From Chitinophaga pinensis (lineage in GTDB: Bacteria; Bacteroidota; Bacteroidia; B-17B0; Aurantibacillaceae): a DNA stretch of 34,709 nt. This document shows, piece after piece, positions 1-34,709 of the stretch. The notes under the pieces were generated by a model. The model did not search any database and was not told where the DNA came from. It was given only the letters and a program-made list of their open reading frames with translations. Made by a program: the position numbers and the translations under genes. Where the stretch lies: NCBI GenBank assembly GCA_945860225.1, contig CAMAPT010000026.1:1-34709 (forward strand), in the 5' to 3' direction. How positions within the stretch are numbered: position 1 is the stretch's first letter; every line of letters begins with the position of its first letter.

Positions 1-227
1 ACACAATGTACAACTATTGTGTTGATATTTTTAGGCAGTTTTGTTAGGTTTACAAATCCATTTTCGTCTGTAATTTGATTAAATTTTAAATCTTCGCTTT
101 GAACTACTGCCGACTGAATGGGAACTTTGTTTAAAGTGTCCACAACATATAAACTTTTTGTTTGTCCAAATGCAATGTTTGTGATAATCGTTAAAATTAT
201 AAGTAATGTTATTTCTTTTTTATTCAT
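1..227 (-). CDS. Secreted protein with carboxypeptidase-regulatory-like domain, partial (3' end beyond the window)
   Basis: Read on the minus strand from an ATG at 227-225, the frame stays open to the left edge and gives about 75 residues. It begins MNKKEITLLIILTII and has a typical Sec signal peptide ending near AFGQ (residue 22). The rest, with VVDTLNKVPIQSAVV followed by ITDENGFVNL, matches the start of a CarboxypepD_reg-like beta-sandwich: a proposed inner strand, then a 'TDENG' turn. In Bacteroidota such domains open TonB-dependent receptors or other cell-surface proteins, so the missing part could be a receptor barrel. This cannot be decided from the fragment. The start codon is clear because the signal peptide begins there. 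An 18-bp palindrome sits about 60 bp upstream. Confidence 0.6.
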   Translation of the reverse strand, partial: MNKKEITLLIILTIITNIAFGQTKSLYVVDTLNKVPIQSAVVQSEDLKFNQITDENGFVNLTKLPKNINTIVVHC

Positions 228-285
228 TTTTAATCACTTTCAATTTTGCAGAATGTTTGTTTTTGGGTTTCCGCTAACATGTCGC

Positions 286-303
286 TATACGCAATTGCGT
301 ATA
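286..303. repeat. 18-bp perfect palindrome
   Basis: TATACGCAATTGCGTATA is perfectly self-complementary. Read on the minus strand it is followed after a few bases by GACATGTTAGCGG and then by the start of the partial secreted protein. The arrangement (palindrome, short spacer, GTTAGCGG) resembles the right half of an attC-like site. It could also be an operator or part of a hairpin in the leader of that gene. Confidence 0.5.
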
Positions 304-525
304 TTTCAACTATATTAATTTATGTTATTTCTTTTAAAATCAATACTATACCCGATTTTTGTCGGTTGTAAGCAGTAGCTTCGAAAAAAAATAAATCTTT
401 CTTTTATCGTTTTTTTTATTTCTTAAAAGTAGTTTTATTTTTTAGAAATCCAAATTATCCAATGGACTTTTTAACTGTTCAAAATCTTTTATTGTTGCTT
501 CGAAAACCCATCAAAACCAAACAAA

Positions 526-560
526 AAAGAGGATGTCCGAAAAGTAGAGACATCCTCTTT
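526..560 (-). terminator. Strong hairpin, probable rho-independent terminator on the minus strand
   Basis: AAAGAGGATGTC at 526-537 is perfectly complementary to 549-560, giving a 12-bp stem and an 11-nt loop. Reading the minus strand, the stem is followed by TTTTTTGTTTGG, as expected for a terminator of minus-strand transcripts coming from about 955. Its design (short G/C core holding GTC/GAC, A/T base) is like the hairpin at 34521-34553 next to an insertion sequence. Confidence 0.6.
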
Positions 561-627
561 CAATTTATAGAGGTTGGATTAAAAATTGTTAAAACGAGGC
601 TTTCGATATATCCATAGAGTAGGTTTA

Positions 628-697
628 GTTCAACACAGGCTTAAATCAAAGTCTCGTCCCTCGACTTCGTTTAAGCTTTATATGTTATGGGCTAGTT
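628..697 (-). other. attC-like imperfect palindrome (candidate integron cassette recombination site)
   Basis: Read on the minus strand the order is GCCCATAAC (692-684), a 7-nt spacer, GCTTAAAC-type arm (676-663), a 9-nt loop, the matching arm (653-639), a 4-nt spacer, then GTTGAAC (634-628). The arms pair as 7 bp plus 5 bp around an asymmetric internal loop (3 nt against 2 nt). GTTGAAC fits the GTTRRRY core of integron R' boxes. The 14 bases at 684-697 recur inverted at 1060-1073 (13 of 14 identical), as expected if a cassette begins with the sequence complementary to its own R'' box. The R'' box itself departs from the RYYYAAC consensus, and no integrase gene is in view, so this is a candidate only. 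Confidence 0.35.
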
Positions 698-745
698 AAT
701 AATTACTACAGCGAATTATGCATGTATATTAAAAATCGCGTAATG

Positions 746-955
746 TTAATTCCCTTCATTATTATCATTTCTTTTTTTTGACTGTCTGCTTAAAAAAGTT
801 GCTAATAGAGGAAGAAAAATTGATATTAACAACATCCATTCCGGAAGTTCATTTTCATTACGCCAATTATATGTTATAATAAATGCCAAAACTGCACAGG
901 AGATTCCAACAGAAGTAATACTCAAAATTTTCAATGTTTTAGGTGTAAATTTCAT
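746..955 (-). CDS. Small membrane protein, two predicted transmembrane helices
   Basis: This is a 69-residue protein that I do not recognise. A basic N-terminus (MKFTPKTLK) precedes a hydrophobic helix at about residues 10-28, a short charged loop (NWRNENELPEW), a second helix at about 40-55, and a very polar basic/acidic tail (SRQSKKRNDNNEGN). The likely topology has both ends in the cytoplasm, by the positive-inside rule. The ATG is preceded by an A-rich leader typical of Bacteroidota genes. It is the only gene between the two copies of the 14-bp inverted repeat (684-697 and 1060-1073), so it may be the cargo of a cassette. No function can be assigned. Confidence 0.55.
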   Translation of the reverse strand: MKFTPKTLKILSITSVGISCAVLAFIITYNWRNENELPEWMLLISIFLPLLATFLSRQSKKRNDNNEGN

Positions 956-1059
956 TTTGTTTTTTAATTATTAATATCCTACTCATTTGGCTTTTCAGCA
1001 TCCGCTCCGTTATTTTTGCATGGGTTCCGGACTCCACTTTTATTTTTATAAAATTAATA

Positions 1060-1073
1060 AACTTGCCCATAAC
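1060..1073. repeat. Right copy of the inverted repeat GTTATGGGCnAGTT
   Basis: The minus strand here reads GTTATGGGCAAGTT. The left copy at 684-697 reads GTTATGGGCTAGTT on the plus strand, so 13 of 14 positions agree in inverted orientation. The pair frames the small membrane protein gene. No transposase or target-site duplication is seen with it. Confidence 0.6.
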
Positions 1074-1111
1074 TAATTTATAAGCGCATGGTTTAAGTAA
1101 ATACATTCTTA

Positions 1112-1567
1112 TTATTCACCTAATTTATATTCTGTTTGATGAACTGAATTAGATTCATAAACATCATCTAGTTCATCTTCGGGCTCATTTAATTCATAAC
1201 TTTTTTCGTCATCAATTTTCAAATTTACAATATTAGAAGGTAGTGTTGCATTGCTTACCCAAACTCCTCCATTTTTATATACATACATTTGTCGCCAATT
1301 ATCCCAATACAAATTATGTTTTGGAAAAAATATCCATCGTCTGTTATAGGCTTTTTTAGGTGCCCAATAAGGGTGAAAAACAACCACTTTAGATGGACGA
1401 TGTCGACTTCTGACAACGACGCGACGATTAGGATGATTTTTTAAAAATACTTTAGTTTTAGCTGCAGAATGACCTGCCCCATGTCCTCTCTGTGCTTGCA
1501 GCTGGTTGGCTAAAATCGTAAATGTTATCAAAAATAATAACATTGAAAATGAGTTTAAGAATTTCAT
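1112..1567 (-). CDS. Secreted protein with basic centre and acidic tail, function unknown
   Basis: The ATG at 1567 gives a 151-residue protein starting MKFLNSFSMLLFLITF with a signal peptide cut near QLQAQ. The longer frame from 1627 would place 20 unsuitable residues ahead of the signal peptide, so 1567 is chosen. The mature part begins Gly/His-rich (RGHGAGH), passes through a basic, Arg/His-rich segment (NHPNRRVVVRSRHRP), then an aromatic block (YWAPKKAYNRRW, LYWDNWRQMYVY), and ends in a strongly acidic tail (EPEDELDD). It probably acts in the periplasm or at the cell surface. It lies downstream of the thioesterase gene on the same strand, 60 bp away, and may share its transcript. I do not recognise a named family. 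Confidence 0.65.
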   Translation of the reverse strand: MKFLNSFSMLLFLITFTILANQLQAQRGHGAGHSAAKTKVFLKNHPNRRVVVRSRHRPSKVVVFHPYWAPKKAYNRRWIFFPKHNLYWDNWRQMYVYKNGGVWVSNATLPSNIVNLKIDDEKSYELNEPEDELDDVYESNSVHQTEYKLGE

Positions 1568-1627
1568 TATTTTAAAATTAATGGTTTGTAGTTTGACAGC
1601 TACAAAAAATAAATGTTTAATTGGCAA

Positions 1628-2038
1628 TCACCATTTTTTTGATGTTCTGTAAACAGTGCCCTTAAAAATTGCCACTACTGAATTATCGGCGGTGTTATAA
1701 ATTTTAATGCTATAAATACCTATTTTATCAGAACTATGCTCTTCATGCGCTTCTGCAATAATCATATCTCCAACTTTTAAAGCTACAGTATGAGAAATTG
1801 AAGTTTCTACTGATACTGCTTTTTGACCATGAGAATTAGCTGCAAAAGCGAGCGCACTATCTGCCAAAGAATAGGTAATGCCTCCATGCGCTATGCCAAA
1901 ACCGTTAAGCATATCTTCACGAATGGTCATTTGTAATTTACAAAGGCCTTTGTCTGCTACCAACAAGCGTATCCCCAACCATTTGCTAAAATGATCTTTG
2001 GCTAACATTTCGTTTACAATATCCACAGGTGACATCAT
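1628..2038 (-). CDS. paaI: PaaI-family hotdog thioesterase
   Basis: This cytoplasmic acyl-CoA thioesterase has the single-hotdog fold. The segment MLNGFGIAHGGITYSLADSA carries the HGG turn and the Asp on the hotdog helix that form the active site in PaaI (hydroxyphenylacetyl-CoA thioesterase). The following NSHGQKAVSVE and the C-terminal GIYSIKIYN also track PaaI closely. I prefer the ATG at 2038 (136 residues), because it forms an ATGA overlap with the stop of the upstream adenosyltransferase gene; an ATG at 2053 would add five residues. The overlap implies translational coupling. No other phenylacetate genes are present, so the natural substrate may differ, and the symbol reflects family rather than proven role. 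Confidence 0.85.
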   Translation of the reverse strand: MMSPVDIVNEMLAKDHFSKWLGIRLLVADKGLCKLQMTIREDMLNGFGIAHGGITYSLADSALAFAANSHGQKAVSVETSISHTVALKVGDMIIAEAHEEHSSDKIGIYSIKIYNTADNSVVAIFKGTVYRTSKKW

Positions 2039-2589
2039 AAACGCGGTTTCCAAGGAGTTTCAATGGCTAGTAAATCTTTTGAAAATTGACGAGATAACAC
2101 AAAAAGGTAGTCAGATAAACGATTTAAATACTTGTAAATTAATTCATTAACTGGCTCTTTTTCATTTAGTTTCAACACACAACGCTCTGCTCTTCTACAC
2201 ACACATCTAGCCATATGGCAAAAAGAAACAGTTGTATGTCCACCCGGTAAAACAAATGATTTCATTTCGGGTAACTTGTCGTTCATTTGATCGATTTCTT
2301 TTTCTAATAATTCAACGTCCGCTTCAAAAATTTGAGGCAAATTCATTTTGCTATCACTAGAATCAACTGCTAACAAGGAGCCTATGGTAAATAATCTGTC
2401 CTGAATTTCAATTAGCATGTTTTTAGAATGGTCATCTATCTGTTGATCTCTCACTAAACCAATTGTTGAATTTAACTCATCAACAGTTCCGTAAGCCTCT
2501 ATTCGAATATCAAACTTTGGAATGCGTGTTCCTCCTATCAATGAAGTCTGCCCTTTATCACCCGTTTTTGTATATATTTTAAATGCCAT
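2035..2589 (-). CDS. Cob(I)yrinic acid a,c-diamide adenosyltransferase, PduO type
   Basis: This enzyme transfers adenosyl from ATP to cob(I)alamin, making the adenosylcobalamin used by mutases such as methylmalonyl-CoA mutase. The 184 residues are full length for the PduO/MMAB family. The N-terminal ATP-binding motif is TKTGDKGQTSLIGG (about residues 7-20), followed by YGTVDELNS (33-41), VLPGG near 113, and CRRAERC near 130, which carries the conserved Arg residues of the active site. The fold is a trimer of five-helix bundles. It follows the TonB-dependent receptor gene by 27 bp and overlaps the thioesterase gene. Whether the neighbouring receptor takes up a corrinoid is open. Confidence 0.92.
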   Translation of the reverse strand: MAFKIYTKTGDKGQTSLIGGTRIPKFDIRIEAYGTVDELNSTIGLVRDQQIDDHSKNMLIEIQDRLFTIGSLLAVDSSDSKMNLPQIFEADVELLEKEIDQMNDKLPEMKSFVLPGGHTTVSFCHMARCVCRRAERCVLKLNEKEPVNELIYKYLNRLSDYLFVLSRQFSKDLLAIETPWKPRL

Positions 2590-2616
2590 ATAGGTTTGAT
2601 TAATTTTTTACAAATA

Positions 2617-4959
2617 TTAAAACTTAAAACTAATGTTAATGTTTGGCAAAATTGGCAATTGATTTACGCGTTTATTTCTTACACGATCAAAATAAAAAAT
2701 ATTTTCTCGGTTGTATACATTCGTTGCACCAATAGTGGCTTCTAATAGATTACGTTCATTGATGTGATATAACCATTTTAAACTTACGTCCATACGATGA
2801 TAATCCGGCAAACGTCTTGAATTGTAAGGTCCCGGAACATACCCTAAAGAGGCGTTAGAATTAACATAATCAAACGTAAATTGATTATTAAAATCAACTT
2901 GGGGATAATATCCCTGAGTTGGAGTAAAAGGGAATCCGGAACCATAATTCCAGCGAATACTCAAATCTAAATTTCGTTTTTTTCCAAAAGTATACGTACC
3001 AATTAGGTTCACATTATGTCTTCGGTCAAATACTGGTGCGTATTCAAAAACATTGCCGCTTGTTGTATTACCAGTATATCTTTTATTGTACGTTAACGAA
3101 TAAACAGCCCAAAAATAAAATCGTTTTTTCTCAAATTTGGCAGTAAAATCTAATCCCTTAACGTCACCTTGTTCCATAATAAAATCTTTTTTATTAGCCT
3201 CCGGTTTATCTGAATTTTCAGGAATATCGTCAAATAATTTATCTCTATTAACGCTTGCCATTTGAGTAAAATACTTTTGATATCCTTCTATCTGAATTTC
3301 CAAATGTTTAAACAAATCAATTTCAAATCCTCCTACCAAATGACGAGACTTTTGAATGACTCCATTTGTAGTTATGGTGTTATTATTTTTATCCTTGTAT
3401 GTTTCGGGTAAATTTTCAGGACCGTTAATAAAACCATAAAATAAATTCACCACATCTCTATCCGAACTCGCACTCATTAAACTTTGACTGTATAATCCTC
3501 CGGCAAATTTCATTCTGATTTTCTTGGTAAAATTTACCTTACCTTGTAATCTTGGTTCAGGCGATAGATTGTTGAAAGAAGCAAAATACTGAAGTCTGAA
3601 ACTAGGTTCTAAAACAATCCATTTCTTTTTATCCAACCATCTAAATTTCATATGTGCGCCTAATTCTAAAGAGGTTTTAGCATAATTAATTAAGGCTAAA
3701 TTGGGATTTTGAAGCGTATAATTTGTGTTAGTTCCAACTAATTCAAAACCATACTTTAACTCGTTTCGACCAAAATATTTCAAAAAATTAAATCCGCCAT
3801 TAAATCCGCCAACCGAACTTGATTTTTTATCTGTTTCTACAGATCCCTGATAATTAATATCATATTGAGAGTATGCAAAATTCCCCTCAATCAATAAATT
3901 TGAATTATTTGGTATTAAAATAAAGTTACTACCGGTTCCAAACGATTTCCAATCAAACTTCGCTAAATCTTTGTATACAACCTTGTCTGTAAAATTATAT
4001 CCAAATAAATTAAACTTACTTCCATTATTACCATTAAAAGATACTTTTCCATACAAATCAGTATAATAAAAAGGAAGACCATCATCGTTAGTTTGATTAG
4101 CATATGGATAAAGTATTTTTGAAGTTTGAGGTAAATAAGATGTTTTTCCTGAAAACAAAAAAGATGAACTACCCTTTCCGTCTTCTTTCAATTTTTTCAA
4201 CGGACCTTCTAAAGTTAGCTTACTTCCAAAAGTAGAGGCTGATACTTTACCTGAAATATGTTTTTTATTTCCATCACGCGTCGTAATATCCATAATTGAA
4301 GAAGTTCTCCCACCATATTCAGCACCAAATCCAGCACTATAAACGTCTGCATTTCTCATAATATCATTGTCAAATACTGAAAATAAACCAATGGAATGAA
4401 ACGGATTATATATAACCATCCCATCAAGCAATACTTTATTTTGAATAGGAAGCCCTCCCCTAATATATAACTGTCCTCCTTGGTCTCCGGTAAAAACAAC
4501 ACCAGGCAATACTTGTAAATACTGAGCTAAATCGGGCTCACCTATACTTGGTAATTTATTAATGATAATCGGGTCTATTTTTTGAACAGCCACATTTGGG
4601 GTTTCTATTTTATCAGATTGTTCGGCCGTAACTTCCACCGTATTAAGGATAACACCTCCTTTATTTGAGAAAAATTTTTTGTTTATAATTTCTCCAGACT
4701 TTATGGTTATTGGTTCTGCAATAGTGTCAAACTCCAAATTGGTTACCATTAAAAAATAGTTTCCGGGTGCTACCTTATTAAGTGAAAAAAATCCATTTAA
4801 ATCAGTTGAAGAACCAATCGTGGTACCTTTTAAATAAACATTAGAAAAAGCCACTGCTTCTCCATTTGTTTTATTATAAACAAATCCTCGGATGGTGGCA
4901 TTTTGTGCGAAGCCTGAAATGGCTAAAAATAAAATTAATGAGTAAAATAAATGCTTCAT
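2617..4959 (-). CDS. TonB-dependent outer-membrane receptor with N-terminal regulatory-like domain
   Basis: This 780-residue outer-membrane receptor has a signal peptide (1-18, ending GFAQ). A CarboxypepD_reg-like domain (about 20-100, ATIRGFVYN, then TDLNGFFSL) is followed by a TonB plug (about 110-230) containing LPGVVFTGDQGGQLYIRGG and QNKVLLDGMVIYNPFH. A 22-strand-type beta barrel runs to the C-terminal PNINISFKF, whose last residue is Phe as needed for BAM-dependent insertion. It is not a SusC protein, being too short and without a SusD partner. The substrate is unknown. Downstream cobalamin adenosyltransferase raises corrinoid uptake as a possibility, but genes of this subfamily are widespread in Bacteroidota and usually lack a known ligand. 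Confidence 0.9.
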   Translation of the reverse strand: MKHLFYSLILFLAISGFAQNATIRGFVYNKTNGEAVAFSNVYLKGTTIGSSTDLNGFFSLNKVAPGNYFLMVTNLEFDTIAEPITIKSGEIINKKFFSNKGGVILNTVEVTAEQSDKIETPNVAVQKIDPIIINKLPSIGEPDLAQYLQVLPGVVFTGDQGGQLYIRGGLPIQNKVLLDGMVIYNPFHSIGLFSVFDNDIMRNADVYSAGFGAEYGGRTSSIMDITTRDGNKKHISGKVSASTFGSKLTLEGPLKKLKEDGKGSSSFLFSGKTSYLPQTSKILYPYANQTNDDGLPFYYTDLYGKVSFNGNNGSKFNLFGYNFTDKVVYKDLAKFDWKSFGTGSNFILIPNNSNLLIEGNFAYSQYDINYQGSVETDKKSSSVGGFNGGFNFLKYFGRNELKYGFELVGTNTNYTLQNPNLALINYAKTSLELGAHMKFRWLDKKKWIVLEPSFRLQYFASFNNLSPEPRLQGKVNFTKKIRMKFAGGLYSQSLMSASSDRDVVNLFYGFINGPENLPETYKDKNNNTITTNGVIQKSRHLVGGFEIDLFKHLEIQIEGYQKYFTQMASVNRDKLFDDIPENSDKPEANKKDFIMEQGDVKGLDFTAKFEKKRFYFWAVYSLTYNKRYTGNTTSGNVFEYAPVFDRRHNVNLIGTYTFGKKRNLDLSIRWNYGSGFPFTPTQGYYPQVDFNNQFTFDYVNSNASLGYVPGPYNSRRLPDYHRMDVSLKWLYHINERNLLEATIGATNVYNRENIFYFDRVRNKRVNQLPILPNINISFKF

Positions 4960-5125
4960 GTTATTTTTAATGAAAGTGCTAATTTAACCATTTAACTTAT
5001 TTAAAAGACTTTTGTGAGTAGTAATTAAATATTTAAAATATCACGAATGAATCAACTGAAAGTGTCAACCAATTATCCGTTTCTTAATCTCTAAATTGTT
5101 ATATTCGCTTCTTTTTAAAACAATT

Positions 5126-7783
5126 ATGGAATCAAATAAAGTTCGCCAAACATTTTTAGATTTTTTCAAATCAAAAGGTCATGAAATAGTTCCTTCTGCT
5201 CCAATGGTAGTAAAAGGAGATCCCACTCTCATGTTTATTAACTCCGGAATGGCACCTTTTAAAGATATATTTTTAGGTAACGCAGCTATTAAATACCCGA
5301 GGGTTGCAGATACTCAAAAATGTTTAAGGGTAAGCGGAAAACATAACGATTTAGAAGAAGTAGGTGTTGATACATACCATCATACCATGTTCGAAATGCT
5401 GGGGAATTGGAGTTTTGGCGACTATTTTAAAAAAGAGGCCATCTCATGGGCTTGGGAACTATTAACCGAAGTATATAAAATAGATAAAAGTAGATTGTAC
5501 GTTACCGTATTTGAAGGTAGTAAAGAAGAAAATGTTCCTTTTGACCAAGAAGCTTATGACACATGGAAATTATATGTATCAGAAGACCGAATTTTAATGG
5601 GTAACAAAAAAGATAACTTTTGGGAAATGGGAGAAACGGGTCCTTGTGGTCCTTGCACTGAAATACACTATGATGGCAGAAACGACGAAGAAAGAGCGAA
5701 AATTGATGGTGCCTCATTAGTGAATAATGATGATCCTAGGGTTATAGAAGTTTGGAACAATGTATTTATGGAATTTATGCGCAAGGCAGATAAAAGTCTT
5801 GAAAAATTACCTTCCAAACATGTTGATACAGGAATGGGCTTTGAAAGATTAGTAAGGGTCTTACAAGGTAAACAATCTAATTACGATACGGATGTATTTA
5901 CACCTTTATTAAATAAAATTGAAACTTTAAGTAAATTAACGTATAAGCCTGAACAAGAGACTAATGACAAAGAGCAAGAAAAGATAAATATTGCTATGCG
6001 AGTTATCGCCGATCATATTCGAACCATCTCTTTTTCGATTGCTGACGGACAATTGCCTAGTAATACAGGTGCAGGCTATGTTATTCGTCGTATTTTACGT
6101 CGTGCAATACGTTACGGATACCAATCCTTGCATATTAAAGAACCATTTATGTTTCAGATTGTATCTACTTTGGCTGACCAATTAGGTGATCAATTTCCTG
6201 AAATTAGAACACAAAAATCGTTAATAGAAAAAGTTATTAAAGAAGAAGAAATTTCTTTTTATAAAACTCTAGAAATTGGGCTAAAACGTATCGAACAAGT
6301 TTGTGGAGATTTATTGGCTTCAAAAGCAAGTCAAGTTATTGATGGTAAAATAGTTTTTGAACTTTATGACACATTTGGTTTTCCGTTAGATTTAACGTCA
6401 TTAATTGCGCGTGGTTACAATTTAAGTATTGATGAACAAGAGTTTAACAAATGCTTACAAGAACAAAAAGAACGATCAAGAGCTGCAACTGCTGTAGATA
6501 CAGATGATTGGGTGAATATTAATGTTCCAAAAGATGAGAAAAACTTAACAGAATTTTTGGGATATGATACATTAATTGCTGAATCTAAAATTATTCGTTA
6601 CAGAAAAGTAAAAGCAAAAAACAAAGAGCAATTTCAAATTGTATTGGACAAAACACCTTTTTATGCAGAAAGTGGAGGACAGATTGGCGATTCAGGCGTG
6701 TTAGAAAATATTAATGACAAAATTTACATCTCTGACACAAAAAAAGAAAATGGAGTAATTATTCATTTTTGTGATAAACTACCCGATAATATATCTGTAA
6801 GCTTTACAGCAAAAGTTGATGTTGAAAAACGCTCTTTTACAGAAAATAATCACAGTGCTACTCACCTATTACACGCCGCTTTGCGTTCTGTTTTAGGAAC
6901 TCATGTAGAACAAAAAGGTAGTTTAGTTAACCAAGATTATTTAAGATTTGATTTCTCTCATTTTTCTAAAATATCGGACGAAGAAATTTCTAAAATTGAA
7001 AAATTGGTTAATGCCAAAATAAGAGAAAATATTTCGAGCCGTATACAACAAATGAGTATCGATGACGCTAAAAAAACAGGTGCGATGGCCTTATTTGGTG
7101 AAAAATATGGAGAAACAGTTCGTGTTGTTGAATTTGATAAAAACTATTCTATTGAATTGTGCGGAGGAACGCATGTGAAAGCTACCGGACAAATTGGTTA
7201 TTTCAAAATTACATCTGAAAGTGCTGTGGCTGCTGGTATACGTCGTATAGAAGCAGTAACGGCTTCCAAAGCCGAAGATTTCTTTAATCATCAGTCAGAA
7301 ATTTTAAACGAAGTAAAATTGTTACTGAAAAACAATAAAGACGTAGTGAAAAGTTTAAGTAATTTAGTTGACGAAAACCTGCATTTACAAAAACAACTCC
7401 AATCTTTGCTAAGAGAAAAAAGTCAACATATTAAACAAACTTTGTTATCTAAAATTGAATCTAAAAACGGGTTTAATGTGATTATAGAACAAATTACTTT
7501 TGATAGTTCTGAAGAAATAAAAAACATGTTATTCGAAATACGAAATCAAGTTGAAAATTGTATTTGTGTTTTGGGTGCTGAAGTAAATGGGAAACCAAGC
7601 ATTTCAGTAATTATTGATGACAATTTAGTTAAGGATAAAAACTTAAATGCAAGTCACATAATAAAAGATTTAGCAAAAGAAATAAACGGCGGAGGTGGCG
7701 GCCAATCATTTTATGCTCAAGCAGGTGGTAGTAAATTAGACGGATTAAGTGTAGCTATTGCAAAAGCAAAAAAAATGTTCTAA
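5126..7783 (+). CDS. alaS: Alanine--tRNA ligase
   Basis: This class II aminoacyl-tRNA synthetase charges tRNA-Ala. The ATG at 5126 gives 885 residues beginning MESNKVRQTFLDFFKSKGH, the usual AlaRS start; an in-frame TTG at 5096 would add ten atypical residues. Catalytic core motifs include SAPMVVKGDPTLMFINSGM (motif 1), HHTMFEMLGNWSFGDYFK (motif 2 region) and GAGYVIRRILRRA (motif 3). The editing domain carries HSATHLLHAAL and CGGTHVKATGQIG, which supply the zinc/metal ligands (HxxxH and CxxxH). The C-terminal C-Ala domain ends in the Gly-rich NGGGGGQSFYAQAGG. The gene is divergent from the receptor gene and stands alone, with a clear terminator behind it. Confidence 0.98.
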   Translation: MESNKVRQTFLDFFKSKGHEIVPSAPMVVKGDPTLMFINSGMAPFKDIFLGNAAIKYPRVADTQKCLRVSGKHNDLEEVGVDTYHHTMFEMLGNWSFGDYFKKEAISWAWELLTEVYKIDKSRLYVTVFEGSKEENVPFDQEAYDTWKLYVSEDRILMGNKKDNFWEMGETGPCGPCTEIHYDGRNDEERAKIDGASLVNNDDPRVIEVWNNVFMEFMRKADKSLEKLPSKHVDTGMGFERLVRVLQGKQSNYDTDVFTPLLNKIETLSKLTYKPEQETNDKEQEKINIAMRVIADHIRTISFSIADGQLPSNTGAGYVIRRILRRAIRYGYQSLHIKEPFMFQIVSTLADQLGDQFPEIRTQKSLIEKVIKEEEISFYKTLEIGLKRIEQVCGDLLASKASQVIDGKIVFELYDTFGFPLDLTSLIARGYNLSIDEQEFNKCLQEQKERSRAATAVDTDDWVNINVPKDEKNLTEFLGYDTLIAESKIIRYRKVKAKNKEQFQIVLDKTPFYAESGGQIGDSGVLENINDKIYISDTKKENGVIIHFCDKLPDNISVSFTAKVDVEKRSFTENNHSATHLLHAALRSVLGTHVEQKGSLVNQDYLRFDFSHFSKISDEEISKIEKLVNAKIRENISSRIQQMSIDDAKKTGAMALFGEKYGETVRVVEFDKNYSIELCGGTHVKATGQIGYFKITSESAVAAGIRRIEAVTASKAEDFFNHQSEILNEVKLLLKNNKDVVKSLSNLVDENLHLQKQLQSLLREKSQHIKQTLLSKIESKNGFNVIIEQITFDSSEEIKNMLFEIRNQVENCICVLGAEVNGKPSISVIIDDNLVKDKNLNASHIIKDLAKEINGGGGGQSFYAQAGGSKLDGLSVAIAKAKKMF

Positions 7784-7794
7784 TTTTATAGATA

Positions 7795-7838
7795 AGAATA
7801 GGAAGAGATAAAAAATTACCTCTTCTTATTCTGTTTTT
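7795..7838 (+). terminator. Rho-independent terminator of alaS
   Basis: AGAATAGGAAGAG at 7795-7807 pairs with 7820-7832 over 13 positions (one G-U pair), with a 12-nt A/T loop. It is followed by GTTTTT. It begins 11 bp after the alaS stop codon. Confidence 0.85.
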
Positions 7839-8034
7839 ACATAAAAAACCATTTAAAAAAACGCAACAAATTTAATTTCACTCTCCAGAAGCAATACTTT
7901 ACTCAGTAAAACCATAATTTCACTCAATAACAATTGAAATTAATCGACCTGAGAATCAGGCACATAGGTTTTCACCAACAATTATCTTTATTTTTCGTGT
8001 AACTATTCCATAGGTTTTGCATTATAAACCTACA

Positions 8035-8631
8035 ATGCTTTTAGACGCAGTTCATATGGAATTTTCACCGCGATACCACCATACCGCCGACATGTTGCTA
8101 GAAGAGCAAATGATCATTGAGTCTGCGAAACAAAACCCAGAACATTTTGGGGCTATATACGACAAATATTACAAACCAATTTTTGGTTATATATACCAAC
8201 GAATGGATTGTAAAGAAACTGCTTTCGACCTAACTGCTCAGGTTTTCTTAAAAGCATTAACTAATCTTGAAAAATATGAATACAAGGGTGTGCCATTTGC
8301 TAGTTGGTTATATCGAATTGCCCATAGCGAGCTGATGCAACTTTTTAGGACACAAAAAAATCTACGAACAGTTAATGCCGATATAGGAGATTTGAAACAT
8401 ATATGTGAAGAAGCTGAAGAGGAATATATGGAACAATATAAAGGCTCCCTAATGACAGTGATTAAACAATTACCGGAAGAACAATTGCAATTAATTGAAT
8501 TACGTTTTTTTGAAAAACGTCCTTTTAAGGAAATTGCTGAAATAATGGATTTAACGGAAACAAATGCAAAAGTAAAACTATCCAGAATACTGGAACGTGT
8601 AAAAATATTATTGACTAAAACATCCAAATAA
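8035..8631 (+). CDS. ECF-type RNA polymerase sigma factor
   Basis: This sigma-70 family factor of the ECF group has region 2 and region 4 only. Region 2 covers HFGAIYDKYYKPIFGYIYQR to FASWLYRIAHSELMQLFR (about residues 37-108). Region 4, with LPEEQLQLIELRFFEKRPFKEIAEI then TETNAKVKLSRILERV, shows the helix-turn-helix that reads the -35 element. Three starts are possible: TTG 8017, ATG 8035 and ATG 8056. I chose 8035 (198 residues); the first 20-25 residues are outside the conserved fold. The stop codon overlaps the next ATG by one base (TAATG), so the pair is translationally coupled. A short inverted repeat CCTGAgaaTCAGG lies about 75 bp upstream at 7948-7960 and could be regulatory. Confidence 0.9.
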   Translation: MLLDAVHMEFSPRYHHTADMLLEEQMIIESAKQNPEHFGAIYDKYYKPIFGYIYQRMDCKETAFDLTAQVFLKALTNLEKYEYKGVPFASWLYRIAHSELMQLFRTQKNLRTVNADIGDLKHICEEAEEEYMEQYKGSLMTVIKQLPEEQLQLIELRFFEKRPFKEIAEIMDLTETNAKVKLSRILERVKILLTKTSK

Positions 8632-10400
8632 TGGAACCAAAATTTAACCTTAACAGACAACCTGTATCTGATGAAGAAATTAATTCAAAAAAGGACTTTG
8701 GAGAGTTAATAAAGCAATTCAAAAAACAAAGTATTGAAAAAGCCCGAACTGACGAAAATTTCTTTAAAAATAAAAAGGTAACTTATTCTACAATAATTGC
8801 AGGAGTAGCGGTGCTTTGCACCGTTACTTATTTTGCTGTTTTTAATCAAGAATCTTCTAAAAAAATCGCTCATGAGAAAACAATTACTAAGCCATTAAAT
8901 TCAAAACCTGTATTAGGCAATAAATCATACATTTCTCCTCCAGTATCTAAATTAAATATCCCCTACTCGACCTACCGAGTAAAAACACAAAAAGGTGCTA
9001 CGATTATTCACAATAATTCTTCAAAAATCATCATTCCTAAACATGCATTTTTAGATAAAAAAGGGAATGACATTGTGGGCGATGTAGAAATAAAATACCG
9101 CGAGTTTCATAACCAAGCAGATATTATAGTGAGTGGCATTCCTATGACTTATGATAGCGCTGGTGTTCAATCTCACTTTGAGAGTGCCGGAATGATTGAT
9201 ATAAAAGGTTATCAAAACAATGAACCCGTGTACATTAAACCAGACAAAAAAATTACCGTTGAATTTATTTCTGAGCAAACTGCTGATAAATACAATATGT
9301 ATTTTTTAGACACAATTTCAAAAAATTGGGCATACATTAAGCGAGATAATTCATTAATCCAATACAAAAAAGAATTAGAAAACAAGAATGCTTCTTTAAC
9401 GCATCAATTAACAAATCTAAATACCCAAAATATCTTTGAACTCGAGAAACAAATAAAAGAAATTCCTCAAAAACTAGAACAAGCAAAAAATGATTACTCC
9501 CAAAAAATCAATCAGCTTCCAAAAATTACATCTCCAAACAAACTAGCGCAAGCAACAGAGGGTAAACCTAAATTTGAATTGGATGTGGATTATAAAGAAT
9601 TTCCAGAATTAGCCGTTTTTAAACATGCTGTTTTTGAAGTTGGAGCAGAAAATAAAAATTATAACCCTAAAGTAGGCGACATTACTTGGAGTAGCGCAGA
9701 AATTTCTCAAGGTCCGGTAAAAGGAAAAAATTATGAACTGACTTTAAAATTAAAAGACAAGGTAGAAAAACTCATTGTTTATCCTGTATTAACTGGAACT
9801 AATTATGAGAAAGCGTTAAAAGTATATGAATCTAAATTTAATGAATACCAAAAATTAATTCTAAAAAGAGAAACAGAAGAACTACGATTAAAAAATGAAT
9901 TTGAAACCAAGCAAGCAACCTACAAAAATCAAGAAAAACAATTATCAGATAGATTGGTAAAAGAAAAAATAAAACAAGCTCAACAAAAAGAAATAAAACT
10001 AGATAAAGATTTTAAAGAACTCGGCACTTTAGATAAAGTGACACGTATTTTTGAAATCAGTAAATTTGGAATTTATAACTCTGATTGTACCAATCAGTTG
10101 CCTCAAAATGCCACTTTACATGCCTTTTTTATAACTAATAAAGAAAAAATACATTTAAAAACTCAAGCTGTTTATTTAATTTGCCATTCAAAAAATCTAG
10201 TATATCATTTACCGAATGGACCAATTCCTTATAATCCCGGTGAAGTATATAGTATATGTGTGTTAGCAAATAATAAATTATATATGTGTGATAAAGGAAC
10301 CTTTGCAACTGTTATTGCTTCTCATACAAACAAAATTCTACTTACAGAATTGGATAATATACAAGATGCATTTGAACTAAAAAAAGCCATTGGAATATGA
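8631..10400 (+). CDS. Membrane-anchored protein coupled to the sigma factor; candidate anti-sigma/sensor
   Basis: This 589-residue protein has a 50-residue polar, probably cytoplasmic N-terminus, one transmembrane helix (about 51-71), and a large, probably periplasmic part. The latter has a beta-rich domain (about 115-225) with IIIPKHAFLDKKGNDIVGDV, VSGIPMTYDSAG and FESAGMIDIKG, then two charged coiled-coil stretches (about 240-290 and 395-465) and a C-terminal globular domain (about 480-589). I recall similar proteins paired with sigma factors in other Bacteroidota, but know no named function. The one-base overlap with the sigma gene and the single-pass topology suggest that the short N-terminus binds the sigma factor. 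No classical anti-sigma motif (such as zinc-binding HxxxCxxC) is present. Confidence 0.7.
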   Translation: MEPKFNLNRQPVSDEEINSKKDFGELIKQFKKQSIEKARTDENFFKNKKVTYSTIIAGVAVLCTVTYFAVFNQESSKKIAHEKTITKPLNSKPVLGNKSYISPPVSKLNIPYSTYRVKTQKGATIIHNNSSKIIIPKHAFLDKKGNDIVGDVEIKYREFHNQADIIVSGIPMTYDSAGVQSHFESAGMIDIKGYQNNEPVYIKPDKKITVEFISEQTADKYNMYFLDTISKNWAYIKRDNSLIQYKKELENKNASLTHQLTNLNTQNIFELEKQIKEIPQKLEQAKNDYSQKINQLPKITSPNKLAQATEGKPKFELDVDYKEFPELAVFKHAVFEVGAENKNYNPKVGDITWSSAEISQGPVKGKNYELTLKLKDKVEKLIVYPVLTGTNYEKALKVYESKFNEYQKLILKRETEELRLKNEFETKQATYKNQEKQLSDRLVKEKIKQAQQKEIKLDKDFKELGTLDKVTRIFEISKFGIYNSDCTNQLPQNATLHAFFITNKEKIHLKTQAVYLICHSKNLVYHLPNGPIPYNPGEVYSICVLANNKLYMCDKGTFATVIASHTNKILLTELDNIQDAFELKKAIGI

Positions 10401-10520
10401 ATATAGAGTAAATGAAATACTTTGATTTAAAATTTAAAAAAGAAAAAATAATGTATAATATCAAAAGTCTATTTTTTAAAATTACAGCTTAAATGCATTT
10501 TTTTTAATATTTTTACAGTA

Positions 10521-10907
10521 TTGAGACCTTTTTTTGGGATATTAATTTTATTCGTTTACTTAATTCCGGTTGCTCACTTAAATGAGCTGGCTAAATTACC
10601 GGTGTTACTAGAGCATTTTGCTGAACACAAAGAAAAAAACAACCGATTATCATTCCTAAATTTCATTTATATGCATTATGCACAAAGTAATGATCATGAC
10701 GGGGATGATGAAAAAGATCGAAAATTACCCTTTAAGTCGCATGAGCGTTGTGTACATTCTGGTTCTATAGCTTTTGTTAATCAAACATTTGAATCTTTTA
10801 TTATAAAACCTCTTTTCCCAAAAACGAACTCTTTTTGTATTCATTCTGAGCAATTTTTATCATTTGCTTATCTTTCCTCTATTTGGCAACCGCCAAAGTT
10901 TTGCTAA
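10521..10907 (+). CDS. Small exported His/Asp-rich protein at the metal-efflux locus
   Basis: This is a 128-residue protein with a hydrophobic N-terminus (FFGILILFVYLIPVAHL) that should act as signal peptide or anchor. Next comes LAKLPVLLEHFAEHKEKN, then MHYAQSNDHDGDDEKDRKLPFKSHE, rich in His, Asp and Glu. The C-terminal third has two Cys and an aromatic end (SSIWQPPKFC). There is no ATG in frame: the frame opens after a TAA at 10449 and the best start is TTG at 10521. Related small proteins sit beside CzcA/CusA pumps in other Bacteroidota, from memory. A periplasmic metal-binding or metal-handling role is likely but inferred from composition and position only. It is 98 bp upstream of the pump gene. 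Confidence 0.65.
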   Translation: MRPFFGILILFVYLIPVAHLNELAKLPVLLEHFAEHKEKNNRLSFLNFIYMHYAQSNDHDGDDEKDRKLPFKSHERCVHSGSIAFVNQTFESFIIKPLFPKTNSFCIHSEQFLSFAYLSSIWQPPKFC

Positions 10908-11005
10908 TTATCATTTGATATTTTGATTTTCAATTAGTAATACGTCGTTATTAAAGAAAATCATTGTTTTTTTAAGTCTCAAATAATAATTATCAATCTA
11001 TAATT

Positions 11006-14000
11006 ATGCTAAATAAAATCATTGATTTTTCAATCAATAACAAACTCATTATAGGGCTTTTTATACTCGCTCTTATTGGTTATGGAACTTACGAGGTTAC
11101 AAAATTGCCAATTGATGCAGTACCTGATATAACTGATAATCAGGTACAGGTCATTACTGTAGCTCCTTCATTCGGAGCCACAGACATTGAACGACTTGTA
11201 ACATTTCCAATAGAACAAGCCAATAATAATATTTCCGGTCTGAAAGAAATTCGTAGTTTTTCACGCTTTGGATTATCGCTTGTTACCATCGTTTTTGATG
11301 ACGAAACCGATATTTACTGGGCAAGACAACAAGTAGGAGAACGGTTACAAAAAATTCAGACACAAATTCCCCAAGGAATAGGAACACCGGAGCTTGGCCC
11401 TGTGTCAACTGGATTAGGCGAAATATATCAATATGTGGTAAGAGCCAAAGATGGTTATGAAAATAAATATGATGAAACATCTTTAAGAACCATACAAGAT
11501 TGGCTAGTAAGACGCCAATTATTAGGTGTAAAAGGTGTTGCAGAAGTAAGTAGTTTTGGAGGTAAATTAAAACAATTTGAAATTGCGATTGATCCAAATA
11601 AACTGCAATCACATCAAATTACTATTCATGATGTATTTAGTGCCCTCGAACAAAACAATCAAAATACAGGTGGTAGCTATATAGAAAAAGGGCCAACCGT
11701 TTTATTCATTAGAAGTGAAGGCTTAATTGGTAATGAAAATGATATTAAAAACATTTCAATAAAATCGACCAATAATGGAACTCCTCTATTTATAAAAGAC
11801 GTTGCAGATGTAAAAATTGGGTATGCTACTCGGTATGGTGCTATGTGCTATAACAATCAGGGCGAAGTTTCTGGAGCTGTCGTTATGATGTTGAAAGGAG
11901 CCAATAGTAGCGATGTAATTAAAAATGTAAAAGAGCGCGTTAATCAAATTCAAAAAACATTACCTGAAGGGGTAGTTATAGAACCTTTTTTAGATAGAAC
12001 TAAAATGGTAAATAATGCCATTGGAACAGTTGAACAAAATTTATTAGAAGGTGCATTAATTGTCATTTTTGTACTAGTCCTTTTTTTAGGAAATTTTCGG
12101 GCAGGCCTATTGGTAGCCTCAGTTATTCCTTTAGCCATGTTATTTGCCATCATATTAATGAACACCTTTGGCGTGAGTGGTAACTTAATGAGTTTAGGAG
12201 CCTTAGATTTTGGATTAATTGTAGATGGAGCTGTTATTATTGTAGAAGCCGTGATGCATCAACTGACACATAGTAAAAAATTTAAGCATATCAATCAACT
12301 CAATCAAGAGCAAATGGATACGGAAGTAAATTTGTCAGCAAGTAAAATGATGAACAGTGCCGTATTTGGTCAAATCATTATTCTTGTGGTTTACTTACCT
12401 ATTTTCACGCTACAAGGAATTGAAGGGAAAATGTTTAAACCGATGGCACAAACGGTTGCTTTTGCTTTATTTGGTGCCTTTGTTTTATCATTAACCTATA
12501 TTCCAATGATGAGTGCTTTGTTTTTAAGTAAAAAAACAAAGCATGCGCCAAATATTTCTGACAAAATAATGATTTATATAGAAAAAGCTTACCAGCGTGC
12601 TTTAGCTAATATCTTACGTTATCCTAAATTTCTACTTTCATGCGTTATAGTATTATTTATATCGGCCTTAATTACATTAACTTTTTTGGGAGGAGAATTT
12701 ATTCCTGCATTAGAGGAAGGTGATTTTGCAGTTGAAACAAGGGTATTAACAGGAAGTAGTATCAATACAACCATTGAAAACACTCAAAAAACGGCCCATA
12801 TTTTAAAAACACAATTTCCTGAAGTGATTAAAGTAGTTACAAAAATAGGCAGTGGTGAGGTTCCAACAGATCCAATGCCAATGGAAGCGGCCGATATGAT
12901 GGTAATATTGAAGGATAAAAAAGAATGGACATCTGCTCAAACATTTCCTGAATTAGCAGAAAAAATGAGCAAGTCGCTATCTGATGTTCCTGGAGTTACA
13001 ACTAGTTTTCAATTTCCTGTTCAAATGCGTTTTAATGAATTAATGACTGGAGCGAAACAAGATGTAGTTTGTAAAATTTTTGGGGAAAATTTAGATACAC
13101 TGGCGGTTTATGCCCAAAAATTAGGTGAACTCGTTAATCATGTTGAAGGTGCCAAAAATCTATACATAGAAACGGTGACCGGAATGCCAGAGATAATTAT
13201 TGATTATAACAGACTTGTCATTGCTCAATATAATTTAAATATTTCAGACATAAATAAAGTTGTGAATACAGCATTTGCAGGGCAAACAACCGGATTAATC
13301 TTTGAAGGTGAAAAACGTTTTGACATAGTTGTTCGTTTAAAAACAGACAAACGTCAAGATTTAGAAGATATCAAAAACTTATTAATTCCAACCCCACAAG
13401 GTACACAAATACCACTTTGCCAATTAGCCAATGTGAGTATTAAAAATGGACCTAATCAAATACAACGTGAAGATGCTAAACGTAGAATTATTGTTGGGTT
13501 TAATGTTAGAGGCCGTGATGTTCAAAGTATTGTTAACGAATTACAAAAAAAAGTCGACAAACAAATAAAATTCTCCGCCGGATATTATGTTACTTATGGA
13601 GGTGCCTTCGAAAATTTAAATGCAGCAAAACAACGTCTGTCTATTGCCGTACCTGTATCATTAATTATGATTTTCATTTTATTGTTTTTTGCTTTTAATT
13701 CCGTAAAACATGGATTACTCATATATTCTGCCATTCCATTATCAGCAATTGGAGGTATTTTCTTTTTAGCATTAAGAGGTATGCCTTTTAGTATTAGTGC
13801 AGGAGTTGGCTTCATAGCCTTATTTGGAGTAGCTGTTTTAAATGGCATTGTTCTAATTGCTGAATTTAACCGCCTCAAAAAAGAAGGATTTAATAATTTA
13901 CAAAGAATTGTTTTAATGGGGACAAAAGTTCGTTTACGTCCGGTGTTGATGACGGCCTTTGTGGCTTCATTAGGTTTTTTGCCAATGGCTATAAGCCAAG

Positions 14001-14155
14001 GAGCTGGTGCCGAAGTTCAAAGACCTTTAGCAACCGTTGTCATCGGCGGATTAATGATTGCAACCTTATTAACATTATTTGTTTTACCTGTATTATATAT
14101 TTTATTTGAAAAAGGAGTAACTAATAAGCAACCAACAATTGACAATAAGCAATAA
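11006..14155 (+). CDS. czcA: CzcA-type heavy-metal efflux RND pump
   Basis: This inner-membrane proton-driven pump is the RND subunit of a tripartite Co/Zn/Cd-type exporter. Its 1049 residues are full length, with a first transmembrane helix at about 13-30 and two large periplasmic loops. The helix-4 segment LGALDFGLIVDGAVIIVE places D401, D407 and E414 at the sites needed for proton transport in CzcA (D402, D408, E415 there). This DFGxxxDGAxxxVE pattern is the divalent-cation (HME1) signature rather than the Cu/Ag (CusA) one. The residue after VE is Ala instead of the usual Asn. The other two subunits are encoded downstream, in the order czcA, channel, adaptor. Confidence 0.93.
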   Translation: MLNKIIDFSINNKLIIGLFILALIGYGTYEVTKLPIDAVPDITDNQVQVITVAPSFGATDIERLVTFPIEQANNNISGLKEIRSFSRFGLSLVTIVFDDETDIYWARQQVGERLQKIQTQIPQGIGTPELGPVSTGLGEIYQYVVRAKDGYENKYDETSLRTIQDWLVRRQLLGVKGVAEVSSFGGKLKQFEIAIDPNKLQSHQITIHDVFSALEQNNQNTGGSYIEKGPTVLFIRSEGLIGNENDIKNISIKSTNNGTPLFIKDVADVKIGYATRYGAMCYNNQGEVSGAVVMMLKGANSSDVIKNVKERVNQIQKTLPEGVVIEPFLDRTKMVNNAIGTVEQNLLEGALIVIFVLVLFLGNFRAGLLVASVIPLAMLFAIILMNTFGVSGNLMSLGALDFGLIVDGAVIIVEAVMHQLTHSKKFKHINQLNQEQMDTEVNLSASKMMNSAVFGQIIILVVYLPIFTLQGIEGKMFKPMAQTVAFALFGAFVLSLTYIPMMSALFLSKKTKHAPNISDKIMIYIEKAYQRALANILRYPKFLLSCVIVLFISALITLTFLGGEFIPALEEGDFAVETRVLTGSSINTTIENTQKTAHILKTQFPEVIKVVTKIGSGEVPTDPMPMEAADMMVILKDKKEWTSAQTFPELAEKMSKSLSDVPGVTTSFQFPVQMRFNELMTGAKQDVVCKIFGENLDTLAVYAQKLGELVNHVEGAKNLYIETVTGMPEIIIDYNRLVIAQYNLNISDINKVVNTAFAGQTTGLIFEGEKRFDIVVRLKTDKRQDLEDIKNLLIPTPQGTQIPLCQLANVSIKNGPNQIQREDAKRRIIVGFNVRGRDVQSIVNELQKKVDKQIKFSAGYYVTYGGAFENLNAAKQRLSIAVPVSLIMIFILLFFAFNSVKHGLLIYSAIPLSAIGGIFFLALRGMPFSISAGVGFIALFGVAVLNGIVLIAEFNRLKKEGFNNLQRIVLMGTKVRLRPVLMTAFVASLGFLPMAISQGAGAEVQRPLATVVIGGLMIATLLTLFVLPVLYILFEKGVTNKQPTIDNKQ

Positions 14156-14366
14156 TAATCTATTAAAATATAAATAGCCATTTTGTCGAAACCACAAACA
14201 CAAATGCAATGCACTAGGGAAGATAAACTCAAAACAAGGATGACGACTAAAAAATATTGAATATATACACATGAATAACCATGTTACGACTAGTGCAAGC
14301 ACAAATGACTAAACTTAGTCATAACATATGATAATTAAAAAACAAACGATTTAGACACATGAAATT
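14156..14366 (+). other. Spacer in the metal-efflux locus, no gene seen
   Basis: This 211-bp A/T-rich spacer separates the pump gene from the broken four-helix-bundle gene. Frames are short and have no coding character. No strong hairpin with a T run is visible, so transcription could continue into the downstream genes. Confidence 0.5.
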
Positions 14367-14733
14367 ATGAGCGCTAAAAATTTTAAAGAAACAACATTAT
14401 ATAAAAAAGCTTTTACTCAAGCGATGGAAATATTTGAGATTATTAAATCTTTTCCAAAAGAAGAAAAATATTCTTTGACAGATCAAGTTAGACGTTCATC
14501 AAGAAGTGTATGCGCAAATTTAGCTGAAGCTTATAGAAAAAAAACAATATCCAGCTCATTTTGTATCAAAGTTTTCAGATTGTGATGCCGAAAATTCAGA
14601 AACAGGAGTATGGATAGACTTTGCGTTAGCTTGTGATTATATAAATGTAAATGCTCACAAAATTTTAATAGAAAGAAACGAGGAGGTTGGTAGACTGATA
14701 GCTCATGCTATTAAAAATCCAGAAAAATATTAA
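14367..14733 (+). pseudogene. Four-helix-bundle (23S rRNA IVS-type) protein gene with one +1 frameshift
   Basis: The first frame runs from ATG 14367 to a TGA at 14583-14585: FKETTLYKKAFTQAMEIFEI, then LTDQVRRSSRSVCANLAEAYRKK, the hallmark of the S23-type four-helix-bundle family. The rest of the protein continues in another frame to a TAA at 14731: QYPAHFVSKFSDCDAENSET, VWIDFALACDYI, EEVGRLIAHAIKNPEKY, which is the family's usual C-terminus. The switch lies in a run of eight A (14537-14544); with seven A the full protein of about 121 residues would be restored. It may be a real mutation, a sequencing error, or a slippage site. Function of the family is unknown. The next gene starts 2 bp after the restored stop codon. 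Confidence 0.9.
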
Positions 14734-14735
14734 AT

Positions 14736-15992
14736 ATGAAAAACAATGTCCTAAAAAAGTTTAAAACTAAAAAATTGAGCTATTTGCTTATTTACTTATT
14801 GACTATTGTCAGTTGCCAATTGATAATAGCTCAAACTCCTATTAATTTGCAAGCAGCTATAGATAGTGCTTTAAAAAATAATCTTACTATAAAGCAGGAT
14901 AAATTAAGATCCGTTTATCAAAAAAAAATAATTCAAACGGCGTATTCAATCCCCCAAACAAATGTTTTAGGAGAATTCGGACAATTGAATAGTAGTTATT
15001 ACGATAACCGTTTAGGAGTATCGCAATCCATGAGTTTTCCATCAGTATATACTCATCATAAAAGATTACTTAACGAAGAGTGGAAATCATCATTGATTGA
15101 AGTAACATTAAAAGAAGCTGAAATCAAGAAACGAGTCTGTCGTTTTTTTTATAACTATCTATATCTAAATAATAAAAAACAATTGCTTTTAAGAATCGAT
15201 AGTATTTATAGCACTTTTTTAGATAAGGTGAATATTCGTTTTTTGAAAGGAGAAAGCAATGTACTTGAAAAAACAACTGCCGAATCACAAAGAGGAAATA
15301 TATCCATGCAACTAAATCAATTGAATAGGGATTTAGACATAATTCTAATTGAATTTAGACAATTATTAAATACACAAGCTGTATTAAGGCCTTATGAAAC
15401 AACCATGAAAATGGACCTAACCATAAAAAATGATAGTGGATTTATGAACGAACATCCCTTACTCAAAATCATTGAACAGGAAAAAAAGATATCTACTATC
15501 AGCAAGCAACTGGAAACATCGAAACTTCTTCCAGATTTAACTTTAGGATATTATAATATGTCGATGAGAGGATCTGGGGCCGATAATAAAATGTATGATT
15601 ATTCATCCAGATTTCAATCTATACAAGTTGGACTGGGTATTCCTTTATTTTTCAATGCTCAAAAAAACAAAATCAATGCCGCCCAAATACAAATTCAGGT
15701 TTCAGAAAATCATTATTTGAGTGAACGGACACATATTATAAAAGAACATGAATTAGCGTTATTAGAATATCAATCTAATTTAAAGACAGTCAATTATTTT
15801 GAAACTATTGGCCTTAAAAATGCAGATCTAATTTTTAAAGCCGCCAACCAACAATTTTTAAATGGTGAAATCGATTATTTGAAATGGGCTTTTTTAGTGA
15901 ATCAATCCATTGATATTCAATCTAACTATTATGATGCTTTAAACAATTTAAATGAATCCATCATACAAATCAATTATCTGACAGTTCAATAA
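14736..15992 (+). CDS. czcC: TolC-family outer-membrane channel of metal efflux (CzcC-like)
   Basis: This is a 418-residue outer-membrane efflux protein. The signal peptide spans about residues 1-33 (LLIYLLTIVSCQLIIAQ). The mature part begins TPINLQAAIDSALKNNLTIKQ, typical of the first TolC repeat, and shows long amphipathic helices with two repeats (around 35-230 and 235-418), including PDLTLGYYNMS and IQVGLGIPLFFNAQKNKI. It should form the trimeric tunnel to the outside for the CzcA pump encoded 580 bp upstream. Sequence identity in this family is low, so the symbol rests on context. The ATG is 2 bp after the end of the broken four-helix-bundle gene. Confidence 0.85.
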   Translation: MKNNVLKKFKTKKLSYLLIYLLTIVSCQLIIAQTPINLQAAIDSALKNNLTIKQDKLRSVYQKKIIQTAYSIPQTNVLGEFGQLNSSYYDNRLGVSQSMSFPSVYTHHKRLLNEEWKSSLIEVTLKEAEIKKRVCRFFYNYLYLNNKKQLLLRIDSIYSTFLDKVNIRFLKGESNVLEKTTAESQRGNISMQLNQLNRDLDIILIEFRQLLNTQAVLRPYETTMKMDLTIKNDSGFMNEHPLLKIIEQEKKISTISKQLETSKLLPDLTLGYYNMSMRGSGADNKMYDYSSRFQSIQVGLGIPLFFNAQKNKINAAQIQIQVSENHYLSERTHIIKEHELALLEYQSNLKTVNYFETIGLKNADLIFKAANQQFLNGEIDYLKWAFLVNQSIDIQSNYYDALNNLNESIIQINYLTVQ

Positions 15993-16080
15993 CCAATAAT
16001 TTCAAATAATACGTTTTTTTATTTTTATCAATTATAACTAACTATTCACTTTTGAATTTAAAACAATTAAAAAACTACGC

Positions 16081-17217
16081 ATGAAACCAATATTAATCCT
16101 AATTGCATGTATCATAACCTTATCTTCTTGTAAAAATGATACTGAACAAGAAACAGAATCAATCCAAGAAGTTATAAATCATTCAGTCATTTTAACCTCT
16201 GCTCAATTCCAAAATGCACATATTCAAACTGGAAAATTAATGCAGAAAAATATCTCAACACTGCTTAATTTAAATGGAAAAATAGATGTACCTCCTCAAA
16301 ATATGATTTCTGTTAGTAATCCCTTAGGTGGTTTTTTAAAAACAACCAAATTATTACCAGGAATGCCGATAAAAAAAGGTGAAATACTTGCTACAATGGA
16401 AGATGAAAAATACATCCAACTTCAACAAGAGTATCTCATTGCTAAATCTAGATTAACCTATCAGGAAGCTGAATTTCAGCGACAAAAAGAGCTCAATCAA
16501 AATAAAGCTAGCAGTGATAAAATATTGCAGCAAAGCATAATGGACTTCCAAGCCCAAAAAATTACCGTTAATGCATTATCCGAAAAATTGCGATTAATTA
16601 ATATCAATCCTGAAACCTTAAGCGAATCTAATTTATCACGAAGTATCAATATCTATTCTTCAATAGATGGTTTTGTGTCAAAGGTAAACATCAATATTGG
16701 AAAATATGTTAACCCCTCTGATGTTCTTTTTGAATTAATTAACCCAGATGATATTCATTTGAATTTGACAGCATATGAAAAAGATGTCGAAAAACTCGCT
16801 ATAGGCCAAAAAGTTCAAGCATTTAGTAATAACCAACCTAATAGAAAATATCCTTGTAAAATCATATTAGTTAGCCAAAATTTATCATCAGATAGAAGTG
16901 CTGAAATTCATTGTCACTTCGAGGTATATGATAAAATACTATTACCGGGCATGTACATGAATGCCGAAATTGAAATTACATCCAACAACGCAGCTTGTAT
17001 AAATGAGGAGGCTATCGTTCATTTTGAAGGTAAGGACTATCTATTTATATCGAAAGAAACCTATAAATATGAAATGATTGAAGTGAAAATTGGTCATTCG
17101 GATGGACATTTTACAGAAATACTTCCAAATAATCTTATCGACCTATCCAATTCGATGATAGTTAAAAAAGGGGCTTACACATTGTTAATGCAATTAAAAA
17201 ATAAAATTGATGAGTAA
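16081..17217 (+). CDS. czcB: Periplasmic adaptor (membrane-fusion) lipoprotein of metal efflux, CzcB-like
   Basis: This 378-residue adaptor joins the RND pump to the outer-membrane channel. The lipobox LSSC puts the lipidated Cys at residue 17, so it is anchored in the inner membrane. A barrel-sandwich (lipoyl-like) half begins near ISVSNPLGGFLKTTKLLPGMPIKKGEIL. A short alpha-helical hairpin spans about 115-180 (YLIAKSRLTYQEAEFQRQKEL), and the second lipoyl half includes IYSSIDGFVSKVNINIGKYV. The beta-barrel and membrane-proximal domains follow. No His-rich metal-binding N-terminal extension is present. It lies 88 bp after the channel gene and closes the operon. Confidence 0.88.
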   Translation: MKPILILIACIITLSSCKNDTEQETESIQEVINHSVILTSAQFQNAHIQTGKLMQKNISTLLNLNGKIDVPPQNMISVSNPLGGFLKTTKLLPGMPIKKGEILATMEDEKYIQLQQEYLIAKSRLTYQEAEFQRQKELNQNKASSDKILQQSIMDFQAQKITVNALSEKLRLININPETLSESNLSRSINIYSSIDGFVSKVNINIGKYVNPSDVLFELINPDDIHLNLTAYEKDVEKLAIGQKVQAFSNNQPNRKYPCKIILVSQNLSSDRSAEIHCHFEVYDKILLPGMYMNAEIEITSNNAACINEEAIVHFEGKDYLFISKETYKYEMIEVKIGHSDGHFTEILPNNLIDLSNSMIVKKGAYTLLMQLKNKIDE

Positions 17218-17229
17218 ACTTATAAAATA

Positions 17230-17353
17230 TTAGTTATTTGGAGATCCGGCTTCTATCCAACAAACAATATTGTTTTTCTGTTTCGTATTAAGGTATGTTC
17301 CTTTAGGCATACTTACATTTAAAATAGAATTCCTAATTGCGGTTGTATCTCCT
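17230..17353 (-). pseudogene. 3' remnant of a secreted cytochrome-like/heme-domain protein gene
   Basis: The minus-strand frame is open for 40 codons and ends in TAA at 17232-17230, with an in-frame stop immediately upstream and no suitable start. The end reads SMPKGTYLNTKQKNNIVCWI followed by EAGSPNN. That resembles the C-terminus of Bacteroidota c-type-cytochrome-like domains (pattern MPxG...L...I..WI..GAxNN, stop). The upstream CxxCH part is not found. It is therefore read as a decayed gene end left by a rearrangement. Similarity is from memory of the pattern only. Confidence 0.35.
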
Positions 17354-17368
17354 TAAATGTTTTGCAGG

Positions 17369-17402
17369 TACCCGAAGGGCTTTGGGTTGCGTTTTTTATT
17401 TT
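17369..17402 (+). terminator. Probable terminator of the metal-efflux operon
   Basis: ACCCGAAG and CTTTGGGT flank a tight loop and pair through ACCC/GGGT and AAG/CTT with one G-U. The T-rich GTTTTTTATTTTTT follows within a few bases. It lies about 150 bp after the adaptor stop codon, rather far for a primary terminator. Confidence 0.45.
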
Positions 17403-17543
17403 TTAGAAGCGTTGGGAATTTTTTAAAAACAATTTTCTTTTTGTTCGGCTTTACAAGTTATTGGCTTCTGTTTCTATCTCATAAAATCTGCGTTCTTCTT
17501 CTTTTTCTATTCTCACTAGATGCAAAAAGTGAGACCAACCAAT

Positions 17544-17572
17544 AGATTGCGAAAACGGTGTTTTCGCAATCT
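17544..17572. terminator. Perfect 12-bp hairpin, possible bidirectional terminator
   Basis: AGATTGCGAAAA at 17544-17555 pairs perfectly with TTTTCGCAATCT at 17561-17572 around the loop CGGTG. No T run follows on either strand, so termination is uncertain; it could be a processing site or a repeat. Confidence 0.4.
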
Positions 17573-17640
17573 TATAGGTGAGGTAAAATTTTCGAATAAG
17601 TTCATGGGATGAAATATGAAGAAACAAACATATTTTATGA

Positions 17641-17778
17641 AAATATGAAATTAATAAATTAATTGAATCTGAATTTATAAATAATCTTAACGATTTACTT
17701 AAAATCTATTATGATTGTGCATTTAAATTTTTACAAAGTGGACCTGATAATTTGACGATTAGTTACTATCACAACTAA
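17641..17778 (+). pseudogene. Possible gene fragment without start codon
   Basis: An open segment of 45 codons begins directly after a TGA and ends in TAA at 17776-17778. It contains YEINKLIESEFINNL, DLLKIYYDCAFKFLQ and SGPDNLTISYYHN, a composition like a helical protein. A nearby ATG at 17616 in another frame reads MKKQTYFMK and would join with one frameshift. No family is recognised, and chance openness cannot be excluded. Confidence 0.2.
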
Positions 17779-17970
17779 TGCAATAACGTTTAATCAATCG
17801 AGATACATTTAATGAATAAGATTTTATTCCACTACAGTTAGGAGTATAATTAGATACGGGAATAGTGTAATTTTTTCGTGAATTTTTTGTTTTATTACAA
17901 ATAATAATTTAACCACAAATAAGCTTTGTAAGGATATAATGCTATTTTTATTTTTTAAAATATTCTTTTA

Positions 17971-18657
17971 ATGAAACATCCAGAAACACATTTAAAAAGC
18001 TCTGAATTTATAACCGACATTGTTATTGGTATGAGTGATGGGTTAACCGTACCGTTTGCTTTAGCAGCCGGTCTAAGCGGTGCTGTTCAAAATAATGATA
18101 TTATTTTAACAGCTGGAATTGCTGAAATAGTAGCTGGGAGTATTGCCATGGGATTAGGTGGTTATTTAGCTGGAAGAACTGAATTAGAACATTACCAAAG
18201 TGAATTACAAAAAGAATATGATGAAGTGGAAAGAATTCCTGAAAAAGAAATTCATGAGGTAAAAGAAGTATTTGCCGAATATGGTTTAAGTGATGCGCAT
18301 CAAGAATTAATAGCTCGTGAACTAGCAAAAGATAAAGATAAATGGGTTGATTTTATGATGAAGTTTGAACTAGGTCTTGAGAAACCACATCCAAATAGAG
18401 CCACTAATAGCGCCTTAACTATTGGCACTTCCTATGTTGTTGGAGGTTTATTGCCTTTAACAGCTTATTTTTTTACTAATAAACCTATTAATGGATTGAT
18501 TTTATCTGCTATAATAACAACAATTTGTTTATTTGTATTTGGATATTTTAAAAGCAAAGTTACAGGCCAAACTCCAATTTATGGTGCTTTAAAGGTAACT
18601 TTAATAGGTTTAATCGCTGCCGGAGCTGCTTTTGCTATAGCCAAGATAATTTCATAG
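17971..18657 (+). CDS. VIT1/CCC1-family iron/manganese transporter
   Basis: This 228-residue integral membrane protein of the vacuolar iron transporter family exports or sequesters Fe2+/Mn2+. The family hallmark is at the N-terminus: ITDIVIGMSDGLTVPFALAAG (helix 1), then a second helix GIAEIVAGSIAMGLGGYLAG. A cytoplasmic, Glu-rich metal-binding helical segment follows (TELEHYQSELQKEYDEVERIPEKE, about 70-145), then three C-terminal helices (about 148-228). The length is normal. It stands 9 bp ahead of a hotdog thioesterase gene and probably shares a transcript with it. The nearby metal-efflux operon gives a shared theme of metal handling, though 750 bp separate them. Confidence 0.92.
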   Translation: MKHPETHLKSSEFITDIVIGMSDGLTVPFALAAGLSGAVQNNDIILTAGIAEIVAGSIAMGLGGYLAGRTELEHYQSELQKEYDEVERIPEKEIHEVKEVFAEYGLSDAHQELIARELAKDKDKWVDFMMKFELGLEKPHPNRATNSALTIGTSYVVGGLLPLTAYFFTNKPINGLILSAIITTICLFVFGYFKSKVTGQTPIYGALKVTLIGLIAAGAAFAIAKIIS

Positions 18658-18666
18658 TCCAACATC

Positions 18667-19095
18667 ATGAATTTAATTGAACAATATATTGCCAATAATC
18701 ATTTCGGGAAAACAATCGGAATGAATTTTGAAATTATTGAACCCGGATTAGTTCATTATTTCATCACTATAAATCAGGAACATTTAGCCACTCCTATTGC
18801 TGCTCACGGAGGTGTTATATCAGCTTTAATGGATGGTTTATTGGGAGTAACGGCATTATCGGTTACAGCAATTGACAAAAAAATAGTTTCAACTGTAGAG
18901 TTTAAAATCAATTTTTTATCCCCTGCTCTATTAGGTGATACCATTAAAGGTATAGGTAAATTAGAACAAAAAGGAAATCGATTAATTATTACTAGTGGCG
19001 ATATTATTTGTCCCTCAAGAAACAATATTATTATTGCTAAAGCAATAGGAACCTTTAATGCATACCCAGCAGAAAAATCAGGATTTAAAATATAA
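18667..19095 (+). CDS. PaaI/YbgC-like hotdog thioesterase, second copy
   Basis: This 142-residue single-hotdog protein is a likely acyl-CoA thioesterase. AAHGGVISALMDGLLGVTAL carries the HGG loop and the Asp of the hotdog helix, and VEFKINFLSPALLGDTI forms the following strands as in the PaaI family. It is only distantly similar to the PaaI-like protein encoded at 1628-2038. The ATG lies 9 bp after the VIT-family gene. A terminator starts at its stop codon. The substrate cannot be told. Confidence 0.85.
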   Translation: MNLIEQYIANNHFGKTIGMNFEIIEPGLVHYFITINQEHLATPIAAHGGVISALMDGLLGVTALSVTAIDKKIVSTVEFKINFLSPALLGDTIKGIGKLEQKGNRLIITSGDIICPSRNNIIIAKAIGTFNAYPAEKSGFKI

Positions 19096-19132
19096 CAAAA
19101 GCCTACAACCAATATTGGAAGCTTTTGTTTTT
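19095..19132 (+). terminator. Terminator between the thioesterase gene and glyS
   Basis: ACAAAAGC at 19095-19102 pairs with GCTTTTGT at 19121-19128, with an inner CCAATATTGG, and TTTTTG follows. The genes on either side converge; the A-rich 5' arm may let it work for glyS as well. Confidence 0.75.
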
Positions 19133-19145
19133 GATAATTGAAAAT

Positions 19146-20690
19146 CTATAAAGATCTCAATAAACTATTAATACTTGTTTTTTCTGTTAAGATAGCGTGT
19201 AAATCACTTATCGCTACTCTATCTTGTTTCATTGTATCACGATGACGAATAGTGACTGTTTTATCTTCTAAACTTTGATGATCAACAGTAATACAAAATG
19301 GAGTACCAATTGCATCCTGGCGACGGTAACGTTTACCTACCGTATCTTTTTCATCATAAGCTACCATAAAATCAAACTTCAAGTCTTTCATAATGCTTTC
19401 TGCTAATTCAGGTAAACCATCTTTTTTTACCAAAGGGAAAATAGCAGCTTTATATGGAGCTAATGCCGGAGGTAAATTCAATACTGTTCTTGTATCTCCA
19501 CCCTTCAATGTTTCTTCTTTTAACGAAGATGATAAAACAGCTAAAAATAAACGATCTAAACCAACAGATGTTTCTAGTACATAAGGCACATAACTCTCAT
19601 TCGTTTCTGAATCAAAATATTGTAATTTTTTTCCAGAGAATTCTTGATGTTGTTTTAAATCGAAATCAGTGCGAGAGTGGATTCCTTCTAATTCTTTAAA
19701 TCCAAATGGGAATTGATGCTCAATATCACAAGCTGCATTTGCATAATGTGCTAACTTTAAATGATCATGATAGCGATATTTTTCTGCTCCTAAGCCTAAC
19801 GCTAAATGCCAGTTTAAACGTGCTTTTTTCCAGTATTCATACCATTCCATTTCTGTTCCTGGTTTGATAAAGAACTGCATTTCCATTTGTTCGAACTCGC
19901 GCATACGGAAAATAAACTGACGAGCGACAATCTCGTTACGAAACGCTTTACCTGTTTGAGCTATCCCAAAAGGCAATTTCATACGTCCGGTTTTCTGAAC
20001 ATTAAGGTAATTTACAAAAATACCTTGTGCTGTTTCAGGACGCAAGTAAATAATATTCGTCTCATCAGTTACAGCACCAGTCGAAGTATTGAACATTAAA
20101 TTAAACTGACGAACATCTGTCCAATTTTTAGTACCGCTAATTGGACAAACTATTTCTAAATCAACTATAATTTGCTTAACTTCTTCTAAATTATTAGCAT
20201 TTAAAGCAGTTTTAAAACGTTCGTTAATCGCATCAATTTTATCTTGATATTCTTTTACACGAGCATTAGTAGATTTAAACATTTCGGCATCAAAATTCTC
20301 GAAACGTTTTGCTGCTTTTTCAACTTCTTTATTGATTTTATCTTCAATTTTTGCAACATGTTCTTCAATTAATACATCCGCGCGGTAACGTTTTTTGCTA
20401 TCTTTATTATCAATCAAAGGGTCATTAAAAGCATCCACATGCCCACTTGCTTTCCATGTAGTTGGATGCATAAATATTGCTGCATCAATTCCTACAATGT
20501 TTTCGTGCATTTGCACCATGGCTTTCCACCAATATTCACGAATATTTTTCTTTAACTCAGCCCCCATTTGCCCGTAATCGTAAACGGCACTTAATCCATC
20601 ATAAATTTCACTACTTTGAAAAATGAAACCATATTCTTTACAATGACCAATAATAGTTTTAAAAAAATCTTCAGGTTTAATATTTGACAT
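19146..20690 (-). CDS. glyS: Glycine--tRNA ligase, dimeric (alpha2) type
   Basis: This class II synthetase charges tRNA-Gly. It is the single-chain, eukaryote/archaea-like type rather than the alpha2beta2 bacterial type. The 514 residues start MSNIKPEDFFKTIIGHCKEY. The catalytic core shows FQSSEIYDGLSAVYDYGQMG, HPTTWKASGHVDAFNDPL, the motif 2 region (GIAQTGKAFRNEIVARQFIF, then RMREFEQMEM) and motif 3 (ETSVGLDRLFLAVL). The C-terminal anticodon-binding domain begins near LPPALAPYKAAIFPLV. A TAnnTTTG element sits upstream at 20726-20719, giving it its own promoter separate from panC, which is 51 bp upstream on the same strand. Confidence 0.97.
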   Translation of the reverse strand: MSNIKPEDFFKTIIGHCKEYGFIFQSSEIYDGLSAVYDYGQMGAELKKNIREYWWKAMVQMHENIVGIDAAIFMHPTTWKASGHVDAFNDPLIDNKDSKKRYRADVLIEEHVAKIEDKINKEVEKAAKRFENFDAEMFKSTNARVKEYQDKIDAINERFKTALNANNLEEVKQIIVDLEIVCPISGTKNWTDVRQFNLMFNTSTGAVTDETNIIYLRPETAQGIFVNYLNVQKTGRMKLPFGIAQTGKAFRNEIVARQFIFRMREFEQMEMQFFIKPGTEMEWYEYWKKARLNWHLALGLGAEKYRYHDHLKLAHYANAACDIEHQFPFGFKELEGIHSRTDFDLKQHQEFSGKKLQYFDSETNESYVPYVLETSVGLDRLFLAVLSSSLKEETLKGGDTRTVLNLPPALAPYKAAIFPLVKKDGLPELAESIMKDLKFDFMVAYDEKDTVGKRYRRQDAIGTPFCITVDHQSLEDKTVTIRHRDTMKQDRVAISDLHAILTEKTSINSLLRSL

Positions 20691-20718
20691 GTTTTTTAAA
20701 TTAAAAAGATTAAGGAAC

Positions 20719-20726
20719 CAAATTTA
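20719..20726 (-). promoter_or_regulatory. -7 element (TAAATTTG) upstream of glyS
   Basis: The minus strand reads TAAATTTG, matching the Bacteroidota TAnnTTTG consensus, 28 bp before the glyS ATG. A well-spaced TTTG -33 element is not evident. Confidence 0.4.
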
Positions 20727-20741
20727 GTATTTTAAGAATAA

Positions 20742-21584
20742 TTATTTAACGAGCAAATTATCAATTAATCGAATGTTACCAACAAATAATGCGATTAATG
20801 CTACAGACTGCTTGTTTTCTGATAAAATAGTAATAGGCTCTAACGTATCTACATCACAAATTTCATAATAATCTAATTTCATAATAGGAAATTGAGAAAC
20901 AAAATTTTGTATAAATAATTTAGCATTTTCAATACTTTGTTTTTTCGCTATGAGATTGGCTTCTTGCATCATTTTGGGGATGTGCGAAGCTAACTTTCTT
21001 TCATCTAACGACAAACGAACATTTCTCGAACTCATTGCCAAACCATCTTCTTCTCTTAATATTGGGCAGGATATTATTTCAACAGGTATATGCGATTGTT
21101 TTACCATCTGTTTCACAATCATCACCTGCTGAAAATCTTTAATGCCAAAATAGGCCTTATGTGGTTTTATACCTTCTAATAAAATACTCACTACTTGTCC
21201 AACCCCATTAAAATGACCTGGACGATGAGCTCCTTCTAATACCAAACCTATATAGCCAAAATCAAATGTCTTTTCATCTAGATTTGGATACACATCGTCT
21301 ACATCTGGCATGTATAAATAATCACATTTCGAATCAATTAATAATTTTATATCAGAATCTGGAGTTCTAGGATAATGTGTTAAATCGGATGAATTATTAA
21401 ATTGTGTAGGATTAACAAATATAGAACATACCGTGATATCATTATCTTTTTTTGAAGCCTCAATTAATGAAATGTGACCTTGATGAAGTGCGCCCATTGT
21501 AGGCACAAAACCAATTGTTTTACCTTTATTTTTTTCAATAGAAATGAAATGTTCAATTTCTTTTATTTTGTATAAAATATGCAT
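20742..21584 (-). CDS. panC: Pantoate--beta-alanine ligase
   Basis: This cytoplasmic enzyme joins pantoate and beta-alanine using ATP to make pantothenate, the coenzyme A precursor. The 280 residues are full length. The nucleotide-binding segment GFVPTMGALHQGHISLI holds the HxGH signature (H34, H37). Other family motifs are SIFVNPTQFN, HRPGHFNGVGQVV, YFGIKDFQQ and AMSSRNVRLS (the KMSKS equivalent). The gene is divergent from the glycogen-synthase-like gene, an arrangement often seen in Bacteroidota. A TAGCTTTG -7 element lies on the minus strand at 21623-21616. Confidence 0.97.
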   Translation of the reverse strand: MHILYKIKEIEHFISIEKNKGKTIGFVPTMGALHQGHISLIEASKKDNDITVCSIFVNPTQFNNSSDLTHYPRTPDSDIKLLIDSKCDYLYMPDVDDVYPNLDEKTFDFGYIGLVLEGAHRPGHFNGVGQVVSILLEGIKPHKAYFGIKDFQQVMIVKQMVKQSHIPVEIISCPILREEDGLAMSSRNVRLSLDERKLASHIPKMMQEANLIAKKQSIENAKLFIQNFVSQFPIMKLDYYEICDVDTLEPITILSENKQSVALIALFVGNIRLIDNLLVK

Positions 21585-21615
21585 AAGGTATTTTTTAGTA
21601 TACTTATCGAAAACC

Positions 21616-21623
21616 CAAAGCTA
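21616..21623 (-). promoter_or_regulatory. -7 element (TAGCTTTG) of panC
   Basis: The minus strand reads TAGCTTTG, a full match to TAnnTTTG, 31 bp ahead of the panC ATG. It lies within the 112-bp divergent spacer. Confidence 0.4.
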
Positions 21624-21631
21624 AATAATAC

Positions 21632-21663
21632 TTTGATATATGGTTTTTTTTTTATTACTTTTG
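21632..21663 (+). promoter_or_regulatory. Bacteroidota-type promoter of the glycogen-synthase-like gene
   Basis: TTTG at 21632-21635 and TACTTTTG at 21656-21663 are 20 bp apart, close to the TTTG/TAnnTTTG consensus. Transcription would start near 21668, leaving a leader of about 30 nt before ATG 21697. Confidence 0.65.
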
Positions 21664-21696
21664 TAGGGTCTTTAAATACACACCTAAAACTATCCT

Positions 21697-22527
21697 ATGA
21701 GAAAAGCCAGAGTTCTTTTTGTTTCGCAAGAAATTACCCCTTACTTAGATGAAACTCATATCGGAAAAATAGCCAGAAGGTTACCTCAGTCAATTCAGGA
21801 AAGAGGAAAAGAAATTAGAACTTTTATGCCGAAGTATGGTAATATAAACGAAAGACGTCACCAACTTCATGAAGTGATTCGTTTATCGGGTATGAATATT
21901 GTAATTAATAATGCCGACCATCCCTTAATCATTAAAGTAGCATCTATACCTACTGCCCGCATGCAAGTGTATTTTATCGATAACGATGATTATTTTCAAA
22001 GAAAAGCCATTCTTACAGATAAAGCTACTGGAAAATATTTTGATGATAACGATGAGCGTTTAGTGTTTTTTAACCGAGGTGTTATTGAAACTGTGAAAAA
22101 ACTAGGTTGGGCTCCTGACCTTATACATTGTCATGGTTGGTTTACAGGTTTAATGCCTTTGTACATTAAAAAAGGGTTTTCTGAAGATCCACTTTTTTCA
22201 GATACTAAAATGGTGGTTACCATATATGATGAAGAATACACGAAATCTATGAATAAAAAAATTGTAGATAAGGCAATTATTGAAGGTGTAACCAAAAAAG
22301 ATCTTAAACAAGTTGAAGATGCTTCATATATTAATTTAATGAAATTAGCTATTGATTATGCTGATGGCATTTCTTTTGGTAGCGAAAAAATAAACCCTGA
22401 AGTTGAAAAATATGCTATAAAATCTGGAAAACCTCTTTTAGAATTTAAAGGTGAGGCAGAATATGCTGATGCCTATAACGAATTTTACGATTTAGTTTTA
22501 GAAGATTCAAATGTATTAGCAGATTAG
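21697..22527 (+). CDS. Glycogen-synthase-like protein, N-terminal (GT5) domain only
   Basis: This 276-residue protein matches only the N-terminal Rossmann domain of glycogen/starch synthase (MRKARVLFVSQEITPYL, IRTFMPKYGNINER, GWAPDLIHCHGWFTGLMPLY). The C-terminal GT-B half, which carries the nucleotide-sugar site, is absent. The ADP-glucose-binding K-x-G-G-L motif, expected after residue 16, is replaced by ETHIGKI. It is therefore unlikely to make glycogen. Similar short proteins lie between panC and DUF4270 genes in many Bacteroidota, so the shortened form is a stable family rather than a fresh truncation (from memory). Function is unknown; a sugar-binding or structural role is a guess. A strong terminator follows. 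Confidence 0.8.
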   Translation: MRKARVLFVSQEITPYLDETHIGKIARRLPQSIQERGKEIRTFMPKYGNINERRHQLHEVIRLSGMNIVINNADHPLIIKVASIPTARMQVYFIDNDDYFQRKAILTDKATGKYFDDNDERLVFFNRGVIETVKKLGWAPDLIHCHGWFTGLMPLYIKKGFSEDPLFSDTKMVVTIYDEEYTKSMNKKIVDKAIIEGVTKKDLKQVEDASYINLMKLAIDYADGISFGSEKINPEVEKYAIKSGKPLLEFKGEAEYADAYNEFYDLVLEDSNVLAD

Positions 22528-22552
22528 TATTTTTTATTGATTTAACTATTTT

Positions 22553-22586
22553 AAACGCATAATTTTGATTAATTATGCGTTTTTTA
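22553..22586 (+). terminator. Strong terminator between the glycogen-synthase-like gene and the DUF4270 gene
   Basis: AAACGCATAATT at 22553-22564 pairs perfectly with AATTATGCGTTT at 22571-22582 around a 6-nt loop, and the T run continues to 22586. It ends only 11 bp ahead of the DUF4270 ATG, so it could act as terminator, attenuator, or leader hairpin for that gene. Confidence 0.85.
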
Positions 22587-22597
22587 ATTACTTTTTT

Positions 22598-23962
22598 ATG
22601 ATTAAACTTCGTTTAGGAATTCTTTTCCTTTGTTTAACAGTTATTTTCTCTTGCAAAAAGAAAGATGACGATAGTGTGTTAGGACTTGATGTTCAACCCG
22701 AAGAAGATTTAGTTGGAGTACAAACAACAGATACTGTATCCTTAAGAATGTTTACCCAAAAAGTAGATTCTGTTAAATCATACAACGATCAATACAAATT
22801 TTTAGGCTCTAATTTAGATCCTATATTTGGTCGAAATGATGCAAGTATTTACACAAATTTTTCGATAGCAAATAATTTAACAAACCTAACTTTTGGTTCA
22901 AATCCAATTTTAGATTCTGCTGAAATCGTTATTAGATTTTTAGGTCAATCCATTGGAGATACAACAACTGCTTTAAACTACGATGTTTATTTGTTAGACG
23001 AAAAATTAATTAATGGAACAAGTTACTACAGCTCTAACCAAGTAGTTACGGGAACTAAAGTGAGCAGTATTACAGGAAAAATTAAAACACGAGGAAGTAA
23101 TTTATGTTTAGTATTTCCTTTAGATGCTAATTTTGCAAACGAAATACTTAAAACCAATGCCAATTTAGTTAATAACACCTCTTTCCAAAACGCCTACAAA
23201 GGTTTTTATATTACAACAAAGGCGTCTCCACTAACTTCACCTGGCAATGGTGCAATTAGAAGATTTGATTTAGATGATAATATTTCCGGTGTCAATTTAT
23301 ACTATCACGATGGAAACAGTTTAGCCGTAGCAACTCAAACAGCTCAATTTACGTTTAGAGGCATTGATGCCGTTCGTTTCAACCAGATTAAACATGACTA
23401 TAATTCGGCAGAATTTAATTTAAAGGAACAACTAACAAGCACCGAAGAAGTTGCCATTTCTAACGGTAATTCAAATATTTATGTTAATTCTTTTGGAGGA
23501 ACAAGAGCAAAAATATATTTACCTCATTTAAAAAACTTTTCAGATTCTCAACTTGTATCTATTAGTAGAGCTGAATTAATCGTTAAAATTGATGAAACAA
23601 AAAGTCCTTATAATCCTAATTATGGTTATCCTTCTAGTTTAGCGCTCATAGCGTCAAATGCCGACGGTACTACTGAAGAATTAGTATACGATCAATTAGA
23701 AACCACTGATTTTGTAAAATATGGGGGTAATTATGATGCTACAAATAAACAATACGTATTTAATATAGCTAGACACGTTCAAAAAATTATTGCTAGAAAT
23801 ATCTCAAATTATGGGTTTTATTTAGTGAATGCAATTCCTAACAAATCTTATGTCATTAGACGAGATAACCAATATTCGAGAGTGGTTTTGGGAGGAAAAA
23901 ATAATGTTTCGTGCAAAGCCATCTTTAAAATTACTTATGTAAAATACCCACAAGAAAAATAA
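22598..23962 (+). CDS. DUF4270 lipoprotein
   Basis: This 454-residue lipoprotein is of the Bacteroidota-specific DUF4270 family. The ATG at 22598 gives MIKLRLGILFLCLTVIFSC, a signal peptide with lipobox IFSC and the lipidated Cys at residue 19. A frame start at 22565 (TTG) lies inside the terminator loop and is rejected. Typical features follow: LGLDVQPEEDLVGVQTTDT, then FLGSNLDPIFGRNDASIYTNF, and repeated beta-strand segments in the rest of the chain. The following KKKDDD after the lipid Cys suggests possible surface export, as acidic/charged residues there can do in this phylum. The function of the family is unknown. Its position after the glycogen-synthase-like gene is conserved from memory. 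Confidence 0.9.
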   Translation: MIKLRLGILFLCLTVIFSCKKKDDDSVLGLDVQPEEDLVGVQTTDTVSLRMFTQKVDSVKSYNDQYKFLGSNLDPIFGRNDASIYTNFSIANNLTNLTFGSNPILDSAEIVIRFLGQSIGDTTTALNYDVYLLDEKLINGTSYYSSNQVVTGTKVSSITGKIKTRGSNLCLVFPLDANFANEILKTNANLVNNTSFQNAYKGFYITTKASPLTSPGNGAIRRFDLDDNISGVNLYYHDGNSLAVATQTAQFTFRGIDAVRFNQIKHDYNSAEFNLKEQLTSTEEVAISNGNSNIYVNSFGGTRAKIYLPHLKNFSDSQLVSISRAELIVKIDETKSPYNPNYGYPSSLALIASNADGTTEELVYDQLETTDFVKYGGNYDATNKQYVFNIARHVQKIIARNISNYGFYLVNAIPNKSYVIRRDNQYSRVVLGGKNNVSCKAIFKITYVKYPQEK

Positions 23963-24071
23963 ATTTAATTCCATTGGTCTCTATTGTGACATTTATAATT
24001 TTCTTAAATAATTGGTTGCATTTCAATAAAAAATATTTACTTGATATCAAATAACATTTATATTAATAACT

Positions 24072-24617
24072 ATGAATAAGCCAGAAGATTTTAATTCTGA
24101 TGAATTACCTGATGAACTTAAAGGAGATATTTTACCTGAAATAAATCCTGAAAAATTATTTGATGAAAATGAATACTCAACTATTTTAATAGGAAAAGAA
24201 GGGATTTCAAAAAAAGATGCTAATAATTCAGAATTGTTAACCATCTTAATTAGTAAAAAATCGACTAGAGAAGATAAAGATGAAGCTCTGAGGGAGTTGA
24301 AGGATAACAATTCACAAGCATTCCTTATTAATGCCATTACAAATACCAAAAATGTCGAACAAAAAACCTCTTTAATAGCTTCTTGCTGGGAAACAGGACT
24401 TGATTTCAGTAATTACTTTACATTTTTCATAGATTTAATTTGTGATAAAGAATTTCTTATAGCGTTTGAATCATTTACAGTTATACAAGAAATGAATGCT
24501 GTAATTAATCCAGATTTACTTAATTCATCTTTAAACAAACTTAAAGAATGCGTTCATAAAAACGCCATTGTTAATGAAGCAATTCAATATATCGAAACTA
24601 TTCTAAATTCAAAATAA
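24072..24617 (+). CDS. Acidic, helical cytoplasmic protein, function unknown
   Basis: This 181-residue protein has no signal peptide or membrane helix. The N-terminal 45 residues are acidic and probably disordered (MNKPEDFNSDELPDELKGD). The rest is helical, with segments such as STREDKDEALRELKDNNSQ, FLINAITNTKN and KTSLIASCWETGLDF that look like HEAT/ARM-type repeats. This is structural impression only. No named family is recognised. It begins 109 bp after the DUF4270 gene and is followed after 3 bp by a small secreted protein gene, so the two probably form an operon. Confidence 0.7.
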   Translation: MNKPEDFNSDELPDELKGDILPEINPEKLFDENEYSTILIGKEGISKKDANNSELLTILISKKSTREDKDEALRELKDNNSQAFLINAITNTKNVEQKTSLIASCWETGLDFSNYFTFFIDLICDKEFLIAFESFTVIQEMNAVINPDLLNSSLNKLKECVHKNAIVNEAIQYIETILNSK

Positions 24618-24620
24618 TTC

Positions 24621-25052
24621 TTGAAACTAGCATTTATCAAAATAATTTTTATTGTCTGCATTCTTGCAAAAACTATCGTTTCTTATTCTCAAAATTCACC
24701 AGAAATAACAACAATTAAAATTAAAAAAGAAAGAATCTATGTTAAAGCTGCTTTTGATGAATCAAACTATAAGATTGTAGCGTTGGATAAATTTGGAAAT
24801 CCTCATGAGAATGCCATCACATCTTTTTCAATTTTTTATAAAGAGGGGAAAAAATCTTACGAAGCAACAGTTGACGGAAATGTATTCCCTAAAAAAACAA
24901 TTGATTTTTTGACTAAAAAAAAGAAATCAGCTACTAAGGTTTGTCTAACTAAATTAAAGGCAGCTGATGAAAATAATCATGTAGAAGAATTACCCGATTT
25001 ATGTGATATAGTTATATTTCCTGATTGCAAAAAAATCAACAAAATTAAATGA
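24621..25052 (+). CDS. Small secreted protein, function unknown (TTG start)
   Basis: The protein has 143 residues. The only start that keeps the signal peptide (KLAFIKIIFIVCILAKTIVS, cut near SYSQ) is a TTG at 24621, 3 bp after the previous stop, which suggests translational coupling. The mature part is a single small beta-rich domain (TTIKIKKERIYVKAAFDESN, YKIVALDKFGNPHENAI, SFSIFYKEGKKSYEA) with four Cys in all, one of them in the signal peptide. The domain vaguely recalls the C-terminal domain of GldM, but I would not assign it. It ends 15 bp from the convergent ABC transporter gene. Confidence 0.65.
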   Translation: MKLAFIKIIFIVCILAKTIVSYSQNSPEITTIKIKKERIYVKAAFDESNYKIVALDKFGNPHENAITSFSIFYKEGKKSYEATVDGNVFPKKTIDFLTKKKKSATKVCLTKLKAADENNHVEELPDLCDIVIFPDCKKINKIK

Positions 25053-25067
25053 TATAAGACACTAATC

Positions 25068-26714
25068 TTATAGTTCAATCACTTTATCAGCATAACGTAA
25101 GGCCGAATCTCTATGGCTGATAATAATGGTCGTTTTATTTTTCATAATAGTTTTCAAATTATTTAAAATTAACTCTTCTGTTTCAACATCTACAGCTGAT
25201 AAACAATCATCAAAAATTAATATCTGTGGCTGTGATATAATGGCTCTTGCAATTGATATACGTTGCTTTTGTCCTCCAGATAAAGTTACTCCTCGTTCTC
25301 CAATAATAGTATCGAATCCATCAGGAAAAGACATAATATTATCATAAACACCCGCATCTTTTGATGCTTTAATAATTTCCTCCTCAGAGTAGGAATATTG
25401 AGTAGAAAATGTAATATTGTTTCTTATAGTATCAGAAAATAGGAATACTTCTTGAGGAACATAGCCAATGCTCCTTCTTAACTCAAACAAATCATAGTTC
25501 TTAATTAATTCATGATCAATTAATATCTCACCGAAAGTTGTATCATATAGCCTTGTTAATAGATTAGCCAAGGTCGATTTCCCTGAACCTATTTGACCTT
25601 TTATTCCTAAAGTTTTTCCTTTTTCAATTTTTAAATTAAAATTTTTAAACACCTCAATTTTACTATCTGAATATGTAAACGATACATTTTTAAATTCAAT
25701 ATCGCCTTCTATTTTTTGGGTTAATGCAGAAGTATTAATAATATTTGACTTGGCATTTAAAAATTCGTTGATTCGGGTTTGAGAAGCGGAGGCTCTTTGA
25801 ATAAGAGAAGTAACCCACCCTAATGAAGCAAAAGGCCAAGTCAATTTATATACATATAAAATAAATTCTGTTATGTTACCTGGTTCAATTGTTTTATAAA
25901 TAACTAAATATCCACCAAGCCAAACAGTTCCAATAACAGACAATCCAATCATTAAAACCATTACCGGCTGAAAAAATGCTTCTACGATAGCTAATTTTAA
26001 ATTACGTTTTTTAAAATCATGACTTAATTTTTCTAATTCATCCGTATAATGTTTTTCTCTTGCATAAGCTTTAATAACTCTAATGGCAGAAAATGTTTCT
26101 TGTGTATGTGAAGTTAATTTAGACAGTTCTTGCTGAACGATGGTACTTCTTTTATTGATTAAATCAGAAACTTTATAAATAACAAATGATAATAATGGTA
26201 AAGGTGCAAATACTAAAAATGTGAGCTGCCAGTTAATTTTGAGCATAAATACCATTACAATGATAACGGTTGCAAATGTATTGATTAAATACATAATGGC
26301 CGGACCAGTATACATCCTCACTTTTCCTACATCCTCGCTAATTCTATTCATTAAATCTCCTGTGCTGTTATTCTTATAAAATGATGCATCTAATGTTTGA
26401 TAATGAGCATAAAGTTCATTTTTTTGGTCAAATTCAATATGTCGACTCATGACTATAATGGTTTGACGCATTAAAAACAAGAAGAAACCACTTGTTAACG
26501 TAAGCACTAATAATTTAGAGCCAAAAACAATAAATTTTGATGAATCAACTTTTGATTGACTAATGATTAAGCGAATAATTTCATTCGTTGCATCTCTAAC
26601 TACTACGCCTTGATAAATTGAAAAAAACGTAGATAAAACGACAAAAAATGCCCCTAACAATAAACGCCATTTATACTTAATAAAATAAGCATTGATGGTC
26701 TGAAGTGATTTCAT
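25068..26714 (-). CDS. ABC exporter half-transporter (permease-ATPase)
   Basis: This 548-residue type IV ABC exporter half has six transmembrane helices in residues 15-300 and an ATPase domain from about 336 on. Walker A is GQIGSGKST (373-381), the Q-loop is VPQE (Q421), the signature is LSGGQKQR (478-485), Walker B is ILIFDD (498-503), and the switch His is H534. The residue after the Walker B Asp is Asp503 instead of the catalytic Glu, as in MdlA/YheI-type subunits that work in heterodimers. The chain stops about 10 residues past the switch His (ADKVIEL), lacking the usual C-terminal 25-35 residues. No partner gene is next to it. The substrate is unknown. Confidence 0.9.
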   Translation of the reverse strand: MKSLQTINAYFIKYKWRLLLGAFFVVLSTFFSIYQGVVVRDATNEIIRLIISQSKVDSSKFIVFGSKLLVLTLTSGFFLFLMRQTIIVMSRHIEFDQKNELYAHYQTLDASFYKNNSTGDLMNRISEDVGKVRMYTGPAIMYLINTFATVIIVMVFMLKINWQLTFLVFAPLPLLSFVIYKVSDLINKRSTIVQQELSKLTSHTQETFSAIRVIKAYAREKHYTDELEKLSHDFKKRNLKLAIVEAFFQPVMVLMIGLSVIGTVWLGGYLVIYKTIEPGNITEFILYVYKLTWPFASLGWVTSLIQRASASQTRINEFLNAKSNIINTSALTQKIEGDIEFKNVSFTYSDSKIEVFKNFNLKIEKGKTLGIKGQIGSGKSTLANLLTRLYDTTFGEILIDHELIKNYDLFELRRSIGYVPQEVFLFSDTIRNNITFSTQYSYSEEEIIKASKDAGVYDNIMSFPDGFDTIIGERGVTLSGGQKQRISIARAIISQPQILIFDDCLSAVDVETEELILNNLKTIMKNKTTIIISHRDSALRYADKVIEL

Positions 26715-26816
26715 TTAAATAAGATTGAAATGGCAAAAATGAAAAGACAATCAAATGCAATGATTGTGAATAAAACTAAGACAACAATAAAATTGTATGT
26801 AACTCTATTTGAACAA

Positions 26817-27770
26817 TTAAAAATCGTAGTTCAACTGATTAGTTGCTTTTTGTAAAATTTCAAAAGCATTTTCTGCCATTAAATTTTCTTTATCAAGCGT
26901 TGGATTAATTTCTACCATTTCAAAGCAAACAATTTTTTTAGAACGCATGATATAATAAATCAAATTACCAGCTTCTTTTTCAGTTATACCATTTGGAACA
27001 GGTGTTCCTGTTCCACTAGAAATACGACTATCCATACTATCTACATCAAAACTCACATAAATCAAATCACAATGATCTAAATAATTTAATGATTCGATAG
27101 CCACGCGTTCAACTGCCTTCTTTCTTATTTCAGGTAAATTAAAAACACGAACTTTATTTTTCTTAATCAAATAATCTTCTTGCGGTTCAAAATCACGAAG
27201 AGCAATGAATACTATATCATTAAAATGAATTTTAGGAGAAATTCCTCCGAGATTTTTTAACTTTTCCCAATACTCTACAGTTTCATCGTCGGGTTTATTT
27301 TGCTGTCTTTCCTTATTATCTTCACCCAAAACGCAGGCAATTGGCATTCCATGCATATTTCCGCTCGGAGTCGTGTAAGGAGTATGTAAATCAGCATGCG
27401 CATCTATCCATATAATACCAATCCGTTTATTAGGATAAGCCATTTTAATACCACTAATAGTGCCTAATGCGGAACTATGGTCTCCTGCCAAAACAATAGG
27501 AACTTCATCGTTAAGTAAGGTATTTTTTATTTCAACTGATAAGCGATCATTCAGTGTATAAATACCTTTAATTCTTTTGGCATGATCGTGCACTACTGGC
27601 TCAAGCAACAAATGATTTTCATTTTGAACTTCAACCGCCTTAAATTTTTTAAAAAAATTACTCCCAAAATCCAATGCTGCTATTTTGATGGCATCAACTC
27701 CCATACTCGCACCTCGAGTACCTGCACCTATTTCACTTTTTACCTCAATTAATTTAATTGGTTTTATCAT
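26817..27770 (-). CDS. rocF: Arginase
   Basis: This ureohydrolase splits arginine to ornithine and urea in the cytoplasm. The 317 residues are full length. Mn2+ ligands are all present: H98 in AGDHSSALG, D123, H125 and D127 in WIDAHADLHTP, and D242 and D244 in SFDVDSMD. The TPSGNMHGMP stretch (residues about 134-143) is the arginine-binding loop typical of arginase rather than agmatinase. The EINP Glu (E287) completes the active site. It is flanked by about 100-bp spacers and is probably its own transcription unit between the ABC gene and bioD. Agmatinase or formimidoylglutamase is less likely. Confidence 0.9.
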   Translation of the reverse strand: MIKPIKLIEVKSEIGAGTRGASMGVDAIKIAALDFGSNFFKKFKAVEVQNENHLLLEPVVHDHAKRIKGIYTLNDRLSVEIKNTLLNDEVPIVLAGDHSSALGTISGIKMAYPNKRIGIIWIDAHADLHTPYTTPSGNMHGMPIACVLGEDNKERQQNKPDDETVEYWEKLKNLGGISPKIHFNDIVFIALRDFEPQEDYLIKKNKVRVFNLPEIRKKAVERVAIESLNYLDHCDLIYVSFDVDSMDSRISSGTGTPVPNGITEKEAGNLIYYIMRSKKIVCFEMVEINPTLDKENLMAENAFEILQKATNQLNYDF

Positions 27771-27873
27771 AAAATTTTCTTTTAGTTCTTGTAAAGATAC
27801 AAATCAAAAATTACATGTACCACGGATTGGTAAATTATAAATTGAAAATTTGGTCTGAAAATAAAAATGATAG

Positions 27874-28473
27874 TTAGATATGTTTTGAAATATTCAAAAT
27901 TGTATCTTTTCTTATAGATTGAATAGATGGGATAGCGATGATTTTTGTGTTCGGTAAAACATTCAAAATAGCTTCTTTAACTTCGTTTTCAAAATCTCCA
28001 TTAAACACTAATGAATGAATCTTAAAGTGATTTTTAATTAAATAATCAATTGATAAAAGAGTATGATTAATGCAACCCAAGTAATTAGTAATAACCAAAA
28101 CGATTTCACAATCAAATTTTTTAGCTAGATCTATGACATAGTTCGTTTGATTTAAAGGGACTAACAAACCTCCTGCACCCTCAATAATCAAATGATTTGA
28201 TGTTTCTGGTAAACAAATTGCATCAATATCAATATGAATACTCTCTAATTTAGCAGCAAAATGTGGTGATAAAGGTTCTTTTAGTAAATAACTTTCAGAA
28301 TGAATCAGCGTTTTAGAATTAGTAATCAAAGATTTAACAGTATCAGAATCTTTACCATCAACTACTCCACTTTGAACCGGTTTCCAATAATCAGCTTTCA
28401 TGGTCTCAGTTAAAATCGCAGAAACGATCGTTTTACCTACATTGGTTCCAATACCAGTCACAAATAAATTCAT
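27874..28473 (-). CDS. bioD: Dethiobiotin synthase
   Basis: This ATP-dependent enzyme closes the ureido ring of dethiobiotin, the penultimate step of biotin synthesis. The 199 residues carry the P-loop GIGTNVGKT (7-15), the substrate-binding YWKPVQSG, and EGAGGLLVPL, all diagnostic. The ATG overlaps the stop of the upstream glycosyltransferase gene by four bases (ATGA), so it is translationally coupled to a glycan-type operon. No other bio gene is in the window, which is unusual for bioD. Confidence 0.95.
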   Translation of the reverse strand: MNLFVTGIGTNVGKTIVSAILTETMKADYWKPVQSGVVDGKDSDTVKSLITNSKTLIHSESYLLKEPLSPHFAAKLESIHIDIDAICLPETSNHLIIEGAGGLLVPLNQTNYVIDLAKKFDCEIVLVITNYLGCINHTLLSIDYLIKNHFKIHSLVFNGDFENEVKEAILNVLPNTKIIAIPSIQSIRKDTILNISKHI

Positions 28474-29615
28474 AATTCAAACATTTTAAGATACTGTTTT
28501 TTAATCTGTTCTATATTTAACTTTTGTTGAATGTAAATCAAACAAGCTCTAGACATCCTATTGAATTCATCTTGTCCTAATTGACTTAATGCAATAACAG
28601 CCTGAATAAATTGATTTTTATTGACTAATGGCAAATCAAAACCAACTTTATTATGTTCTAAGAAACGCCATGGAGTTTGATCTGAAATAATAACCAGCCT
28701 AGCATTTTGAAAAGTTTCTACAATAATATGTCCAAAATTTTCAGTTTGTGTAGGCATAAAAAGAGCATGATACTGACTGATAGTTTGGCTCATTTCAGAC
28801 TGTTTTAATACCGATTTATAACTAAATTTGATATTTTCGGGTAATTGCATAGCATTTTGTTCACATAATCTCCAGTATACTTCATCTTCCTTTGGGCCAT
28901 AAACATCGAATATGATTTGTTCGCTTTTAATTTCCTTTAAAATTTCGATAGCAAAATTAAGATTTTTGATGTCTACAATTCGAGCTATAAAACATAACTT
29001 CAATACACCAACTTCTTTATCAATTGATCTTAGCTGATTAGATACCGCAGGAAAATTAGAAACTTCTGAAATTAATACATTGGTATAAATTCTTTTTTTA
29101 ATTTCATTAGTTTCATCTGCTGATGTTGATTGCCAATGAATATTTTTAAATAAACCAGTTAATTTTGCATAACATAAAAATATTTGCTTTTTAAAGGGTT
29201 TTACGGCTAAAGCGCCATCTCGTAACATTCCTCGTGGAGCAAGAACAATATTAGAAGTGATTTTACCCTGTTTTTTCCAATTTAGTGGATAAATGCTAAA
29301 CACTTTTGAAAATAAACTATTCAAATAAATTGTATCGTGAGGCGTTTTTTGAATTAATTTTAATATAAATTTAGAATTAAGATTTTCGGGGCTCACATAA
29401 AATACGCTGCGGCCTTCATAAAATGTCCATTCATTGATAATTATATTATCATATGCTTTTGTAGAATTAAAATCCCTGTCATTAGTAATAATCTTGAAAT
29501 CTAAATCATTTGCCAAATTTTGAGTTAAAGTAGCTATAGACTGAATGGGTCCTCCTGCCAAAAAACCAGGCAAAAACCAATCGCATAAAATTAGTATTGT
29601 TTTTTTAGCTTTCAA
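28470..29615 (-). CDS. GT4-type glycosyltransferase (GT-B fold)
   Basis: This 381-residue protein is likely a cytoplasmic glycosyltransferase adding a sugar to a lipid-linked glycan. The N-terminal domain begins ILILCDWFLPGFLAGGPIQS, a typical acceptor-side segment. NIVLAPRGMLRDGALAVKPFKK is conserved in GT4 enzymes of polysaccharide loci. The C-terminal nucleotide-sugar domain has KLCFIARIVDIKNLNFAIEI and the E-x7-E motif ENFGHIIVE. Donor and acceptor cannot be told. It overlaps asnB by 11 bp upstream and bioD by 4 bp downstream. Confidence 0.88.
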   Translation of the reverse strand: MKAKKTILILCDWFLPGFLAGGPIQSIATLTQNLANDLDFKIITNDRDFNSTKAYDNIIINEWTFYEGRSVFYVSPENLNSKFILKLIQKTPHDTIYLNSLFSKVFSIYPLNWKKQGKITSNIVLAPRGMLRDGALAVKPFKKQIFLCYAKLTGLFKNIHWQSTSADETNEIKKRIYTNVLISEVSNFPAVSNQLRSIDKEVGVLKLCFIARIVDIKNLNFAIEILKEIKSEQIIFDVYGPKEDEVYWRLCEQNAMQLPENIKFSYKSVLKQSEMSQTISQYHALFMPTQTENFGHIIVETFQNARLVIISDQTPWRFLEHNKVGFDLPLVNKNQFIQAVIALSQLGQDEFNRMSRACLIYIQQKLNIEQIKKQYLKMFEL

Positions 29616-31491
29616 TTTGATGTGTATTCATCCAATTATTTAATACTACTAAATGCCAAATTCTACTCCAAGTAATTTTTGGATCGTTATTTAAAAAACG
29701 ATTCCAAATTGACAAAACAGCTTCTCTATTAACAAATGGACGTTTTGAAAACTGAACCATCTGTTCTTCGCAAAATTCTTTTAAATCTTCTTTTAACCAA
29801 TTTTTCCATGGTAAAACAAAACCCATTTTAGGACGGTTTACTATATCCCTTGGCAATAAATCACCTAACGAATCTACAAGTAATTTTTTTGGTGAATGAG
29901 GATATTTGTATAGGTCATTGATTCCTAATACATATTCAACTAATTTATAATCCAAAAATGGAACTCGAACCTCTAATGCAACGGCCATGCTCATTTGATC
30001 GGTGTCTCTCAATAATACATTTTGCATATAAGTTTGAATCTCAAATAAAGATACCCTACTCAAGAGATGATTTTTATCTGTTTCACTTCTTCTTATTATA
30101 TTTTTTATAAAATTATCAGAATCATAGTATTCTTTAATCAAGTTAATGTAGTCCTTCTGATTGAATAATTTTCGATTAATCGGATAGGCATTAAATCCAT
30201 TGATAGTATCTAAATTTAAAACTTCAGCCGTTTTATCCCCTTGTATTGATTTCTTTTTAGCAGCTAATAATTTTCCTATTAAACCTTTTGCCGGAATAAT
30301 ATTTAACCATGCCTTTTTCTCTAACTCGCAGTACCGTTTAAAAATATCATAACCGGCAAATAATTCATCCCCTCCTAAACCTGATAATGCCATTGTTATA
30401 CCAGCTTGTTTTGTAGCTTTTGAGACTACATAACTATTTGGTCCATCTCCACTAGGAAAATCAATCGCATTTAATGCTTCTGGCAATTGAGTTAAGAAAT
30501 TTTCTGGAGTTAATTTAATTTCATGGTGCTTTGTATTAAATTTTTGTGCAATTTGTTTTGCATATTTAGATTCCGAAAATTCGCTTTCATCAAAACTAAC
30601 ATTAAATGTTTGTACTTTTTCAGAAGAAATTTGACTCATTAATCCGACTATCGCACTACTATCAATTCCTCCAGATAAAAATGCGCCAAAAGGTACATCT
30701 GAAATTAATCGCCTTTCCACAGAGGCCGTTAAAAGTTGTTTAACTCGGCTACACGTTTCTTTATAGGTTAATTCTTCCTGATTTTTACCATAATCATTCA
30801 CATTCCAGAACTGTTTAATATTTAAAACATTGTCTTTGTATTCTAGAAAATGACCTGGCATTAAAATTTGAACGCCCTCCAAAATAGTATTCGGTGCATG
30901 AACCGTAGCATATTGAACATATTCAGATACTGATTTTAAATTGATTTTTTTATTGATTAATCCGGAATATATCAATGCTCTGATTTCAGAAGCAAATATC
31001 AATACATTGTTTTGCATAGAATAATACAATGGCTTCTCACCTATCCTATCTCTAGCTATCACTATTTTTTTTTCAATAGTATCCCAAATTGCAAATGCAA
31101 ACATGCCATTGAAACGATTTAGGCAATCAATTCCCCAACGTATATAAGCTGCTAAAACTACTTCTGTATCTGAATTTGTTTTAAATATGTAAGGTAATCC
31201 TTTAGATCCAAATTCTACTCTTTGAAGTTCTAATTTTAATTCTTTAAAATTATATAATTCACCATTATAAACCATTATATATCGCCTATCAGAAGATACA
31301 AATGGCTGATTTCCAGAATCCGATAAATCAATTATGGATAAACGACGATGACCTAAATAACAATCTTCATCGTTCCAACCTCCTTCAAAATCAGGACCAC
31401 GATGACTCATGACCTCGTTCATATTTTTTATGGCAGAACGGTAGGATGAATCTGTAATTTGTTGACCAACAATTCCTGCAATTCCACACAT
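29605..31491 (-). CDS. asnB: Asparagine synthase (glutamine-hydrolysing), AsnB family
   Basis: This 628-residue glutamine amidotransferase transfers ammonia from Gln to Asp or a related carboxylate. The N-terminal nucleophile is Cys2 (MCGIAG). RRLSIIDLSDSGNQPF and YNGELYNF belong to the glutaminase domain. The synthetase domain has the PP-loop LSGGIDSSA (272-280), then GLGGDELFAGY and ALEVRVPFLDYKLVEY. In glycan operons such AsnB homologues may amidate sugar acids rather than make free Asn, so the cellular role is open. It lies between the epimerase gene (26 bp gap) and the glycosyltransferase gene (11-bp overlap). Confidence 0.93.
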   Translation of the reverse strand: MCGIAGIVGQQITDSSYRSAIKNMNEVMSHRGPDFEGGWNDEDCYLGHRRLSIIDLSDSGNQPFVSSDRRYIMVYNGELYNFKELKLELQRVEFGSKGLPYIFKTNSDTEVVLAAYIRWGIDCLNRFNGMFAFAIWDTIEKKIVIARDRIGEKPLYYSMQNNVLIFASEIRALIYSGLINKKINLKSVSEYVQYATVHAPNTILEGVQILMPGHFLEYKDNVLNIKQFWNVNDYGKNQEELTYKETCSRVKQLLTASVERRLISDVPFGAFLSGGIDSSAIVGLMSQISSEKVQTFNVSFDESEFSESKYAKQIAQKFNTKHHEIKLTPENFLTQLPEALNAIDFPSGDGPNSYVVSKATKQAGITMALSGLGGDELFAGYDIFKRYCELEKKAWLNIIPAKGLIGKLLAAKKKSIQGDKTAEVLNLDTINGFNAYPINRKLFNQKDYINLIKEYYDSDNFIKNIIRRSETDKNHLLSRVSLFEIQTYMQNVLLRDTDQMSMAVALEVRVPFLDYKLVEYVLGINDLYKYPHSPKKLLVDSLGDLLPRDIVNRPKMGFVLPWKNWLKEDLKEFCEEQMVQFSKRPFVNREAVLSIWNRFLNNDPKITWSRIWHLVVLNNWMNTHQIES

Positions 31492-31517
31492 ATTTAAAAA
31501 AAATTTAAAAGTAAAAA

Positions 31518-32465
31518 CTACAATCCTATTGATTGAAGGTATTTTTTATTTACCATCATTTGTTTAATACCTTCTTCTACAGTAATTAAATCCCTGCCTA
31601 AAATTTCTTTCATTTTTGAATTATCTGGCTGGCGACGGGTCATATCTCCTTCTTTTAAAGGGAGTAAATGAATTATTTTTGATTGACTATTTGAAATTTT
31701 TATAACTAGGTTAGCCAAATCTAAAACAGTCATTAATTTATCGCTGCCAATATTGATGACATCGTTTACTAATAATTTTTTATTCATTATGGCAAGGCAA
31801 GTATCTATATTATCATCGATATACGTAAAAGTTCTTGTTTGAGAACCATCACCATAAATAGTAATATCTTGATTTTTTAGAGCCTGAGCTAAAAATTTTG
31901 ACACTACAAAATCGGTACTTTGGTTAGGCCCATAAGTATTGAAGAAACGAAATATAGTATATGACAATCCAAATTCCTGCTGATAACTTTTTAGAAAACT
32001 TTCTCCTACATTTTTAACTACGGCATAAGGCACCCTTGAATTTAATGGTGTTCTGTGTTCATGTTGCGGTAATTCTACCGGTTCGCCATAAACCTCAGAA
32101 GACGACGAATAATATATATGTTCTACGGATGAATTTTTAGATAAATTCAAAATATGTTTAATACCTGAAATATCATTTAATACACTTACAGGATTTTCTT
32201 GTGTTCTTTGAACTCCAACCACAGCTGCAAAATGAAACACATAGTGAAAATTATATGCCAACATAATAGAAGATATTTCTCGGTAATCATTTACATCAGC
32301 TTTTATAAATTTCCAATTATCAAACTCTGCAGAAGGTAATTTGGAAATAAATCCTGTGGATAAATCATCAACAATAACTACGTAATTGGATTTATCCTGA
32401 ACTAATTTTTCTACTAAAGCACCGCCTACATTTCCTGCCCCACCAGTCACTAAAATTTTCTTCAT
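31518..32465 (-). CDS. NAD-dependent nucleotide-sugar epimerase/dehydratase (extended SDR)
   Basis: This 315-residue extended short-chain dehydrogenase acts on nucleotide sugars, such as UDP-glucose 4-epimerase or UDP-glucuronate decarboxylase relatives. The N-terminal NAD-binding motif is GGAGNVGGALVEKL. The active site is SSSSEVYG with YAVVKNVGE (the YxxxK pair). The C-terminal part has RFFNTYGPNQS and IYGDGSQTRTFTYIDD, typical of this group. The exact substrate cannot be told. It is the first gene of the minus-strand operon with asnB, the glycosyltransferase and bioD, and has a well-formed promoter just upstream. Confidence 0.92.
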   Translation of the reverse strand: MKKILVTGGAGNVGGALVEKLVQDKSNYVVIVDDLSTGFISKLPSAEFDNWKFIKADVNDYREISSIMLAYNFHYVFHFAAVVGVQRTQENPVSVLNDISGIKHILNLSKNSSVEHIYYSSSSEVYGEPVELPQHEHRTPLNSRVPYAVVKNVGESFLKSYQQEFGLSYTIFRFFNTYGPNQSTDFVVSKFLAQALKNQDITIYGDGSQTRTFTYIDDNIDTCLAIMNKKLLVNDVINIGSDKLMTVLDLANLVIKISNSQSKIIHLLPLKEGDMTRRQPDNSKMKEILGRDLITVEEGIKQMMVNKKYLQSIGL

Positions 32466-32495
32466 AAGTATTTAAAATAACAAAGGCGAATGTAA

Positions 32496-32525
32496 CAAAA
32501 TTACCTCAATTATAATGACGCCAAA
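32496..32525 (-). promoter_or_regulatory. Promoter of the epimerase-asnB-glycosyltransferase-bioD operon
   Basis: The minus strand has TTTG at 32525-32522 and TAATTTTG at 32503-32496, separated by 18 bp, a good match to the Bacteroidota TTTG/TAnnTTTG promoter. The leader would be about 25 nt. Confidence 0.6.
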
Positions 32526-32552
32526 TAGTTAAACGATAACCCAAATTTTGAT

Positions 32553-32560
32553 TACTTTTG
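32553..32560 (+). promoter_or_regulatory. -7 element (TACTTTTG) of argS
   Basis: TACTTTTG matches TAnnTTTG and ends only 4 bases before the argS ATG at 32565. Transcription would begin at or next to the start codon, giving a leaderless or nearly leaderless mRNA. The -33 element is weak (no clear TTTG at the right distance). Confidence 0.4.
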
Positions 32561-32564
32561 CTAT

Positions 32565-34355
32565 ATGAATATAGAGCTATTTTTATCTACTCAACTATCA
32601 CCTATCATCAATGAATTATTTGGATTATCTTCTACTCCCAATGACATAATTCTTCAAAAAACAAAAAAAGAATTTGAAGGCGATTACACTCTTGTTACAT
32701 TTCCATTCATAAAGGCGGCCAAAACTACTCCCGAAAAAACAGGTGAACTAATTGGAGAAAAACTGATTTTATCTAATTCACTCATTGAAAAATTCAATGT
32801 TGTAAAAGGTTTTTTAAATATTTCTTTGTCAAACAATTTTTGGTTATCTGAATTTAAATCAATTTCAAAAGATGCTAATTATGGGATAAAACCCTATAAA
32901 AGTAGCGGAAAACAAATAATGCTCGAATATTCGTCTCCAAATACTAACAAACCTTTGCATTTAGGACATGTTCGCAACAATTTACTCGGATTCGCTGTGG
33001 CATCTATCCTTAAAACTCAAGGACATGATGTCATTAAAGTTAATTTGGTAAATGACCGAGGCATACATATATGCAAAAGTATGATTGCTTGGAAATTATT
33101 TGGTAATGGAGAAACACCCCTATCAAGTGGCATAAAAGGAGATCATTTAGTTGGTAAATACTATGTGGAGTTTGATAAAGCTTTTAAAAAGGAAATACAA
33201 ACTTTGATAGCTAATGGAATCTCTAAAGAAGAAGCTGAAAGGCAAGCCCCCATTATGATAAAAACCCAAGAAATGCTTTTGAAATGGGAAGCTAACGATC
33301 CTGAAACAATTGCTTTATGGAAAATGATGAATAGTTGGGTATACGATGGGTTTCAAGTTTCTTATAAAAAATTAGGAGTTGATTTCGACAGTATTTATTA
33401 CGAAAGCAATACCTATTTATTGGGTAAAGAAATTGTGCAAGAAGGTCTATCGAAAGGTATATTTTATAAAAAAGACAATGGTAGTATTTGCATTGATTTA
33501 ACAAATGATGGATTAGATGAAAAGGTTGTATTACGTAGTGATGGGACTTCTGTATATATTACTCAAGATTTAGGAACTGCCATAGAACGATTTAAAGAAT
33601 TTCCAACTATCAACCAAATGATTTATACGGTAGGTAATGAACAAGATTACCACTTTAAAGTATTATTTAAAATACTTTCCAAACTTGGTTACGATTGGGC
33701 AGATGAATGTTATCACTTATCTTATGGAATGGTAGAATTACCCGAAGGTAAAATGAAAAGCCGCGAAGGAACAGTTGTAGATGCAGATGATTTAATTGAT
33801 GGGATGGTTTTTACAGCAAAAGAAACAACTGAGGAATCTGGGAAAGTAGCCAATTTTAATGATGATGAAAAAGAAGAATTGTATCACACCATTGGAATGG
33901 GTGCTTTAAAATATTTTATCTTAAAAGTTGATCCTAAAAAGAAAATGTTATTTGATCCTAAAGAAAGTATTGATTTACATGGAAATACGGGGCCTTTTAT
34001 TCAATATGCTCATGCTAGAATCAAATCAATTTTAAGAGATTTTAATAAATCAACGGAAAGTTTAACAATTTCAGACGATATATTATTACATGATAAAGAA
34101 AAAGAATTAATTAAATTTCAATATGATTTCCCGAAAATATTAGAAGAATCTGCTAATTCATTTAATCCTGCTATTGTAGCTAATTATACTTATGAATTGG
34201 CAAAACTATTTAATCAGTTTTATAATGAATGTTCAGTTTTAAAAGAAGATAATCAATCTATTAAAGATTTTAGAATTAAATTAATTGAATCTACTGCGAG
34301 AATCATAAAAAATAGTATGGAATGCTTAGGGATCAAGGTGCCTGAAAGAATGTGA
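32565..34355 (+). CDS. argS: Arginine--tRNA ligase
   Basis: This class I synthetase charges tRNA-Arg. The 596 residues are full length. An N-terminal Add-1 tRNA-binding domain (1-105) leads to the HIGH-like HLGH (132-135) in SSPNTNKPLHLGHVRNN. VYITQDLGTA and VGNEQDYHFK are conserved, and the KMSKS-like loop reads KMKSREGT. The C-terminal helical anticodon domain contains HGNTGPFIQYAHARIKSI. The gene is monocistronic, divergent from the glycan operon, and followed by a hairpin terminator. Confidence 0.97.
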   Translation: MNIELFLSTQLSPIINELFGLSSTPNDIILQKTKKEFEGDYTLVTFPFIKAAKTTPEKTGELIGEKLILSNSLIEKFNVVKGFLNISLSNNFWLSEFKSISKDANYGIKPYKSSGKQIMLEYSSPNTNKPLHLGHVRNNLLGFAVASILKTQGHDVIKVNLVNDRGIHICKSMIAWKLFGNGETPLSSGIKGDHLVGKYYVEFDKAFKKEIQTLIANGISKEEAERQAPIMIKTQEMLLKWEANDPETIALWKMMNSWVYDGFQVSYKKLGVDFDSIYYESNTYLLGKEIVQEGLSKGIFYKKDNGSICIDLTNDGLDEKVVLRSDGTSVYITQDLGTAIERFKEFPTINQMIYTVGNEQDYHFKVLFKILSKLGYDWADECYHLSYGMVELPEGKMKSREGTVVDADDLIDGMVFTAKETTEESGKVANFNDDEKEELYHTIGMGALKYFILKVDPKKKMLFDPKESIDLHGNTGPFIQYAHARIKSILRDFNKSTESLTISDDILLHDKEKELIKFQYDFPKILEESANSFNPAIVANYTYELAKLFNQFYNECSVLKEDNQSIKDFRIKLIESTARIIKNSMECLGIKVPERM

Positions 34356-34380
34356 TATCACCTAGACGATACTTTTAATT

Positions 34381-34425
34381 TTAGTTGAAATAAACATTAT
34401 TTTATGTTTTTTCAACTAATAAAAA
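34381..34425 (+). terminator. Terminator of argS
   Basis: TTAGTTGAAA at 34381-34390 pairs with TTTCAACTAA at 34410-34419, and the inner AAACAT/ATGTTT extends the stem. A/T-rich sequence follows. It begins 26 bp after the argS stop codon. Confidence 0.65.
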
Positions 34426-34520
34426 ATTTACTCCCAGTTTTTCATTGCCTGTTCTTGCAAATTTGAGAAATAAATACTTCAATAATCAAATATCTTCTTT
34501 TGACTCAATTTAACCAAAAC

Positions 34521-34553
34521 AAATAAGGCTGTCTTAAAAAGACAGCCTTATTT
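34521..34553. terminator. 15-bp perfect hairpin next to the insertion sequence
   Basis: AAATAAGGCTGTCTT at 34521-34535 pairs perfectly with 34539-34553 around a 3-nt loop. The A-rich and T-rich stem bases let it terminate in both directions. It sits about 20 bp outside the putative left end of the IS3-type element, where such hairpins can shield against read-through. Confidence 0.65.
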
Positions 34554-34570
34554 AAATATAATCTCTCGTC

Positions 34571-34709
34571 CTGAAATAGGTTGTCACACAAACAACTTAA
34601 AAGATGGTAAAACCAACGGAACAGGCAAAGAAGCGTAGTCAGCGAGATTATAGTTTGTCCTTTAAATTACAGTTAGTGGGAGAGCTAGAAAGAGGAGAGC
34701 TCAATTTTT
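34571..34709 (+). mobile_element. IS3-family insertion sequence, left end (continues beyond the window)
   Basis: The transposase reading frame starts at 34604. The preceding CTGAAATAGGTTGTCACACA is a plausible left terminal repeat, but the right end is outside the window, so the exact boundary and any target duplication cannot be seen. Confidence 0.55.
34604..34709 (+). CDS. IS3-family transposase OrfA, partial (5' end)
   Basis: Only 35 codons are visible. They read MVKPTEQAKKRSQRDYSLSF then KLQLVGELERGEL, which matches the start of IS3-family OrfA proteins of Bacteroidota (KRSQRDY...FKL.VV...E.GE), a helix-turn-helix DNA-binding subunit. OrfA normally fuses with OrfB by -1 frameshifting to make the active transposase. 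The rest is beyond the right edge. Confidence 0.8.
   Translation, partial: MVKPTEQAKKRSQRDYSLSFKLQLVGELERGELNF

Follow-up and report, generated by a model that had tools for sequence, protein, structure and literature searches.

Two adjoining genes in the window, the whole stretch of 34,709 nucleotides of DNA that was analysed, quite probably encode an ECF sigma factor and a transmembrane anti-sigma factor, of which a short cytoplasmic tail would hold the sigma factor and the ectodomain would sense the envelope. This reading is based on three observations: the operon is conserved, the tail and the sigma gene occur together across homologues, and variants of a promoter-like element track residues in the recognition helix of the sigma factor. 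Sequestration by the tail and sensing in the periplasm are what we infer from the topology of the partner and the gene linkage. The positions of the features are listed in Table 1.

Table 1. Features of the sigma operon in the window and the basis on which each was assigned.
Feature	Position	Strand	Basis
Three direct repeats TTTCACTC / TTTACTC / TTTCACTC, ~21 bp apart	7876..7925	+	alignment of 26 upstream regions
TGAnnnTCA element, conserved (window sequence TGAGAATCA)	7950..7958	+	upstream alignment
Promoter-like element before the sigma gene, TGTAAC-N18-TTATAA	7998..8027	+	upstream alignment, pattern searches
Gene for the ECF sigma factor (191 aa), probably starting at ATG 8056	8056..8631	+	Pfam r2 and r4_2, NCBIfam TIGR02937, start conservation
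TAATG stop/start overlap, one base	8629..8633	+	sequence
Partner (589 aa), membrane protein with a single pass, proposed as anti-sigma factor	8631..10400	+	ORF; homologues in the order; no Pfam, NCBIfam or PDB family
Cytoplasmic tail, residues 1-49, proposed sigma-binding part	8631..8777	+	alignments; presence of tail versus sigma; coupling
Transmembrane helix, about residues 53-71	8787..8843	+	hydropathy in relatives and sequence
Extracytoplasmic beta module 1, residues 96-246, most conserved part	8916..9368	+	alignment, models
Predicted long helix A, residues 243-294	9357..9512	+	model
Beta module 2, residues 300-388	9528..9794	+	model, alignment
Predicted long helix B, residues 389-462	9795..10016	+	model
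C-terminal beta module 3, residues 470-589, conserved FGIxNxD	10038..10397	+	model, alignment

The sigma gene, its partner and the spread of the family

The sigma ORF scored over the cut-offs of two Pfam families, Sigma70_r2 (PF04542, 43.9 bits) and Sigma70_r4_2 (PF08281, 43.9 bits), and of the NCBIfam ECF superfamily model TIGR02937 (81.5 bits, cut-off 42.9). This general ECF model was the sole NCBIfam family over its own cut-off among the best 25 of the 77 matches listed, and the sigma factor could be aligned with RpoE (1or7_A) in a profile alignment. Judged by these profiles, the ORF is an ECF sigma factor. It is open from a TTG at 8017 and has an alternative ATG at 8035, which the initial annotation had taken as the start. 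The start is probably ATG 8056 instead, because this is the conserved start (column consensus of at least 85% in the upstream alignment of 26 relatives from the same order) and because position 8035 lies merely 8 bases past the end of the promoter-like element.

The overlap of one base between the two genes, as first described, was read as AAA TAA TGG, with the sigma stop at 8629-8631 and the partner ATG at 8631-8633. The accompanying word "fused" says too much, as this is no more than a gene overlap. Across the 164 tail-bearing pairs, with ORF starts set mechanically, the gap between the ORFs was -1 in 5, +1 in 32 and -4 in 14, with a median of 4 bases, and we therefore regard the one-base overlap as ordinary translational coupling. 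On visual inspection, a 1049-aa ORF downstream of the pair (window 11006-14155) resembles an efflux pump of the RND type.

The layout of the partner agreed with the one first proposed for it: about 50 N-terminal residues, one hydrophobic helix, beta segments, two predicted helices and a C-terminal beta region (model, moderate confidence). The two motifs quoted at that time, IPKHAFLDKKGN and SGIPMTYDSAG, were found in the partner and, according to the alignments, belong to the most conserved part of the family. In the tail, the alignments showed a conserved helix of the SxEEIxxxxxFxxLL type. The AlphaFold model of the full partner, built on an alignment of 7 sequences, had a mean pLDDT of 62.6 and a pTM of 0.31, and that of beta module 1 alone had 68.4 and 0.59, respectively. 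The membrane helix was drawn as strands, and the model is therefore unreliable there; the last beta module was predicted, at low confidence, to be about 100 residues long and to have short strands.

No Pfam or NCBIfam family over its cut-off and no solved structure was matched by the partner, and a Foldseek search of the PDB with the models of the partner and of module 1 returned nothing at E <= 0.001. When 36 diverse family members were compared with Pfam and NCBIfam at E <= 0.01, no family was matched by more than one member, no anti-sigma family was among the single-member matches, and no Pfam match was of the FecR or RsgI type. The family profile had a single match in the PDB (E 0.12). The view that the partner carries no known anti-sigma motif and no standard anti-sigma fold thus holds as far as Pfam and NCBIfam profile searches of these 36 members reach. 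A description of the family was not found in the literature searched; it is possible that the main ECF classification already includes this sigma group together with its neighbour.

At E <= 1, the partner had a single match in the window's own genome. A homologue was present in 73 of the 87 genomes of the same order, all 32 genomes searched in one other order matched, and two more orders had matches at E <= 1e-30 in 16 of 33 genomes and in 13 of 36, respectively. Among sampled Bacteroidia, 142 of 396 genomes matched at E <= 1e-10, a count that takes in ectodomain-only proteins. A draw from the phylum yielded matches in 2 of 392 genomes at E <= 1e-20, both from the same class, the proportion of the draw that lies outside this class being unstated. 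The six relatives that were named are uncultured Bacteroidetes or Bacteroidia genomes, and their loci, judged by length and score, duplicate six of the same-order loci described below. No relative was found in the viral contigs searched.

Linkage and coupling between the tail and the sigma factor

Within the order of the window, the sigma gene lay just upstream of the partner in 26 of 30 loci, and the other 4 were at contig ends with at most 163 bases of upstream sequence. We gathered 238 unique homologues from several orders, left 17 with short upstream sequence unscored, and scored 221, many of them at loci hand-picked from match lists. Both the tail and a sigma gene were present in 164 of these, neither in 50, the sigma gene only in 5 and the tail only in 2 (Fisher p 3e-41, a statistic that ignores relatedness). 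Because the tail profile was built from 36 sigma-linked members, diverged tails may be missed. In the sigma-only group, L193 and L289 seemingly have diverged tails and the start of L194 is seemingly mis-set, as judged by eye; the tail-only cases, L097 and L136, are of one genus and have a good tail with no adjacent sigma gene. L278 and L211, described below, also belong to the 7 discordant homologues. The initial annotation would have been refuted by a partner that occurs mostly without a sigma gene. This did not occur, as an adjacent sigma gene was found for 164 of the 166 tail-bearing homologues. The pairing of the two genes is not due to chance.

The other refuting condition set at the outset, a tail that makes no contact with sigma region 2 or 4, was approached through residue coupling. 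Mean-field coupling was calculated on 159 aligned tail/sigma pairs (of 164, with 5 dropped for gaps; effective number 97). The top couplings, K47-D14 (1.97) and D43-K21 (1.70), compare with top values of 1.14-1.56 in eight random re-pairings. The two were the best pairs in 6 of 9 parameter settings and within the best seven in all 9, and they ranked among the top ten in 18 and 19 of 20 subsamples, respectively. Sigma positions 47 and 43 align by eye with RpoE 31 and 27 in the 1or7_A profile alignment, RpoE numbering being taken as the chain number minus 3. These RpoE positions are described as contacts of the H3-H4 linker and helix 4 of class I anti-sigma factors (PMC7406223), and the tail couplings run in the same antiparallel order as those contacts. 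Of the top 20 coupled pairs, six fell at the 15 listed contact positions with default parameters, and between 2 and 6 did so when the parameters were varied; an entropy-adjusted rank test for the contact positions gave p values from 0.006 to 0.2 over settings.

Control columns from the periplasmic part reached top couplings of 1.55-1.97 in 12 draws, compared to 1.97 for the tail. Their top 20 pairs met the contact set, widened by position 46, just 0 to 3 times. Since these columns cannot touch the sigma factor and yet couple to a similar height, we take the coupling as no more than suggestive that the tail helix lies on region 2.1 of the sigma factor, a face that anti-sigma factors are known to contact. 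On the ectodomain tree, K47-D14 had no excess of joint changes (z -0.45); Y46-K21 had 9 against 2.9 expected, and K47-L26 had 6 against 1.8. For D43-K21 there were 8 charge-compensating and 2 same-sign changes, and a ranking of charge compensation over 3630 column pairs had no clear winner, with D43-K21 in thirteenth place. A scan of 166 helical faces placed the face starting at 42 second, that at 43 eighteenth, that at 39 106th and that at 36 144th.

The conserved operon and the tail-sigma linkage would be equally expected if the partner were a positive or dual regulator, such that the sigma factor needs the tail or a cleaved fragment of it for activity. FecR, for example, is needed by FecI. 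We nevertheless consider such a regulator rather unlikely, in that what coupling there is directs attention to region 2.1, the part that binds the clamp helices of RNA polymerase and that class I anti-sigma factors block (PMC7406223).

It is also conceivable that the partner is a structural protein of the envelope, a target of the sigma factor that shares its operon, with the tail as a mere membrane anchor making no sigma contact. The ectodomain does occur alone, with signal-peptide-like starts and no adjacent sigma gene. Against this stands, besides the adjacent sigma gene of nearly all tail-bearing homologues, the fate of the tail where the sigma gene is absent. In one other family, f20, 28 of 30 partner loci have a sigma gene, and in the two exceptions, L185 and L186, no sigma gene is adjacent (about 1.4 kb of upstream sequence seen) and the tail is decayed or missing. 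Moreover, in L278 and L211 the ectodomain is joined to other cytoplasmic parts of about 75-85 residues, which the tail profile did not match, and each is still paired with an ECF-like sigma gene of another kind, that of L211 being a weak Pfam match. Because the ectodomain is constant while tail and sigma factor vary together in these loci, the cytoplasmic part appears to be the part that faces the sigma factor, and a purely structural role seems quite improbable to us. The cytoplasmic parts of L278 and L211 share a short and weak local match (17 residues, E 0.009); the idea that they are two further unrelated kinds was softened for this reason, and we count two kinds of tail or more overall.

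Of the 50 homologues with neither tail nor sigma gene, 47 showed, in a crude test, a hydrophobic stretch near an N-terminal start; a lipobox-like motif was present in 17. Several long tail-less homologues carry leucine-rich repeats ahead of the ectodomain; the repeats were over the Pfam cut-off in 3 of the 4 long proteins tested and below it in L143. L286 (2232) is a fragment, the starts of L100, L105 and L202 are doubtful, and L111 (3297) has kept the N-terminal extension without the tail motif. Signal-peptide-like starts, leucine-rich repeats (weak in L143) and the ectodomain of the partner were seen together in L123, L122, L112 (608-2710) and L143, and in L112 the end of this protein (2710) is separated by about 100 bp from the sigma ORF of a pair (2810). 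In the tail-less f20 loci L101, L109, L105 and L100, each homologue is followed by an ORF that is about 230-260 aa long and begins like a signal peptide.

Proposed mechanism and known systems

We suggest that the cytoplasmic tail of 45-50 residues carries an amphipathic helix that would pack on sigma region 2.1, and that the tail, held at the membrane, would keep the sigma factor off RNA polymerase. The large extracytoplasmic part, with beta modules spaced by coiled coils, would sense the state of the envelope or a ligand. A signal may then alter the ectodomain or trigger its proteolysis, upon which the tail would be released or degraded, and the freed sigma factor could activate its own operon plus a regulon. 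Possible, though doubtful, is a broader scheme in which the ectodomain is used in three ways in Bacteroidia: in anti-sigma factors of the inner membrane, whose tails are of two kinds or more and are each encoded next to an ECF sigma factor of their own, in lipoprotein-like proteins, and in secreted proteins with leucine-rich repeats. The latter two may partner with, or signal to, the form in the inner membrane, as a transenvelope network. If true, this would account for some of the anti-sigma factors that are missing in Bacteroidota.

CnrY, which stands for the class II type, is part of a nickel/cobalt system with separate sensor proteins. Its cytoplasmic sigma-binding part is short, and the length of the partner tail fits this. 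The two differ in that the large ectodomain belongs to the partner, CnrY being compared here by description and not by sequence. The two helices of CnrY bind sigma4 and sigma2 (PMC7406223); for the partner tail, the coupling tentatively suggests region 2.1. RsgI of the SigI systems in Bacilli and Clostridia is alike in having a short intracellular N-terminal part (1-54 in RsgI6), one transmembrane helix and a varied outer sensing part (PMC12203970). However, the part of SigI to which RsgI binds is the C-terminal domain, and RsgI includes a domain for autocleavage in the periplasm (PMC12203970); among 36 members of the partner family, no RsgI-type Pfam match was obtained at E <= 0.01. The class I domain (ASDI) of the RseA, RskA and ChrR type resembles the tail in the suggested use of the region 2.1 face and in the antiparallel order, as in ASDI helix 4 and its linker. 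It differs in size, the tail having about 50 residues compared to 101 +/- 33 for ASDI (PMC7406223), and no Pfam or NCBIfam family was matched by more than one of the 36 members of the partner family.

The Dma proteins found beside ECF sigma factors (Dma/ECF21 in Bacteroides) are large anti-sigma factors with a single transmembrane helix and are described from Bacteroidota only (PMC13088901). That the partner is to be tied to them is scarcely credible, since in Dma a disordered tether leads to a beta-barrel at the C-terminus that sits in the outer membrane (PMC13088901), whereas helices and beta modules with coiled coils are predicted after the membrane helix of the partner (low-confidence model, mean pLDDT 62.6) and its family members have no Pfam family in common. 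By analogy, the best reading is that the partner would work like CnrY or RsgI, in a set-up that resembles Dma. We file it under none of the three, because anti-sigma profiles were unmatched and the Dma barrel was not seen in the low-confidence model.

A class I anti-sigma factor is located near just 6% of the ECF sigma factors of Bacteroidetes, compared to 32% on average, according to PMC7406223, which leaves open how the remaining ones are controlled. The partner family is a concrete and widespread candidate for this missing control, its short tail being missed by domain searches. It also gives a defined promoter and a defined tail as test objects.

Promoter-like element of the operon and possible targets

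Alignment of the 26 upstream regions from the same order revealed GTAAC-N17/18-TTATAA directly before the sigma gene and, further upstream, three copies of a repeat with the consensus TTTCAC(T/C)C at a spacing of about 21 bp. The repeats and the TGAnnnTCA element are probably sites of a further regulator. Across families, 138 of 166 sigma genes had GT[AG][ATG]C-N16..19-TTAT in the 160 nt that precede them (single-base shuffles: mean 4.1, maximum 8). It is not quite exclusive to sigma genes, as it was also upstream of 8 of 65 sigma-less homologues (shuffles 1.3).

The -35 variants among the 138 were GTAAC (71), GTATC (48), GTGAC (17) and others (2). Position 10 of the recognition helix was T in 38 of 48 rows with GTATC; of the 69 rows with GTAAC, 57 had L or M there; 14 of the 17 GTGAC rows had A[CVIN]KM at positions 5-8 of the helix. 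To some extent this pairing reflects clade structure, yet it is what autoregulation by each sigma factor would give. The presence of the promoter-like element before the sigma genes suggests that the sigma/partner operon is autoregulated.

In 20 genomes of the same genus, a longer pattern gave 16 matches in 15 genomes (reversed control 0). Of these matches, 13 preceded this sigma gene, 2 stood ahead of lipoprotein-like ORFs and 1 lay elsewhere (L337); the longer element is thus nearly private to the operon. The shorter pattern, TGTAAC-N16..18-TTATAA, had 7 sites in the window's genome, which was the level of the reversed control (7). In L330 and, as judged by eye, in L290, the long pattern lies directly upstream of lipoprotein-like ORFs, which are possible regulon members with one site each that did not recur.

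Two of the six further sites of the shorter pattern in the window's genome precede gldK-like genes, one of them over the NCBIfam cut-off for GldK and the other under it. We sought gldK in 29 genomes and found it in 28; 26 loci were examined, 25 with a readable ORF and one (L319) without. GT[AG][ATG]C-N15..19-TTAT stood before gldK in 8 of the 12 loci of the same order, and the remaining 4, all from the genus of the window, had a GTCAC-type sequence there (by eye). The pattern was absent from all 10 readable f20 loci, where the element of the sigma gene itself is GTATC, and from all 3 f36 loci. As the count of sites equals that of the reversed control and the f20 and f36 loci are without the element, gldK and the T9SS are unsupported as targets of this sigma factor. 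The gldK promoter is likely to be the target of another ECF sigma factor. GTAAC-N-TTAT was observed before gldK, a T9SS lipoprotein gene, in L297, L300, L301, L303 and L305-L308.
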